Positions 1-60,042 of a DNA stretch of 60,042 nucleotides are shown one piece after another (position 1 is the stretch's first letter; every line of letters begins with the position of its first letter). The stretch comes from Nitrososphaerota archaeon (lineage in GTDB: Archaea; Thermoproteota; Nitrososphaeria; Nitrososphaerales; Nitrosopumilaceae). A model generated the notes under the pieces. That model worked only from the letters and a program-made list of their open reading frames with translations, did no database searches and had not been told where the DNA came from. Made by a program: the position numbers and the translations under genes. The stretch covers positions 1 to 60,042 of the forward strand of contig JAGWFS010000010.1 in the NCBI GenBank assembly GCA_028867785.1. Direction: 5' to 3'.

Positions 1-42
1 CATTTAAGTTGTCAAGGAGAAACAATTACAGTTGGTGCAATA

Positions 43-423
43 ATGGAAACTAAAAGAAAAACAATTCCAATCATTCAAGATGGATGCGGTTTTGAGGGAT
101 ATGATGCAGTGTCTCTCATGTCAGAGACTGCCAAGCTAAGAAAGATAATTACCAAAAGGGGCACGCTTGAGATCCTAATTCCTTTATGTTGTACCACAAG
201 ACCCGTGAGACATAAACAATTCAAAGATACGTTGAAAGGAATAAGCAGCAGGACTCTTGCCACGAGACTAAAGGAATTGGAGAAGAGCGGAGTATTGGAA
301 AGATTATCGTACAATGAGATTCCACCAAGAGTAGAATACAGGCTGACTAGCAAGGGACAGGAACTTGTAGAATCCATGATAAGCTTGCTGCAATGGATGA
401 AAAAATGGTCTAAATCAAGATAA
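43..423 (+). CDS. HxlR-like winged-helix transcriptional regulator
   Basis: A 126-aa protein resembling HxlR-type regulators. An N-terminal helix leads into a winged helix at about residues 45-115. The stretch FKDTLKGISSRTLATRLKEL fits the family's recognition-helix region, where HxlR proteins usually read 'GISxKxLTxRLKELE', and EYRLTSKGQELV is the typical wing and C-terminal helix. HxlR proteins bind DNA as dimers and often sense redox state or small electrophiles. Cysteines at the N-terminus (DGCGF) and in the first helix (PLCC) could serve that, but this is inference. The gene runs towards, and its 3' end overlaps, a decayed GNAT gene on the other strand. The target is unknown and the left neighbour lies outside the window. 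Confidence 0.8.
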   Translation: METKRKTIPIIQDGCGFEGYDAVSLMSETAKLRKIITKRGTLEILIPLCCTTRPVRHKQFKDTLKGISSRTLATRLKELEKSGVLERLSYNEIPPRVEYRLTSKGQELVESMISLLQWMKKWSKSR

Positions 424-711
424 AACAAAAAATGTCAAACCAGATAGTAATGTGCCATGGCTCTTGAGACTGTTCTCTTTCCATATCATGCCCTCGTTTG
501 CCATGTAGGGAAACGACTCTTTTTGCAGTTCGATTATTTTTGGAACGTCTTCCAAGGTGAGATTTCTTATGGTGACCTTGAGGCTGGCCTTTTGCATATA
601 GAGTTCACGATTATTGATCTTAAGGCTTTCATCGCATTTATCTACTTGTCAGCCGGCTCTTCTTGCTGTTCTGCAACCTTTTCATAAAAGGTGTCTGATT
701 TTTTCAGTCAT
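415..711 (-). pseudogene. Decayed GNAT-family N-acetyltransferase (frameshifted and truncated)
   Basis: Read on the minus strand from an ATG at 709-711, three pieces in different frames join into one N-terminal region typical of GNAT (RimI-like) acetyltransferases: MTEKIRHL, then FYEKVAEQQEEPADK, then a piece ending KVTIRNLTLEDVPKIIELQ. Frame changes fall near 684-688 (a short T run) and near 650, where one missing base creates an in-frame TAG. After the first beta-alpha unit the reading becomes unrelated residues and stops at 415, so the acetyl-CoA-binding motif is absent. The old start lies directly after the stop of the large exoprotein gene, suggesting a former operon. A 60-aa ORF (415-597) survives but is unlikely to be functional. 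That this is a remnant is seen in the sequence; the exact indels are inferred without a homologue alignment. Confidence 0.7.
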
Positions 712-712
712 T

Positions 713-3700
713 TCAATATGGAATCGATAGTCCCACGGCAGCCAGCTTGTCCAGTGAAATGCCTCCGAAAAGTTGCACCTCCACACCATTTGCATTATAC
801 TCTATTACTGACGGATTCTGAATGGGCCACCCCTCAAAATTGCCCGTATGGTTACTGCCTGCCCATCCCTTGTAACCGTTAATGATCATATCATGTGCAT
901 CCGGATATCCATCCACTTTCTCGCCGCGGATGTACCCAGTCCAATTACCATAGTTTGGATCATGCATCCAGTTTGAGTTGTAATCATATCGTATCATTAT
1001 CCCTTTGTCGTGCCAGAAATCGTGTACACGCATGGTATCTTGGATGGGTGATTCGGAATAAAAGAGATAGACGTACTTGTGCTGCGGTAAAAGCGGGCGC
1101 ATCACGGCCAGTTGCAGAGTATAGTTGGCTGGCAGTTTCGTTGGAAACCTTACGGCATAACCTGCAAGCAAGGATGCGTCGGTTTCATTGTGCACCTTGG
1201 CGTCATTGCCCCAGATAGTGTAAATCGTTCGTTCTTTGGAAAGCGGATTAGTGCTAGAATTTATGATATTGCGATATACTGGAATCCTAGGTCCAAATGA
1301 CGACTCCGCTGGACCGTGATTTGCCAGTGGCGGGTGTGCCCATCCTCTCTCAACCAACTTCTGGGCTGTTTCATGTGTCACACATGCAGGAGACCCGTCT
1401 TCTGCCTTGAGTACCAGCTGCAAACCTGCATTACATCTGATATCTCCTATTGACATCCCTGGTTTGATTTGTTTTAGAGGAGGTTGCAGAGCAGGTGCTT
1501 TATGCGAGTGTACCGTGCCTCCCCCACCAGTGGGACCCAGCCGTATTCCACCACCTCCAAAGTATACGGCAGGCGGGATGCTTACCTGAATGTGTCCGGT
1601 ATAGTTTTTCCCGCCTATCTTCTCACCCACAAGAACCGTGGCATGCGCCCCGGTGGGAGGGGCCATGGTGCCGGTCTCAACCTTCATGTAGAAAGGCTGC
1701 GAGTAGTTGAGTGTAAATGATGACGGCACAAGTTTGACTGAGAGCCACGACGGTAGTGGAACCGTGGTGTTGTTCTGTGACACTCCAAGTACTGTAAATG
1801 ATACTGGAAGTGATCCTGATGTGGAATCATATACCATGCCAAGCGACGACGGGGTTGTGTGGTTGATGTTGACGCCGGCAGCATCAAACTCGACTGGGCC
1901 TTTTCCGTCAAGTATGTCTACCTTCTCGCCGCCACCAAGTGGCATGTATGTCACCGAGCTGCCTTGCGTCGTGTTGGCGTATATGTGTCCCACCTTGACG
2001 CTGAGCACATTTATCTCAAACGGCTCTCCCGCGCCTGCCATCACAAGTTTTGATGGCGTTCCTTCTGGGGTTGCAACCACCTGCTGCGGCAGGAACTTGA
2101 CCCATGTGCCGTTTGGCAGATTTGTTGCGCCAAGACTGACGGTCCGGGTCACATCAGAGTAGACGGTAACAGGAAAGTCCTCATATCCTACAAACCCCAT
2201 GCAGTTTGTCCCCCCTCCATAACCGTTGATCATCGGTTCCTTTGAGCAGAACGTGAAGGGATGCAGGTTTGGAGGCCCGATTACTGCATACGATGACGGC
2301 CTGCCTGTCGAGTTTATTGTAACATTCAGGGCACCTACCTGCCGGCCGTTCTCATGCTCCGATGTGATAACGGTTGGTAATCGCAGGTTGCCCCCGGCAG
2401 GCGGCATCGGATTTCCCACGTCAAATATTGTCCCGTTGAGCAGGTTTGCTGCAACCCCCCTGCCTTCTATCTTGAGCGAGTTGGTTCCAGGTGCCGCTGC
2501 CGAGCCGGCGTAAACATACATTGTGAGGTTGTCAAGCTTGTAGTCATATGAAAAGATGGAATACTTGTCAAACCATGCCTCGATTCCCCGCGGGGCGTCA
2601 ATCCACAAGCTGATGTTGTGCAGTCTGTAGTTTGGAGAGCTTGGCCCCGCCTTTACTGTGAACTTGGCCCACCCTCCCTGGTTTAGGGCGGAGGAATCAT
2701 TTACTATCTTGAACTGGACCGGCGTCGTGGCTGAAAAATTTCCAAGATACTTGTTTTCTGATACCTGTACAGTCTGGTTGTTTGAATATATCGTATCTGT
2801 CTTGTTGTTTGGATTTAGAAGTGATGCCACAATGGTGTAGTTGCCAGCAGCCTGCGGGGACCAGTATATGACATTGTTTGGCGAGTATCCGCATGTGACA
2901 GTATAGTTTTCTTGTGACTGGAATGTAACATTGCCGTCCTTTATTGCCTGTATCTGATAGATTGTCTTGTAGCTCTTATTGTGCACTGCATGCATCTCCG
3001 TACTTGTAGCAACATCCCAGCCTGTCAGAATCGAGGAGCTTGGCATGCCGTCGACCATTGCCTCTGGCCTGTCAAGGATCACAGAACCTGTCTGTGGATC
3101 TTGGTTGATTGGACAGGGAAGACCTCTTTCCGTATAGCTTGTATCGTTGACGGATTCAAAGAAGAGGTTCTGGCCCGCACCAAATGATAGATACAGTCCC
3201 AAGCCTCCTTGTGAGATGTGGAATCCTCCTGCCTGGTATAGATCCTCAATTGTCCTTATCCTGCCAAGCGAGTCTGGTGTAATTTCACCAAGAAAGACAT
3301 GTTGTGCACCTGCCTTGTCGGTTCCAGACCATACAGCATATGCCGAATTGCCGTATGATGTTATCTGTGAATCAAGCTGTACTGCAAGCGGGGTGGTGGC
3401 ACCGCTTATCTCTTCTGGCATGCCAAATGTCTTGCCAACATCCGAGCTTCGCTCTACATAGATCGGTTCGGGCTGGAGTCCCAGCTCGTATACGGTCCAA
3501 AACTGGTACAACATGGAATCTGTGAGAACCGGAAAGATTCCGTCCATGTAGACATTATACGTTGATGACGTGGTGGAAAATGTCTTGCCCCAGTCATGAC
3601 TCTGCATCATGGTTATGGTACTGTTCTCAAAGACTGCATCATCATATGTGCGCTTGAGACCCTCTACAAGAACTGTATTTGAATTTGCTACAATTGCTAT

Positions 3701-4474
3701 CGGAAATACTCCGTCAAGGGATTCCAGGTGCACTGTGTCCCCAACTGTTCCATCATTGATCGGTCGTAAAAAAAGCATGGTCTTGCAGTTTCCCATTGGG
3801 TCAGGGCAGTTCTGCCGCGAGTTCCAGACAACATATGTAACTGAGTTTGACTGGGCAACTGACTGCTCGTTTGACTGCAGCAAGGAATCACTGAGTAGGA
3901 CCGGATCTCCAAAGGTGGCACCTCCGTCTGTGCTCTGTGATATCATTACAGACTGGGTCCTGTTTGGACCAAAGAGCCCTGTCCAGACCAGGTTGACATT
4001 GTTGCCATAAGAAGTGACCGCTCCAATTGTAAACTGGGTGGCGTTTCCAGTAATGACTGCTACAGGGTCCTGAAAGGTCGTTCCACTATCCGTGCTACGG
4101 AGCACCATGATTTTCGACTGGTTCTCCTGCTGGTCCCATACCACATAGACATTGTTGTCTGATGTTGAAATGTCTGGCTTGTCGATTCTTGTTGTGTTGG
4201 CAAGCAACATCGGGTTGCCAAATGTTTTTCCGCCGTCTGCGCTTTTTTCAAAGAAGAGTGACATTCCCTGGCCGGGATTCTGTACCGACCAGATAAAGTA
4301 TATGTTGTTTCCCGACGAGGCCGTCTTATGATCCCGTAAGGATGGGGTTTGTGCAATAGGACCTATTGGCCTCATAGGCCCCCCCATAACCTGGGCAAAG
4401 ATTTGAGACGGAAGAAACAAGGAGCAAACAAGAAGAAATAACGAGGCTGCAACCATGATGAGATATGTTTTCAA
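713..4474 (-). CDS. Very large secreted Asp-box (BNR, sialidase-like) protein
   Basis: A 1253-aa exported protein. It starts with a classic signal peptide (charged start, hydrophobic core, cleavage near SQIFAQ, residues 1-28). The first ~400 residues carry at least five Asp-box motifs of the form SxDxGxTF (for example residues 78-85, 127-134 and 181-188, then SHDWGKTF and SSDVGKTF). Asp-boxes mark beta-propeller folds of the sialidase/BNR type. The middle is rich in Asn-X-Ser/Thr and looks like stacked Ig-like beta domains. Near residue 1040 is a Cys-pair segment (IRCNAGLQLVLKAEDGSPAC) of a kind I associate with thaumarchaeal exported proteins. The C-terminal ~150 residues are rich in Trp, Tyr and His. 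No catalytic sialidase residues could be assigned, so binding or adhesion is as likely as hydrolysis. The gene is followed directly by the GNAT remnant. Confidence 0.75.
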   Translation of the reverse strand: MKTYLIMVAASLFLLVCSLFLPSQIFAQVMGGPMRPIGPIAQTPSLRDHKTASSGNNIYFIWSVQNPGQGMSLFFEKSADGGKTFGNPMLLANTTRIDKPDISTSDNNVYVVWDQQENQSKIMVLRSTDSGTTFQDPVAVITGNATQFTIGAVTSYGNNVNLVWTGLFGPNRTQSVMISQSTDGGATFGDPVLLSDSLLQSNEQSVAQSNSVTYVVWNSRQNCPDPMGNCKTMLFLRPINDGTVGDTVHLESLDGVFPIAIVANSNTVLVEGLKRTYDDAVFENSTITMMQSHDWGKTFSTTSSTYNVYMDGIFPVLTDSMLYQFWTVYELGLQPEPIYVERSSDVGKTFGMPEEISGATTPLAVQLDSQITSYGNSAYAVWSGTDKAGAQHVFLGEITPDSLGRIRTIEDLYQAGGFHISQGGLGLYLSFGAGQNLFFESVNDTSYTERGLPCPINQDPQTGSVILDRPEAMVDGMPSSSILTGWDVATSTEMHAVHNKSYKTIYQIQAIKDGNVTFQSQENYTVTCGYSPNNVIYWSPQAAGNYTIVASLLNPNNKTDTIYSNNQTVQVSENKYLGNFSATTPVQFKIVNDSSALNQGGWAKFTVKAGPSSPNYRLHNISLWIDAPRGIEAWFDKYSIFSYDYKLDNLTMYVYAGSAAAPGTNSLKIEGRGVAANLLNGTIFDVGNPMPPAGGNLRLPTVITSEHENGRQVGALNVTINSTGRPSSYAVIGPPNLHPFTFCSKEPMINGYGGGTNCMGFVGYEDFPVTVYSDVTRTVSLGATNLPNGTWVKFLPQQVVATPEGTPSKLVMAGAGEPFEINVLSVKVGHIYANTTQGSSVTYMPLGGGEKVDILDGKGPVEFDAAGVNINHTTPSSLGMVYDSTSGSLPVSFTVLGVSQNNTTVPLPSWLSVKLVPSSFTLNYSQPFYMKVETGTMAPPTGAHATVLVGEKIGGKNYTGHIQVSIPPAVYFGGGGIRLGPTGGGGTVHSHKAPALQPPLKQIKPGMSIGDIRCNAGLQLVLKAEDGSPACVTHETAQKLVERGWAHPPLANHGPAESSFGPRIPVYRNIINSSTNPLSKERTIYTIWGNDAKVHNETDASLLAGYAVRFPTKLPANYTLQLAVMRPLLPQHKYVYLFYSESPIQDTMRVHDFWHDKGIMIRYDYNSNWMHDPNYGNWTGYIRGEKVDGYPDAHDMIINGYKGWAGSNHTGNFEGWPIQNPSVIEYNANGVEVQLFGGISLDKLAAVGLSIPY

Positions 4475-4624
4475 AGGACTTGATCAAGCTCTTCCACTAT
4501 TGATTAAAAAACTTGACGTATCTTTGTTCTAAATTCCAAACCAGTGATCTTCAAGTCATAAACAATCCCAATAACAAGTGAGGATTTTGAGAATTTTGGA
4601 CAGATAGACATGGTTTTGGATTGT

Positions 4625-4652
4625 GTTTGATGAAAGCAGGATTTCATCAAAC
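4625..4652. promoter_or_regulatory. 28-bp dyad, 11-bp perfect arms, upstream of the PEF-CTERM gene
   Basis: GTTTGATGAAA (4625-4635) and TTTCATCAAAC (4642-4652) are exact reverse complements separated by 6 nt. The dyad ends where a TATA-like stretch (gttttaag, about 4653-4660) begins, roughly 25 nt before the ATG at 4682. This is the position expected for a regulator acting next to BRE/TATA. It lies in the 207-nt gap between divergent exoprotein genes (4475-4681). A transcribed hairpin is the alternative. Confidence 0.6.
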
Positions 4653-4681
4653 GTTTTAAGTCATCTTGGATTAGTTATTGC

Positions 4682-5245
4682 ATGAAATATGTTGTAGCCA
4701 TGATTATCACAGTATTATCTGTAGGAGCTACCTTGCCGTCTTTTGCGCAGCTATACTATAATGATCAATCCTCATCAACATCAAGCAGTGCACCACAAAA
4801 CCAGGTAAAACTAACAGACAAAGGAGACCTGATGGTTGGTTTCTATACCGACCCTCAGAGTCCCACCACCTCAAGTCAGACCAGCTTTCAGATCAGCTTT
4901 GCAAACAAGGGTGACGCTGGAATTGTGATACCAAACGTAAGCTATACGATATCTGTAACAAGGGGCGATTCCCCAGTATTTCAAAGTCCGGTCTTGCAAA
5001 GCCCACAGGGCACCGCCAGCGTACAATACCAATTCCTGGAGCCTGGAAGTTATGCGGTAACCGTGTATGTTTCCGGCATGAACTCCAAACAGATTCCACA
5101 AGAGGCCGCAACATTTGCAGTTGATGTCAGCGGTTCATCAACATCTGCGGTACCAGAGTTTCCAAGTCCCGTCATAATCTTCGGGGTTGCTACTGCATCT
5201 GTGGTAGCTGCCATCTCCGCAGCCTCAAGAAAGTTAACGATCTAG
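4682..5245 (+). CDS. Exported protein with PEF-CTERM sorting tail
   Basis: A 187-aa secreted protein. A signal peptide (residues 1-22, cleavage around SFAQ) is followed by a Ser/Thr/Gln-rich stretch, a predicted beta-sandwich domain (residues ~40-150) resembling CARDB/Ig-like modules, and a tripartite C-terminus: PEFPSPV at residues 158-164, a hydrophobic segment, and a basic end (SRKLTI). This matches the PEF/PEFG-CTERM class of archaeosortase substrates, which are cut and anchored at the cell surface. No archaeosortase gene is in the window. The ATG follows a TATA-like element by about 25 nt. The gene converges on copA with a 12-nt overlap. Function beyond surface location is unknown. Confidence 0.75.
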
Positions 5246-7702
5246 CTTTTTTCTCTTTGGCGTCCATCTTTTCATTGCAAGCGAGCTCATGGTGACAGAG
5301 ACAGAGCTTGCAGCCATCGCAACTCCGGCAAGCGCGGGATACAACAACCCCATTGCAGCTATTGGTATGAGGACGGCATTGTACATGAAGGCATATGCCA
5401 GATTCTGCCTCATCTTTCCTACAGTCTTTTTTGCAATTTCTATTGCCGTGACAACATCGTAAACATTGTCCCTGACAAGTATTACTTTGCCTGCTTCTAT
5501 TGCAATGTCTGTTCCTGAACCGATAGCGATTCCTACGTCCGAAGCAGTAAGAGCTGGGGCATCGTTTATTCCATCACCTATCATTGTGATTTTGTTGCCT
5601 TTGCTCTGAATCTCTCTTACCACGTCTACTTTTCCTGCAGGCAATACGTCTGCAAATATCCTGTCTATGCCAACCATTTGCGCAATCTTTCTTGCAGTCT
5701 TTTCATTGTCTCCTGTGAGCATCACGGATTCTATCCCCATCGACTTTAAAACCAAGACAGACTCTCTTGCTCCCTGCTTTGGAGTGTCAAGCAATCCTAT
5801 CAACCCAAGAACTGCATTATCCACGGAAACTATCACTACAGTCTTTCCTTCTTCCTGAAGTTTGTCGATTGCCTGCTTTGAAGACGAAATATCCATGTTC
5901 TGGTCTTTCATGAATGCGGGACTGCCTACCTTCAGATTCAAATTGTTATAGGTTGCCATGACTCCAAGTCCTGGGATTGCTTCAAAGTATGATACGTCGC
6001 CTGTCTTCACTTTGTGATTTTGCGCATGTGCAACAATTGCCCTAGCAAGGGGGTGTTCTGAGCCTTTCTCAGCAATTGCGGCAAGAGCCAGTGTTGAGAT
6101 TTCATTTTCATTGGAATCAGTGGAAGAAATTGCAGCCAATTCTTTTATCTCTATTACATCGGTGACCTGCGGTTTTCCCTCTGTTAATGTGCCTGTCTTG
6201 TCAAATATTGCAACCGATATCTTGTTGAGCATCTCCATTGCCTCTCCTCCCCTGAATATCACGCCATTTGATGCACCCTTGCTCATTCCGACCATGATTG
6301 CAGTCGGGGTTGCAAGACCAAGGGCACACGGGCATGCAACGACAAGAACAGCCACTGCTGGAATTATTGCAGCACCAGCAGCATACTGCGCCGTTGCAAA
6401 ATACCACGCAAGAAAAGTTGCAAGTGCAACGATCATGACTGCATATGCAAAATATCCTGCAATCCTGTCCACCAGTTTCTGTAGGACCGGTTTTCTTCCC
6501 ATTGCTTCTTCGACTAGTTTTACTACCTGTGAAAGGAACGAGTCAGAGCCAATTTTTGTTGCCTTTGCAAGAATCATGCCTTCCCTGTTAATTGTTCCGC
6601 CTATGACGCCGTCTCCAACTTTTTTTGTGACGGGCATGGACTCACCGGTTATCATGGATTCGTCTACTGTTGATGTTCCAAGAATGATGCTCGAGTCAAC
6701 TGCAATTTTCTCTCCCGGCCTGACCACAAGAATATCTCCGGGTTGTATGGATTCAACGGACATCTCTGCCTCCTCGCCGTTTTCCTTTCTTATTCTTGCA
6801 GTCTTGGGCTGCAATTCTAGCATTTTTCGAATTATGGAACTTGTCCTGCCCTTGGTCTTCAGTTCCATCCATTTCCCAAGAATTATGAATGTAATCACTA
6901 CGGCTGCTGCGTCATAGTATACTGCATGCCAGTTGGGAGTAGGAAACGTGTTAAACGCACTGAAGACATATGCTGCTGTAGTGCCAAGCACTACAAGTGT
7001 GTCCATGTTAGCGGATCTCATCCTTGCGATTCGGAAAGCTCCTGTGTAGAATCTGCTTCCTGGAACAAACTGGACTATTGATGCGAATGCAAACATGGAA
7101 TATGCGGCAAGACTTGTGCCTGCAAGAGGCAAAGATCCAAACACTTCTGGATAGCTAAACAAGATCACAGGAACAGTGAAAACTACCCCAACTATGAACA
7201 GGCGTCTGAGCTTTCTTGATTCAGTGTCCTGCGCCGATACCCCGAGATCCTCGCTCAGTATTTCATATCCGGATTCCGTTATCTTTTTTCGTATGTCAGC
7301 AAGTGACAGTAGTGCAGAATTGTATTCTATGCTAGCTTGCGAGTTTCCATAGTTGACTGATACGGATTTTATCCCATCTATTCGGAGTCTTTTCTCGAGC
7401 CTTTCTGCATCTGTAGAATCAGAGACTCCGCCAAGCTTTAGAATTAATTTTTCATAAACTACCTTGTAACCTGTCTTCTCTATTGCCTTTTCAATTGATT
7501 CAAGTTTCACTTTTGCCTGATCAAACTCCAGGGTTGCCTTTTCGGTTGCAAGATTGACCTCTATCTTGTTTACACCCGGCACCTCTGAGACAGATCTCTG
7601 GATGGAGTTGACACATCCGGCACAGTGCATGCCTCCTATTTTCAGCACGGTGCGCTTTGTATTTTCTTGCTTGGAAACCTCGACAGTCAATTGATATAAC
7701 AT
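5234..7702 (-). CDS. copA: Copper-translocating P1B-type ATPase
   Basis: An 822-aa P1B-type ATPase that would export Cu(I) from the cytoplasm. Domains in order: an N-terminal HMA domain with GMHCAGC (residues 24-30); a second HMA-like fold (~86-152) that lacks the CxxC pair; a membrane domain; the actuator motif TGES (352-355); the CPC metal-site motif in the sixth membrane helix (ACPCA, Cys457/Cys459); the phosphorylation motif DKTGT (Asp501); the nucleotide-domain motif GSEHPLA; the hinge [12 protein letters not shown]; and a final pair of helices with the P1B Met-Ser signature. Length is normal for CopA. It is divergent from an HTH-TRASH regulator with a 16-bp palindrome in between, the usual arrangement for copper-controlled export in archaea. 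Cu(I) specificity is inferred from the CPC motif and the neighbour. Confidence 0.95.
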
Positions 7703-7729
7703 ACAACTGACATTTACTTAACTATGGGA

Positions 7730-7745
7730 CTTTACAATTGTAAAG
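7730..7745. promoter_or_regulatory. 16-bp perfect palindrome between copA and its regulator
   Basis: CTTTACAATTGTAAAG is its own reverse complement. It sits in the 79-nt gap between the copA start (7702) and the preferred regulator start (7782), just upstream of the regulator's TATA-like box. It is the obvious candidate operator for the HTH-TRASH protein acting on both promoters. Binding is inferred. Confidence 0.65.
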
Positions 7746-7752
7746 CGTACAA

Positions 7753-7759
7753 GATATAC
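7753..7759 (+). promoter_or_regulatory. TATA-like box of the HTH-TRASH regulator
   Basis: GATATAC is centred at about 7756, 26 nt before ATG 7782. This spacing fits a leaderless archaeal transcript and argues against the upstream ATG at 7764, which would lie only about 8 nt from the box. Confidence 0.5.
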
Positions 7760-7781
7760 ATGCATGAGATGCAATCCAATC

Positions 7782-8219
7782 ATGCCGTTTAGATTGGATG
7801 ATACAGACATTGCCGTATTGGAATCCCTGATAAAAGACGGAAGAAAATCCTTCAGGCAGATCTCACGAGAGATAGGTACAAGCACCCCTACTGTGAAGCA
7901 GAGATACGAGAGGCTGGTCAATATGGGCCTGATCAAGGCTGTAATGCCAATAGTGGACATTGGTATGATTGAGAACAAGGAAAGCAAAAAGCTTGATCAA
8001 ATAAGGCATGAAACAATCAAGCATCACAACGTCAGGATAAGCAAGAACATGATGATAAAGATGGTTTGTGATTACTGCAAGGGGCCAGTACATGAAAGGC
8101 CCCATATGTTGAAATTTGCAAACCTTGAAAGATTCTTCTGCTGTACATCATGCAAGTCACTCTATAAAGAAAAATACAAAGGAAGAATTGACTCGCTTGC
8201 AAGCCGAAACAATCTCTGA
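7782..8219 (+). CDS. Lrp/AsnC-type HTH regulator with C-terminal TRASH metal domain
   Basis: A 145-aa protein counted from the ATG at 7782 (151 aa from 7764). The N-terminal half is an Lrp-like winged helix (RLDDTDIAVLESL, then SFRQISREIGTSTPTVKQRY). The C-terminal ~45 residues form a TRASH domain with CDYC and FFCCTSC (Cys102, 105, 126, 127 and 130 in the longer numbering), a treble-clef-like fold that binds heavy-metal ions. This architecture matches archaeal copper regulators such as CopT/CopR beside copA. It probably senses Cu(I) and controls copA and itself through the palindrome at 7730-7745. The later start is chosen because of TATA spacing and because RLDDTDI normally lies next to the N-terminus in this family. 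Confidence 0.85.
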   Translation: MPFRLDDTDIAVLESLIKDGRKSFRQISREIGTSTPTVKQRYERLVNMGLIKAVMPIVDIGMIENKESKKLDQIRHETIKHHNVRISKNMMIKMVCDYCKGPVHERPHMLKFANLERFFCCTSCKSLYKEKYKGRIDSLASRNNL

Positions 8220-8405
8220 GTCTTGGTCAATGTACAGATAAATTTCGATGGATAAATACCGATAAATCAGTTGCAATTTGGTTCTGTATCGTTCGCGGGA
8301 CACAGTTCAACCTGTTTTCCGTCTGGACATGGAAGGACATGTCCCAAAAGAACAGAATACTGATGTTAAAGAAGATGAAATATCCTCATTCATTAGAAAT
8401 GGTTG

Positions 8406-8678
8406 AAAGCAAGTGTCAAAGTGATAACCTCAGTCATGCAACTTTATTTCACAGGAGAATCGAGAAAAGAACACAGTTCTTAATTACAAGGCGTTAATGT
8501 AGAACATAGTACAGTTTACGGTTGGATCAAAAGATACACTGCTTTGATGGAAAAGTATCTTGAAAACATAACTCCACAGGTAGGTGATACGTGGCGTGCT
8601 GATGGGGTATGGGTAAAAGTAAAAGGCAATAACAGATGGGTTACACCAATACAGAACGCCAGTAAGGGAACAGTATAA
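8406..8678 (+). pseudogene. DDE transposase remnant (IS6-like)
   Basis: Two conserved transposase segments survive in one frame. KVITSVMQLYFTGES (about 8418-8462) is followed by an in-frame TAA near 8481. The second (about 8487-8678) includes LQGVNVEHSTVYGWIKRY and GDTWRADGVWVKVKG. In IS6/IS240-like DDE transposases the latter motif normally reads WRADEVWVKVKG and holds the first catalytic Asp. The rest of the catalytic core is missing, and a further in-frame TAG lies upstream at 8394. The whole gap 8220-8745 (526 nt) holds no intact gene and is best read as the scar of this element. No terminal inverted repeats could be paired by eye. The identification rests on motif memory, not a search. 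Confidence 0.7.
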
Positions 8679-8745
8679 TATCCTATATCCCAGGGGGGAG
8701 GATATGTTTTTTTAGTACCAACAGTGATTCCAGCTAGAAAGAGCA

Positions 8746-9414
8746 TTGATCAATCTAATTCCGTATATCGTAGGGGCAGGGGTGGTTGGAATACTACACA
8801 TGTCCGCACCAGATCATTGGGCTACACTCTGCCTGCTTGCGAAAAACAAACAATGGGCACCAAAGAAGCTATTTGGAATATCTCTTGTAACTGCCATTGG
8901 TCATGTGGCTTTGTCTATTGTGATGGGCCTTGCGGTGGTAGCGGTTGGATTGGTGGTTTCACACCTAATCTCACATTATCTTGATACCGGGATAGGAATA
9001 ATCATGATTGGGGCAGGATTGTTCTTTGGTCTCAAGCCATTTATCATAAAAACAGGACATCAACGTGAACACGAACAGAAACTTGATCATAGAGATCATG
9101 ATCATGAAAACGAAAAGAAAGGCATTAGCAAAGTTGCGGGAGGTTTGGGCTATTTTGTGGTTCTAGGAGCTGCGCTATCGCCTGATCCTACCATTATACC
9201 GATTTATCTTGCAGCAATACCTGCAGGATTTTATTTTGCAGTGGAATTATCAGCAGTTTTTGCAGCGGCGTCAATCTTGACTCTTTTGTTCTTTGTCCAA
9301 CTTGGAACGGTTGGACTGGCAAAGGTTTTCGAGAGAATCCCTGAAAGGTACACTGATTCATTAGTTGGTTTTGTAATCGCAGCCATAGGAATTTATGTCC
9401 TTGTTACAGGATAG
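8746..9414 (+). CDS. NicO/HupE-like metal transporter (probable Ni/Co)
   Basis: A 222-aa membrane protein with about six hydrophobic segments. Helix 1 carries GILHMSAPDHW, resembling the HxxxxDH motif of NicO/RcnA-type nickel/cobalt transporters. A His/Asp/Glu-rich loop (GHQREHEQKLDHRDHDHENE, about residues 104-123) lies between helices 3 and 4, as in RcnA. It is followed by an RcnR/CsoR-type regulator in the same direction, which supports a metal efflux or uptake role. Direction and metal are inferred. The start is odd: no ATG or GTG exists in frame before the motif. TTG at 8746 is the best candidate, and the upstream sequence is transposase debris, so the original N-terminus may have been altered. 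A UreH/TauE-like protein is an alternative. Confidence 0.7.
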   Translation: MINLIPYIVGAGVVGILHMSAPDHWATLCLLAKNKQWAPKKLFGISLVTAIGHVALSIVMGLAVVAVGLVVSHLISHYLDTGIGIIMIGAGLFFGLKPFIIKTGHQREHEQKLDHRDHDHENEKKGISKVAGGLGYFVVLGAALSPDPTIIPIYLAAIPAGFYFAVELSAVFAAASILTLLFFVQLGTVGLAKVFERIPERYTDSLVGFVIAAIGIYVLVTG

Positions 9415-9415
9415 G

Positions 9416-9432
9416 TTGGATAAACTATCCAA
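9416..9432. promoter_or_regulatory. 17-bp inverted repeat upstream of the RcnR-like gene
   Basis: TTGGATA (9416-9422) and TATCCAA (9426-9432) are exact reverse complements separated by AAC. The repeat begins just after the transporter stop codon and ends 4 nt before the TATA-like element of the regulator gene, so it is placed as an operator for autoregulation. If it controls the transporter as well, that would need a second site upstream of 8746. Confidence 0.6.
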
Positions 9433-9436
9433 TTAG

Positions 9437-9444
9437 ATAAATAT
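9437..9444 (+). promoter_or_regulatory. TATA-like box of the RcnR-like gene
   Basis: ATAAATAT is centred about 26 nt before ATG 9466, giving a leaderless transcript. It lies within a smaller dyad, AGATA-aa-TATCT (9435-9446). Confidence 0.55.
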
Positions 9445-9465
9445 CTCAATTAGGTACAAAATATC

Positions 9466-9723
9466 ATGACTCATCATAAACTTCCCGAAGTAAAGAAAAG
9501 ATTGGCAAGGATAGAAGGCCATGTCAAAGGCATTGGTAAAATGATTGACGAGGGCAAAGGGTATCCTGAGATTGTTCAGCAAATTACTGCCGTCAGAGCT
9601 GCGTTAGACAGTACAATGGAAATAATAATTGAAGATCTTGTGGATCATGTAAATCTGAATACGAATGCTAAAGGTAAGAAGGCAGCCATCGATTTGAAAA
9701 ATACGGTTTCCAAGATTCTATAG
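9466..9723 (+). CDS. RcnR/CsoR (DUF156) family metal-sensing repressor without cysteine
   Basis: An 85-aa all-helical repressor of the CsoR/RcnR/FrmR family. VKKRLARIEGHVKGI and QQITAVRAALDS are the family hallmarks. The conserved Cys at the start of helix 2 (present in CsoR, FrmR and RcnR) is Pro34 here, and the protein has no cysteine at all. Potential ligands are the N-terminal His3-His4, His19 and His61. E. coli RcnR uses the N-terminal amine, His3, Cys35, His60 and His64, so the set here is partial. The gene lies directly after the NicO-like transporter and behind a 17-bp inverted repeat. Likely role: repressor of the transporter and of itself in response to Ni, Co or another ion. It is unlikely to sense Cu(I), which needs the Cys. 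Confidence 0.85.
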   Translation: MTHHKLPEVKKRLARIEGHVKGIGKMIDEGKGYPEIVQQITAVRAALDSTMEIIIEDLVDHVNLNTNAKGKKAAIDLKNTVSKIL

Positions 9724-9813
9724 TTCATGTCCCGAGTCAAAACACGGTAAATTATGTCCCATGATCCTAACAGAATCCTGATTATACCGGTATGTCTTGG
9801 CCACATTTCATTT

Positions 9814-10956
9814 TCATGAGATTATTCTGTTGGATACAAGATATTGAATCAGGTTCAGAAAGGTTGCATCGTCTATCTTTCCCTCAAACCACCAGTTGGC
9901 AGTGTTCTTTATCCAGCCAGGAATCCCCTTTTCGCCAGACACTCCCCCGTCTGTTGCCAGTTGCTGCCCGGTCAGGTTTTGCACAACGTTGTAAAAGTCA
10001 GAATCTGCAGCATGTCCGTTTGCCCAGAGGCCTGCCACCCTTTTTGCCCACAGGGGATTAGAGCTGTACTGAAGTGCCTTGCCGGTCTGGTTGGAATATA
10101 TGTAAAACCAAGCTATTCCCGGCTCTGTTTTATCGATTAGAGTTCCGTTGAGAAATACTATGTTGTTTGAGGAGCCAAACTCGGTATAATCCATGTTCAC
10201 TGCCCTGAGTGTAATCTCTCCTCCATTTCTAAATTGAGGATAGTCACTGACTTTGAGAACCGTGGTATCAAAATAGCCATTTTTGGTCTCATTTGGAAGT
10301 ATGGATTTTGTGATCACCTCTCCCCCCTTTTCTTCCATCAGCTCGGATGCAAACTTTGATTGCAGGGGGTTGATTATTTTGTGATCAGGGTCGGCATATG
10401 AATAGTCTATTTCCTGCCGGGGTGTTTTGTTGCAGATTTCCTGTCTCCAGACGCTAGGTGACTTGATCGCATCAATCATTAGCTGGCCGTGGAGGAATTC
10501 GTGGTACAAGACGACATCGTCTTCTACTTGGTGAACTGCAGGGTCTACGCCGGTTCCGTTCAATAAAATATCAGAATTGAGCCGCAGTTCGTTGTTGCAT
10601 TGTAGCGTGACCTTTCCTGCTTCTGTTGTAACAAGACAGTTCCATGTGTATGTTCCGCCTATGACCTGGTCCTCGTGAACTTTTGTCTCATCAAACCTGG
10701 CCAGCCTGGTAGTGATTACTGCGACCACGAAATTATTCGTGTCATTAGCGTTGCATGGAAAATTTATGACAAGCGGTTTTCCAAATGTCTGTATAACATC
10801 TGTCACGTCTTTTTTGGCAACGTCAACCTGCTCAAATTGACCGAGTAGCTGGCCAAAGAGACCCGCTTCCTGCGTGGTCGGGGGCTCGTAGGTTGCATAT
10901 GCCGAAGCAAAATTTGTAAGAAGCAGGGCAATGATTGCCAGACACAAATTTTTCAA
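9814..10956 (-). CDS. Secreted putative zinc metallopeptidase with Trp-rich C-terminal repeat
   Basis: A 380-aa exported protein. It has a signal peptide (residues 1-21, cleavage near ASAYA). A candidate zincin motif HEFLH at residues 152-156 sits in a hydrophobic-acidic context (VVLYHEFLHGQLMID), which supports but does not prove peptidase activity; the third ligand could not be fixed. The last 36 residues (345-380) contain IPGWIKNTANWW and IDDATF, a Trp-rich repeat shared with the exoprotein at 21405-23123 and, degenerately, with that at 27305-28480. It converges on the RcnR-like gene. A non-enzymatic surface protein remains possible. Confidence 0.6.
   Translation of the reverse strand: MKNLCLAIIALLLTNFASAYATYEPPTTQEAGLFGQLLGQFEQVDVAKKDVTDVIQTFGKPLVINFPCNANDTNNFVVAVITTRLARFDETKVHEDQVIGGTYTWNCLVTTEAGKVTLQCNNELRLNSDILLNGTGVDPAVHQVEDDVVLYHEFLHGQLMIDAIKSPSVWRQEICNKTPRQEIDYSYADPDHKIINPLQSKFASELMEEKGGEVITKSILPNETKNGYFDTTVLKVSDYPQFRNGGEITLRAVNMDYTEFGSSNNIVFLNGTLIDKTEPGIAWFYIYSNQTGKALQYSSNPLWAKRVAGLWANGHAADSDFYNVVQNLTGQQLATDGGVSGEKGIPGWIKNTANWWFEGKIDDATFLNLIQYLVSNRIIS
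9817..9924 (-). repeat. Trp-rich C-terminal module, copy 1
   Basis: This encodes about 36 residues of the pattern IPxWIKNxAxWW-x2-G-x-IDD-x-TF-x4-IQYL-x5-II at the C-terminus of the HEFLH protein. The conserved Trp, IDD and IQYL positions match the two tandem copies at 21408-21671. Confidence 0.7.
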
Positions 10957-10980
10957 GCTAGCAAATTCACTTTTTTACAA

Positions 10981-12147
10981 TCAAGAATTCGGGCTCATCT
11001 GTATCTGGTTCCTGAACTCGTCCCAGGCAGGCTTTGTGTTGTTGTTTGCATCAATCAGGCCGGTACTGCACAGATATGCTGCCGTATTGTTCAAAAGGAT
11101 GCGATTGGCAAACCCTGTCTGTACGTTTGTGTTAAGGCCGTTATAGCACGTGTCAAATGGCCTGTCATACTGCCTGTACCACGTCATAAACTCAAACTGG
11201 GATGCATTTTTCCTGTAAAAGTCAAACACGTCCTTTACAAATTCTGCCTGATTGGCATCTGTCCCGTTGACTTTTTTGTCAGTGGCCCAGCCAATCTCCA
11301 TCAGCCCAATCTTTTTCCCATCTGAAAAGTTCATCATGTCCTGAAGATCTTGTGCTTCCTTGTCCGGACTGCCGGTTTGATAGAATAACAGATCAACAGG
11401 CGAATAGGAATACGCCACGAAATCCCCCTGGTTGAGTTTTTTTACCATGCCGCCATCGTGGTGATTTACCAGGTCGTTTAGCGAGAACCAGTTTCCAAAC
11501 TTGACACCTGGATGCTTTGCCTTGAGCTTGGAATATACGGAATCAAAAAAGTCCACGTATTTTGGAATGTCACCCGGATGGTCTCTAAAGTAGATGTTCA
11601 AATCCCCGCCTATTATTACATAATCAACAATATAGTATCTTGACAATATGGTATCAAGTGCGGTTGCTGTCTCGTTTGCAAGTTTTTCATCAAAGCTTGG
11701 CTGCTGTCCCACCCAGTTTGGAAACGGCCCAAGCTGCTCGTTATTTACTACAGAAAAGTAGAGCGTTACATTGAGGCGCTGCTGCCTGTTTAGCCCCATT
11801 AGTATGTCATAGGTCTGCCAGTTGAATTTTCCTTCCTGTGGTTCTATGATCGGCCACAACATGTAGACATTGCTTCTGCCAATGCCTGTAGATGCAGCCT
11901 GGACGTAAGCACTGTGTATTTGATCAAGCGTCGGCCTTTCAGTCAGCGGCATTATGACCAGGCCAAGTTTTGGATTGGGTGTTACTTGGGGTTGTGACAG
12001 GTTTGATGGTTGTAAAACAAGAAGTAAGACTGCAATTGCAACAGCTGCTGCACCTATGGCAATGCCAATTTTTTTCTTTGATTTGCCACTATTCTTCTCT
12101 TTATTGCCTGGCTCTTTTGGAGCAACATCGGTCCCCTTTTTCTTCAA
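10981..12147 (-). CDS. Membrane-anchored TIM-barrel glycosidase-like exoprotein
   Basis: A 388-aa protein with a Lys-rich cytoplasmic start and a single membrane helix (about residues 27-47), placing the rest outside the cell. The exodomain reads like a (beta/alpha)8 glycoside-hydrolase fold: SNVYMLWPIIEPQEGKFNWQ resembles strand 2 of GH10/GH39/GH53-type enzymes, VTLYFSVVN the next strand, and GLMEIGWATD carries a Glu at the position of a barrel-end catalytic residue. The strand-4 acid/base is not clear (IIGGDLNIYF has Asp-Leu-Asn rather than Asn-Glu). It may therefore bind or process surface glycans, or be inactive. It is 24 nt upstream of the HEFLH protein in the same direction and could be co-transcribed. 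Confidence 0.6.
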   Translation of the reverse strand: MKKKGTDVAPKEPGNKEKNSGKSKKKIGIAIGAAAVAIAVLLLVLQPSNLSQPQVTPNPKLGLVIMPLTERPTLDQIHSAYVQAASTGIGRSNVYMLWPIIEPQEGKFNWQTYDILMGLNRQQRLNVTLYFSVVNNEQLGPFPNWVGQQPSFDEKLANETATALDTILSRYYIVDYVIIGGDLNIYFRDHPGDIPKYVDFFDSVYSKLKAKHPGVKFGNWFSLNDLVNHHDGGMVKKLNQGDFVAYSYSPVDLLFYQTGSPDKEAQDLQDMMNFSDGKKIGLMEIGWATDKKVNGTDANQAEFVKDVFDFYRKNASQFEFMTWYRQYDRPFDTCYNGLNTNVQTGFANRILLNNTAAYLCSTGLIDANNNTKPAWDEFRNQIQMSPNS

Positions 12148-12203
12148 CGCTATTTTTCAGTATTGGATGACTCTAAAAGAGTTTTGATTTGAAAAAGTTT
12201 TGA

Positions 12204-14861
12204 TTATCCAGACGTGCATCCGCTGTATCCGCATTCGATGCAGATGTTGCAGCCTTCTGCAAACACAAGTGTGTTTTTGCACGCGGGGCACAGCCTCTCC
12301 TCGATCTGTTCAGCAGTGAGTTTTGGTTGCGGTTGCGTGACGTCAGATTCCGGGATCTTGATTGCAAGTGCCTTTTCCACCTGGCTTCTCAGGTAAGAGT
12401 TTGTAATGTTCTTTGAGATATAGTCAGTCACGTACACACTTGGAGTGACCTGAAATGTCTTCTGCACGTTGTCGCCTGTCATGTGAAGCACCTGTTCGTG
12501 TCTTGAGCCGTCTCGAAATACAGTGATTCCCTTCAGTCCAAGCTCGTGAGCCAGGAGATATGATGCCTTGACGTCATCTGATGATACGTCGTTTGGCATG
12601 TTGATTGTCTTTGCAATCGCATTTCCAATCCACCTCTGCCACACCCCCTGCGCCATGAGGTGATCAGCCCAGTGAATATCCATGGCAGTGACAAAGATTT
12701 TCTGTATCCACTCTGGAATTTCTTCAATGCCCTTTACCGAGCCATAGTTATTTGCAATTTTCTCCAGTATCTGGTCGTTGTATAGCCCGTGCTCTTTTAG
12801 AACCGACTCGAATATCTTGTTTGTATAGAAGAACCTGCCCACTGTCACCCTCTTCTCAAAGACAAGTGCAAACATTGGTTCCATTCCGTTAGAACAGTCT
12901 GCAATCATTGACAGTGTTCCGGTCGGTGCAACCGTAGTAGTGAGTACGTTTCGGATTCCGTGCTTTTGGATCTTTGCTATCAATGCGTCCCAGTCATATG
13001 TGCGAGTGTTTCTTGGCTTTTCATAGTATCCAGCCACCGGGATTTTTCCTTCCGGATATTCCGTTTTTGAGCACAGAGGGAACGGTCCTCTTGTTTTTGC
13101 AAGCGCAACGCTTTCTTCCATGGAATAGTAGGTCAGCGCTTCGGCCAATTTCTCCTGGAATTCGTACCCCTCTTTGGAATTGTACGGTATGCGTAGCTTG
13201 AACATCAAGTCTGCAACGCCCATCACCCCCAGTCCTATTCTTCTAGAGTCCTTTGATGCCTTGTCTATTTCTGAGATTGGATAGTTGTTTACATCGATTA
13301 TGTTGTCTAGGAATCGGGTTGTTTTTCGAATTGTCTCTTCATATCTTTGCCAGTCAAATTCGTATTGTCCATCCGCCTTTCTCTTAACAAAGTTAGCTAG
13401 ATTGATCGAGCCCAGATTGCATGACTCGTACGGATACAGGCTTTGCTCACCGCAAGGATTTGTTGCACGCAGTGGTGCGCCCCTGGCCTTTGCAAATACG
13501 TTGTACTTGTTTATCATGTCAAAGAAGATCAGTCCAGGTTCCGCACTCTTCCATGCAGAGAGAGCTATCAAGTCAATCAGGTGATGAGCGTTTACCTCAC
13601 GCACAGGAGTCTTGTCAACAGGGCTTCGCAGTGTGTATTTGCCATCTGCTGAATTTACAAGTGCTTCCCAAAAGTCCTCCCAGACTCCCACACTTACGTT
13701 AAAGTTCTCCAGAATGCCCGGCTTTGTCTTTGCAGTGATAAATTTCTCAATGTCTGGGTGCCATGCCTCTATGATTCCCATGTTTGCACCCCTTCGCTTG
13801 CCTCCCTGCTTGACGACTTCTGTGACAGTGTTAATTATGTTCATGAAGGAGACCGGTCCTGATGCAACGCCAGATGTCGATGCAACCATGTCTCCCTCTG
13901 GCCTCAAATCTGAATAGTTGATGCCTACACCGCCGCCTGACTTGAATATCAGGGCGGCATCAGAGGATGATTTCATTATTTTTTCCATGTCGTCTGGCAT
14001 TCCAAGCACAAAGCACGCAGAAAGCTGCCCAAGTCTTGCTCCTGCGTTCATCATTGTGGGCGAGTTTGGCAGGTAGTCCTGGGAGGCCATCATTTCATAG
14101 TATTCGCGGATTCTTTCCCCGTATTGCTCAAATCTGTTAGCGGCAAGCATTGTAAGGAACTCTTTTACGCCAACCTTCATCTGGCCCTTCTTGGCCAGGT
14201 CAATGTAATGCTGTATCAGCGACCTAAAGTGATACTTGTTGAGGTAATACCTGCCTATCTTGAATTTAAAGTCAAAGTCATCAAGCTTGTCCATATAGCG
14301 TTCTGCGTCCTCTGTGTTCTGGGCCTGTGCACGTTCTGCACTGAAGACTAGCGGATCTTTGAGCACGTCTGATATTCCAACCAGCATTGCAACTCTTTCA
14401 AACATCTGGCCTGGACTTTCGTTTATCTGTCCCTTGTTGTTTTTAAGCAGATATCTAGAAGCCAAAACTCTGAGGCAGTTGAGATCAAATTTCTTGGCGA
14501 CAGAGTCCAAGGATTCTGACTCGAGTACCTTCATCTTCTCCTCTCTAAGTCTTCTGCGCTCATGTCTGTACAATATGTATGCCTTGGCAATCTCTCCCTG
14601 TCCTTCGTCGATCAAGGTTGATTCCACCATGTCTTGAATGTCTTCGACGCTTGGCGACTCGGAAGAAGAGTAACCGTGGTTTACAAGTTTTTCAAGAACA
14701 CGGTTTGATAGCTTATCTGCCAGTCCGTGATCCGGTTTGCCGCATGCGATTAATGCTTTATAGATCGCATTTGAAATTTTATCTTTTTGGAACGATGATA
14801 CTCGACCGTCGCGCTTCTTAACATTGATGATCGTGTTCTCTATTTGTGAAAAATCTGTCAT
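12204..14861 (-). CDS. nrdJ: Adenosylcobalamin-dependent (class II) ribonucleotide reductase
   Basis: An 885-aa enzyme that reduces ribonucleotides to deoxyribonucleotides using a 5'-deoxyadenosyl radical from vitamin B12. In order: an ATP-cone for allosteric control (VKKRDGRVSSFQKDKISNAI, residues 13-100); the barrel with PTMMNAGARLGQLSACFVLG (first active-site Cys region) and GGGVGINYSDLRPEGD; the finger loop with NPCGEQSLYPYESCNLGS (radical Cys in the NPCGE context); the late barrel strand with APTGTLS; and a C-terminal Cys-rich end (CPAC, CNIC, CGYSGC) thought to take part in re-reduction or zinc binding. Length fits archaeal NrdJ. A TATA-like TTTATA about 22 nt upstream suggests a leaderless mRNA. 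Its upstream neighbour in the same direction is the NrdD-like regulator. Confidence 0.95.
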   Translation of the reverse strand: MTDFSQIENTIINVKKRDGRVSSFQKDKISNAIYKALIACGKPDHGLADKLSNRVLEKLVNHGYSSSESPSVEDIQDMVESTLIDEGQGEIAKAYILYRHERRRLREEKMKVLESESLDSVAKKFDLNCLRVLASRYLLKNNKGQINESPGQMFERVAMLVGISDVLKDPLVFSAERAQAQNTEDAERYMDKLDDFDFKFKIGRYYLNKYHFRSLIQHYIDLAKKGQMKVGVKEFLTMLAANRFEQYGERIREYYEMMASQDYLPNSPTMMNAGARLGQLSACFVLGMPDDMEKIMKSSSDAALIFKSGGGVGINYSDLRPEGDMVASTSGVASGPVSFMNIINTVTEVVKQGGKRRGANMGIIEAWHPDIEKFITAKTKPGILENFNVSVGVWEDFWEALVNSADGKYTLRSPVDKTPVREVNAHHLIDLIALSAWKSAEPGLIFFDMINKYNVFAKARGAPLRATNPCGEQSLYPYESCNLGSINLANFVKRKADGQYEFDWQRYEETIRKTTRFLDNIIDVNNYPISEIDKASKDSRRIGLGVMGVADLMFKLRIPYNSKEGYEFQEKLAEALTYYSMEESVALAKTRGPFPLCSKTEYPEGKIPVAGYYEKPRNTRTYDWDALIAKIQKHGIRNVLTTTVAPTGTLSMIADCSNGMEPMFALVFEKRVTVGRFFYTNKIFESVLKEHGLYNDQILEKIANNYGSVKGIEEIPEWIQKIFVTAMDIHWADHLMAQGVWQRWIGNAIAKTINMPNDVSSDDVKASYLLAHELGLKGITVFRDGSRHEQVLHMTGDNVQKTFQVTPSVYVTDYISKNITNSYLRSQVEKALAIKIPESDVTQPQPKLTAEQIEERLCPACKNTLVFAEGCNICIECGYSGCTSG

Positions 14862-14866
14862 TTTAC

Positions 14867-14894
14867 ACTCCCCGCATCAGTATAAAATGGGAGT
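14867..14894 (-). promoter_or_regulatory. nrdJ promoter: TATA box between short inverted arms
   Basis: ACTCCC (14867-14872) and GGGAGT (14889-14894) are reverse complements and flank the minus-strand TATA-like box TTTTATA (14881-14887), which lies about 23 nt from the nrdJ ATG. The rest of the 228-nt gap 14862-15089 is AT-rich with no gene. The arms are only 6 bp and could be chance. Confidence 0.35.
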
Positions 14895-15089
14895 TAAATA
14901 AAGTCTGCGGCAAAATTTTTTTTCCCATTACTGAGCTTTGCGTCAATTTTGTTGACACCATTCCAATTTTCATGGTAATAGATCGATTAATGCCAATATA
15001 ATCGTAAAAGAATTTTTTAAAAATTTCTGAGCGGATTTGGAAGGATTTTTGAATTTTTTATCTGTTGATGTTTTACCGTAAAAATGGAC

Positions 15090-17192
15090 TTAGGCAAACA
15101 TGTAAGGTGATTTGCAGACCGGACATTTTTCTGCAGTCTTTTCTTCCTTGAGTCCGCAGTTGCCACATATGGGCACCCTCTTGACTGGCCTAAATGAGCC
15201 TAACAATTCCCCCGCCTTTTCTATTGCCTTCTTGATTCCAGAAGAGTCCATCGTGTCTGGAATCTTGAGCTGTACAAGCAGTCCCCCGTTGAGCATCTTT
15301 GAGAGGTGGTTAGATTCCGCTATTTTCTCGCTCTTATGAGTCATCTCTTCCATCTCCGAGGCGTCAACAATGACTCCCTCCGAGTATGATTCCCCTTCCA
15401 CGTGTGGATGGATTGACATTTTGCCATACTTTTCGCCGTCCAGTGAAGAAAAGCGAGAAGCCGCATCGCTTTCAGTTATGGAAATGGTAACGTTATCACC
15501 CATCTCCTTTCCCTTTTTGGCTGCCACTTCAATAGCAGTAGCCACAACTTTTGCCAGAATTTCCTGTCCAGCCTTGTTATTCTCATAGCCCAGAATACCG
15601 TACACCGCCTCCTTGAGTCCTATCAGGTTAACAACCAGCGTTACTGATCCCTTTTGCATGTACTGCGTGTTGTTTGCAAGAATGGGGTTAAGTCCCCTTC
15701 TAGTGTGATCTGATATCTCCTTCTTTCGTAATGACATTGCTGCAAGAGCTGGCTTCATTAGCAACGCCAGTCTTGCTCTAAAGTAAGTCTCGTCTTTGTT
15801 TGATTCAAATGCAAGTCGCGGCATGTTAATGGACAGGGACTGCAGGTTGATCGATGTAGATGACGAGTTCTTTCCGTCTCCCTTTGAGAGTCCCTTGTTT
15901 GATGCCAGTCCCTTTGAGAACATTACGCGTCCTCCCAACGAAATGGTTTCTGCAAGAATGCCGGAGAAGTCGCTAATCTTTGCTTTTTCATAGTCCACTA
16001 TGATTCCTACGGTAGGCACGGGTGTGGACTTGACATAGTTTTTGTATGCAGCAAGAATAGCTCCAACGATTTTCGGCTCAGTGGCCAGTGGAATTCTAAA
16101 TGATGCAAGTGTTTCGTCCTTTCCATATTTTGATACGGCGGATATTTTGGCAAAGGAATTTGCAAGTTTTTCTTCAATTTCTGAAATATTTTTCGAGTAT
16201 TTTTGTAGCAATACTACAAGGCCGTCCATAATTACCTCCTGAGAAGCTTCTTTGACAAGAAGCGATGCAGCAAGAGAAACGGAGGCAGCTAGCGTATCAA
16301 GAGAGTCGGCTGCAGGAGTTCTTGTCACACCTAGGAACTTGCCTCTGAGGTCAATTCCATCCTCTATGAGTTCCTTGATGTTGACAAATATGGCATCAGG
16401 CAGAAGAGACCACAGGCCTGCGTTTGTAATATGGATATCACCTGAGAGATGCGAGTCAGCAACATCCTTTGGTAGCGTATTCAATACCAGGTATTCTCCA
16501 AAAACTGTCTGTCCTGTCTTAAATAACAGGCCCTCTACGCCATTGTGAATACCGTCCACATTGGTGAGCATTTCATGTATATCGTACGCAGGAAGTCCAA
16601 ATCGTGCCAGTCTGTGCCTGTAATCCTCGTGGCCCTGTTCCAAAAGCACGGAATTGACCATTTCCCGTATTAGTGAAGAGGTAAGGTATGACGTCTGGAA
16701 TTTATATATGCGGTTCTCAACCTCTTCGGTTATCTTTTGTGCAAGCTCAAGAGGCAGGCTGCCTTCTCGAACCAGCGACTGGATTATCTTATGGGAGTTG
16801 AACTCCTCTATGGATTCATGGGATGTGCGTACGTACATCTTGCCGCTTTCAATGATCGAGCGTTCCTCGATCTGCCTGGCAAGACTTAGCACCAGTTTTC
16901 CCAGATTTGTAATAGTGTATCTTCGTTCAGACTTGTTTAAGGCTACAAGAGATTGGCGCAGTAGTTTTCTGAGGTGATAGGCAAATTTTCCGCTTTCTTT
17001 CTTTGACTTGAATCCGGCAAGGGACTTTAGTTCAGAATACGTAAGCGGGCCCTTGGAATTTAAGATTCTTAAAATGTCTATTCTGTTCGGGCTTGCCATT
17101 ACAGAAAAGATCATTCTTACACGTTTTGATGCAGATTGTAAAATGCCCCCGCGTTTTTGATCGCCAAAGTCTTCACTCAGTTCCATAGGCAT
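15090..17192 (-). CDS. HTH / ATP-cone / NrdD-like pseudoenzyme, probable nucleotide-sensing regulator
   Basis: A 700-aa protein of unusual architecture. Residues ~25-100 are an ArsR-like winged helix (MASPNRIDILRILNSKGPLT, then KFAYHLRKLLRQSLV). Residues ~120-205 are an ATP-cone (SHKIIQSLVREG, then RLARFGLPAYDIHEML). Residues ~205-670 resemble the body of anaerobic ribonucleotide reductase NrdD (GDIHITNAG where NrdD has GDIHIHD; NMPRLAFES; GLKEAVYGILG). Residues 676-693 are a zinc ribbon (CGNC, CPVC). These four are the only cysteines, so the catalytic Cys is missing, and the chain ends after the ribbon without the C-terminal glycyl-radical motif. It should not reduce ribonucleotides. It probably binds nucleotides and DNA, perhaps controlling nrdJ just downstream. 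A TATA-like CTTATTTAG about 26 nt upstream of the second Met (17186) supports that start. No activating-enzyme gene (nrdG) is nearby. Confidence 0.8.
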   Translation of the reverse strand: MPMELSEDFGDQKRGGILQSASKRVRMIFSVMASPNRIDILRILNSKGPLTYSELKSLAGFKSKKESGKFAYHLRKLLRQSLVALNKSERRYTITNLGKLVLSLARQIEERSIIESGKMYVRTSHESIEEFNSHKIIQSLVREGSLPLELAQKITEEVENRIYKFQTSYLTSSLIREMVNSVLLEQGHEDYRHRLARFGLPAYDIHEMLTNVDGIHNGVEGLLFKTGQTVFGEYLVLNTLPKDVADSHLSGDIHITNAGLWSLLPDAIFVNIKELIEDGIDLRGKFLGVTRTPAADSLDTLAASVSLAASLLVKEASQEVIMDGLVVLLQKYSKNISEIEEKLANSFAKISAVSKYGKDETLASFRIPLATEPKIVGAILAAYKNYVKSTPVPTVGIIVDYEKAKISDFSGILAETISLGGRVMFSKGLASNKGLSKGDGKNSSSTSINLQSLSINMPRLAFESNKDETYFRARLALLMKPALAAMSLRKKEISDHTRRGLNPILANNTQYMQKGSVTLVVNLIGLKEAVYGILGYENNKAGQEILAKVVATAIEVAAKKGKEMGDNVTISITESDAASRFSSLDGEKYGKMSIHPHVEGESYSEGVIVDASEMEEMTHKSEKIAESNHLSKMLNGGLLVQLKIPDTMDSSGIKKAIEKAGELLGSFRPVKRVPICGNCGLKEEKTAEKCPVCKSPYMFA

Positions 17193-17210
17193 GTCTACTT
17201 GGCATGCCTA
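17186..17210. promoter_or_regulatory. 8+8-bp inverted repeat over the start of the NrdD-like regulator gene
   Basis: TAGGCATG (17186-17193) and CATGCCTA (17203-17210) are exact reverse complements with a 9-nt spacer. On the minus strand the repeat runs from the downstream edge of the TATA-like box (about 17209-17217) to the presumed transcription start and first codons, a typical repressor site. Autoregulation by the encoded winged helix is the simplest reading. Confidence 0.6.
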
Positions 17211-17253
17211 AATAAGATTTATGACAGTCTGATCAGTGCGCAAGCTTTTTAGA

Positions 17254-17415
17254 TCAGTTCTTCTGGACGTCCACACTAAATTCTGACGACGACAGTGTCT
17301 TACCACAAGACGGACACTTACTATTATATGGCCTCATTACATCTTTGATCGATTTTAACATGCGCATGTTTGCTATTTTAGCCCCGCATTTATCGCATAC
17401 AACATCCACTGACAT
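17254..17415 (-). CDS. Small zinc-ribbon protein (53 aa)
   Basis: A short gene read directly from the gap: ATG at 17413-17415, TGA at 17254-17256. The product has two Cys pairs, VCDKCGAKI near the N-terminus and KCPSCGKTL about 24 residues later, forming a classic treble-clef or rubredoxin-like zinc ribbon. Between them is a basic, Met-containing helix (ANMRMLKSIKDVMRPYN) and a short acidic tail follows. A minus-strand TATA-like TTTATAAC centred 26 nt upstream of the ATG supports expression as a leaderless message. The function is not recognised. Such small ribbons often act as nucleic-acid or protein-interaction factors. It lies upstream of the NrdD-like gene in the same direction. Confidence 0.7.
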   Translation of the reverse strand: MSVDVVCDKCGAKIANMRMLKSIKDVMRPYNSKCPSCGKTLSSSEFSVDVQKN

Positions 17416-17486
17416 GAAAAGAGATCCGAAATAATGTTATAAAAGAAAGATTTCGAGTTTTTTTTAATTAACTTACTAAAATTGAT

Positions 17487-17852
17487 TTACTGTTTCTCGA
17501 TTATTATTCCGCGCTCGTCGTGACCGGTTATCTTTATTTTTGTTCCTAGGGGCAGATCTGCCGGAGATTTTATTCCGCCCATAAAGCCTGAAATTCTCAG
17601 CTCGGAGTTATCCACTTTCATGACAACCCAAGCGTATGGGACATATTTTTCATAGCCTTCCGGGGGGACAGTTATTATGGTATATGTAACAACAGTGCCC
17701 TTGCCATCAATTATTACATTTTCAAACCCCTTGTTTCCGCAATTTTGGCAAAAATACGTGGTTACAAGATGCGGATGCCCGCATTTGGTGCATTTTCGTG
17801 CAAGTATCTTGCCTACCTTTGCGTTATTGATGAATTCCTCTTTTGAGAGCAA
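17487..17852 (-). CDS. DUF35 OB-fold protein with zinc ribbon, thiolase partner
   Basis: A 121-aa protein with an N-terminal rubredoxin-like zinc ribbon (Cys21, Cys24, Cys35, Cys38) followed by an OB-fold (GKGTVVTYTIITVPPEGYE, then GTKIKITGHDERG). DUF35 proteins bind acyl-CoA and bridge thiolase to HMG-CoA synthase in the archaeal mevalonate pathway, or accompany other thiolase-like proteins. The gene starts 2 nt after the thiolase stop, so the two are translated as a pair and very likely form a complex. Confidence 0.9.
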   Translation of the reverse strand: MLSKEEFINNAKVGKILARKCTKCGHPHLVTTYFCQNCGNKGFENVIIDGKGTVVTYTIITVPPEGYEKYVPYAWVVMKVDNSELRISGFMGGIKSPADLPLGTKIKITGHDERGIIIEKQ

Positions 17853-17854
17853 GT

Positions 17855-19009
17855 TTATACACTTTGGAAGATGTGAACTGCGCAGCTGGCTCCGGTTGCG
17901 CCAAAGTTGTGCGTGAGGCCGATTTGCGCGTCCCTGACGGTTCGTTCGCCTGCTTTTCCCGTTAACTGATCAAAGACCTCGGCTACCTGCCCGATCCCGG
18001 TTGCGCCTATTGGGTGGCCCTTTGACTTGAGTCCTCCTGACGGGTTTATTGAAATGTCGCTGTTGAGTTTTGTTCTTCCTTGTCGCACTGCCTCTGCGGC
18101 CCTTCCCTTTTCAAAAAAGCCAAGATCCTCAGAATCAACCAACTCGGCAATTGTAAAGCAGTCGTGAACCTCTGCAAAATCGACATCTTTTGGCGTAATG
18201 CCTGCCATCTTGTAGGCTGCCTGGGCTGCAATCTTTGTACTTGGTATTGTAGTGATATGATCCCGTCCCTGCAGTGCGGCAGGTGATCCACCCCTTCCTG
18301 ATCCGATTACTTGAACATAGTCTTTCGAGTGTGCCTTGGCAAATTTTTCGCTGCACAGAATTACTGAGCTTGCTCCATCTGAAAATGGGCAGCAGTCATA
18401 TAGCTTCAAGGGACTTGCAACCACGGCTGATTTGAGCACGTCATCGACGGTAATTTTTTTTCTGAGATGAGCTTTTGGGTTGAGAAGCCCGTTGTCGTGG
18501 TTTTTTACTGCAACCATTGCAAGATCTTCTTCAGTTGCCTTGAACTCTGCAAGATATGCCCGTGCCATGGATGCAAACAGCCCCGGGAATGATGCGCCGG
18601 CCCCACCTTCATAAAAAAAGTCAGAGCAGTACGAAAAGTATGTCGTAGTCCATTCTGTGCCGGTATGCGTTACTTTTTCAACTCCAGTTGCTAAAACTAC
18701 ATCGTAAAATCCTGCAGCTACGTTTGCAAATGCTTCTCTAAATGATACTGAACCGCTTCCACACGCAGATTCAATTGATAATGACGGCACTTCAGGAATT
18801 CCAAGGTTGCTCATTATTACAGGTCCCAGGTGGACTTGCTTGTCTGCAATACCAAACACATTTGAAATGTACCCTGCCTGAATTTCCTTTGGTTCTATGC
18901 CAGCGCTCTCTATTGCGCCCACAGATGCTTGAAGTGCTATATCGGTAATGCTGTCCTCGAGCTTACCATACTTTGTACTGCCAGCGCCAAGAACACAAAC
19001 CTTTTCCAC
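17855..19009 (-). CDS. Thiolase family protein (acetoacetyl-CoA thiolase / SCP-x type)
   Basis: A 384-aa thiolase-fold enzyme catalysing acyl-CoA condensation or cleavage. The nucleophilic Cys83 lies in SIESACGSGSVSF. The C-terminal half has the His motif in NPSGGLKSKGHPIGATG and a downstream HNFGATGASCAVHIF segment, where the second active-site Cys differs from bacterial thiolases, as is common in archaeal SCP-x-like forms. Paired with a DUF35 protein, it could make acetoacetyl-CoA for mevalonate (archaeal lipids) or cleave it in the 3-hydroxypropionate/4-hydroxybutyrate carbon-fixation cycle of thaumarchaea. The sequence does not decide between these. It diverges from the topoisomerase-type zinc-finger gene. 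Confidence 0.9.
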   Translation of the reverse strand: MEKVCVLGAGSTKYGKLEDSITDIALQASVGAIESAGIEPKEIQAGYISNVFGIADKQVHLGPVIMSNLGIPEVPSLSIESACGSGSVSFREAFANVAAGFYDVVLATGVEKVTHTGTEWTTTYFSYCSDFFYEGGAGASFPGLFASMARAYLAEFKATEEDLAMVAVKNHDNGLLNPKAHLRKKITVDDVLKSAVVASPLKLYDCCPFSDGASSVILCSEKFAKAHSKDYVQVIGSGRGGSPAALQGRDHITTIPSTKIAAQAAYKMAGITPKDVDFAEVHDCFTIAELVDSEDLGFFEKGRAAEAVRQGRTKLNSDISINPSGGLKSKGHPIGATGIGQVAEVFDQLTGKAGERTVRDAQIGLTHNFGATGASCAVHIFQSV

Positions 19010-19085
19010 AAATCTCGCTGACTAGATTCCATATAAAAATTCTTCACTACTGTTCTTTAACCGGTCAGACCAGATTGTAATATCA

Positions 19086-19544
19086 ATGAAGAAAAATGCC
19101 GCCCAACTAGTTATGCTAAAAAAAAGATCAGGTACAAGAAACTCTGTCCGGGTTACGGACAAGAAAATTTCAAGGCTCAAAGACGAGATACGCCAATACT
19201 ATGACAGCAACGGCTACCTCTCATGGTCAGAAAAACGGAGAAAATACGTCATTTTAGGAACAAATCTGCCCACAAACGGGCTGGTCGCATGTCCCCAGTG
19301 CAAAGTCGGCATGATCGTGGTTGTCCGCTCCAGGCAGACCAGAAAGCGTTTCATGGGTTGTTCTAACTATCATAACGGCTGCAGGGCGTCTTCTCCGCTG
19401 ATTCAGAGGGGGATGCTTTATGCGACAAAAATTTCGTGCAAGGCTTGCTCGTGGCCCATGATTTTGTTCAGGTATTCAGCGAGACAAAAATGGACGCGGC
19501 TATGCGGCAACATAAGATGCCCCGGCAGGACTGTCAAATCTTAA
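19086..19544 (+). CDS. Stand-alone topoisomerase-type C4 zinc-finger protein
   Basis: A 152-aa basic protein. After a Lys/Arg-rich N-terminal helix (~residues 1-45) it has two C4 zinc fingers of the kind at the C-terminus of type IA topoisomerases. The first is CPQCKVGMIVVVRSRQTRKR followed by FMGCSNYHNGC; the second contains CKAC and CGNIRC. No topoisomerase catalytic domain is present, so it probably binds single-stranded nucleic acid on its own. It overlaps the convergent nitrilase gene by 11 nt at the 3' end. Confidence 0.8.
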   Translation: MKKNAAQLVMLKKRSGTRNSVRVTDKKISRLKDEIRQYYDSNGYLSWSEKRRKYVILGTNLPTNGLVACPQCKVGMIVVVRSRQTRKRFMGCSNYHNGCRASSPLIQRGMLYATKISCKACSWPMILFRYSARQKWTRLCGNIRCPGRTVKS

Positions 19545-20343
19545 AGTCTGCGTATATGTCGGTTCGCCGGTTTTTCAAGAGCGGTAACTTTTTGCGGACC
19601 TGTTTTACTTGATCCACTGATACATCAACTATGCCGATTCCCTCCCTTTTTTTCATATCCAGAAGGACTTTGCCAAAAGGATCCACCACCAGGCTGCGCC
19701 CGCAGTAAATGTTTCCCACCTGATCCGGCGCAATGACATAGCATCCGTTCTCTATTGCCCGCGTCTTGTTGATTGTTATCCAGTGTTCCTCCTTCATCTT
19801 CCCCCTTACCCATGCAGACGGGGCAACTAGAATTTCCGAGCCAGAAGATGACAGCATGCGGGACATTTCAGGAAACCTCAGGTCGTAGCAAATCATCATG
19901 CCAATCTTGCCAGCGGCAGAACTTGCCGGCCTTGCAACTGAGGATCCAGGATAAAGTTTGTCGGATTCTTTGAATCCAAGTGCGTCATAAAGGTGAATTT
20001 TCCTGTATCTTGACACCAGCTTGCCGTTTTTGTCAATCAGAAATGATGTGTCATAGACCCGGTTTGCACGAGGACTCTGTTCATAAAACGTTCCCACAAC
20101 CTGGATTGAATTTTCTTTTGCAGCTTTTGATATTGAAGTGACAAATTCTCCAGATGTTTTTTCTGCCAGGCCTGCAAGCTCTGATGCAGACTGGTTGGAT
20201 GGGGTATAGAACATCATAAACTCTGGAAAGGCACAGAGCTTTGAGCCCCTCCTTGATGCTTGTTTGATGTAGCCGAGAACTTTTTTGAGGTTTTTTTCTT
20301 TTCGAGTGTCAGCTTTCATCTGTACGACTGCAATTTTTGTCAC
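19534..20343 (-). CDS. Nitrilase-superfamily carbon-nitrogen hydrolase (Nit-like)
   Basis: A 269-aa enzyme with the nitrilase catalytic triad: Glu41 in CAFPEF, Lys in YRKIHLYD, and Cys in MICYDLRFPE. The following segment LVAPSAWVRG and the length fit the Nit1/Nit2 branch, which hydrolyses amides such as deaminated glutathione or omega-amidated 2-oxo acids. The substrate cannot be fixed from sequence. The 3' end overlaps the zinc-finger gene by 11 nt; the upstream neighbour in the same direction is a small tautomerase. Confidence 0.9.
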   Translation of the reverse strand: MTKIAVVQMKADTRKEKNLKKVLGYIKQASRRGSKLCAFPEFMMFYTPSNQSASELAGLAEKTSGEFVTSISKAAKENSIQVVGTFYEQSPRANRVYDTSFLIDKNGKLVSRYRKIHLYDALGFKESDKLYPGSSVARPASSAAGKIGMMICYDLRFPEMSRMLSSSGSEILVAPSAWVRGKMKEEHWITINKTRAIENGCYVIAPDQVGNIYCGRSLVVDPFGKVLLDMKKREGIGIVDVSVDQVKQVRKKLPLLKNRRTDIYADFKI

Positions 20344-20397
20344 AGATTTTGTGAATTTTTATAAAATAAAAGTGTGTTTAGAGAGTACACTGGATAA

Positions 20398-20574
20398 TTA
20401 GAGAGGATTGCCTGCCATATACCAGTTCTCTTTTGGATTTTCTTCAAAAACCACAATTACGTGGTTTTCCTTGGTTTTGAGAATCTCTACGGCTGCTTTT
20501 GTGACTGCTTTTGCAAATTCCTCTTTCTGTTTTTCGGTTCTTCCAGGATACATGGAGACTGTTATCAGCGGCAT
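20398..20574 (-). CDS. 4-oxalocrotonate tautomerase-like protein (58 aa)
   Basis: A short gene found in the gap: ATG at 20572-20574, TAA at 20398-20400. The sequence opens MPLITVSMYPGRTEKQKEEF, giving Pro1 after Met removal, the catalytic base of the tautomerase superfamily. It continues with the beta-alpha-beta pattern and VIVVFEENPKENWY, the usual 4-OT C-terminal motif. Length (58 aa) is normal for 4-OT monomers, which assemble as hexamers. Substrate is unknown. A minus-strand AT-rich element about 25 nt upstream could be its TATA box. Confidence 0.9.
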   Translation of the reverse strand: MPLITVSMYPGRTEKQKEEFAKAVTKAAVEILKTKENHVIVVFEENPKENWYMAGNPL

Positions 20575-20630
20575 GCTGTTTTGCCAGGTTTATGAGATTT
20601 ATTTCTTGGGAATTGCAACGCCGATGCAGA

Positions 20631-21359
20631 CTAGGCATGTCCCTTCCAGCCATACCGTGTTCCATACATAAATTCCGAGCCGTGTGTCTTTTTGTACAGG
20701 AACCCGCAGAACAGGCCGATGAGAAATCCTCCAATGTGAGCAAAGAACGCAACTCCAGATGCCGAGCCCAGAAATGCCGGCAGTAGGTTTTGGAAGATAA
20801 ACCAGAACGGCAGATACCATTTTGCAGAGATTCTGATGAGTCTGGTAAAGAATCCCATGAACAGCAGGGTCACGACCTTCACATTTGGAAACAGTATGAG
20901 ATATGCCCCAAGCACGCCAGAGATTGCACCGGATGCGCCTATTGCCGGTATCGGGCTAGATGGATCAGACAATACGTGAGTAAATCCCGCTACCAACCCC
21001 CAGAAAAGATACAGGCCTAGATATTTTCCCCTCCCAAACCTGTGTTCTATGTTGTCTCCAAAAATATACAGGAACAACATGTTTCCCCCGATGTGGATTA
21101 GTCCTTCATGCAGAAACATCGACGTGAAAATACTTGTGACTACACCGTACTGATGATTTGCAAGCCCGTTGCTTATCACCTGCGGTATCGTCCCATAGTT
21201 CAACATCATTGTCTCGGCCCTGCTGTTGGTTAGCTCAAAAAATTGGTGAGTTGCTGCAATTTCCCAGAAGAATACGACTATGTTAACGAGAATTAATGCA
21301 TAGGTTACGTACGGCCTGTAGCCAGGAGGTTTTGGATTTTCATCCCTGATTGGTAACAT
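20631..21359 (-). CDS. Rhomboid-family intramembrane serine protease
   Basis: A 242-aa membrane protein with about six or seven helices. The catalytic dyad is visible: Ser143 in GASGAISGVLGAY and His208 in FFAHIGGFLIG. The conserved HIGGNMLFLYIFGDNIE (helix 2 and loop) and the GxxxExxxG-like region GDNIEHRFGRGKYL are also present. It cleaves membrane-spanning segments of other proteins. Substrates are unknown; the neighbourhood is rich in membrane-anchored exoproteins. Confidence 0.93.
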   Translation of the reverse strand: MLPIRDENPKPPGYRPYVTYALILVNIVVFFWEIAATHQFFELTNSRAETMMLNYGTIPQVISNGLANHQYGVVTSIFTSMFLHEGLIHIGGNMLFLYIFGDNIEHRFGRGKYLGLYLFWGLVAGFTHVLSDPSSPIPAIGASGAISGVLGAYLILFPNVKVVTLLFMGFFTRLIRISAKWYLPFWFIFQNLLPAFLGSASGVAFFAHIGGFLIGLFCGFLYKKTHGSEFMYGTRYGWKGHA

Positions 21360-21404
21360 CAGACGATAAAATCACAATTAGTTTGTATAAATAGCATTAG
21401 TGGG

Positions 21405-23123
21405 CTAGACTGTGATTATTCCAATTTTTATAAGATACTGGATGCCTGCGACAAACGTTTGATCATCTATCTGTCCGTTAGACCACCAGCCTGCGTTTGA
21501 CTTGACCCACTGGGGTATCTGGACGCCGGGTGAGGCCTGACCCTGCTGCGACGCCGGTATCTGAATTATGCCCTGCTTTATCATGTACTGGATTCCGGAT
21601 GCAAAGGTAGAGTCGTCTATGGTATTTTGTGACCACCATTTTGCATTGTTCTTTACCCATGACGGTATTACGATTGGCGTGTTCGTATTGGTTGGAGGCG
21701 GATTGTTTGTCTGTATCAGCCCGCCTTGGTTTTGAGGTTGGTCTCCTATGGCAACAACTCCCGTATCGGCAGTAACCGTAGATGGAATGACCAGGTTGCC
21801 CCTGGCAATTCCTATTCTTGAGGTGTCAGGCAGTCCTGTCGGGCCTACTACGGACGTGATGTTCATCTGTACCGAGTAGATTCCGTTGCCGGGCAGGTTG
21901 AGGGTCTGCGTGTCCACTGAGGATTTTGCAACCAGGTTGCTCTTAGAGAGTATCGGGCTGCCGCTGCTGTCCAGTATCTTTAGATCATAGTGCACGTCCC
22001 CGTTGACTGGCTTCTCGGTGAATGCATCAAAGAACGAAAGCTGCAGTTTGTTTTGCGAATTTGCAGTGATATCGGTCGGATTCCATCCCATCTTTACCCC
22101 CCATCCTCCAAAGTCAGTGAGCGCGCTGTTTGACGTCTGCACGTTGGGCTTGGCAGGTGCAAGGGTAAAGTTCATCGTGTCCGTGCCAGGAGGCATGTGC
22201 TTTGCCATGTCCTGTATGTCTATCTTGTTTAGCAGTATGTGTGCAATGACCGCGGTTCCGGAGGTATACGGGTCAACAATGAGTCTTCTGCCAGTTATTT
22301 GATAGCCGTTCATTGTTGCAGAATACGTCGGGGTGTTTGTAAACTCCTTGAAGGATTTTGGAATGTGAATTTCCTCGTGCACAAAGATTGGCTGGTTTGC
22401 AAGTCTTGTCATGTTCCAGTCAAAGGGCATTGAATATGAGATCTGCATTTTTGACGGATCAAAATTAAAGTCGTCGTTTATCTTGTCATAGTATGAGATT
22501 ATTGTAGAGTTGTAGGTGTTTCCGTTGTATGTGAGATCGTGGCTTGAGACGTCGCCGACGCTGAGATAGGCATCAAAGTTTGGTATAGCCTGCGGATTGG
22601 TGGTCGTATCAAAGATATTCTTGTCAAAGTCAATCGAGAACATCTGTATGTTAAAGTGATACAGCCCTCCCTCGTTGAATATTGGCCCGTTTACAACAAT
22701 AGGATCGTCTCCATTGTCAGGCACCCACGCATCAAGGGTTGGTTCTTTATCTGCATATACAGTCCAGGTTTTATCGTTGTTCGGATTAATCTCCATGTTG
22801 AGTATCCCGTCATGTGTGTGAAGGAGTTCCCGGAACAGCAGCTGGTTGTGTTTTGTGACGGTAAGGAAAAATGATATGTGCTGGAGTGTTTCATTGGTGT
22901 TTGCATCGAACCATCTGAAAAACACCGTCGGCTGTATGCCGGAATTGGAGTAGAGTATTGTCGGATTTAGCTTTATGAAGACCTGGACCTGCCTGTTTCC
23001 TACCGATGCAGGCGGAAGGTTTTCCATGGCAAAGCCGTCGCCAAACGCGTTGCGCGGTAGCGACGAAAATACAATAGATGCAAGCAGAAATGCAAAAAGC
23101 GAAAACTTGAAAAGTTTTTTCAA
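21405..23123 (-). CDS. Secreted protein with tandem Trp-rich C-terminal repeats
   Basis: A 572-aa exported protein. It has a signal peptide (residues 1-28, NAFG/DGF). The N-terminal region begins FAMENLPPASVGNRQVQVFI and continues as beta-rich Ig-like domains with several Asn-X-Ser/Thr sites. Two tandem copies of a 38-residue repeat close the protein (residues 485-522 and 535-572), each with a WVKxNAxWW core, an IDDxTF motif and IQYxIKxGII. I recognise this layout from thaumarchaeal surface proteins but no enzymatic motif could be assigned (the one HEE-containing segment, VHEEIH, lacks HExxH spacing). It is divergent from another exoprotein, with a 29-bp dyad between them. Confidence 0.65.
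   Translation of the reverse strand: MKKLFKFSLFAFLLASIVFSSLPRNAFGDGFAMENLPPASVGNRQVQVFIKLNPTILYSNSGIQPTVFFRWFDANTNETLQHISFFLTVTKHNQLLFRELLHTHDGILNMEINPNNDKTWTVYADKEPTLDAWVPDNGDDPIVVNGPIFNEGGLYHFNIQMFSIDFDKNIFDTTTNPQAIPNFDAYLSVGDVSSHDLTYNGNTYNSTIISYYDKINDDFNFDPSKMQISYSMPFDWNMTRLANQPIFVHEEIHIPKSFKEFTNTPTYSATMNGYQITGRRLIVDPYTSGTAVIAHILLNKIDIQDMAKHMPPGTDTMNFTLAPAKPNVQTSNSALTDFGGWGVKMGWNPTDITANSQNKLQLSFFDAFTEKPVNGDVHYDLKILDSSGSPILSKSNLVAKSSVDTQTLNLPGNGIYSVQMNITSVVGPTGLPDTSRIGIARGNLVIPSTVTADTGVVAIGDQPQNQGGLIQTNNPPPTNTNTPIVIPSWVKNNAKWWSQNTIDDSTFASGIQYMIKQGIIQIPASQQGQASPGVQIPQWVKSNAGWWSNGQIDDQTFVAGIQYLIKIGIITV
21408..21671 (-). repeat. Trp-rich module, two tandem copies
   Basis: Two 38-codon repeats separated by 12 codons at the C-terminus of the 572-aa exoprotein. 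Shared positions: IPxWVK, NAxWW, IDDxTF, GIQYxIKxGII. Related to the module at 9817-9924. Confidence 0.75.
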
Positions 23124-23161
23124 TTATAGTACCCGATCCACAATGCGGCCCGCTTCATATT

Positions 23162-23190
23162 TAATGGTAGCTCTATTCTCATTACCATTA
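23162..23190. promoter_or_regulatory. 29-bp dyad between divergent exoprotein genes
   Basis: TAATGGTA (23162-23169) and TACCATTA (23183-23190) are exact reverse complements with a 13-nt spacer. A TATA-like TTATAT (about 23188-23193) for the rightward gene overlaps the right arm, and an AT-rich TTAAATAT for the leftward gene overlaps the left arm. One regulator could thus control both genes. Confidence 0.5.
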
Positions 23191-23216
23191 TATTATTACC
23201 AGAGTTTAACTGGCTT

Positions 23217-24110
23217 GTGAAAAATTGGCAGAAATCCTACATGGCTCTGGTTGCTGCAGGGATTATTGCTGTTGTTGCAATCAGTTTTCCATTACAGGAA
23301 CATAGCTCGGTACTGGCGCAAAGTTCGCCTGCAGGATCAAACGCAAATAAAATGACGGGATCAGATTCAAAGAACCCTACATCCATGCCAAATTCCGAAT
23401 ACGTCAATTCAACAAGCCCGTCCGGAGTAATGTATACTGCAAAGTTTGAGTGCGGTTCAATTTTTGCAGGAGAGGGTCCGCTCAGGCCCGGCCATTACGA
23501 TACTGATGTGAGCATGTTCAACAAAGAGAGATCAGAGTCGACAATATTTTGGAATGTCGTAGTAAACAACGGGCCCAGCTCAAACGCAATGCTGGTCCGC
23601 CTAGGTCCAGAGAACGCTACAAGCATAACATGCCAGGACATTAGACAGGTTCTTGGCAATTACAATGAGAACTTCCTTGAGGGATTCATCATAATGAACG
23701 TGCCGTTTGATTCAATTTTACAGTCTTCCAAGGGAGTTACAATATCAAATGCAGGCTATGATTCCAATCCTTTGGAGGTGCAGGTTTTCTATACTGCAAA
23801 TGCCCTGGACACACTGCCTCACGAGGTTGTTGTGGACAAGATAGCATTTTACATAATTCAGGACGGTACGGGAAAGATTCCGGCAAACATGATGAGGCAG
23901 ACGCTCGATATTTCCATTCCTTCTTCGCTCAATGAACTGTCCAACACAGGGGATAGGGTAAAGGAAGTCCTTGCCAAGCAGTACAATCTTACAAGTGACG
24001 ACCTGCCAAAGGTGGTAGTGCGGATACAAAGTGTCAATGTAGGAGTTGGCGTGCTAATTGACGATCATGCAATATCACTCAGTACGGTAAGACCGCAGTT
24101 GACCCCGTGA
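23217..24110 (+). CDS. Secreted protein of unknown function
   Basis: A 297-aa exported protein with a GTG start. Residues 1-35 form a signal peptide (hydrophobic core, cleavage near SVLAQ). A low-complexity Ser/Asn linker precedes a domain with KFECGSIFAGEGPLRPGHYD and a pair of distant Cys residues (CGS, CQD) that could form a disulfide. The C-terminal half is beta-rich. No family was recognised. The GTG lies about 26 nt after a TATA-like box, consistent with a leaderless message. It converges on znuB. Confidence 0.6.
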   Translation: MKNWQKSYMALVAAGIIAVVAISFPLQEHSSVLAQSSPAGSNANKMTGSDSKNPTSMPNSEYVNSTSPSGVMYTAKFECGSIFAGEGPLRPGHYDTDVSMFNKERSESTIFWNVVVNNGPSSNAMLVRLGPENATSITCQDIRQVLGNYNENFLEGFIIMNVPFDSILQSSKGVTISNAGYDSNPLEVQVFYTANALDTLPHEVVVDKIAFYIIQDGTGKIPANMMRQTLDISIPSSLNELSNTGDRVKEVLAKQYNLTSDDLPKVVVRIQSVNVGVGVLIDDHAISLSTVRPQLTP

Positions 24111-24155
24111 CTGTAGAGACAGCGTAGTAATCCGTTATTCTAGTTTGTCCTGCAG

Positions 24156-24995
24156 TTAGGAAATTTCTTGCAGTACCGCTTTTTTTGAGAACAGACCTGC
24201 ATGTCTTGCCAGCAGTGTACCGACATACATTGCAACCAGTATCATTACTATGCTTCCCGACGGTGCAAGGTTGAGCGGATATGACAGGATTATTCCAATC
24301 ATGGTTGCAGCAACCGACAGGGAGATGGAAATTATCATCGTTTTTTTGAATCCTTTCCCCATCATCATGCTTGTTATATTTGGAAGGACTATTAGTGCGG
24401 AAATAAGCAGGATTCCAACAAGCCTCATGGTTATGATTACGGTAACAGCTGCCAGAGCTATGAAAAGATAATTCAGCTTCTCGACGGAGACCCCGTTTAT
24501 TTTGGCTTGTTCTTCGTCAAACGTGAAATGCAGGAGAGGCTTTCTAAATACAAGCAGCGTAGCAATCACACCACCACTTATTCCTATGAAGGACAGTGTG
24601 TCGCTCGTGTTTGTTAACAAGACACTTCCAAAGAGAAAGCTGAAAAGATCAATGGTGAACCCGTGAGCTGCGCTCACAAGTATTACTCCCATGCCCAGTC
24701 CAGAGGACAGCATGACAGCAATTGCCGCATCCCCGGATATCTTGGTGCTCTTCCTCAGCTTTGTAATCCCCATTGCTGCCGATACGGATACTGCGGTAGC
24801 AGTCCATATCGGATACACATTGAGAAAATACCCAAGAGCTATGCCGCCAAATGCCATGTGAGAGAGAGCGTCTCCAAAAAGCGAATACCGTTTCAATACC
24901 AGGTACAATCCCACCATTGCACAACAGACCGCAGCAGCTATGCCAGTGATCAGCGCTCTCTGCATAAAACCATACGTCAAAAAATCGAGGCCCAT
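24156..24995 (-). CDS. znuB: ZnuB-type metal ABC transporter permease
   Basis: A 279-aa ABC-3 family permease with about eight membrane helices. FGDALSHMAFGGIALGYFLN near residue 35 is the conserved start of this family, and LIVLPNITSMM matches the later conserved helix. It forms the membrane channel of a zinc (or manganese) importer with the ATPase 4 nt upstream and the binding protein before it. Confidence 0.93.
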   Translation of the reverse strand: MGLDFLTYGFMQRALITGIAAAVCCAMVGLYLVLKRYSLFGDALSHMAFGGIALGYFLNVYPIWTATAVSVSAAMGITKLRKSTKISGDAAIAVMLSSGLGMGVILVSAAHGFTIDLFSFLFGSVLLTNTSDTLSFIGISGGVIATLLVFRKPLLHFTFDEEQAKINGVSVEKLNYLFIALAAVTVIITMRLVGILLISALIVLPNITSMMMGKGFKKTMIISISLSVAATMIGIILSYPLNLAPSGSIVMILVAMYVGTLLARHAGLFSKKAVLQEIS

Positions 24996-24998
24996 CTG

Positions 24999-25808
24999 CT
25001 ACACTTCGTGGCTGTGGTTGTGCATGTGCATCTGCATTGCCGATTCTGAATAGGTTTTGATTAGATCCTTGTTTGAGAAAAACTCGTCTTTCTCGCCGTG
25101 GAAGAACAGGTCCCTGTTCATGCATGCTACTTTGGTTGCATGATCAGAGATTGCGGTAAGATCATGCGAGGCCCAGATTATAGTAATCTTGTTCTCCTTG
25201 TTTATTTTTCGAAGTACAGAGTAGAATTTGTTTTGTACCTCCATGTCAACTCCAGTAACTGGCTCGTCAAGTATCAGCAGGACGGGTTCCTTGACAAGAG
25301 CGCTTGCAATGAATGTGCGCTGCTGCTCCCCTCCTGACAGCTCGCTGATCCTGCGGCTCCTTAAGGGCTCGAGCCCAACAATTTCGAGCGCCTTTTCTAT
25401 TTTTTCGCTGTTCTTGCTTGACGTTCCAAATATTCTGTTCCAGCAGCAGCCGCAGTTTTGAATCAACTTGGCGCCTTTGTTCAGTTTTTTCTCAGACAGG
25501 AGTCCCATTTCTACAACATCATACACGGTGGCAGGAAAATTTGGTTCAAGACTTACTTTTTGCGGAACATACCCCACCATTGGAAGCAGCGATGCGTACT
25601 GGCTTCCCTCGTAGCCAAATAATTTTATCTTTCCCTGATAGTTCTGCAGCCCCAGGATTGCCCTGAACAGCGTGGTCTTACCGGCACCGTTTGGCCCCAC
25701 TATCCCCAGAAGATCGCCTTCCCGCACGTTAAAAGAGATCTTGCTTATGGCCAAGGCTCCATTATAGCTTGCAGACACATTTTCTACATCAAGCACATTC
25801 ATTGGCAT
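24999..25808 (-). CDS. znuC: ZnuC-type metal ABC transporter ATPase
   Basis: A 269-aa ABC ATPase. Walker A GPNGAGKT at residues 38-45; signature LSGGEQQR; Walker B LLILDEPVTGVD; switch His in ASHDL. An insertion with an unusual CGCC cluster (IQNCGCCWNRIFG) lies before the signature, and the tail is His-rich (HMHNHSH). Both could bind zinc and tune activity; that is inference. The start overlaps the end of the binding-protein gene by 10 nt (4 nt if Met3 is used), so translation is coupled. Confidence 0.93.
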   Translation of the reverse strand: MPMNVLDVENVSASYNGALAISKISFNVREGDLLGIVGPNGAGKTTLFRAILGLQNYQGKIKLFGYEGSQYASLLPMVGYVPQKVSLEPNFPATVYDVVEMGLLSEKKLNKGAKLIQNCGCCWNRIFGTSSKNSEKIEKALEIVGLEPLRSRRISELSGGEQQRTFIASALVKEPVLLILDEPVTGVDMEVQNKFYSVLRKINKENKITIIWASHDLTAISDHATKVACMNRDLFFHGEKDEFFSNKDLIKTYSESAMQMHMHNHSHEV

Positions 25809-26797
25809 CCCATGGCCTCCTTGAGATTATCCAGGTTTTGATACCACTTGTCCAGGAATGTCACGCCTTGTTTTTGTTCAGTCTTGTTTATGCCTTCAAG
25901 AGGGCTCAGTATCCTTACCTGTGCGCCCGTGTCTTCTGCAAGAGTTTGAGCAAGTTTTGGGTCTACAAGATCTTCTGAGAAGACTGTTTTTACATTGTTA
26001 GTTTTGATGGTATTTTCTACCCTTGCCAGATCCTGAGGGGCGATCTCTGCCTCTGGTGCAAGTCCGGATATCCAGATATCAGTCAGGTTGTATCTTTGTG
26101 AAAAGTAATTGAATGCATTATGAAATGATACAAATGTACGCGTTTGACAATCTGCCAGCCCCGATCTGATGTCCCGATCTAGCTTGGCAAGTTTGCCAAT
26201 GTATGCATCTGTATTGTTTTCATAGTATTTCGCATTGGCAGGATCAGCTTTTTCCATTGCATTTCCAATGGTTCTGACTTCTTGTTCTGCAAGTATGGGA
26301 TCATTCCATACGTGTGGATCCTTTCCTCCTTGCGCTATGACAGGTCCGGATTCATCCGAATCCATGTGCTGGACATCTGCATCCTGCATTTTGATTCCCT
26401 GTGATGCCCGGACAAATGTCGTATTTGGAAAATTTTCTGCAGATAGAAATGTTGGAATGAATGCTTCCACGCCAGCCCCGTTATAGATGAAAAGTTGTGA
26501 GTTTTGCACGTCCTGCACCTGTCGTGTTGGCGGCTCCCATCCATGCGGCTCCTCGCCTATCGGAATAAAGACGCTAACATCTGCCTTATCGCCTGCCACG
26601 TTTCTTGCAAACTCGTACATCGGAAAGAAAGATGCCATGACCCTGATTTTTTGCGATGTCGTATTTGCAGCGCTGCCGGTCAAGTTTGTTTTCGGGCCGG
26701 TAACAACATCGTTTGTGCCCCCAATAACAATTGCAGCAATAACCGCTACTGCAATTCCGCCTGCTATTGCGACAGTTTTCTTTCCAGACTTCAACAA
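25799..26797 (-). CDS. znuA: ZnuA-type metal-binding lipoprotein/solute-binding protein
   Basis: A 332-aa cluster A-I solute-binding protein anchored by an N-terminal membrane helix (residues ~7-27). Metal ligands of the family are visible: His in EEPHGWEPP, His in KDPHVWNDP, His in SFHNAFNYF, and an acidic residue in SEDLVDPK. A short His/Asp stretch (DADVQHMDSDES) takes the place of the longer His-rich loop of ZnuA. The start is TTG at 26797, as an in-frame TGA lies just upstream and no ATG is available. It is first gene of the znuA-znuC-znuB operon and divergent from a NikR-like regulator. Zinc is likeliest, but manganese or nickel are possible. Confidence 0.9.
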   Translation of the reverse strand: MLKSGKKTVAIAGGIAVAVIAAIVIGGTNDVVTGPKTNLTGSAANTTSQKIRVMASFFPMYEFARNVAGDKADVSVFIPIGEEPHGWEPPTRQVQDVQNSQLFIYNGAGVEAFIPTFLSAENFPNTTFVRASQGIKMQDADVQHMDSDESGPVIAQGGKDPHVWNDPILAEQEVRTIGNAMEKADPANAKYYENNTDAYIGKLAKLDRDIRSGLADCQTRTFVSFHNAFNYFSQRYNLTDIWISGLAPEAEIAPQDLARVENTIKTNNVKTVFSEDLVDPKLAQTLAEDTGAQVRILSPLEGINKTEQKQGVTFLDKWYQNLDNLKEAMGCQ

Positions 26798-26833
26798 GAA
26801 TCATATCATATTATTATTAATAAATTTATAAAA

Positions 26834-26864
26834 TCTTAATAAGAATTATTGCTAAACTTATAAG
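26834..26864. promoter_or_regulatory. Short dyads between znuA and the NikR-like gene
   Basis: TCTTA-a-TAAGA (26834-26844) and the palindrome CTTATAAG (26857-26864) share the core CTTA/TAAG. The second also serves as the TATA-like box, 26 nt before ATG 26886. They are plausible half-sites for the ribbon-helix-helix regulator, but the gap is very AT-rich, so chance dyads are expected. Confidence 0.4.
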
Positions 26865-26885
26865 ATAGTTAATAATATCTACGCC

Positions 26886-27269
26886 ATGCCTATTGTCTCA
26901 ATCTCATTGAATGATGAGATACTGTCGGAGATAGACAGGTTGCAAAAGACAATGGGGTTTTCCGGAAGATCAGAAATTATTCGCGCTGGAATTAGAAATT
27001 TAGTGTCAGAAGAAAAACAGAGGGGAAATCTTGCAGGACAGATTCACGCAATTCTAATGGTTATCCATAATGAGGAGTCGGAGCAGATTGTCACAGGAAT
27101 CAAGCACAACCATGAGGACCTGATTGGAACTCACCTTCACAGCAAGGTGGATGGAAACAAATGCATGGAACTTTTCTTGTTGCATGGAGATGCTGAAAAA
27201 ATCAGTATTATGACTAGAGATTTTAAGACAAACAAAAAGATGGAAGATGTCAAGCTTGTGGCAATGTAG
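26886..27269 (+). CDS. NikR-like ribbon-helix-helix metal regulator
   Basis: A 127-aa protein with an N-terminal ribbon-helix-helix (PIVSISLNDEILSEIDRLQ, then FSGRSEIIRAGIRNLV) and a C-terminal ACT-like metal domain. Candidate ligands: His74, His76, His83, His85 and Cys93 (KHNHEDLIGTHLHSKV then NKC). E. coli NikR uses His76, His87, His89 and Cys95. The same residue types occur here, but the spacing is shorter before HxH and longer between HxH and Cys. Being divergent from znuACB, it probably represses that importer when metal is plentiful. The metal may be zinc rather than nickel. Confidence 0.85.
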   Translation: MPIVSISLNDEILSEIDRLQKTMGFSGRSEIIRAGIRNLVSEEKQRGNLAGQIHAILMVIHNEESEQIVTGIKHNHEDLIGTHLHSKVDGNKCMELFLLHGDAEKISIMTRDFKTNKKMEDVKLVAM

Positions 27270-27304
27270 CTAGATACAAATTAAATGAGATGCTTTATAT
27301 TAAC

Positions 27305-28480
27305 ATGAAATTTTTTTATGCAATTCCCGTCTTTGTGCTGCTTGGAGTCTTGTTTCATGTTGCGGGTGCAGAGGTTTATGTGCCGGACAAGGAATATGCC
27401 GGATATTTTGATCATGATGGAATCTATGCCGTATATGGCTCTGTAAAGAACACAGAAAGCCAGCCGGTGATTGCAAGAGTTCAGGTTACTGTAAACAACG
27501 GAAATGAGACATTTTCAGAATCGCGCATCCTTCCTGTAATCTACTCGTTAAGAGACATGCCTTTCAAGTTCACGTTTCCACAAATAACTTCCGGAAGCCC
27601 CACACTTCAAAACCCCGCCGTATCCTTTATTCCTACCAACAGCAGTCCGCTAAACATCGAGATAAACTATGACAGGACTCTGGTAAAATATCCCGATGGC
27701 CACCTGACAGGCTATATCACAAATACCGGAGATTACATTGTACACAACATAAACATCTATGCCCTGGTGCATGACAGGAACAACAAATATCTCGACGAAG
27801 TGGAAAACACATGGACCATACCAAGTCTCGGTCCTGAAAACAAGACAGAGTTTGCAATGTATCCCGACCCAACTGTTGCAAAACAAGTGTATTATTACAG
27901 TTGTTTTATTCCCGGAACCGACAGTTCTGTGGAGATGTCAACACCATGGAAAGACAAACCTTTCTACTTTAGCGTGCTCTCAATTGTATACTTTACAAAC
28001 CAGAAATTTGATGAAAACAGTAATTCGATATCTTTTGATGCGGCAAACCCCTGGCAGATACCGTATTACGCCAATTTCATGTTCCCAGAGGGTTCAAGCA
28101 GTGGAAACTTTGAGGTATCCATAGACGGCAGCAAGATAAAACCGCTGATAAGCATTGACAACGATACCAAGAGCTGGCATGTGGCATTCAACGTAGATTA
28201 TGGGCAGCACAAGGTGACAATTTCAGGCTTTGATCCAGACTATGTTCCAAACGCCGACGAGTACTTTTATCTTAATGCAAAATCTGCACTGGTAGCCTGG
28301 GCCGGCCTGTCAGCGTTTACCATATCCGACTCTAAACTGCTAGACGTGCTTGGAATTCACGGCCAATACATCCCACCATGGGTGAAAAATACGGTTGGTT
28401 TCATGGTATACAACAATCTTCCTGCAGATGACGTAATCAGCGAGATGAAATATCTAAAACAGGCCGGAGTAATCAAGTAA
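27305..28480 (+). CDS. Secreted beta-rich protein with degenerate Trp-rich tail
   Basis: A 391-aa exported protein counted from ATG 27305; a longer reading from 27290 adds five residues. The later start is preferred because it begins the signal peptide (MKFFYAIPVFVLLGVLFHVAGA) and lies about 25 nt after an AAATTAAAT element. The body is Ig-like/FxLYD-like beta structure, with repeated 'VKNTESQPVIARVQV' and 'GYITNTGDYIVHN' patterns typical of FxLYD domains. The last 37 residues (IPPWVKNTVGF, then KYLKQAGVI) resemble the Trp-rich repeat but have lost the WW and IDD positions. Function unknown; probably located at the cell surface. Confidence 0.65.
   Translation: MKFFYAIPVFVLLGVLFHVAGAEVYVPDKEYAGYFDHDGIYAVYGSVKNTESQPVIARVQVTVNNGNETFSESRILPVIYSLRDMPFKFTFPQITSGSPTLQNPAVSFIPTNSSPLNIEINYDRTLVKYPDGHLTGYITNTGDYIVHNINIYALVHDRNNKYLDEVENTWTIPSLGPENKTEFAMYPDPTVAKQVYYYSCFIPGTDSSVEMSTPWKDKPFYFSVLSIVYFTNQKFDENSNSISFDAANPWQIPYYANFMFPEGSSSGNFEVSIDGSKIKPLISIDNDTKSWHVAFNVDYGQHKVTISGFDPDYVPNADEYFYLNAKSALVAWAGLSAFTISDSKLLDVLGIHGQYIPPWVKNTVGFMVYNNLPADDVISEMKYLKQAGVIK
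28367..28477 (+). repeat. Degenerate Trp-rich module at the C-terminus
   Basis: Encodes 37 residues aligning to the repeats at 9817-9924 and 21408-21671 through IPPWVKN and YLKQAGVI. The central WW is FM, and IDDxTF is replaced by PADDVI. Confidence 0.5.
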
Positions 28481-28485
28481 CGAAG

Positions 28486-29391
28486 TCAGTGCCTGTAAAT
28501 TGTCCTCAAGCTAGTTTTTGCAGTGATAATCACTAATGTAGATATTGCTATTACAAAAACGAGAACAGCTGCAGGACCAAACTCTGGTGTCGCCTGGGTG
28601 CTCATCTGATCTATGGATGAAGAAAACACCGAGGCCGGCTGGGGACCTGTTATCTCTTGCATTGTTCCGGAAGGCCCAACTATGAAAAATGTCGGCGTTC
28701 CTTGGACCCCCTTTGACAGACCTACTTCCTTGTTGTGTGTCACCCTGTCCGAGTATTTTCCAGAATCAAGGCATGCGTTGAATTGATTTGTATCAAGGCC
28801 TAGCGATGACGCATATGACTTGAGGTTGTTTGTGCTGGCCCAGCCCGATTGTATTCCGCCTTGATTTTGGTATAGATAGTCGTGATATTGCCAGTATTTT
28901 CCCTGATCACCTGCACAATAGGAGGATTCTGCCGCAGCTATGGAGTCTGCACCAGCCCATGGAAAGTCTACAAAGTATAGCTTGGCTTTGTTTGTGTCAA
29001 TATAGTTTGCCTTGATGGCAGGTTCCTGATTTTTGAACCAGGCATCGCATTCTGGACATTGGTAATCACCAAACTCTATTATTGTAACAGGAGCGCTTGA
29101 CGAACCTTCCACAGGAGATGCCATGGACAGGTCAATATTTCCACTTGACATCATTATGTTTCCGCCCTTCATGGAACTGTTTCCCCATCCTGACATGTTG
29201 CTGCCCATCATGGAATTGCTTGACATGTTGTTTTCATTCATCATGGAACCACTTGACATGTTGCTGCTACCCATCATATTTTCATGCATCGGCATCGAAC
29301 CACTACCTTGCATAGAGTCTGCGTATGCGTAAGAGAAACCCGCAATTATTGGAATGAAAGCAAAAAGCAATAGTTTTTCAACTGTCATCAT
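28486..29391 (-). CDS. DsbA-like thioredoxin-fold exoprotein, Met-rich, PEFG-CTERM
   Basis: A 301-aa exported protein in four parts. Residues 1-25 are a signal peptide. Residues 26-90 hold 16 methionines in a Ser/Asn/Gly background (repeated NMSS, SMM), like Cu(I)-binding Met-rich segments. Residues ~100-255 are a DsbA/thioredoxin-fold domain with the active-site pair Cys112-Pro-Glu-Cys115 (GDYQCPECDAWF) and the cis-Pro loop GVQGTPTFFIVG. Residues 269-301 are PEFG, a hydrophobic segment and a basic tail: a PEFG-CTERM archaeosortase signal. It should act at the outer cell surface in disulfide exchange or copper handling. It is divergent from a membrane protein with a CSCG loop. Confidence 0.85.
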   Translation of the reverse strand: MMTVEKLLLFAFIPIIAGFSYAYADSMQGSGSMPMHENMMGSSNMSSGSMMNENNMSSNSMMGSNMSGWGNSSMKGGNIMMSSGNIDLSMASPVEGSSSAPVTIIEFGDYQCPECDAWFKNQEPAIKANYIDTNKAKLYFVDFPWAGADSIAAAESSYCAGDQGKYWQYHDYLYQNQGGIQSGWASTNNLKSYASSLGLDTNQFNACLDSGKYSDRVTHNKEVGLSKGVQGTPTFFIVGPSGTMQEITGPQPASVFSSSIDQMSTQATPEFGPAAVLVFVIAISTLVIITAKTSLRTIYRH

Positions 29392-29449
29392 TGTGTTATG
29401 TGTGACCTGTTTTTCGATTTAACTTTTTTTCCAAATTGGTTCCAAAATG

Positions 29450-29463
29450 GATTCAATTGAATC
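29450..29463. promoter_or_regulatory. 14-bp perfect palindrome between the DsbA-like and membrane-protein genes
   Basis: GATTCAATTGAATC equals its reverse complement. It lies about 60-85 nt from each of two divergent starts (29391 and 29533), with a shorter dyad CCAA-a-TTGG at 29431-29439 beside it. A shared operator is plausible but unproven. Confidence 0.5.
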
Positions 29464-29532
29464 TTGAACTGCCAAGGACACGTCTGATTTGGAAATACTG
29501 TTAAATAATTTTACATCTATAGATGAAGTGAA

Positions 29533-30015
29533 GTGCACAAAGAAGCACTAGGCCTAGTATTTTCAAATAAGCGATACATTGCTTTGTCAGCAACCATCTT
29601 TGTTATTCTTTTGATGACACTCTCCATAGTTTCAGAGTTTGTCTTTTTCTCCCCCAGTTTTCTTTTCTATGTTCCTGTCTACGGTATTGCAAACTTTTCG
29701 CTGATTGTTATAGTTGCAGCACTATCTGGACTGGTCATAAGCCTTAGCATATATCGAATTCATGCGCTTGGCATCGGCGTAAAAAGATCAGGAAGCGGAT
29801 TTGCGGGCACTATCATAGGGGCTAGTGCCGGTGCGTGTAGCTGCGGTTCAATAGGCTTTGCAGTAGTATCCATATTTGGAGCAGCTGGTGGCGCAGCTAC
29901 CGCATTTCTGACCAATTATGAGATTCCATTACGCCTAGTTTCTATTGCTATTTTGGCATACACATATTTTGTTTCTGTCAGGGGAATAACTACACAGTGT
30001 AAAATTACAAAGTGA
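29533..30015 (+). CDS. Four-helix membrane protein with a CSCG loop
   Basis: A 160-aa protein with a GTG start and about four membrane helices. After the second helix a Gly/Ala-rich segment holds GASAGACSCGSIGF (about residues 97-110), placing a CxC pair at a membrane or loop position. One more Cys is near the C-terminus (TTQCKITK). No family was recognised. It is divergent from the DsbA-like protein and 4 nt upstream of a Cys-rich mini-protein, so a role in thiol or metal transfer is plausible but only inferred. A TATA-like TTAAATAAT lies about 30 nt upstream. Confidence 0.6.
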   Translation: MHKEALGLVFSNKRYIALSATIFVILLMTLSIVSEFVFFSPSFLFYVPVYGIANFSLIVIVAALSGLVISLSIYRIHALGIGVKRSGSGFAGTIIGASAGACSCGSIGFAVVSIFGAAGGAATAFLTNYEIPLRLVSIAILAYTYFVSVRGITTQCKITK

Positions 30016-30019
30016 GATC

Positions 30020-30169
30020 ATGAGAGTAAAATGTGCTGACTGTGGCTGTCTGCCATCAGAATGCGAGTTGTCGAAATCCCCCGAGAGCTGTCCTAATTGC
30101 TCTTGGAAAAAATGTTGCTGCCGGGCTGGTGAAAAGACGGCTTACGATGAGGACCACGAGGAACAATAG
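30020..30169 (+). CDS. 49-aa cysteine-rich protein
   Basis: A short gene in the gap: ATG at 30020-30022, TAG at 30167-30169, 4 nt after the membrane-protein stop. Nine of the first 34 residues are Cys (positions 5, 8, 10, 15, 24, 27, 32, 33, 34), in patterns CxxCxC, CxxC and CCC. The C-terminus is acidic with one His. The density resembles metallothionein-like or multi-zinc/copper-binding peptides, and there is no signal peptide, so it should be cytoplasmic. It probably forms an operon with the membrane protein. A ribbon domain of unknown role is the alternative. Confidence 0.65.
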   Translation: MRVKCADCGCLPSECELSKSPESCPNCSWKKCCCRAGEKTAYDEDHEEQ

Positions 30170-30179
30170 TTCAGATGCT

Positions 30180-31112
30180 CTAGATTCCCTTCTCGTTTAG
30201 GACAAGCGCAAGCAGTGCTGCGCGCGTGTCCTTGCCATATTGCGCTTGTTTAAAGTATTTTGCGTTTGGTGTCGAGTCAAGCTTGTGCGATATCTCATCC
30301 AGTCTTGGCAGGGGATGCATTATGATTACATCGCTCTTCATCTTCTTTAACAGATCAGGTCCTATCTTGTAGCTGCCTTTTACTTTCACATATTCTTCCA
30401 TGTCGGCAAATCTCTCCTTTTGTATCCGAGTTACGTATACCACATCAAGATCATCTAGGTTTTCCTCAAGGTCTGTTGCCTCCGTGTAGGCCAGCTTCTT
30501 TCGTATCTCATATGTCGAGTCAGAGCGCACCTTGAGCGAGGGCGGAGATATCAATCGAACATCAACCTTGTAGTTGCCTAGTGCATACAAGAGTGAATAG
30601 ACAGTCCTGCCGTATTTTAGGTCCCCGACTATACCGATTTTCAGGCCGTCAATCTTCTTCTTTTCCTTCCGCATTGTATAGAGATCAAGTATTGCCTGCG
30701 TGGGGTGCTCCTCTGTTCCGCTGCCTGCGTTAATCAGGGGTTTTTCTGAGACCTCGGCTGCAAACCTGCTGGAGCCGTCAAGCTGGTGGCGCAGTACAAC
30801 GACATCGGAGTACAGCGACATTATTCGCACGGTATCTGCAAGGCTCTCGCCCTTTTTTGCAGAGGATGATGACGCGTCAGCTATGCCAATTGATGTTCCC
30901 CCAAGCGATGCCATTGCAGCCTCAAAGCTCATCCTCGTCCTTGTGCTTGGCTCAAAGAACAGGTATCCAAGAACTTTTCCCCGCGCAAGCTCTCTTCTCT
31001 CGCTTGGGTTCATCTCAATTATTTTATCGGTAGCTTGGAAAACTTCCTCAAACTTTTGCTTGTCAAAATCGCGTACCGAGACAATATCTTTTTGGAAAAA
31101 AGTATTGCTCAT
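30180..31112 (-). CDS. pyrB: Aspartate carbamoyltransferase catalytic subunit
   Basis: A 310-aa enzyme that joins carbamoyl phosphate and aspartate, the first committed step of pyrimidine synthesis. Family motifs: carbamoyl-phosphate loop FFEPSTRTRMSFE (about residues 52-64), GSGTEEHPTQAILDLYT, and the aspartate-side MHPLPRLDEI near residue 265. The start aligns with other PyrB N-termini (FQKDIVSVRDF). It is divergent from pyrI rather than in an operon with it, an arrangement that separates the two subunits of one holoenzyme. Confidence 0.97.
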   Translation of the reverse strand: MSNTFFQKDIVSVRDFDKQKFEEVFQATDKIIEMNPSERRELARGKVLGYLFFEPSTRTRMSFEAAMASLGGTSIGIADASSSSAKKGESLADTVRIMSLYSDVVVLRHQLDGSSRFAAEVSEKPLINAGSGTEEHPTQAILDLYTMRKEKKKIDGLKIGIVGDLKYGRTVYSLLYALGNYKVDVRLISPPSLKVRSDSTYEIRKKLAYTEATDLEENLDDLDVVYVTRIQKERFADMEEYVKVKGSYKIGPDLLKKMKSDVIIMHPLPRLDEISHKLDSTPNAKYFKQAQYGKDTRAALLALVLNEKGI

Positions 31113-31124
31113 GGCAGTTCACTG

Positions 31125-31131
31125 TTATATA
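31125..31131 (+). promoter_or_regulatory. TATA-like box in the pyrB-pyrI gap
   Basis: TTATATA is centred at about 31128, 27 nt before the ATG at 31155. This identifies 31155, not 31131, as the probable pyrI start. The same stretch also reads as TATA on the minus strand but lies only about 15 nt from the pyrB ATG, closer than usual. Confidence 0.55.
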
Positions 31132-31154
31132 TGAGTGGTACAAAAACTATTCCA

Positions 31155-31616
31155 ATGTCAGAGTCCGACCTGATTGTTCGAAAGATAAAAAATGGCACGG
31201 TCATTGATCACATAGAATCCGGGAAGGGCCTCAAGGTTCTCAGTGCCCTTGGCATAGATGGAAAGGACGGCAACGTCATCACAATAGCGCTCAACGTTCC
31301 AAGCTCAAAGGTTGCAAAAAAAGACATCATAAAGGTAGAGAACAAATTCCTGCAGGATTCCGATACCAACAAGCTCGCGCTCATTTCTCCCAAGGCAACT
31401 GTAAACATCATCAAGGAATACAAATTGGTCGAGAAAAGGCGCGTCACGCTGCCAAACGAGATTGAAAGGATATTTCGCTGCTCAAATCCCGACTGCGTGT
31501 CAAACAGCGACGAAGACATTGACCCTGTGATGGATGTGGTTGACAAGACAGGACTTGTTCTGAGGTGCAGGTTCTGCACTAGAACACTTGATGTTAACGA
31601 GTTAAAATATTATTGA
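31155..31616 (+). CDS. pyrI: Aspartate carbamoyltransferase regulatory subunit
   Basis: A 153-aa regulatory chain that binds CTP/ATP and zinc and tunes PyrB. The allosteric domain starts MSESDLIVRKIKNGTVIDHI, matching PyrI N-termini. The zinc domain has four Cys in FRCSNPDC and LRCRFC. Two further upstream ATGs are open in frame (31131 and 31035), but 31035 would run through pyrB. The TATA spacing and family alignment favour 31155. Confidence 0.93.
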   Translation: MSESDLIVRKIKNGTVIDHIESGKGLKVLSALGIDGKDGNVITIALNVPSSKVAKKDIIKVENKFLQDSDTNKLALISPKATVNIIKEYKLVEKRRVTLPNEIERIFRCSNPDCVSNSDEDIDPVMDVVDKTGLVLRCRFCTRTLDVNELKYY

Positions 31617-31734
31617 GCCTGCAGAATCCGATGTACGTAAAGCATAGTAACTGACGGAATTACTATCCAAACGTTTCAGCTGATTTTGCTGTTCCGCGAA
31701 TAGGTCTTTGAAGTGTTAGACTAGTTTAGCTGTC

Positions 31735-32556
31735 TTACCAATCGATTTCTTCGGCAACAAGAGATATTTCCGGATATTCTTTTGTATTTGTATGGCCCAT
31801 CATTCGTACTATCTCCGATGCGTGAAGCCAGGCAAGTTTTTTTGTAGCAGATTCGTCAAGCTTGTCAAGGCCCGGAATATTCAGTAGCTCAAGTGTTCTT
31901 TTTGGCATCTTTACGGCCCTCTCCATTAGTCTTGTAGCTATTCGGAGTTTATCTCGGGGTTTCCAGTATTTGCCAAGCTTGTATTTTCCCGTCATGACCT
32001 CAGGCATGATCTTTGTCAGTCTAACACCCCTGATGGCAGCCATGTCTGGTTTTAGTTTTTCATATCCTCCTTCAATCTGGTTTTTTTCCATCAGCGCGGT
32101 TAATGCGTCTGTTTTTTCCTGATTATCAGTTACTGTTTTTGCAATTCCCTTGATTACCACACTGATGTACAGGGTATCAGTCAATGAGGCGTCAGTAGGC
32201 GGCTCAAAAAAGTACGAGGGCAGAAATGCCAGCTCCTTGTCTACTTCAAAACCGCATTTCGGGTTTCTTTCAATATTTTCGTATTTTTCGCCCCTCGGAA
32301 AGCCGTGTACATAGATGGCATCGTCATGATATACAAAATTCATTGGCGCAATGAATATGAATCCATTTTTGTCAGTTGTAGCAATCCTTCCTATTCTTTC
32401 CTGCTTTAGAAACTCGATCATCCTTTCTTTTGATTTTATCATGGAATCGGGGGTGAACTGCACACTTGTATGAGATCTGCGAATTAGATATTTTTTGCCA
32501 TCAGAGTCACAGTAGACGGATATCATGGATCTCATATTATTGACAAGGTTTGGCAA
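31735..32556 (-). CDS. Pyridoxamine 5'-phosphate oxidase-related flavin-binding protein
   Basis: A 273-aa protein whose middle (residues ~40-190) is an FMN-binding split barrel: MIEFLKQERIGRIATTDKNG, FIAPMNFVYHDDAIYVHG, then NPKCGFEVDKE and later VVIKGIAKTV. This is the pattern of the PNPOx-like/Nim family, which binds flavin, F420 or haem. The ~70-residue C-terminal extension is helical and of unknown role. The true start may be Met8 or Met11. Substrate is unknown. The 118-nt gap to pyrI and the 215-nt gap 32557-32771 hold no gene. Confidence 0.8.
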   Translation of the reverse strand: MPNLVNNMRSMISVYCDSDGKKYLIRRSHTSVQFTPDSMIKSKERMIEFLKQERIGRIATTDKNGFIFIAPMNFVYHDDAIYVHGFPRGEKYENIERNPKCGFEVDKELAFLPSYFFEPPTDASLTDTLYISVVIKGIAKTVTDNQEKTDALTALMEKNQIEGGYEKLKPDMAAIRGVRLTKIMPEVMTGKYKLGKYWKPRDKLRIATRLMERAVKMPKRTLELLNIPGLDKLDESATKKLAWLHASEIVRMMGHTNTKEYPEISLVAEEIDW

Positions 32557-32771
32557 GAAAAATTAATTTTCATTAGAGGAACTGCTTGTCAGGCATCCCG
32601 TTGAAATTCTTCTCTGGCCTTGCTTGCAAAAAAGAAAAGAGCTGTCAGATTCAGAATTTCATAAACTCGTTTTAGAGTTTTTTAAATAAAAGCGGTTTTA
32701 GAAAGTGGATGTTGTTTTCATCAGACAGACTTTGCCTGCAGGGTCCCAGAATAGAATCTCTAGTGATAAGA

Positions 32772-34787
32772 TTATTTTTCCTTGGCCTTTAGCTCGTACT
32801 GGTCATAGGTGTACCTTCTTGGCGTCCCAAATGGTCTAAACGGCCTTCCGTTTCCGTGGTAGAACTTGGAGAAAAACTCCACGTAAATCAATCTTGCCCC
32901 CTGGATTCCAGGCTCGAACACCCCGATTATGATGTTGAATATGTGCCCGATGAAAATTATGATCGCCCCAAGTATGATAAAGGGTATCGAGTGGTGCAGC
33001 GTCTTGATGAAGATAAAGTCAATCACATCGGCAAGAATTACGGATGCAAGCAGGATTCCGACAAGCCTTGTATATGACAGAATGTGGCTCACAATTGACG
33101 GCAGTTCCATGATTGCCCTTACGCCCTCTCCGTAGAACATGAGCCCGATTCCTGCAAGCATTAGCCCGACATAGCCTATTCCCGCCACGTGGTGTACTGG
33201 ATTGATGTGTTGGTGGTGCAGCAGCGCAAGTCCTGTCAGGACAACGCCCCAGCCAAAGAGCAGCCAGCCCATCTTTCCTATTGCGTGCTTCTTCTCCCCC
33301 TCCCTTATGGTATTGAGTATGCCAAGAACCAGTCCAAATGTCACCATGCCAAGCCCAATGTATCCTGATATTAGCAGCAGCTTTCGCAGTCCGGTAATAG
33401 GATCAAAGAACGCGCCGCTTGCAGGCAAGTGCAGGCCAAATGTGGCATTGAGATAGCTGAACAGGTACACGTTGGGATGGAATCCAAAGTACAGATTGAA
33501 CAAAAACCCCAATCCCATTGCAATGATTGCGCCGGGTGTCATGGCCTTTGCAAGCTTTACCATCTGCCTGGGTTTGAGTATGGTTAGCGCAAACTTGCGC
33601 AACGGAGTCGGCATGATGTTAAAGCTCCTCTTTCCTCCCTCCACTCTTCGAATCACCCACCTTGATACCAGAAGTATGACAAGCCCGTAGCCAAAGTCGC
33701 CTATCATCAGCCCATAGAATACCGGAAAGAGCGTCCCAAAAATAAGCGTGGGATCAAACTCCTTTCCTGACGGCAGTGAGTAGAATCTGATAAAGGCCTC
33801 AAAGAGCTTGAATCTTTTTGGATTGTCAAACAGCGTAGGCGGGTTCTCGTCAGTTTCAAGTACAAAAAGCATTGTTCCCTTGGCATGACTGTCAAAACCC
33901 TCCCTTAGCTGGTCCGCCTTTGACTTGGGGATCCATCCCTCCAGGGCAAAAGAGTCCGAGGTAACCCCGAGATTATCAACCACCTCAAGCTTTTTGTTCT
34001 CGATTTCCAGCTGCTCCTCGACGCATGTTATATCCACATAGTGGTTTCCTGAGATCTCGGCCAGTTGCCTGCCAATCTCGCTTAACTTCTGGTTTATCTC
34101 ACTCTGCTTTCTCTTCAGCTCCTGTGCAAGCTCCGCTGCCTTGCCTTTTAGTTTTGGAACGGCCTCTAGCCTTACGTTGTATTCCTGTACTACGGTAGCC
34201 AGTGCATGCGGCGGAAAGTTTGGAAAAGTGACCAGTATGATTTGTGTCGCATCCTTTCCCTCCTTTGAATATAGGAATACGTCCTGGCTGTTCACGTCGA
34301 GCGCCTTTTTGAAGTTGGCAAAATTCTTTGGGTTTATCCTGCCAAAGTAAGAGTGTGCCGATGAGAGTTGTAGCACGTCAAAGTCTTCAGGAAAGAATGA
34401 AAACTCTTCAACCAGCTTGGAATGATTCTCGGCCTCTTTTAGCTGTGTAAGAAGATATTCCCTTTCCCTTTCAATTGATGCAACCTTGGCATCGATATCA
34501 ATGGACCTTGCCTTTTCCAAGAGCTGCTCCACAGAGCCAAACCTCTGGCACCGGGTTACCTGGACCGATGGCAGTACTGTCTTGAGAGCTTTCATCCTGA
34601 GAAGCTGGTCTGATACCTGCCGATATTCACCGTCGTCTCGTTCGTTTCGCATAAGCGATGCAACATCTTTTGAGAGGGGTTCCAGCTGGACTGCGTTTAG
34701 ATCATGAAGAATCGAGACTACTGTCTGCCTTTCTTTTCGCAGTCCCAGCACGGCAATGCGTGCCATTGGTACGGGTTTTAGGACCAA
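32772..34787 (-). CDS. atpI: A/V-type ATP synthase subunit I (a-subunit)
   Basis: A 671-aa subunit with a cytoplasmic stalk-binding half (residues ~1-340, coiled coil) and a membrane half with about eight helices. LSYTRLVGILLASVI in the penultimate helix carries the essential proton-path Arg. It conducts protons against the K-subunit ring. Last gene of the operon, 3 nt after subunit H. Confidence 0.95.
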   Translation of the reverse strand: MVLKPVPMARIAVLGLRKERQTVVSILHDLNAVQLEPLSKDVASLMRNERDDGEYRQVSDQLLRMKALKTVLPSVQVTRCQRFGSVEQLLEKARSIDIDAKVASIEREREYLLTQLKEAENHSKLVEEFSFFPEDFDVLQLSSAHSYFGRINPKNFANFKKALDVNSQDVFLYSKEGKDATQIILVTFPNFPPHALATVVQEYNVRLEAVPKLKGKAAELAQELKRKQSEINQKLSEIGRQLAEISGNHYVDITCVEEQLEIENKKLEVVDNLGVTSDSFALEGWIPKSKADQLREGFDSHAKGTMLFVLETDENPPTLFDNPKRFKLFEAFIRFYSLPSGKEFDPTLIFGTLFPVFYGLMIGDFGYGLVILLVSRWVIRRVEGGKRSFNIMPTPLRKFALTILKPRQMVKLAKAMTPGAIIAMGLGFLFNLYFGFHPNVYLFSYLNATFGLHLPASGAFFDPITGLRKLLLISGYIGLGMVTFGLVLGILNTIREGEKKHAIGKMGWLLFGWGVVLTGLALLHHQHINPVHHVAGIGYVGLMLAGIGLMFYGEGVRAIMELPSIVSHILSYTRLVGILLASVILADVIDFIFIKTLHHSIPFIILGAIIIFIGHIFNIIIGVFEPGIQGARLIYVEFFSKFYHGNGRPFRPFGTPRRYTYDQYELKAKEK

Positions 34788-34790
34788 AGT

Positions 34791-35114
34791 CTATACCTCT
34801 TTTAATAAATCGTCAATTATTTCTCGCACAGTCTGCGCGTCAATTCTTGTAGAAACCGTCTTTGATTTTGCCGTGGCGTCCTCGATTATTTTTTCTGTCT
34901 CTGCAGAGGCCTTTTTTCTGGACTGCTCTGTGCTTGTCTCTACCAGTCTTTCTCCGTCGCTTTTTGCACTGGTGATTGTCTTTGATACATGGCTTTCAAA
35001 GTTTCTAAACTCCTCCGATACTTTTTTCTTGTGCTCGTCTATTTGCGATTGCGTGCTGTCTTCTGCGTCCTTGATCTGCTTGAGCGAATGAAGGTATTTT
35101 TCTGCAGTTGACAT
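34791..35114 (-). CDS. atpH: A/V-type ATP synthase subunit H (peripheral stalk)
   Basis: A 107-aa, almost entirely charged coiled coil with heptad spacing (LHSLKQIKDAEDSTQSQIDE onward), as in the archaeal H subunit that pairs with E in the peripheral stalks. It sits 1 nt after the small membrane-protein gene and directly before subunit I. Confidence 0.85.
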   Translation of the reverse strand: MSTAEKYLHSLKQIKDAEDSTQSQIDEHKKKVSEEFRNFESHVSKTITSAKSDGERLVETSTEQSRKKASAETEKIIEDATAKSKTVSTRIDAQTVREIIDDLLKEV

Positions 35115-35115
35115 T

Positions 35116-35241
35116 TTAAACTCCTAGAAAGTGTCTCCCTGCATACAGCACAAGGGCTACAGTGCCAAATATGTTTCCAAACTTGAAGGCCCTCATTATC
35201 ATGTAGAATCTCTTCTGCTGCTCGTTTTTGAAGCTAGGCAA
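35116..35241 (-). CDS. 41-aa single-helix membrane protein inside the ATP synthase operon
   Basis: A short ORF missed by size filters: TTG at 35239-35241 and TAA at 35116-35118. It overlaps the end of subunit D by 8 nt and ends 1 nt before subunit H. The product has a polar start (FKNEQQKRFYMIMRAFK) and one hydrophobic helix (FGNIFGTVALVLYAG) with a basic end. No family was recognised. Its fixed position, overlap and lack of spacer suggest a real accessory ATPase subunit. The non-ATG start lowers certainty. Confidence 0.6.
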   Translation of the reverse strand: MPSFKNEQQKRFYMIMRAFKFGNIFGTVALVLYAGRHFLGV

Positions 35242-35902
35242 CTATCTCCCTCCCCTTTTTTAGCTGGGCCTCCTGTTCCCTTTCGCCCATCTTTTTCTTG
35301 ACTGTCTTTAGCATGATGAAAGTGTCCCGCTCCATCTCGTCCAGCCGGAATGTAATGAACTTTACTGCGGCCTGCAGCCTAGGTATGAAGACGTTTTCTA
35401 TTGCATTTGACTTGCGTTTTGTCTTTTCTATCTCAAGCAAGAGTTTTCGCAGTGCTGTTTCCTTCTCTGCAACCTCAAGCACCATCTTGTGCACGTTCTG
35501 GAATGCCTTTATCGCCTCGTTAATTGACGGCGGCAGCTCAAGCAGGTGCTCTACCAGGGCATGCTCGTTTTGGCCGCCTCCGATCTTTGGTATTCTTACT
35601 CCCATCACGTTTTTTGATGTAATCTGCAGTTTGTTTAGCTGCGGAATCTTCATTGCCTCGTTTTCAAGTCTCATCGAGCCTGCAAGCATCTCTGCCATCT
35701 TTATGCTTTGATATCCCTTGATGAGCTCCGCCTGTAGGGCACCCCTAAGGGACGCGGCAGTCTTGCTGGTATTGAAGAATTCAAGGATCAGGGCCTGTCT
35801 TTTCAGCTTGAGTAGCTTTAGGCCTTTTTGTGCTATCTTTATTCTTTTTTTTGTGCGGATGTATTCGAGTCGAGTTGGTCTAATGTTAAGTGCTGACGGC
35901 AA
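35234..35902 (-). CDS. atpD: A/V-type ATP synthase subunit D (central stalk)
   Basis: A 222-aa helical rotor subunit. The N-terminus begins ALNIRPTRLEYIRTKKRIKI with the long antiparallel coiled coil typical of the family, and the C-terminal helix begins FIPRLQAAVKFITFRLDEME. It transmits rotation inside the A3B3 ring. It follows subunit B by 2 nt. Confidence 0.95.
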   Translation of the reverse strand: MPSALNIRPTRLEYIRTKKRIKIAQKGLKLLKLKRQALILEFFNTSKTAASLRGALQAELIKGYQSIKMAEMLAGSMRLENEAMKIPQLNKLQITSKNVMGVRIPKIGGGQNEHALVEHLLELPPSINEAIKAFQNVHKMVLEVAEKETALRKLLLEIEKTKRKSNAIENVFIPRLQAAVKFITFRLDEMERDTFIMLKTVKKKMGEREQEAQLKKGREIVA

Positions 35903-35904
35903 CC

Positions 35905-37296
35905 CTACTTTTCACCCGGGCCAGTCCTCTTTCTATATTTTTCAATGAATTCAGGCTTGATGCGGTTTAACTCAGAGTCTGAAAGATCGTTTAGCAATTC
36001 CCAGCCTATGTTGAGGGTCTGCTCGATGGAGCGGTTCTCGTCCATTCCCTGATTGACAAACTTTCTTTCAAAGTTGTTGGCAACCTTTAGGAATTTTCTA
36101 TCAAGGTCGCTTAGGGCCTCTTCTCCTACAATGGCTGCAAGTGATCTTGCATCCTTTCCTTGTGCATAGGTGGAATAGAGCTGGTCTGCAAGGCTTCTGT
36201 GGTCTTCCCTTGTTCTTCCCTTTCCTATTCCCTGGTTCATCAAACGTGAAAGACTTGTCAGCACATCTACTGGCGGGTGAATGTCTCCCCTGTGCAGGTC
36301 CCTGCTCATGACAATCTGTCCCTCCGTGATGTATCCAGTAAGGTCAGGAATTGGGTGAGTAATGTCGTCTGCCGGCATGGTTAGGATTGGAATCTGCGTT
36401 ACAGAGCCGTTTCTTCCCTTTATCTTGCCTGCCCTTTCATAGAGAGATGCCAAGTCAGTGTACATGTAACCTGGATATCCCCTTCTTCCGGGAACTTCTT
36501 CTCTTGCAGCTGAGATTTCTCTTAATGCCTCGCAATAGTTTGTCATGTCAGTCATGATTACAAGTACGTGCATGTCTCTCTCATATGCAAGATATTCCGC
36601 GGTGGTTAGTGCAAGTCGTGGTGTAAGCAAACGCTCCATTGATGGGTCCGATGACAGATTCAGGAAAAGAGAGGTCCTGCCAAGGGCGCCGCTTTCCTCA
36701 AATTGTTTTACGAAAAAGTTTGCCTCTTCGCTTGTAATTCCCATTGCTGCAAATACTACTGAAAAGTTTTCGGATGCGCTGAGCACCTTTGCCTGCCTTG
36801 CAATCTGTGCCGCAAGCAGGTTGTGAGGAAGGCCTGCTCCGGAAAAGACTGGAAGTTTCTGTCCCCTTACCAGAGTGTTCATGGCGTCAATGTTTGACAT
36901 GCCAGTCTGGATAAATTCAGATGGCTCTTCTCGTGAATATGGATTGATGCCGGAACCTACCAAGTCTACCTTGTGTTTTGATACAATCTTGGGTCCGTTG
37001 TCTCTTGGATTTCCAAGCCCGTCAAAGACCCTGCCAAGCATGTCGTCAGATACCGATAATTGTGCTGTCTCGCCAAGGAACTTGACGGATGTACCGTTGG
37101 TGTTAAGCCCCAGTGTTGGGCCAAACACCTGTACTACTGCCAGGCCCTGTCTTGTGTCAAGAACCTGGCCCTGTCTTCTCTCGCCGTTTACAAGCTTGAT
37201 TTCTACAATCTCGCCATAGGCCGCATTGTCTACGCCCTCTACAAACATCAACGGGCCCGCAATCTTGTCAATTGTCTTGTATGATACTGTAGACAT
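35905..37296 (-). CDS. atpB: A/V-type ATP synthase subunit B (non-catalytic)
   Basis: A 463-aa regulatory subunit of the A3B3 head. It has the family fold but no Walker A motif. [21 protein letters not shown] and the nearby [19 protein letters not shown] are highly conserved in B subunits. It directly abuts subunit A. Confidence 0.96.
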
Positions 37297-39060
37297 CTAG
37301 TGCGTAACCTCCACTAGCAAACTGTTAAACTCTTGCTGCATCTTGTTCTGAAAGTCTTTTACCAGCTGTTCCACCTGGTCTTCTTTTGTCCATTTTATCT
37401 TTGATATCATCTTTCTTGATTCTAATGTGCCTATCTTTGATGATGGGGCTCCCTTCTTGATTGCCTCTGCCTCCATCTTTCCAAAGTCTATGATTGCGGT
37501 AAGCATGAGGAATTGTTTTCTAATTGAGGTGTATGTATCCACGTCGTCGTATGCACTTTGTTGCAGATAGTCTTCCCGAATAGAGCGCGCGGTGTCAAGC
37601 ACCCCCTTTTCTGGTTCTGGCAGCGCGTCATAACCGACAAGCTGTACAATTTCCTGCAACTCTGACTCTTTCTGGAGTATTTCAAGTGCTTCCTTTCGTA
37701 GTGCTATCCATTCTGCTGCAACATGTTGCTTGTACCAGTCGCCCATGCCATCTGCATACAGCGAATAGCTGGTAAGCCAGTTGATTGATGGAAAGTGCCT
37801 TCTTGATGCCAGGCTTGCATCAAGTGCCCAAAAGACCCTGGTTACTCGAAGCGTGTTTTGCGACACCGGCTCTGAAAAGTCTCCGCCAGGAGGCGAGACT
37901 GCGCCCACAAGAGTAAGTGAGCCTACACGCTCCTCAGGAGATATGACAATTGCCTTGCCACCCCTTTCGTAAAATTCTGCCAGTCTTCTGCCAAGATAAG
38001 CCGGGTATCCCTCTTCGCCTGGCATCTCTTCCAGCCTGCCGGAAATTTCTCGTAGTGCTTCTGCCCACCTGGAGGTACTGTCTGCCATCAATGCAACGCC
38101 ATATCCCATGTCACGATAGTACTCGCCCATTGTGATTCCGGTGTAAATGCTTGCCTCTCTTGCTGCGACAGGCATGTTAGAAGTGTTAGCTACAAGAATT
38201 GTGCGTTCCATCAGGGGTCGTTTTGATTTTGGATCCTCAAGTTTTGGGAATGTCGAAAGAACTTCGGTCATCTCGTTTCCTCTTTCGCCGCATCCAACGT
38301 ATACGATTACATTGCTGTCTGCCCACTTGGCAAGTTGCTGCTGGGTTACTGTCTTTCCGCTTCCAAACGGCCCAGGAATTGCAGCTGTTCCGCCCTTTGC
38401 AACCGGGAAGAACGTATCAAGCACTCTCTGTCCAGTAAGAAGTGGCTCCTCGGGCGCAAGTTTTTTGAGAACTGGTCTTGGAGTTCTTACAGTCCACCAG
38501 CTTGAAAGGCCAATGTCTGTCTTGGCGCTGTTTTGTACTGTTGCGACAATATCGTTTACTGTAAACTTGCCATCGGAGATTTCAGACAGCTGCCCCTCGA
38601 CATTGTATGGCACCATGATTTTGTGCATGATGAGCGGGGTCTCTTGCACCTCTCCAATTATTTCTCCTGGTGATACCTTGTCTCCCTTTTTCTTTAATGG
38701 AACAAAGTCCCATTTCTTGGTCTGATCAAGCGCAGGTATTACCTTTCCCCTGCTGATAAAGTCACCACTCTGTTCTCTTAGAACGTCAAGCGGTCTTTGA
38801 ATTCCGTCATAAATAGAAGTAAGCAGTCCCGGACCTAGCTGCATTGAGAGCGGTCGTTTTGTATTGGTTACCTTCTCTCCCGGGCGCAGGCCTGTGGTAT
38901 CCTCATAGACCTGAACGGTTGCCTTGTTTCCCTCCAGCCGGATTATCTCGCCTACCAGTCCCATCTCGCCTATACGGACGACATCGAACATCTGGGCTCC
39001 CTCAAGTCCACTAGCGATAACTACCGGGCCCGATATTCTTGAAATTATTCCATCAGCCAT
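37297..39060 (-). CDS. atpA: A/V-type ATP synthase subunit A (catalytic)
   Basis: A 587-aa catalytic subunit. The P-loop is GPFGSGKT and the catalytic Glu lies in GCGERGNEM. The ~90-residue non-homologous insertion that separates A subunits from F-type beta is present before the P-loop. It follows subunit F by 9 nt. No intein is present: the P-loop region is contiguous. Confidence 0.97.
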   Translation of the reverse strand: MADGIISRISGPVVIASGLEGAQMFDVVRIGEMGLVGEIIRLEGNKATVQVYEDTTGLRPGEKVTNTKRPLSMQLGPGLLTSIYDGIQRPLDVLREQSGDFISRGKVIPALDQTKKWDFVPLKKKGDKVSPGEIIGEVQETPLIMHKIMVPYNVEGQLSEISDGKFTVNDIVATVQNSAKTDIGLSSWWTVRTPRPVLKKLAPEEPLLTGQRVLDTFFPVAKGGTAAIPGPFGSGKTVTQQQLAKWADSNVIVYVGCGERGNEMTEVLSTFPKLEDPKSKRPLMERTILVANTSNMPVAAREASIYTGITMGEYYRDMGYGVALMADSTSRWAEALREISGRLEEMPGEEGYPAYLGRRLAEFYERGGKAIVISPEERVGSLTLVGAVSPPGGDFSEPVSQNTLRVTRVFWALDASLASRRHFPSINWLTSYSLYADGMGDWYKQHVAAEWIALRKEALEILQKESELQEIVQLVGYDALPEPEKGVLDTARSIREDYLQQSAYDDVDTYTSIRKQFLMLTAIIDFGKMEAEAIKKGAPSSKIGTLESRKMISKIKWTKEDQVEQLVKDFQNKMQQEFNSLLVEVTH

Positions 39061-39069
39061 TTACTATCA

Positions 39070-39408
39070 TCAACTTGTAGGGATACTTATTCCTAACACT
39101 CTCTTTGCCAGTGCCGCTATTGACTCTTCTTGAATGTTTCCTTCCATGGCCGGCATGAAAAGTACCAGAGGTTCTATCGATGCCTCGATCTTTTTTCTAA
39201 AGACTGCAGGAAGGACATTTCTTACAGCATCGCTTGCAATAATGAGGCTGAACTTTCCTGATGAATACAGGTCTTGGACGGTCCTGCCGGCGTCTTCGCC
39301 GCTGACCACAAACGTGTCCTCGATTCCAAGCAGGCTGTACCCTATGACCAGTTCACGTTCTCCTACCACTGCTATTCTGCCGCTTGATTGTGTTTTTTGT
39401 GTCGACAT
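39070..39408 (-). CDS. atpF: A/V-type ATP synthase subunit F
   Basis: A 112-aa CheY-like central-stalk regulator: IAVVGERELVIGYSLLGIEDTF, then FSLIIASDAVRN. Normal length for the family. It sits between C and A. Confidence 0.93.
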   Translation of the reverse strand: MSTQKTQSSGRIAVVGERELVIGYSLLGIEDTFVVSGEDAGRTVQDLYSSGKFSLIIASDAVRNVLPAVFRKKIEASIEPLVLFMPAMEGNIQEESIAALAKRVLGISIPTS

Positions 39409-39412
39409 TATC

Positions 39413-40477
39413 TCACTCTAGCAACAACGATGTGATGTACTCTGTTGAAAGGTTGTAGCGTTTTCCATATGCAATTCTTTTGATGTTTTCACGCTCCTGT
39501 TCCATCTTGATGATAAAGTAGAATATTGTTCCAATTGATAATGCAATGTTTTTCAACTTGCTCACATATTCGGAATTTATGAATTTATCCAGCGCGACCT
39601 CGAAATCGATAAGGCTTTTTGATTTTTTGTATTGTGCCAGTGCATTGACCAGCATAAAGCGATTCTCTATTCTTCCTACAATTTCTGGTACGTCCTTTGC
39701 TCCATAGATATCCAACAATTCATTTTTTGTAACCATTCCGCCGTCAATGATGTGCTTGCTTAGCAGCTCTTTGTCAAGGTTAGACTCTTTTGCCTTGAGC
39801 AGGCTTAGAACATTTTTCTTGTCAATCTCTGCCCGGAAAAGGCCTCGAATTGCTCCCTCGTCTCCCTGGAAGAACTTGAGTGATTCCAGCAGGCTCTGAT
39901 AGTAATGGGCCTGGAGTGCCGACATCATGGGTCCCAAGTCTCCTGTCTTTTGATATATCTCTAGGTTATGCATCAGGATGGTGCCATAGTTGTGCTTGAC
40001 CAGTTGGTTTACCACTCCCTCCACATTGTTCTGTGATAGTATGACCTTCATTTCATCATGCGGTATGTTTCCTGCAGAAATTCCCGCCGGTACGTTCCTG
40101 CTTGATACAAGAAACGATTCCACCTCGGTAATTGGCCTGTTCATGCTTTTTGAGGACAGTATCAGTTCTATGTTATACATGTCCCACTTGGAAAGATACG
40201 CGCGGACGGCAGATTTTCCGTTAAATGGCGTTGCTTCAAGCGCAATCTTGTTTACCTGAACCAGATGCCTGTTTAGTGCAACTTCCAGAAGATCTGCGTC
40301 TTTGAACAAAGTTGCGGCCTTTTCAATTTCCGGGCCATACCAACCTGGTTCAAGGATCTTTACCATCTCTCCCTCGTCTTTTGCCTTCAACAGGCTTTGC
40401 GTTGTTTCCTTTGACAGGAGGTTTAATGAAATTGCTTGTAGACGGCCAAAAGATGATGCATACTGCGATGTCGGCAA
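39413..40477 (-). CDS. atpC: A/V-type ATP synthase subunit C (rotor-ring adaptor)
   Basis: A 354-aa all-helical funnel subunit that seats the central stalk on the membrane ring. It shows the repeated pattern of AC39/C proteins (VRAYLSKWDMYNIELILSSK, and FRAEIDKKNVLSLLKAKESN as the second repeat). Its start abuts the E subunit stop. Confidence 0.92.
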   Translation of the reverse strand: MPTSQYASSFGRLQAISLNLLSKETTQSLLKAKDEGEMVKILEPGWYGPEIEKAATLFKDADLLEVALNRHLVQVNKIALEATPFNGKSAVRAYLSKWDMYNIELILSSKSMNRPITEVESFLVSSRNVPAGISAGNIPHDEMKVILSQNNVEGVVNQLVKHNYGTILMHNLEIYQKTGDLGPMMSALQAHYYQSLLESLKFFQGDEGAIRGLFRAEIDKKNVLSLLKAKESNLDKELLSKHIIDGGMVTKNELLDIYGAKDVPEIVGRIENRFMLVNALAQYKKSKSLIDFEVALDKFINSEYVSKLKNIALSIGTIFYFIIKMEQERENIKRIAYGKRYNLSTEYITSLLLE

Positions 40478-41032
40478 CTACATTCTCTCCGAAAGGAAAC
40501 TTTTGATTTGGTCTTCATGAGTTCGCAGCAGTTCATCAAAAGTAAGATCGAGTTCTTTTGTTCCTTCCTTGTTCTCCGCAACTATACCGCCGAGGGTCTT
40601 GATGGACTTGCCTATTGCTATTCCCATGTCTTTGAGCACTGGTTTGTCACCGTCTCTGCAGTGGACAACAATGTTTTGTCCAAGTTTCTTCTTGGAACTG
40701 TTTACCATTGTTTCAAGTGCCTTTTTGTATTGAGGTCCTGCGGTATAACTTTCAATTTCTTTTTTTATTGCATCAAATGCAGACTGCATGTTTTCATTGA
40801 TTGCATCAAACATTATTTTTTTTGCCTGGAGTTTTGATGCCTCAATTATTCTTGCATATTCCCTTTCCGACTTGATCTTTGCCTCGTTTGCAAACTTTTC
40901 TTGAATCTCTTTTAGTGTGATGTCAAGTTCTGCCTGAAGTTTGGATTTCTTTTCTGTCAGGTCCTTATCCAGACTTTCAAGCTCCTTCTTCTTTCTGTTT
41001 TCTATCTCAAGGAGGAAAGTCTCGATGCTCAT
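40478..41032 (-). CDS. atpE: A/V-type ATP synthase subunit E (peripheral stalk)
   Basis: A 184-aa subunit with a long N-terminal charged coiled coil (residues ~5-75) and a C-terminal alpha/beta domain with VHCRDGDKPVL and GGIVAENKEGTKELDLTFDE. It pairs with subunit H to form the stator stalks. Confidence 0.92.
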   Translation of the reverse strand: MSIETFLLEIENRKKKELESLDKDLTEKKSKLQAELDITLKEIQEKFANEAKIKSEREYARIIEASKLQAKKIMFDAINENMQSAFDAIKKEIESYTAGPQYKKALETMVNSSKKKLGQNIVVHCRDGDKPVLKDMGIAIGKSIKTLGGIVAENKEGTKELDLTFDELLRTHEDQIKSFLSERM

Positions 41033-41045
41033 TTTACTGAAACCA

Positions 41046-41390
41046 CTACAGGATACCTAGCAGCAAGATGATTCCCAGTACGAATCCAATGATCCATAAT
41101 GTTTCGGGAATGACGAAGAAGAACAGCACCTGGCCAAACTTCTCCGGTTTCTCTGCAATGATACCCATACCGGCGGCACCAATACCTTGTTGTGCATTAC
41201 CAGTACCTATCAGACCACCAGCAATTGCAATAGCTGCAGCGATAGCAAGTAATGGTTTTGTCAAACCGCTGCTTGTAGCAGCCGTGTCTGCAGCAAACGC
41301 AGAATGAGTTGTAAAGAAGGTCGATAGTCCGATTGTCAACCCCGCCGTTATGATGATAAGCGATAACTTGGAACGCTTGTTCAGCACCAT
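41046..41390 (-). CDS. atpK: ATP synthase membrane rotor subunit K (c-subunit) with leader peptide
   Basis: A 114-aa proteolipid. Residues 1-33 look like a cleavable signal peptide (cleavage near HSAFA). The mature ~81 residues make one two-helix hairpin: a Gly/Ala-rich helix 1, a polar loop (EKPEKFGQ) and helix 2 with the ion-binding Glu96 in IPETLWIIG. First gene of the ten-gene operon. No Na+-binding Gln/Thr set is evident, so proton use is more likely. Confidence 0.93.
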   Translation of the reverse strand: MVLNKRSKLSLIIITAGLTIGLSTFFTTHSAFAADTAATSSGLTKPLLAIAAAIAIAGGLIGTGNAQQGIGAAGMGIIAEKPEKFGQVLFFFVIPETLWIIGFVLGIILLLGIL

Positions 41391-41414
41391 CAGGTATGGC
41401 TCATTTGCCGACGG

Positions 41415-41421
41415 TATATTA
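41415..41421 (-). promoter_or_regulatory. TATA-like box of the ATP synthase operon
   Basis: On the minus strand this reads TAATATA, centred about 28 nt before the subunit K ATG. No other promoter-like gap exists inside the operon (largest spacer 13 nt), so all ten genes are probably one transcript. Confidence 0.5.
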
Positions 41422-41526
41422 ATCTAATTCTTACAAAGCCGCAACGAATTTTTTCAAAAAATAAGAAAATTCCATGGTGCGATCATCGTACAGTGTTTGC
41501 TGTATTGCAATATTTAGAATTGTCAG

Positions 41527-42312
41527 CTATTCTTCAACTGGAAGATCGAGCCTGTTGCCCCATTCGCCCCAAGATCCAAGATAGACCTTTACGTTTTCAA
41601 AGCCCAGCATTTTTAGCGCCACAAAAGAGTTTGCCGCGCGATATCCTCCCTGACAATACGTTATGATCTCGTCTTTTTTTGAAAACGGGTACATTTTTCC
41701 AAGTTCTTCAAGCGACTTCATGGTGCCATCGTCGTTGATGTTGTGCATCCAGTCGATATTGACAGAGTTTGGTATGCGGCCCTTTCTTGCTGCGCGCATC
41801 ACCCTGCCTTCATATTCTTCTCTTGTCCTTGTATCAATCAGCTTTGCCTTGCCAAGATTTTTCCTGACATGTTCAAAGTCTGCAAGTATTTTCCTGTCGG
41901 TCCTTCCGGAAAACTTGGCTGGTCTGAACCCATTTGTCTTGGTCTCCATGGGAAGTCCAAGACTTTTCCACTTTCGAAATCCCCCATCTAGCATGAATGC
42001 ATTGGTATGCGAAAAATATCTCAAGAGCCACACTCCCCTGGCTGCTCCCATGCCTGCAACGTCATCATAAAATACTGCAGTTGTTTGCCCGGTAATTCCC
42101 ATAAATGAGAAGAGCAGATGCATCTGCTTCTCAAACGCCTTGACACCATCCTTTGTTGTGTCAAGCCAGTGGTAGTAGAACAGGTCTGCATTTACTGCTC
42201 CTGGAATGTGCCCCTCCGCATATTCTTTGTAGGACCTACAGTCAACTAGAACCAACCCTGGCATGTCCATTAGTTTTACAAGTTCCTCTGTAGATTTGAG
42301 CACAAAAATCAT
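41527..42312 (-). CDS. Two-domain rhodanese-type sulfurtransferase
   Basis: A 261-aa thiosulfate/3-mercaptopyruvate sulfurtransferase-like protein. The N-terminal rhodanese domain (VLVDCRSYKEYAEGHIPGAV) has lost the catalytic Cys (FYDDVAG). The C-terminal domain keeps it in ITYCQGGYRAANS, the persulfide-forming loop. The CQGGYR loop is closer to thiosulfate than to mercaptopyruvate enzymes, but specificity is uncertain. The gene stands alone between the ATPase operon and a regulator. Confidence 0.92.
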   Translation of the reverse strand: MIFVLKSTEELVKLMDMPGLVLVDCRSYKEYAEGHIPGAVNADLFYYHWLDTTKDGVKAFEKQMHLLFSFMGITGQTTAVFYDDVAGMGAARGVWLLRYFSHTNAFMLDGGFRKWKSLGLPMETKTNGFRPAKFSGRTDRKILADFEHVRKNLGKAKLIDTRTREEYEGRVMRAARKGRIPNSVNIDWMHNINDDGTMKSLEELGKMYPFSKKDEIITYCQGGYRAANSFVALKMLGFENVKVYLGSWGEWGNRLDLPVEE

Positions 42313-42559
42313 CTGGAGGCAACCGATGTAAATTCATTTCACATCTTTGGATCGGCTCCAGATGGAATACACGGGTAGAAGCATTGTTGGAAAATTTGCC
42401 AAATTTTTTGAAATTCCTGTGCAGTCAAACCATGTATTGTGAACAATAATGCCGTAATTTGTGCCAATTCTTTCAAAATCGTAAATTCTTATATCTATGC
42501 AAAGTATGATACTATCACAAAATGACGATTCCAAATTATAACAGTATTAATCTCAAGTC

Positions 42560-42583
42560 TGTGTCAATCCTAAAATCGACACA
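42560..42583. promoter_or_regulatory. Short inverted repeat upstream of the wHTH gene at 42596
   Basis: TGTGTC (42560-42565) and GACACA (42578-42583) are reverse complements with a 12-nt spacer, placed 12 nt before the ATG and about 15 nt after a TATA-like stretch (ttataacag, about 42536-42544). The arms are short. The rest of the 283-nt gap 42313-42595 holds nothing I can support. Confidence 0.35.
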
Positions 42584-42595
42584 AGTGAGTAACAA

Positions 42596-43276
42596 ATGAC
42601 CAAGTCAAATAAGACCACCCCAAAGTTGTCTGTTTTTCAGACGTTTAAGACAAAGAACAAAGAGTTTACAGGTGAAGCGATGCGTCAGCGCGGAATAATC
42701 ATGCATCTGGCCGTAGAAACTCTTCCGACAAAAAAGACCAGAACTGCAATAGCACACAGGCTTGCGGAAAAAAACGGAACCACCTGGCAAAACATCTATT
42801 CCGGGATTTTCAGGGATCTTGATGAAGTTCTTTTACCGCTTGGCATTGTTGAAGAATCTGGCAGACTGCCTATAAAGCGGGGGCCCAAGGCGCTTCAAGA
42901 ACAGGGAGTCCCGTATTACCAGCTAACAGAGGGGGGCTTGCTTGTTGCTGCCTCCCTGTCGGAGATGGGAAAAGATCGGCTGCGAATCATGATCGATTTT
43001 TTTGAAAAAAATTCCAACTCGAAAGACAAGGATCTGAGGATATCAATTCTTACACTGCTTGATGTTGCCCCGAATTTTGTTTCGTCTCTGCTAAGAAGAT
43101 ACGTCGAGTCATACAGCGAGGGAAGGATAGACAGGTTGATTCCATTTGAGAGCGACATGGTCAAAAAGACGCTTGACGAGTCGCTGATGATCCAGCGCGA
43201 GTTGCTAGAGGGTTTCTCGTCACTGTCAAGCACGGACAGAGAGCCCATCATAAGCTTCCTCAGAAAAGTGAGCTAG
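42596..43276 (+). CDS. Winged-helix regulator of unknown target
   Basis: A 226-aa basic protein. Residues ~25-120 look like a winged helix: MRQRGIIMHLAVETLPTKKT, then IAHRLAEKNGTTWQNIYSGI as the recognition region, and PYYQLTEGGLLVAASLSEMG as the wing and following helix. The C-terminal half is helical, with an Arg/Ser-rich middle and a final STDREPIISFLRKV. No sensor motif is visible and I do not recognise a characterised family. The next gene on the same strand is a membrane protein 98 nt downstream. Confidence 0.6.
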   Translation: MTKSNKTTPKLSVFQTFKTKNKEFTGEAMRQRGIIMHLAVETLPTKKTRTAIAHRLAEKNGTTWQNIYSGIFRDLDEVLLPLGIVEESGRLPIKRGPKALQEQGVPYYQLTEGGLLVAASLSEMGKDRLRIMIDFFEKNSNSKDKDLRISILTLLDVAPNFVSSLLRRYVESYSEGRIDRLIPFESDMVKKTLDESLMIQRELLEGFSSLSSTDREPIISFLRKVS

Positions 43277-43374
43277 CCCCACGTATAATCAAAATCCTTT
43301 TCCAAAGGAGTTTGATAATATTGATAAGGTCGTCTAAAGCCGAACCTAGCGATTCAGCACACATCGAGGCATAG

Positions 43375-43950
43375 GTGATTACAACGAGCGACGAGCTAAT
43401 CGAGCATGTATTGTACCTGATTGATGCGAAAAAAGGAGACAATGGCAGACTGAACTATATTCTCAGCATGCTCCAAGATGGCAGGCCGCTTTACATCTCT
43501 GACAGAAAATACCTTGAATCGCTTATTTCCACATACATAGAGCCGTCCAAGGGAAAGGGCGGACAGCAACAGTCCGTTGAGGAATTAAAGACAGAACTTG
43601 TTCGCGTAAAACAGAAACTTGAAAGATATGAAAAGCGCGGATACAAAAAGGCAATTGGAAGAAAGGCAATCTTCTTTTTTGTCACGTTCTTCTTCGGCTG
43701 GCATGCAGTGGTAAAGCTGCTTGGAGACACCATATCTTTCAACCAGGATATCAATCCGTACCTTTTCCCCCTGTACCAGCTGCAGACGATACTGCCATCT
43801 CAGGCAACCGCAGTTTTGACTCAGTATGGAACAAGCCTGCAGCAATTGGTCGTGTTTGCATGGGGAGCAATGCTGCTTACGTGGGTAATTCTTGGCTTTG
43901 TCTATCTTGTAAGGTTCATGCGATCAAGATACAATCCCGCATTGCAGTAA
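43375..43950 (+). CDS. Membrane protein with N-terminal cytoplasmic domain
   Basis: A 191-aa protein starting at GTG (an in-frame TAG lies just upstream). Residues 1-62 form a small helical domain (ELIEHVLYLIDAKKGDNGRL, then YISDRKYLESLISTYI). A charged coiled coil follows (~65-95, VEELKTELVRVKQKLERYEK). Two membrane helices follow (~105-130 and ~155-180) with a polar loop. The layout resembles small thaumarchaeal membrane proteins of unknown role. It converges on the next gene with a 3-nt gap. Confidence 0.6.
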   Translation: MITTSDELIEHVLYLIDAKKGDNGRLNYILSMLQDGRPLYISDRKYLESLISTYIEPSKGKGGQQQSVEELKTELVRVKQKLERYEKRGYKKAIGRKAIFFFVTFFFGWHAVVKLLGDTISFNQDINPYLFPLYQLQTILPSQATAVLTQYGTSLQQLVVFAWGAMLLTWVILGFVYLVRFMRSRYNPALQ

Positions 43951-43953
43951 AAC

Positions 43954-44511
43954 CTATTTTGTAAAGTTAAAATCTTCATTAAAGTCGCTGCCGCTAAATG
44001 CAGTCTTTACCGCATAGTAGGCAGTACCCGAGACTGTAATCTTTGCAGTCCCCTTTTCAAGTGCAGACCAGACATCCGGATAGTTCCCGGTATTTTTTAT
44101 GACCGCATTGTTGCTTATGTTAGACGATGTTTGCTCTACAAGTGGATAGTATGTAGAGCTCTCCCAGCTTCCCTCGTATCTCTGTCCCAGCTGGCCGTGT
44201 CCAACCACAGTCCCGTCAGCAGTGATGACATAGTCTATCGATTCGAGGATAACCGTGGTGGTATTTGGATTTGTAATGTAGAAGGCGGTTTGAAGCGTTG
44301 CATCCCTTTCACTTGATGATACGACCGAAGTTCCGTTGTACGATATGACAAGCGGCTTTATCTCAGTTGATACTGCTGTCATGGACGACGGCACATTTGG
44401 GCCCTGCGGAATAATGTTTTTTATCATTCCCGACCCTGGCAGAACTGCAAACACGACGACTACTGCCATTATCACTACAGCAACTGCACCAAGCAGAATT
44501 CTTGTATCCAA
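43954..44511 (-). CDS. Membrane-anchored Ig-like exoprotein
   Basis: A 185-aa protein with an N-terminal membrane anchor (residues ~5-27, no clear cleavage site) and a beta-sandwich exodomain (LVISYNGTSVVSSSERDATL, then FYITNPNTTTVILESIDYVI) like LEA14/WHy-type or Ig-like surface domains. Several Asn-X-Ser/Thr sites are present. Function unknown. Confidence 0.55.
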   Translation of the reverse strand: MDTRILLGAVAVVIMAVVVVFAVLPGSGMIKNIIPQGPNVPSSMTAVSTEIKPLVISYNGTSVVSSSERDATLQTAFYITNPNTTTVILESIDYVITADGTVVGHGQLGQRYEGSWESSTYYPLVEQTSSNISNNAVIKNTGNYPDVWSALEKGTAKITVSGTAYYAVKTAFSGSDFNEDFNFTK

Positions 44512-44590
44512 ATGTACTAGCCGGTGAATCTGATCTTCAATTAAACCTTCAGCTGAAAACCCTTATAGTAAAAGTTCCGAGATCTAATTT

Positions 44591-44905
44591 GTGCAGTATC
44601 ATCAGGCCATAAGAATCGGCCAGGACAGAGCAAGAAAATCACAGATGATTCTGTTTGAACATGCGGGATTTGCCATGCTTACACTTACAGTAAAAAAATC
44701 ACGGGGAGTTTTTGTCCCGGTGGGAGAAAAGGATCTTGCATCGGTGGCTCAGAAAACAGAAGGGTGGGTGGCTGTCATAGTAGACGAGGAAGGATATGCC
44801 AAGGCACAGTCAAAGATTTTGCCCGAAGACCAGGCAAGAGAGATTTTGCAAAAGGCAGTTGCTGCAGGTATTCCAGAATATACCGGAACTGTCAAGCTAG
44901 TGTGA
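44591..44905 (+). CDS. Conserved-looking protein of unknown function
   Basis: A 104-aa soluble protein with a GTG start, preceded by a TATA-like CTTATAG about 25 nt upstream (leaderless). It has alternating helices and strands ([20 protein letters not shown], then [20 protein letters not shown]) and no Cys. No family was recognised. It converges on pyrH with a 14-nt overlap. Confidence 0.6.
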
Positions 44906-45569
44906 TTTCCGTGCCTTCCGGGCTTCCCCTGATGGCCCTGTCAAGTGCCTTGATGTCTGCCTTGAGAATTCTTGTCTTGATCTTGGAGCGCTCAATTACC
45001 TTCAGGGCTACTATATCCATCAGGTCGTATCCTCCGGCAACAGAGTCCTGGTGCACAAGCATGCCACGGAGTTTTTTTAGAGGAATTTTTTTGAATTTTT
45101 TTGCGTGCCTGTTCTTGCGCGGATCGGAATCGTAGACTCCGTCCACGTCTGTTGCGTTAAGAAACGCACTTGCCCGCGCCTTTTCTGCAATCAGTGCGGC
45201 AGTGGCATTTGTGCTCTGTCCCGGGTGGAGGCCTCCTGTCACTACAATCAGGCCGCTGTCTGCAGCGTTGGCTACCTCCTTGAGGCTGGTTGGCGGGTGC
45301 GGATATGCCTTGTCTTGCAGTGCAAAGATCAATAGCTTGGCGTTGAGCCTTGAGACCTCGATTCCAAGCTCGTCAAGGGTCGACTCGTCTGCGCCCGAGG
45401 ACCTTGCGTGGGAGATATAGTGTCTTGCTATCTTTCCCCCTCCTGCAATTATTATTGGCTGGCAGGTCTTGCTTGCCCGGACAAAAAACTCTGCAAACTG
45501 CTTTAGCGTCTTTTCGTCGTCTAGGCTAAACAGGCTGCCTGATAGTTTTATGACGATTCTTTTTTTCAT
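44892..45569 (-). CDS. pyrH: Archaeal UMP kinase
   Basis: A 225-aa amino-acid-kinase-family enzyme phosphorylating UMP to UDP. Motifs: [11 protein letters not shown] at the N-terminus, [14 protein letters not shown], and [18 protein letters not shown] in the nucleotide-binding half. Length matches the short archaeal PyrH. Its ATG overlaps the HD-hydrolase stop by 1 nt (TAATG), so it is the last gene of the tmk-HD-pyrH operon. Confidence 0.94.
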
Positions 45570-46813
45570 TATACGTTTTCACCAAGGATGGCCTGTGCTG
45601 CAATTTCAACCTTTTTTCTAAATTGCTGTCTTGCATAGATTCTAAGAATGTCCATGAATCCCGAGATGGCAGACACCAGAGGAATCTCCGATATCGGAAG
45701 CTCATAGGCCTCCTTTGGGCCTGCCCCCCTAGTCGAGGTCAGGACAATTGACTGGGATTCTTTTTTTGACGGTGCAAGTGGAATTGACGGCGTCTTTGAT
45801 ATGTCAACGAACACCTCTGTCTCGCTTACCTTGGCCTTTTTTGCAATCTCATGCCGTAGTTCCACCGGATTGACCTTGCCCATTCTTGGCTTCATGAAGA
45901 TTTTTTCATAGACGCATTTTAGCAGCCTGCGCTCCTGATAATCAAGTGCAAGCTGGCTTGCCCTCCTAAGCTCGGAGCTGGTCTTTGGCAGGGAGACAAG
46001 TTTTGAGATGACAAGCTCGTCTGTAAGCTGCACGTATCTTTTCAGGTCGTCGGTTGCAAGGCCCAGCTCACTGTCTGCAAGCAGCATGGATTCAAGCAGC
46101 ATGACTTCTGCCGCCCTCACGGTCTTGTGAAAATAGACTGCCCTGAACATCTGGTATCGCGAGATCATCATGGACTCGAACGAATGAAGGGCTGACTTGT
46201 TAAGTGAGAGTTTTTTCTGGTGCACGTCAAGCGAGTTTATGATTCTCTTAAAGTCGATTCTTGCGTGCTCTGCCCCCGTAAAATATCCGTCCCGGAGTAG
46301 ATAGTCCATCATGTCTGCACTGAGACCGCCTGAAATTATCTCGTTCATGAACTGATATTTTGAATTTCCAAACGATAGCTTGCTGATAAAGACCCTGTCA
46401 AAACCCCCCCTTGACACAAGATCACCAATCTCCGATTTTAGTATGAGCCGTTCGCCGATTTTTTCATGAGAAATTTTTTTCTTTTTCTGCAGCACCTCTT
46501 CAAACAGGTGGGAAAATGGTCCATGGCCTATGTCATGCAGCAGGGCTGCAAGCCTGAGGTTTTCTATGCTGTCAGAATCAAGATATCCTTTTTCTTCCAG
46601 TATGGATGCCACCTGTCCTGCAACATGCATTGTCCCAAGCGAGTGCTCAAACCTAGAGTGCTGCGCCCCGGGATAGATCAGGTGGGCCCCTGCCAGCTGT
46701 CTTATTCTTCTCAGTCTCTGAAAGACTGGACTGTCAATTAGTGCTGCCTCGTGTCCGTAAACATTGATGAAGCCGTGTATTGGGTCAACTATCTGCAGAT
46801 ATTTTTTTGCCAT
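45569..46813 (-). CDS. HD-domain phosphohydrolase (dNTPase/SAMHD1-like)
   Basis: A 414-aa protein with the HD metal site: His57 in [15 protein letters not shown], His93-Asp94 in [15 protein letters not shown], and a later Asp in [15 protein letters not shown]. The start ([13 protein letters not shown]) and this layout are those of the dGTPase/SAMHD1-like branch, whose members hydrolyse dNTPs to nucleosides. It sits 1 nt after tmk and overlaps pyrH, so a role in balancing nucleotide pools is likely; substrate is inferred. Confidence 0.9.
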
Positions 46814-46814
46814 G

Positions 46815-47396
46815 TCATTTTGCTATACATTTCAAAACGATTTGTCTGATGTCCTGATGCACTTGTTGCTTGTGGCGTGATGCGTTTACGATATTCCAGC
46901 CAAATTCCTTTGCAAGCTTTCTGTATGTCTTGGTAATCTTTTGGGCAAATTCTATATTTTCTTCAAATCTGTCGCGCCTTTCCTTTTTGCGTAAAAACGA
47001 GTCGTCCGGGTCTACGTCAAGAAGAATGACAAGGTCTTCTTTTGGAAGCCCGCTGTCAAGGTTCTGCAGCCATTTCATATCAAGCCCGTTTACCGTTCCA
47101 TAGACTAGGTTTGATTGATAATATCTGTTCATGATTACGACATTGTTTTCTGCCAGCGCATCATTGATCTCCCTTGCTTTTTCCCACCTGTTTGCAGCAA
47201 GCAGGCAGTGAATCACCTGGTGGGAAAACGAGCGGCTTCCGTTGAGATAGCGCCTTATTTCCTTCCCGATTGGAGTGCGGTAGTCCGGAAAGCTGAATAT
47301 TTTTGATTTCATGTTTTTGGTCTTGAGAAACTTGGCCAAAAGTTTTGATTGTGTCATCTTGCCTGCCTGGTCAAAACCCTCTACAACTATAATCAT
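46815..47396 (-). CDS. tmk: Thymidylate (dTMP) kinase
   Basis: A 193-aa P-loop kinase making dTDP from dTMP. The P-loop is GFDQAGKMT (residues 7-15). The DRY-type motif appears as NRYYQSNLVYG, with Asn replacing the usual Asp. The lid region has RKKERRDRFEEN. It is the first gene of the tmk-HD-pyrH operon and is divergent from hsp20. The unusual Asn and the Met in the P-loop are worth noting, but the overall match is clear. Confidence 0.9.
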   Translation of the reverse strand: MIIVVEGFDQAGKMTQSKLLAKFLKTKNMKSKIFSFPDYRTPIGKEIRRYLNGSRSFSHQVIHCLLAANRWEKAREINDALAENNVVIMNRYYQSNLVYGTVNGLDMKWLQNLDSGLPKEDLVILLDVDPDDSFLRKKERRDRFEENIEFAQKITKTYRKLAKEFGWNIVNASRHKQQVHQDIRQIVLKCIAK

Positions 47397-47504
47397 CAGA
47401 TCCTATTGAATGGGGCGGTAGATAAATTGTAAATTTGATATCGCTGTTAATTTTTGGGGAATTTGACTAACGTTTAATAATCAAAAAAGTGATAAAATTG
47501 ACAA

Positions 47505-47888
47505 ATGGGCTTGGGCTACTACATGGTAAAGGAAGTCATGAGAGAGATAGGAAACAGGTCAAGAGAGTTCTTCGAGTTTGTCCTTCCGCCAGTGGATGTA
47601 GTGATACAAAATGACAAGCTTATCGTCTCAATAGACATGCCGGGATTTGACAAAAAAGACATCAAGCTTAGAATTCACGGTCACATACTGTCAATAAACG
47701 CAAAAAGAGAGACAGTTGACGAGGGCACCATCATATGGCGTCAGAGACCCAATGTCGTGGACAAAAAGATCAGGCTGCCAATGAGGGTAAAGGAGGACGA
47801 GGACCTTGGCGCGTCTGCAAAATACCAAGACGGGGTGCTTGTCTTGACAGTCCCAATAAAGTCTGGAAAAAATATCGCAATAGAATAA
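47505..47888 (+). CDS. Hsp20/alpha-crystallin small heat-shock protein
   Basis: A 127-aa chaperone subunit. The alpha-crystallin domain has PPVDVVIQNDKLIVSIDMPG at its start and the closing AxxxxGVLxLxxP motif (AKYQDGVLVLTVP). The C-terminal IxI-type tail is IAIE, short. It would hold unfolding proteins in soluble oligomers. A TATA-like TTTAATAA lies about 28 nt upstream. It converges on the UbiB kinase gene with a 1-nt gap. Confidence 0.93.
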   Translation: MGLGYYMVKEVMREIGNRSREFFEFVLPPVDVVIQNDKLIVSIDMPGFDKKDIKLRIHGHILSINAKRETVDEGTIIWRQRPNVVDKKIRLPMRVKEDEDLGASAKYQDGVLVLTVPIKSGKNIAIE

Positions 47889-47889
47889 T

Positions 47890-49401
47890 CTAGCGCCCCT
47901 TTACTGCAACAGTTATTCCCATTATAGCTACAGAACCCACCATCCCTATCTCTCCCATCAGAAGGTTTGTCGTGTACAGTATGGTAGACCCGACAAAGAC
48001 TGCCGCTGAAAGTATGCTTCCTGCAAGCAACGTAGCTCTTGGTTTGGGGGGATTTTCCCGCATTCTCTTGGTGTCGTCCAGAAACTTTCTGATCTCAGGA
48101 ACAACTGCTATTGTAGCGTCGACAGATTTTACAAACCTGTTAAATGCAAGTTTTATCTCCTCGACATAGGCATCCTTTACAATGTTTTCTTCTTCCAGTA
48201 TGTTTTGCAGTACTCCGATGAACTTGAAATTCACCTTGTGCGTCAGATAGATTCCCTCCAGGATGGACGCCATCCTCATGTAGAGTGCCAGATGTTTTGG
48301 AAGCTTGAACGGGAATCTGCTCATTGTCTTGTTTGCAAGATCCATCAGGGCCCTGACTTCCATCCTGTCCACCTTTGTCCCATACATTGCCTGTATGGAA
48401 AGGCTGATTCCCTGCTCGATAATTCCCCTGTCGTATCCTGGCATCAGCATGCCAAGATCATCCATGGCGTTGACTGTTCTTGACGGGTCTCTTTCAACAA
48501 GTGCAAGATACAGGCGTATCAGCTTTAGGCGGGTTTTTGTGTCAAGTCTTCCTACCATCCCAAAGTCGTACAGTATGAGGGAGCCGTCGTTTGCAACCGA
48601 GATGTTTCCAGGATGCGGGTCTGCGTGGAACATCTCGTGACGCAAAAGCATGGTAAAAAAGACCTTGTGCGCGCGTACCACAAGCTGTTCCCTGTTGATT
48701 CCAGCCTCCTCGAGCGCCTTTACGTTGGTTATCTTGATTCCAGGGATGTACTCCATGATAAGGATATTTTTGCTTGAATAGTCATCCAATATTGAGGGGA
48801 TGACCACCTTTGGATAGTCCCTGAGGTTTCTTCGAATTGTTTTGAGATTTTCCGACTCGATGCGATAGTCCATCTCCTCGTGTATTGTTTCTATGAACTG
48901 CGAGAGCATGGCTTCTGCAGAGTACCGCAGGTTTGGGTCGACGAACTTCATCGCAAAAGGAATTATTTTCTTTAGGACCTTGATGTCTTTTTCTACCGTC
49001 TCTTCAATGCCAGGCCTCTTTACTTTTACAATTACGTCCTGTCCCTTTATTTTTGCACGATATACCTGGCCAAGCGAGGCTCCAGAGATTGCATTTTTAT
49101 CAATGTACTCAAAGTTTCTTTCAATCGGACCAAGATCATTTTCTATAATTGGCCTGACCTGCTCAAATGGCGCTGCAGGAACCTCGTCCTGAAGCTTTGC
49201 AAGCTCCTCCATGTATGGCTGCGGCAGTATGTCAGCTCTTGATGAGAGCCACTGCCCCAGCTTGATGTAAACGGGGCCCATGGAAACAAAGGTCTTGAGT
49301 GCCTTGCGCGCATTTTTTTGATATCGCGATAGGTTTACGTTCTTTCCCTCCCTTCTTACCCACTCCCTCCTGTCTTTTCGCAGAGCCAGCACAAGGGGCA
49401 A
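47890..49401 (-). CDS. UbiB/ABC1/ADCK-family atypical kinase
   Basis: A 503-aa protein of the UbiB family. The KxGQ motif is visible in GPVYIKLGQWLSSRADILP (~residue 45). The catalytic lobe has VKVKRPGIEETVEKDI, HADPHPGNI and LYDFGMVGRLD (the metal-binding DFG-like loop), and the tail carries two membrane helices. UbiB proteins support isoprenoid-quinone synthesis or lipid handling. The first in-frame standard start is TTG 49401, yet the frame stays open upstream for about 17 codons (reading ISTSRTLGTFLKLLP) with no ATG/GTG/TTG. A non-canonical ATT at 49438-49440 may be the true start. It is downstream of a small membrane-associated gene. Confidence 0.85.
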   Translation of the reverse strand: MPLVLALRKDRREWVRREGKNVNLSRYQKNARKALKTFVSMGPVYIKLGQWLSSRADILPQPYMEELAKLQDEVPAAPFEQVRPIIENDLGPIERNFEYIDKNAISGASLGQVYRAKIKGQDVIVKVKRPGIEETVEKDIKVLKKIIPFAMKFVDPNLRYSAEAMLSQFIETIHEEMDYRIESENLKTIRRNLRDYPKVVIPSILDDYSSKNILIMEYIPGIKITNVKALEEAGINREQLVVRAHKVFFTMLLRHEMFHADPHPGNISVANDGSLILYDFGMVGRLDTKTRLKLIRLYLALVERDPSRTVNAMDDLGMLMPGYDRGIIEQGISLSIQAMYGTKVDRMEVRALMDLANKTMSRFPFKLPKHLALYMRMASILEGIYLTHKVNFKFIGVLQNILEEENIVKDAYVEEIKLAFNRFVKSVDATIAVVPEIRKFLDDTKRMRENPPKPRATLLAGSILSAAVFVGSTILYTTNLLMGEIGMVGSVAIMGITVAVKGR

Positions 49402-49453
49402 GAGTTTGAGGAAGGTGCCAAGTGTTCTAGATGTTGAAATGACAGTCCAGCTC

Positions 49454-49852
49454 CTAAAAGTCCTTTAGTTTCTTTATCAATGAATATCCCAAGTATCCTG
49501 TTACAACAGACGCAAGCAGGCCTGCCACCCCCGACCCGACTGCTGCAAAGGGCTTGTTCTTTTGCAGTTTGTAGACCTCGGAGGCGACTTTTTTTCCGCC
49601 CAAGTAGGCACTTGCCATACCAACAAGAAATTCCGGTGCATCGTGTACCAGGTGCCCCAGCGGATCGTTTCTTGGGTCCACCTTGTCCATGTGTACAAGG
49701 TACTTGTCTTCATATTCTCGAATGTGCAAGTTGCCATATCGAAACTGTCTTATGGCGCCGTTTTTTTGGCCCAAGTTTGTTTCCTCAGCGTCTTCTAGCA
49801 TAAAGGGGCGAACATCTTTTGGGACTTCGATCTCATCCGAAGCCATGCTCAA
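49454..49852 (-). CDS. Small membrane-associated protein upstream of the UbiB-like kinase
   Basis: A 132-aa protein. The N-terminal ~75 residues are acidic and soluble (EYEDKYLVHMDKVDPRNDPL, HLVHDAPEFLVG). A Gly/Ala-rich hydrophobic region at the C-terminus (VGMASAYLGG, then AAVGSGVAGLLASVVTGYLG) looks like two short helices, ending in KKLKDF. No family was recognised. It probably shares a transcript with the kinase gene immediately downstream. Confidence 0.6.
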   Translation of the reverse strand: MSMASDEIEVPKDVRPFMLEDAEETNLGQKNGAIRQFRYGNLHIREYEDKYLVHMDKVDPRNDPLGHLVHDAPEFLVGMASAYLGGKKVASEVYKLQKNKPFAAVGSGVAGLLASVVTGYLGYSLIKKLKDF

Positions 49853-49879
49853 AAATCGGCCATCATCTAAATAATAACT

Positions 49880-51529
49880 TTAGGCTGCTTCCTGCACTTT
49901 CTTTTCCAGCGGTTCCCTTGGCTTTTTCTTTATCTTAAAGACGATTCCGCCGATTCCTGCTGCTATTGCAACAAGTATGACAAGCTGCAGCTGTGAGGAG
50001 CTCTCGTCAGGAGGCTGCGCTGCTGCGCCAAATGATACCGTATCCACCTGTGTTATCGTGTGGGGCTGCAGGAGCGTATCCTTGTATGTTAGCGTGACCA
50101 GAACCTTCTGGTCACCTGACAGGCCTCCAGTGGTTGACTGTATTGCAATGTTAAATGGAGTTGGTGCGTCAATGTCAATGTCGCCAACGTATTGTGTTGC
50201 TTCCTTGATTGTAGAGCCCTCCATAGGATCAACTGTCACTATTGCAAACTGGCCCTTGATGTTTCCCTGGTTGAGTATGTTTCCAATTATCATTTTCTGG
50301 CCTGCAATCTCTGATACCTGTATGCCGTATACTGAAACGTCAATGACCGGCCTTATGTATGTGGCAAAGCTCTGCTTCTCTATTACTGTCGAGCCGTCCT
50401 TTGTGTACTGTATATTGACGTCAAAGTTAACCGCTTGGTTGGCAATGTTCTGGTCTGCAAACACCGGTATCTCCAGCTTGGAGACGGTCAGGGGATCTAC
50501 CTCCTCTACAAACCATCTTGGATCATCCAGAATCCTCAGATCGGAAGAGCTCGGCGTAAGTGTAATCGATATGTTTGATATCTTTGACGTGGAGAGATTT
50601 TCAAGTCCAAGAGTCAGGTTTTGCATGACTCCCATCATGATGTAGGAGGGGGTTGATAGCTTGACGTTAAAGTTAGAGTTTGCAGGACCTACGATCAGGT
50701 CTACCGTCCTGTCATCTGTTATCTGATTTCCCTGGCTGTCAAAGTACGTCAGTGTCAGTGGCAGGTGCAAGCTCTGGCCTGCACTGTCTTGCGGCACAAA
50801 GGCGTTAAACGAAAATGACTTGGCAAGTCCAGCCCCTACAGTTCCAATGTTCCAGTGGTGCTGGTCTATTACGACATTTTGCAGGCTGGCCGGTATAGAG
50901 CTGCCAGACGAGTTGATTGTGATGTCTACGTTGTTGAGAGGGGCAGTGCCGTTGTCAGTCACCTGTACAGTTATCTGGTTGTTTGATGCTGGCTGGATGA
51001 AGGGATTTACAGCGTTCATGTTCAGGACGCTTTTTCCTGGCACCTTAAAGTTAAAGTCATAGAAAGAGTCACGGACGCCGTTCTCCCGCACCCTGTTGTA
51101 GGTAAGCTTGACTGTTCCTGCATAGTCATGTATAACAATTGACTTGTCCAGGTTTACGAAAAATGTGAGGGCAAAGGAACTTCCAGTTGTTGCAGTCTGC
51201 GAGTTGTCTGCTTCAATAAGCCCTTCAACTAGCGGGGTTGCTGCAGTAAATCCCGCAGGAAGGCTTAGCAGTCCGCGAATTCCCGCAATGTCTTCTGTAC
51301 CGACGTTTGAAAATAATATCGTAAATGGAACGTTCCTGTCCCCTGGCTGCACCTCTATCTTCTGGTTTGGGTATCCAAAATATGCATCCAGGAACTTGAC
51401 GTCGGTATACCCATGCTCAAACGGCGAGGCGCCAGGCAGGGCCTGCTCGGATGCACTCTGACCATAGCTGGGGGCCACCAGCTGTCCCAGTAGAATAACT
51501 GCTGCAATTAGAATGGTCTTGTAAATCAT
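49880..51529 (-). CDS. Secreted Ig-like (NEW3/CARDB-type) protein with C-terminal anchor
   Basis: A 549-aa exoprotein. It has a signal peptide (residues 1-23). Three or more beta-sandwich modules follow, typical of NEW3/CARDB or COG1361-like domains (for example PFTILFSNVGTEDIAGIRGL and NNQITVQVTDNGTAPLNNVD). One membrane helix at ~520-540 and a basic tail (KIKKKPREPLEKK) anchor it outward. Its start overlaps the ABC ATPase stop by 4 nt (ATGA), so it belongs to the permease-ATPase-exoprotein operon and probably works with that transporter. Confidence 0.75.
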   Translation of the reverse strand: MIYKTILIAAVILLGQLVAPSYGQSASEQALPGASPFEHGYTDVKFLDAYFGYPNQKIEVQPGDRNVPFTILFSNVGTEDIAGIRGLLSLPAGFTAATPLVEGLIEADNSQTATTGSSFALTFFVNLDKSIVIHDYAGTVKLTYNRVRENGVRDSFYDFNFKVPGKSVLNMNAVNPFIQPASNNQITVQVTDNGTAPLNNVDITINSSGSSIPASLQNVVIDQHHWNIGTVGAGLAKSFSFNAFVPQDSAGQSLHLPLTLTYFDSQGNQITDDRTVDLIVGPANSNFNVKLSTPSYIMMGVMQNLTLGLENLSTSKISNISITLTPSSSDLRILDDPRWFVEEVDPLTVSKLEIPVFADQNIANQAVNFDVNIQYTKDGSTVIEKQSFATYIRPVIDVSVYGIQVSEIAGQKMIIGNILNQGNIKGQFAIVTVDPMEGSTIKEATQYVGDIDIDAPTPFNIAIQSTTGGLSGDQKVLVTLTYKDTLLQPHTITQVDTVSFGAAAQPPDESSSQLQLVILVAIAAGIGGIVFKIKKKPREPLEKKVQEAA

Positions 51530-52212
51530 GCCAAGCTTGCCTCCAGCTCTCCCTCGATAATCTTGCCGTCTTTTATTGTTACTATTTTGTCAACGTCTCC
51601 AAATTGGGGCCTGTCATGGGTTACAATGATAAAAGTTTGATTTAGTTTTTTGTTAAGTGATTTCAAAAGCTGCACGGTGGTCTCTGCAGAGATTGAATCC
51701 AAGTTTCCGGTCGGTTCGTCTGCCAATACTATGGCAGGCTTGTTTATCAGCGCCCTTGTGATTGCCACTCTCTGGGCCTGTCCTCCTGAGATCTTGTTTG
51801 CAAACTTGTTCACCTGAGCTTCCAGCCCTACGGTCCTAAGAAGCGCCCTTGCTTCCTCTTCTGCTCCCTCTAGCGTCCCTTGAATTTTTCTTGGCAACAA
51901 AACATTTTCCAAAACTGTCAGGTCCGACAACAGGTTTGAAAACTGGAATATGAATCCTAATTTTGAATTTCTAAAAGAGGAAAGACTGTTGTCGTTCAAA
52001 GTAGAGGCGTCTGTGCCGTCAATGAGTATGCTCCCATTGGTAGGCCTGTCAAGCAGGCCTATCATGTTGAGCAGTGTTGACTTGCCAGAGCCTGAGCTTC
52101 CTACAATGAGCATAAACTCGCCCCTCTTTACAGATACGTTGATGTTCTGAAGCGCGTGGACTGACGTCTCTCCCTCTCCATACACCTTCTCCAGGTTTCG
52201 TATGTCCAGCAC
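51526..52212 (-). CDS. MacB/LolD-type ABC transporter ATPase
   Basis: A 228-aa ABC ATPase: Walker A GSSGSGKST, signature ISGGQAQR, Walker B IVLADEPTGNLDS, switch His in VTHD. The NLDS extension is typical of the MacB/LolD/FtsE branch that drives mechanotransmission rather than substrate passage. It follows the permease by 4 nt. Confidence 0.95.
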   Translation of the reverse strand: MLDIRNLEKVYGEGETSVHALQNINVSVKRGEFMLIVGSSGSGKSTLLNMIGLLDRPTNGSILIDGTDASTLNDNSLSSFRNSKLGFIFQFSNLLSDLTVLENVLLPRKIQGTLEGAEEEARALLRTVGLEAQVNKFANKISGGQAQRVAITRALINKPAIVLADEPTGNLDSISAETTVQLLKSLNKKLNQTFIIVTHDRPQFGDVDKIVTIKDGKIIEGELEASLA

Positions 52213-52216
52213 GTTA

Positions 52217-53416
52217 TCAGGCAGTCCTCATCGCCTCCACTGGTTGCAGTTTTGTTGCCTTGAATGCAGGATATATTGATGCCACAATAGCGAGCACAAA
52301 AGCCATGATATCTGTCTGGACAAGTCCCATCCAGTTGTACTTTACCTCAAGGGCCAGGCTTCCATTGAACGTCATGTGTGTCTCCTTTGCATAAGTGGTA
52401 TATCCTATTGCCATTGCCGTTCCCATGGCAGCCCCGATGGCACCTATCACTATGCCTTGGAAAATAAACACCAAGAGGACATCCTTTCTCTTTGAGCCAA
52501 TTGCCCTCATTACTCCGATATCGCGCGTCTTGCTTGTCACCTGCATCATTTGGATCGTTACAACTCCAAATGCCGACGAGACCATTCCAAAAAGCCCCAC
52601 TAGGTTGATCAGTGCAATGCCTGATCTGAAACCTGCAAGCTGTACTTCAGCGGCTTCTTCTATTGTCTGGGCCTTGAATTTGTCTGCGCTTGACGGAAAT
52701 GCGCTAAGGAATAGTTGCTTGACATAGTCCGCCTTTGACGGATCGTTCAACCGCACAATAATCTCCGAGCTTTGGCCAGGCCTTGCCATTATCTCCCGCA
52801 GTGTATCGATGTTGATCAATACTCCGTTGTCGTTTCCTTGGCTGCCCGCAGTTTGAGAAATTCCAACAATTACAAATCTTTTGACGACATCATTGCCAAA
52901 CTGGTCCTTGAATCTTGCCTTTACGGTATCTCCAATTTGTGGATACCCAAGATCCCTGTCAACTAGCTCGCCCAGAACTATCGAGTCTCGGTACGAGACA
53001 TACTGGCCTTTCACAGTTTCATGTAGAGTAGATGCCTCCACGTCCCACTCTGGTTTTACGCCAATCACAGAAACAGGCGCGTTGTTGTCTTGTATGAGTT
53101 GTCCATTTACGGTCGAGTTGAGAGACAGTATAGAATATTCAAGTCTTGGAGCTGCAGCTTGAACATATGGTATACGGTCAAGCCAGTTTACCAACATAAA
53201 GTCTGATCTTGAAATAAAGTCTCCACGTTTTGTAATGAATACATTCCCAAACCGATAGTTTGTCAGGTCCCTGACTATTGCATCATACAGGCCCTGAAAG
53301 ATTACCGAGTTTACCTGTACCACCAGGATGGCAATTGCAATGGCAAGGCATGCTGCCACAAGGCTGCCCTTGCGCCTTGTGATGAACCTGATGCCTATCT
53401 GTGCCCTGTAATCCAA
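52217..53416 (-). CDS. MacB/FtsX-type ABC transporter permease
   Basis: A 399-aa permease with the MacB layout: helix 1 (~residues 20-40), a large extracellular domain (~45-270), then three helices at the C-terminus with the FtsX-fold signature DIGVMRAIGSKRKDVLLVFI and final VASIYPAFKATKLQPVEAMR. It probably couples ATP hydrolysis to work on surface proteins, lipids or a small molecule. First gene of the three-gene operon. Confidence 0.92.
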   Translation of the reverse strand: MDYRAQIGIRFITRRKGSLVAACLAIAIAILVVQVNSVIFQGLYDAIVRDLTNYRFGNVFITKRGDFISRSDFMLVNWLDRIPYVQAAAPRLEYSILSLNSTVNGQLIQDNNAPVSVIGVKPEWDVEASTLHETVKGQYVSYRDSIVLGELVDRDLGYPQIGDTVKARFKDQFGNDVVKRFVIVGISQTAGSQGNDNGVLINIDTLREIMARPGQSSEIIVRLNDPSKADYVKQLFLSAFPSSADKFKAQTIEEAAEVQLAGFRSGIALINLVGLFGMVSSAFGVVTIQMMQVTSKTRDIGVMRAIGSKRKDVLLVFIFQGIVIGAIGAAMGTAMAIGYTTYAKETHMTFNGSLALEVKYNWMGLVQTDIMAFVLAIVASIYPAFKATKLQPVEAMRTA

Positions 53417-53500
53417 CGAGTGATCAAAAAATAGTCGGATATTTAATATTTTGTCGTAGTTTAATTAGAGAACAAGACAATTATATATACAAATATTCTG

Positions 53501-53521
53501 TATCCTAAGAATAATAGGATA
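53501..53521. promoter_or_regulatory. 21-bp inverted repeat at the promoter of the double-HTH Lrp gene
   Basis: TATCCTA (53501-53507) and TAGGATA (53515-53521) are exact reverse complements with a 7-nt spacer. The site lies 12-20 nt downstream of a strong TATA box (ttatatata, 53481-53489) and just before the ATG at 53535. It covers the expected transcription start and would suit autorepression. Confidence 0.6.
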
Positions 53522-53534
53522 AAGATGCTAGAGA

Positions 53535-54437
53535 ATGGACAAATTAGACATTGAGATTCTGTCACGTTTGCTCAACAACTGCAGGACACCAGACAGCCAG
53601 ATAGGCAAGGAACTTGGAGTTTCCGGAGTTGCCGTCAAGTCAAGAATTCAGAAAATGGTTGACAGAAAGATAATTGAGAGATTCACCCTGAAAATAGAGC
53701 CTCCCGTTTTGGGTTACAGCGTACTCTATTTTGTGGTAATAGGAAAAGAGCTTGGTGATATCCTGGCTAAGGTAAGACTTGTCGGGGAGCCTTTTTTTGT
53801 TGTTCCCTGTGTCGGCGGAATCACAGTCTGCAGCGTGGTGGTAAAGGAGAACCCGGAACATGCAATGGAGATTGCAAAAAACATTCTAAGAGATATCAGG
53901 GTGTTGAGCATATTTGAGGCCAAGAATCCAGAGATAAGATCGGATTTGACAAAGACAGACATTGCAATAATTGATATTTTGTTAAAGGACCCACGGCTGA
54001 AAATAGAAAGGATTGCCAAGCTCTCCGGTTTTTCCACAAAAACGGTGACAAGGTCTCTTGACAAACTACAAAACGATGAGGCCATACAGTTTACCCTGAT
54101 TTACAGCCCAAGAAAGATGGGGGAGTACATACCTTTTACAATGCTTGTATCAGTTGACAATGTCAAAAAAACATTGTCCAGACTAAAAGAAAAATTTGAG
54201 AGCTCTTTTTTGCAAAAACCGTTTGTGCATCTTGACAAGATAGTTATCTTCCTTTATGGAGACGACATTTACAAGATCGACGAGTTTGGCCAGAAAATCC
54301 ACGAGGTTGACGGAATACAGTCAGTTGATCTTTTCATTCCAAAAGAAATTAATTTTCCACAAAAATGGGCAAAGGATACAATCGAGCAGGCAAAGAAATC
54401 AAAGAGACTGCACCTGGCAGCCGAGATACATTCATAA
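53535..54437 (+). CDS. Lrp/AsnC-family regulator with two HTH units
   Basis: A 300-aa protein with two Lrp-type winged helices. The first is at residues ~1-55 (DIEILSRLLNNCRTPDSQIG, then VSGVAVKSRIQKM). The second is at ~140-195 (TDIAIIDILLKDPRLKIERI, then FSTKTVTRSLDKL). Between them and at the end are divergent beta-alpha effector-like segments. Duplicated HTH-effector units on one chain are less usual than the common single HTH-RAM form of ~150 aa. No ligand-binding residues could be assigned. Confidence 0.85.
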   Translation: MDKLDIEILSRLLNNCRTPDSQIGKELGVSGVAVKSRIQKMVDRKIIERFTLKIEPPVLGYSVLYFVVIGKELGDILAKVRLVGEPFFVVPCVGGITVCSVVVKENPEHAMEIAKNILRDIRVLSIFEAKNPEIRSDLTKTDIAIIDILLKDPRLKIERIAKLSGFSTKTVTRSLDKLQNDEAIQFTLIYSPRKMGEYIPFTMLVSVDNVKKTLSRLKEKFESSFLQKPFVHLDKIVIFLYGDDIYKIDEFGQKIHEVDGIQSVDLFIPKEINFPQKWAKDTIEQAKKSKRLHLAAEIHS

Positions 54438-54462
54438 CATATTTCATCCGTTTCTTTGTGCA

Positions 54463-54975
54463 GTGCGCAAAAGAATTTTCCAGGGCAGAGTCCTCTCTCT
54501 TGATGTTTACAAGGTATCTCTTGCGGGACGCAAGGTGACAAGAGAAGTGATTGAGCATCCGGGAGCTGCTGCAATGCTTGCCATAGAGGATGGAAAACTG
54601 CTGCTTGTAAAGCAGCACAGGTTTCCCCATGGGTTTGTTCTTGAGATTCCTGCAGGAACCATGAAAAGAGGCGAAAAGCCGCAAAAATGCGCACTCAGAG
54701 AGCTAAGGGAGGAGACAGGCTACGCGGCAAAGAAGATGATTCCGCTTGTCAAGTACTATCCCTCAATTGGGTACAATACAGAGATAATCCATTGTTTTGT
54801 GGCGTCCGGCATCAAAAAAGTGTCAGGACTGGAACTGGACGAGGACGAGATAATATCTGTCGTAAAAATCGATTTCAAAAAGGTACTAAGGATGATCCTG
54901 TCAGGAAAAATTACCGATTCAAAGACTATCTGTGCCGTGCTTACGTATGCAATGAAAAAGAAAATTCACGTATAA
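54463..54975 (+). CDS. NUDIX hydrolase (ADP-ribose pyrophosphatase-like)
   Basis: A 170-aa enzyme. The full NUDIX box is present: GTMKRGEKPQKCALREL continuing into REETGY (G-x5-E-x7-REL-x-EE-x-G), binding the Mg2+ that drives diphosphate cleavage. FVLEIPAGT just before the box is typical of ADP-ribose pyrophosphatases. The frame is open upstream to 54256 inside the preceding gene. GTG 54463 is chosen because family similarity begins there and a TATA-like ACATATTTC lies about 25 nt upstream. It converges on the PhoU-like gene with a 10-nt overlap. Confidence 0.88.
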   Translation: MRKRIFQGRVLSLDVYKVSLAGRKVTREVIEHPGAAAMLAIEDGKLLLVKQHRFPHGFVLEIPAGTMKRGEKPQKCALRELREETGYAAKKMIPLVKYYPSIGYNTEIIHCFVASGIKKVSGLELDEDEIISVVKIDFKKVLRMILSGKITDSKTICAVLTYAMKKKIHV

Positions 54976-55943
54976 ACCGGCTTTACCAAATCAGCAACAT
55001 CTGCCCAACATCTTGCAAGTTTTTCAAGCGTATACACCAGATCCAGAAACTGTATTGATACCTGTTTTTTTGGCTCTACAGAAGATCGTATGTCGGAGAT
55101 CTTTTTTTGATATGTCCTAAATGACTTGATGGCCTCGATCGCAAGCAGGCGGTTGTTTTCGATAAACGAGGTGATGGATTTTTCATGAATGTCTTCAATT
55201 TCTGTTGCCAGTGTGTGAAGCCTCTTTGATTCCATCCTGGAGCTTCCAAGCTCTGATATGGAGTTTGCAAGCTCCACAATTGTGTCTCCCGCACTTTCCA
55301 TGAGGTTTGCCGCAATCCTGTAATCCAGAATGTCAATGTTTCCAAGATTAAACGCGGTTGCAAGTTTCTTGTCCACCATTGCGCTGCGAATCAGTCTGAC
55401 AAGCAGGAAATACTGCCTGTCTATCTCGTCGTCCCTGCTTGGAATTGTCTGCAGTACCGTATTGTCATCTGATGTAAGGGAGTTTATCGTATCCCGAAAC
55501 AATCCCAGTGCAATTGAGCTCATCCTCTTTAGAATTTTGTCCGGACTGAGAGTTGTGGCATCAAGAAGAAACTGTACGTTAACGTTCGTAGCATCCTCGT
55601 CTACAATTTCCATGCCAACAAGCCTCCGCATGAGTCCGCGTATTTTTTCCCTGTCCCCAACAGAGATTGAAGACCTGCCTTTTATCTTGATGATGTCATA
55701 CCCAAGCAGGTATGCCCCTGTAATGTCTGCACTGATGTTCTCTTCTTTTGATACCGGATACTGTATCACGACCTCCTTCAGCGACCTGTTGCTTCCAGTG
55801 GGAGTAATTGATATGCTGTTGGTTCCGGTCTCAATTTCTACCTCGTCGCTTTTTTCAAGCTTGTTTGATTCCACCCACTCTATTGGAAGCGATACCAAGA
55901 TGCTGCTGCCTATCTTTTGCAGGCGTCGAATGAATTTAGTCAA
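54966..55943 (-). CDS. AbrB/SpoVT-PhoU fusion regulator
   Basis: A 325-aa protein. Residues ~1-50 are a SpoVT/AbrB swapped-hairpin domain (FIRRLQKIGSSILVSLPIEW, then DEVEIE). Residues ~110-320 are helical PhoU-like repeats (TTLSPDKILKRMSSIALGLF, then YRIAANLMESAGDTIVELAN). PhoU binds metals and controls Pst/PhoR in bacteria. In archaea, AbrB-PhoU fusions are thought to link DNA binding with phosphate status. No pst genes are in view. It diverges from pantoate kinase across a 62-nt AT-rich gap. Confidence 0.88.
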   Translation of the reverse strand: MTKFIRRLQKIGSSILVSLPIEWVESNKLEKSDEVEIETGTNSISITPTGSNRSLKEVVIQYPVSKEENISADITGAYLLGYDIIKIKGRSSISVGDREKIRGLMRRLVGMEIVDEDATNVNVQFLLDATTLSPDKILKRMSSIALGLFRDTINSLTSDDNTVLQTIPSRDDEIDRQYFLLVRLIRSAMVDKKLATAFNLGNIDILDYRIAANLMESAGDTIVELANSISELGSSRMESKRLHTLATEIEDIHEKSITSFIENNRLLAIEAIKSFRTYQKKISDIRSSVEPKKQVSIQFLDLVYTLEKLARCWADVADLVKPVYT

Positions 55944-56005
55944 TTTATATCAATATAAATAATATAATCATCATTTTTATATTTTTATCAAAATTTAAAC
56001 TCATT

Positions 56006-56893
56006 ATGCAGGCAGTAGCCTTTGCTCCGGGTCACATAACAGGTTTTTTCAAGGCCGAGGTAGAACCGGCAAGACCAGAACTGAAGGGCTCCATCGGGGC
56101 GGGATTTTGCATAAAAGAAGGCGTTACGACAAGAGTCAAGATCACTACATCGGACAGACAGGGATTTAAGATCACGACTACAGGCTACAAGTCAAACAAC
56201 ACCCAGGTTTCAGAATTTGTTGCAAGGGAATTTCTGAAAATTGTCAAGGAAGATTATTTTTTTGACATTGAACATCACAGTGAGATTCCTGTGGGCTATG
56301 GCCTAGGTTCCAGCGGTGCTGTTGCATTGAGCCTGGCCTTTGCGCTAAACAAGGCACTTGGGACAAATCTTTCCAGGACACAGGTCGGGCAGATAGCTCA
56401 CAATGCAGAGATACACTGCAGGACAGGGCTTGGCACCGTGTTATCATCGTATCACGGAGGCTTTGAGATAAGGACAAGACATGGCGCGCCGGGAATTGGC
56501 AGCCTCAAAAAAATTCATACTGACTATTCTGCAGTCGTAATCTGTTTTTCTCCAATATCTACAAAGAGATTCATCAGCACGCAGCTTGCAAAGATAAATG
56601 GGCTTGGTGGAAAGATGGTAACAAGGCTTCTCAAGTCAAGGGATCAGATGGAGTTTCTTGACATGTCATTAGAGTTTGCAAGATATGTCGGAGTGATCAC
56701 CCCGAAGATGCAGCAGGTAATTGACGACCTGCAGTGTCACGGGTTCAAGTGCGGCATCGCAATGTTTGGAGAGACGGTATTTACCCTGATACCAAAGACA
56801 AAAGAATTGCAGGTTTTGGACATTTTAGAAAAATATCATGACGGAATAATAATCAAGACGGAAGTTGACAAGAGTGGAGCTAGAGCATCCTAG
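56006..56893 (+). CDS. Pantoate kinase (archaeal CoA pathway)
   Basis: A 295-aa GHMP-superfamily kinase. The ATP-binding motif PVGYGLGSSGAVALSLAFAL (GLGSSGA at residues 99-105) and the N-terminal FAPGHITGFF are typical of archaeal pantoate kinase, which makes 4-phosphopantoate. The next gene is the phosphopantothenate synthetase that uses this product, which fixes the identity. Their stop and start overlap by 1 nt (TAGTG). Confidence 0.93.
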   Translation: MQAVAFAPGHITGFFKAEVEPARPELKGSIGAGFCIKEGVTTRVKITTSDRQGFKITTTGYKSNNTQVSEFVAREFLKIVKEDYFFDIEHHSEIPVGYGLGSSGAVALSLAFALNKALGTNLSRTQVGQIAHNAEIHCRTGLGTVLSSYHGGFEIRTRHGAPGIGSLKKIHTDYSAVVICFSPISTKRFISTQLAKINGLGGKMVTRLLKSRDQMEFLDMSLEFARYVGVITPKMQQVIDDLQCHGFKCGIAMFGETVFTLIPKTKELQVLDILEKYHDGIIIKTEVDKSGARAS

Positions 56894-57639
56894 TGCTTGT
56901 TCCAAGGTCTCATCCGAGAGCTGCATCCCTTCACATCAGGGAGAGGCTGGTTCACGGATACAGAAAGGGTCTGGTTGTTGAAGAAGGCCTCCTGGCACAT
57001 GGAAGGGGCGAGATGTTTGACTATCTCATGGGCGAGAAAACCTTGAAAACCTCTCACGATGCGGTAAAGGCTGCCTCGCGCATGCTGCTTTTGGCAAAAA
57101 GGCCTGTCATATCGGTAAACGGCAACCTTGCTGCCCTCTGTCCAAGGGAGATCGTGGTTCTTGCGAGGGCAAGCGGGGCCAAGATAGAGGTGAACCTGTT
57201 TTATGCAAGCGAAAAAAGAAAAAAGGCAATAGCTGGCGTATTGAAGAGAAGCGGCGCAAAGGAGGTGCTGGGGCTTGATGCCAGGTGTTCGCAAAAGATT
57301 CCAAACCTTGACAGTGCCAGGAGAGTTGTTGACGAGCGCGGCATATTCATTGCAGATGTCGTACTGGTGCCGCTGGAAGACGGCGACAGGACAGAAGCTC
57401 TGAAAAGATTTGGAAAAAAGGTGATAACATTTGATCTCAACCCAATGTCGCGCACGGCACAGGCTGCCGACATTACAATAGTGGATAATGTAACAAGAGG
57501 AATGCAGCTTTTGATCAAGAGCTGCAGGAAGATGAAAAAATGCCGTCTTGGCAAAAATTTCAAGTTTGACAACAAGAAGAACCTGAGCAGGTCCATACTT
57601 GCAATAAAAAACAACCTTGGGAGGATGGCACATGCCTAG
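56893..57639 (+). CDS. 4-phosphopantoate-beta-alanine ligase (phosphopantothenate synthetase)
   Basis: A 248-aa archaeal PPS joining 4-phosphopantoate and beta-alanine with ATP. It starts at GTG 56893, with HPRAASLHIRERLVHGYRKG near the N-terminus, VISVNGNLAALCPREIVVLA in the middle and ITFDLNPMSRTAQAADITIV in the last third, all family signatures. It overlaps panB by 8 nt. A 257-aa ORF on the opposite strand is a shadow. Confidence 0.93.
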   Translation: MLVPRSHPRAASLHIRERLVHGYRKGLVVEEGLLAHGRGEMFDYLMGEKTLKTSHDAVKAASRMLLLAKRPVISVNGNLAALCPREIVVLARASGAKIEVNLFYASEKRKKAIAGVLKRSGAKEVLGLDARCSQKIPNLDSARRVVDERGIFIADVVLVPLEDGDRTEALKRFGKKVITFDLNPMSRTAQAADITIVDNVTRGMQLLIKSCRKMKKCRLGKNFKFDNKKNLSRSILAIKNNLGRMAHA

Positions 57640-58465
57640 GTCTGTTAGAGACATACTTTCCATGAAAAATTCCAGAAAGATTACCGTGATTACCGCATAT
57701 GATTACACCACTGCGCAGCTTTGCGACAAGGCCGGAGTCGACATACTTCTTGTCGGGGACAGCGGGGGGATGGTCATGCTGGGCTATGAAAATACCATTC
57801 CTGTTACAATGGAGCAGATGTGCTTTTTCACAGAGGCAGCAAGCAGGGGCAGACATAACGCAATGGTTGTAGCTGACATGCCTTTCATGTCATACCAGTC
57901 AAGCAAGTCGCAGGCAATTGAGAATGCCGGTAAATTAATCAAGACAGGAGCTGACGCGGTAAAGCTGGAAGGCGGAATTGAGATCAAGGATACTGTCAGG
58001 TCGATTGTCGAGATTGGCATACCTGTAATGGGACACATTGGTTTCCAGCCGCAGACTACCACACTGCAAGAGGGCTACAAGGTGCAGGCAAGGACAAGGG
58101 ACTCGGCTCTCAGTCTAATACAGAATGCAAAGGCGCTAGAAGAAGCCGGCGCCTTTGGCATTGTACTAGAAATGGTGACAAAAGAGGTAGCCAATATAAT
58201 ATCAGGGTCAGTCAGGATTCCCACAATAGGGATTGGCTCCGGCCCTGACTGTGACGGGCAGGTTCTGGTTTTTCACGATGTTCTTGGCCTGTTTGAAAAA
58301 CTAAAACCAAAATTTGCCAAGCGATATCTTGAGCTTGCAGGGGAGATTGTGGATGCCGTAACATCATACAAGAACGACGTGGTGTCGGGCAGGTTTCCCG
58401 CACAGGAACATTCATTTTCAATTGAAAAATCTGAGCTTGAAAGGTTGAGAAGAGAGATTGTGTGA
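57632..58465 (+). CDS. panB: Ketopantoate hydroxymethyltransferase
   Basis: A 277-aa enzyme making ketopantoate from 2-oxoisovalerate and methylene-tetrahydropterin. Motifs: VITAYDYTTAQLCDKAGVDI, LLVGDSGGMVMLGYENTIPV (Mg2+ site Asp) and GIGSGPDCDGQVLVFHDVLG. The start MPRSVRDI at 57632 is preferred over a TTG at 57617, since PanB N-termini begin this way. Its end overlaps coaBC by 8 nt. Confidence 0.95.
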   Translation: MPRSVRDILSMKNSRKITVITAYDYTTAQLCDKAGVDILLVGDSGGMVMLGYENTIPVTMEQMCFFTEAASRGRHNAMVVADMPFMSYQSSKSQAIENAGKLIKTGADAVKLEGGIEIKDTVRSIVEIGIPVMGHIGFQPQTTTLQEGYKVQARTRDSALSLIQNAKALEEAGAFGIVLEMVTKEVANIISGSVRIPTIGIGSGPDCDGQVLVFHDVLGLFEKLKPKFAKRYLELAGEIVDAVTSYKNDVVSGRFPAQEHSFSIEKSELERLRREIV

Positions 58466-59696
58466 ACATCCATCGCTTGACATTGTAAGCTCTGACGGCT
58501 CGGAGCTTGCAGGAAAAAAAATCGTACTATGCATAACTGGAAGCGTCGCCGCATACAAGTCAATCGAGCTTGCCAGACTGCTTATGCGCCATGGTGCGGA
58601 TGTCACCTGTGTAGCAAGCAGGGCCGCAACAGATCTGATAAAGCCAAGCTACTTCAAGTGGGCCACGGGAAATGAGGTCATAACAAAGCTGACAGGTGAT
58701 CTTGAACACATCAAGGTTGCAGACTATGGACAGTCCGACCTGATTGTGGTGTATCCATGCACTGCAAATACGCTTGGAAAACTTGCACATGGAATAGACG
58801 ACACGCCAATCTCTACTGTCCTAAGCGTGGGATTTGGTTCAAGGATTCCGATAATAATTTCGCTTGCAATGCACCAAGCCATGTATGAAAATCCTGCAGT
58901 GGCAAAAAACATCGAGTTTCTAAAAAACAAGGTGCAGTTTGTTGCGCCACAGTTTGTCGAGGGAAAGGCAAAGGCTGCAGAACCTGAGCAGGTACTGGAC
59001 ATTGTATTGAAAAAATACGAGGCATATTCTGTCTTCCGGGGAAAGAAGGTTCTGATCACTGCAGGGCCCACTATGGAATACATCGATCCTGTGCGTGTCA
59101 TAACAAACCTGAGCTCAGGCAAGACTGGTGTTTTGCTTGCAAAGGAGTTTATCCTGTCTGGCGCCAGAGTCACAATTGTTTACGGCCCGGGTACAGAGCC
59201 TCTCCCCAAGGGGGCCAAAGTAGTGAGGGTAAGGACAAGCAGTGAGATGCTGGAAGCAGTAAGACGCGAGATGAGACAGAGATTTGATATCATAGTGCTT
59301 GCTGCCGCAGTCTCTGACTATACTGTTGCAAGCCCAAGCAGGACAAAGATCAGGAGCAGCGCGGATAAAATGACTGTAAGACTGAAAAAGGTTCCAAAAA
59401 TAATCAACGAGATAAAAAAAATTCAAAAGGACGCATTTCTTGTAGGATTCAAGGCTGAAACTGACGTATCAAAAGAGAAGCTGGTTCTGTCATCGCGTGC
59501 AAAGTTAAGGGAATCTGGAGCGGATATTATAATTGCAAATGACATTGGAACAAAATACAGAAAAAACCCGGAAAAAAACAACGTGATTATTGTTGACTCT
59601 GAAAGCAGGTTAGAATCAGGATGGAAGGATAAGGTAATGATTGCAAGATTTGTTGCTAAGCAGATAAAACAAAGATTTGCAAAACTTAATGATTAA
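58458..59696 (+). CDS. coaBC: Bifunctional CoaBC (phosphopantothenoylcysteine synthetase/decarboxylase)
   Basis: A 412-aa protein with two enzymes of CoA synthesis. The N-terminal ~185 residues are the flavoprotein decarboxylase CoaC (LCITGSVAAYKSIELARLLM, VVYPCTANTLGKLAHGIDD). The rest is the CTP-dependent ligase CoaB (KVLITAGPTMEYIDPVRVIT, then LSSGKTG, AAAVSDY and KKVPKII). In the PATANT motif of CoaC the sequence is PCTANT. The TTG start at 58458 overlaps panB by 8 nt. Together with the three upstream genes this supplies 4'-phosphopantetheine; ketopantoate reductase and the last two CoA steps are not in the window. Confidence 0.94.
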   Translation: MCEHPSLDIVSSDGSELAGKKIVLCITGSVAAYKSIELARLLMRHGADVTCVASRAATDLIKPSYFKWATGNEVITKLTGDLEHIKVADYGQSDLIVVYPCTANTLGKLAHGIDDTPISTVLSVGFGSRIPIIISLAMHQAMYENPAVAKNIEFLKNKVQFVAPQFVEGKAKAAEPEQVLDIVLKKYEAYSVFRGKKVLITAGPTMEYIDPVRVITNLSSGKTGVLLAKEFILSGARVTIVYGPGTEPLPKGAKVVRVRTSSEMLEAVRREMRQRFDIIVLAAAVSDYTVASPSRTKIRSSADKMTVRLKKVPKIINEIKKIQKDAFLVGFKAETDVSKEKLVLSSRAKLRESGADIIIANDIGTKYRKNPEKNNVIIVDSESRLESGWKDKVMIARFVAKQIKQRFAKLND

Positions 59697-59699
59697 AAA

Positions 59700-59750
59700 T
59701 AACTTTCGTTAGGAGTCGTTTTTGAATAAAAAGGAAAAAGGGGAAAGTTA
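59700..59750. terminator. Possible terminator between convergent genes
   Basis: TAACTTTC (59700-59707) and GAAAGTTA (59743-59750) are exact reverse complements with a 35-nt A/G-rich spacer, in the 78-nt gap between coaBC and a convergent gene. Followed by gttttgtgtg, with a short T run. Long spacing makes a hairpin weak. Confidence 0.3.
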
Positions 59751-59774
59751 GTTTTGTGTGTTGAAGTTTCTAGT

Positions 59775-60042
59775 CTACTGTACGTTGATTGTCGTGCTCA
59801 ACGGCGGGCTCAGTGCGTTTGGATTGTCAATAGACTGCCATACAAAGATTTGAGCAGTGTATGTGCCTGCCTGTGACGGGGTCCAAGACTGTGCCGGGTT
59901 GAGTGACTGACCTGCTGACAGTGTTCCTGTGATCCACGATAACGATACTGTTACACCGTTTGCATCCTGTATCTGTACAAGATATGCAAAGGGCTGGTCC
60001 CTGTTCTGGCCGTTGGCAAGGTCTGCAGTCACTTGGATCTGC
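59775..60042 (-). CDS. C-terminal end of an exported Ig-like protein (runs off the window)
   Basis: Partial. The last ~88 residues of a longer protein, ending at TAG or TAA in the 59775 region, are open to the window edge at 60042. The fold is a beta-sandwich: QVTADLANGQNRDQPFAYLV, then TGTLSAGQSLNPAQSWTPSQ and GTYTAQIFVWQSIDNP. This is the CARDB/PEFG-associated pattern common in thaumarchaeal exoproteins. No C-terminal PEFG signal or membrane helix is present. A GTG at 60030-60032 is internal, not the start. Confidence 0.65.
   Translation of the reverse strand, partial: QIQVTADLANGQNRDQPFAYLVQIQDANGVTVSLSWITGTLSAGQSLNPAQSWTPSQAGTYTAQIFVWQSIDNPNALSPPLSTTINVQ

Follow-up and report, generated by a model that had tools for sequence, protein, structure and literature searches.

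Coupling the transcription of ribonucleotide reductase (RNR) genes to the nucleotide pool is the task of NrdR in bacteria. NrdR is a protein of 140-220 aa that binds DNA through its N-terminal zinc ribbon (PMC9110341). It is rare in archaea, and for this reason the control of RNR genes is unclear in most of them (PMC9110341). In this study, we analysed a 60,042-nt stretch of Nitrosopumilaceae DNA (the window), which encodes a protein that is termed here the pseudoNrdD regulator. It is well supported, and we hold with high confidence, that this protein is catalytically dead, derived from the class III anaerobic RNR (NrdD, PF13597) and equipped with a DNA-binding domain. That it is a transcription factor coupling RNR transcription to the nucleotide pool seems probable to us, in the absence of binding data. 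If true, an RNR body has been converted to a gene switch. Metabolic-enzyme folds are known to be reused as the ligand-sensing part of winged-helix transcription factors in MocR/GabR-type regulators, which join a winged helix to an aminotransferase fold. However, that fold is unrelated to RNR, and MocR/GabR proteins have kept their PLP cofactor. No description of a pseudoNrdD regulator family was found in the open-access literature (most subscription journals were outside the search).

The gene and its downstream neighbour comprise the following features.

15090..17192, (-) strand: pseudoNrdD regulator gene (winged helix, ATP-cone, pseudoNrdD, zinc ribbon), 700 aa, from the ORF and Pfam
16872..17126, (-) strand: winged-helix domain, residues 23-107, from the Pfam match and its invariance in Nitrosopumilaceae
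16584..16838, (-) strand: ATP-cone, residues 119-203, with a non-canonical VRTS replacing VKR, from Pfam (3e-9) and a residue map
15183..16583, (-) strand: NrdD-derived body, residues 204-670, catalytically dead, from the NRDD match (1.5e-25), Foldseek and the lost Cys/Gly columns
15852..15950, (-) strand: finger-loop region, residues 415-447, the expected place of the catalytic Cys, with no Cys and poorly conserved
15093..15182, (-) strand: C-terminal zinc ribbon CxxC-CxxC, residues 671-700, without a glycyl-radical tail after it, from cysteine positions and the alignment
12204..14861, (-) strand: nrdJ, class II (B12) ribonucleotide reductase with an ATP-cone, the presumed target, as the sole PF02867 gene

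The original prediction had read a winged helix, an ATP-cone, an NrdD-like body and a zinc ribbon in a single 700-aa chain, and Pfam confirmed this composition. Residues 28-102 match DUF7347 (2.4e-10) and HTH_20 (3e-8) above the curated cut-offs, residues 119-191 match the ATP-cone (3e-9), and NRDD (PF13597) is matched at 1.5e-25 with its best stretch at 419-695. DUF7347 and HTH_20 (ArsR-like) proteins are mostly small stand-alone regulators; the winged helix resembles theirs, but those proteins are not fused to an RNR body. The 700-aa ORF also bears out that the ribbon cysteines are the only ones (676, 679, 690 and 693, a predicted four-Cys zinc site without Zn-binding data), and the chain stops 7 residues past the last of them with no glycyl-radical segment. 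As had been predicted, nrdJ (14861-12204) lies directly downstream on the same strand; it has its own ATP-cone and is separated from the regulator by 228 bp. The best-matching named relatives are from Candidatus Nitrosotalea and other Nitrosopumilaceae.

With NrdD the protein shares the body fold, the ATP-cone, the C-terminal zinc ribbon and common ancestry, but it lacks the catalytic cysteines, the radical Gly and an NrdG partner, and an N-terminal winged helix has been added. With NrdR it has in common the combination of ATP-cone and zinc ribbon, the linkage to RNR genes and probably the task. In contrast to NrdR, it consists of a winged helix on a complete NrdD-like body, and its ribbon is C-terminal and inherited from NrdD. 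Assuming that the inferred regulation holds, the protein would work like NrdR, yet it is no NrdR: TIGR00244 was not among its NCBIfam matches.

The whole source genome contains no PF13597 gene besides the pseudoNrdD regulator and no PF02867 gene besides nrdJ, and no other class I/II RNR was found. The organism appears dependent on a single RNR. A search across this genome for NrdR (TIGR00244) found none. The predicted absence of nrdG from the neighbourhood also stood, and genome-wide nothing exceeded the curated cut-off of TIGR02491; only weak matches occurred (best 39 bits), located elsewhere.

A central part without an RNR fold would have refuted the original prediction. However, the 33 top matches of a Foldseek search against the PDB were all class III RNRs (NrdD), the best being 9d3x with E = 2e-18. 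The AlphaFold2 model was built on 49 sequences and has a mean pLDDT of 64. Its confidence is good over most of residues 311-440 and 520-690, whereas it is low for the winged helix and cone, where sequence variation in the alignment is nearly absent and cannot guide the model. A profile of 29 diverse relatives matched NrdD structures in the PDB at 5e-33 (9d3x), and in more distant family members the match spans the whole NRDD model (1e-52 to 1e-85).

Homologues with an intact radical Gly and catalytic Cys would likewise have refuted the original prediction, but the loss of the catalytic residues extends to the homologues, and none with the radical Gly was found. Forty-four family members were aligned with E. 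coli NrdD and five archaeal catalytic NrdDs, and none of the 44 has kept the residue corresponding to E. coli G681 (the radical Gly) or to C175. At the position of C384, the Cys is missing from the window protein and from all other members except three distant regulators (L047, L052 and L072), in which a Cys remains although the radical Gly is absent. Near the C-terminus, the motif R-[VIMLT]-x-G-[YF] was found in none of 170 family members and in all of 20 catalytic NrdDs from the same phylum, which had been picked by score and blind to the motif. We therefore do not regard the protein as an active NrdD, given the lack of radical Gly, active-site cysteines and an NrdG over cut-off. Distant copies retain a fossil tail (e.g., FSRISAKY vs WSRVTGYY of active enzymes), which is lost in copies from the window's order. 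If the protein is indeed a gene switch, such intermediates, with fossil tails and a replaced radical Gly, survive in living lineages and allow its evolution from an enzyme to be traced; it is possible that the three regulators with a retained Cys are themselves intermediates in the loss of function. The zinc cysteines are retained in 43 of the 44 aligned members, and members of a still more reduced group (535-602 aa) are without the zinc ribbon as well. One copy from the window's own family (L045:5818-7896) lacks the C-terminal ribbon and keeps the remainder as well as the nrdJ linkage.

It could be argued that the protein is still an enzyme with altered chemistry that obtains its radical from another source, as some conserved NrdD residues (N456, P458 and R459) are invariant in the family. 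We consider this very improbable, because neither of the active-site cysteines nor the radical Gly has survived, the finger loop is poorly conserved and there is no true NrdG.

The strongest constraint on the pseudoNrdD regulator was observed in its winged helix, which shows no difference at any of its 85 positions among 49 Nitrosopumilaceae proteins. Mean identity in the same proteins is 93% in the cone and 58-81% in segments of the body, with the finger loop ranking as one of the least conserved stretches. At fourfold-degenerate sites the mismatch is 0.52 in the winged helix vs 0.53-0.65 in the remaining gene, i.e., silent sites are saturated. As silent sites are about equally variable in the winged helix, its identity reflects selection on the protein. 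Such a frozen recognition domain would be expected of a regulator that has a fixed operator, for which DNA-binding data are not available. The same data bear on the idea of a decaying pseudogene. The catalytic residues are gone, and in at least one Nitrosopumilaceae genome (G311:C1:1756010-1758075) the gene is split into two frames, with an in-frame TGA. However, the gene is intact and strongly conserved across Nitrosopumilaceae, and the frozen winged helix and saturated silent sites demonstrate purifying selection at the protein level, so that decay is hardly conceivable.

In Streptomyces NrdR, mutation of V48, K50, E56 or K62 impairs nucleotide binding (PMC9110341). In the cone of the pseudoNrdD regulator V121, E129 and K135 match V48, E56 and K62, and K50 is replaced by T123, a point against a nucleotide-sensing role. 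Two catalytic archaeal NrdDs have the same VRTS cone, and it therefore represents a cone subtype and not plain decay. Sensing of dNTPs is plausible, but this rests on the domain make-up alone, without nucleotide-binding data. In the mechanism that we propose, the winged helix would bind DNA in the promoter region of nrdJ and perhaps in that of the regulator itself. The ATP-cone and the NrdD-like body would bind nucleotides instead of performing catalysis, with dATP/ATP at the cone, while the former RNR sites might accept dNTPs or NTPs. Binding would alter the shape or oligomeric state of the regulator, and RNR transcription might in this way follow the nucleotide pool. DNA binding, the identity of the ligand, repression over activation and nrdJ as the target are only inferred.

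The predicted linkage to nrdJ was found wherever it could be followed in Nitrosopumilaceae: in all 78 loci with a contig long enough to check, the next RNR gene downstream on the same strand is nrdJ, at a gap of 78-597 bp. It also follows the regulator in 13 of 13 further loci of the window's order (L033-L045), and in one of them (L040) it encodes a different, TSCPD-type enzyme without an ATP-cone. In other lineages the RNR is swapped. There, the gene immediately downstream of the regulator is a catalytic nrdD in at least six families, and in one other it is a TSCPD-type nrdJ. These lineages have a fixed locus, in which the regulator is followed by an RNR slot and then by pyrB (with or without pyrI), pyrB being usually convergent. 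The slot may be occupied by unrelated nrdDs or by nrdJ, or it may be empty. It is filled by nrdD in L047, L052, L189, L190, L191 and L195 and by nrdJ in L036 and L041-L044, in each case with pyrB just past it. L047 and L052 have sister regulators, yet the nrdDs in their slots are placed at opposite ends of the NrdD tree. In L191 (7889-10104) the neighbouring nrdD is in two overlapping frames with the RVTGF tail in the second, possibly a frameshift or an assembly error.

The swapping of the slot next to a constant regulator is the best evidence for control of RNR expression and for a functional link that requires no contact with any one enzyme. We consider it likely that the protein regulates transcription of the RNR gene, although regulation remains untested. 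The exchange also bears on a role through protein contact. RNRs act as dimers, and dead homologues often turn into allosteric partners. Together with the linkage to RNR genes, this would suit a pseudo-RNR subunit tuning NrdJ or NrdD by pairing with it, the winged helix being a protein-protein or dimerisation module. However, the linked enzymes vary in class and clade (NrdD clades and two NrdJ types) next to a constant regulator, which is hard to explain for a specific subunit, and the most constrained part is the winged helix. Such a role is thus considered unlikely.

Somewhat less unlikely, but still doubtful, is that the protein regulates a wider nucleotide or carbamoyl-phosphate network (pyrBI, argF and RNR), in which RNR is one part of the regulon. 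In the eleven loci with an empty slot, the regulator adjoins the convergent pyrB at a spacing of 1-49 bp, and it adjoins pyrI in L046, L063 and L064. In members of the derived group of 535-602 aa that has lost the ribbon (L177, L179 and L181-L184), it is divergent from a carbamoyltransferase that resembles argF and not pyrB. On the other hand, a convergent pyrB has no promoter in common with the regulator, and in the Nitrosopumilaceae loci pyrB was not seen adjoining, whereas nrdJ always is. Outside the window's order, most genomes have the regulator away from any RNR gene, and therefore its target may be wider. We favour a transcription factor acting on the RNR gene. For RNR control in ammonia-oxidising archaea, a very abundant group, the protein family provides a specific and testable candidate.

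Phylogenetic trees were calculated from the cone and body with the winged helix cut away and the longest branches dropped, and a separate quick version included all rows. One branch divides the family members from all catalytic NrdDs (ultrafast bootstrap 100, SH-aLRT 100), and the data therefore fit a single origin. Repeated origin of the regulator from a neighbouring nrdD is ruled out by the trees. The protein was matched in 284 of 398 genomes of the phylum, although the weakest of these matches might represent other ATP-cones. In viral contigs, the search gave only one match, which is distant and covers the cone and the start of the body. A contig titled Phycisphaerales bacterium (L129) holds a Nitrosopumilaceae-type regulator locus, probably due to contamination of that MAG. 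Whether we are dealing with an ancient archaeal family that arose once from a dead class III RNR, stayed faithful to its locus while the enzyme was exchanged across classes, and now serves as the standard regulator of RNR in much of the phylum, sensing nucleotide pools through retained allosteric sites of RNR, could in our judgement fall either way.

Two DNA elements flank the regulator gene.

14943..14974, (-) strand: conserved element CATGAAAATTGGAATGGTGTCAACAAAATTGA with a TCAA-N5-TTGA inverted repeat, 81 bp before nrdJ, a candidate operator without binding data
17209..17225, (-) strand: conserved promoter block GTCAYAARTCTTAWTTA, TATA-like with a conserved 5' extension, upstream of the regulator, from the upstream alignment

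Among 68 dereplicated Nitrosopumilaceae, the block at 14943-14974 (roughly TATGAANWTCATAGTANCGGTGTCAA-N5-TTGA) is the most conserved part of the intergenic region between regulator and nrdJ. It contains inverted repeats and is more conserved than the promoter and the ribosome-binding site. A regulon could not be derived from it, as the simple pattern GTGTYAA-N5-TTGA occurs genome-wide at near-background frequency. No motif was found that the promoter of the regulator itself has in common with the element before nrdJ, and the latter was not seen upstream of the regulator. An inverted repeat at 17186-17210, originally proposed as a binding site, is unconserved in relatives and had to be abandoned. 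Immediately upstream of the regulator and on the same strand, a 53-aa zinc-ribbon-like ORF is present at 17254-17415 (-) of the window, and a matching coding sequence was seen in the upstream alignment of many relatives.
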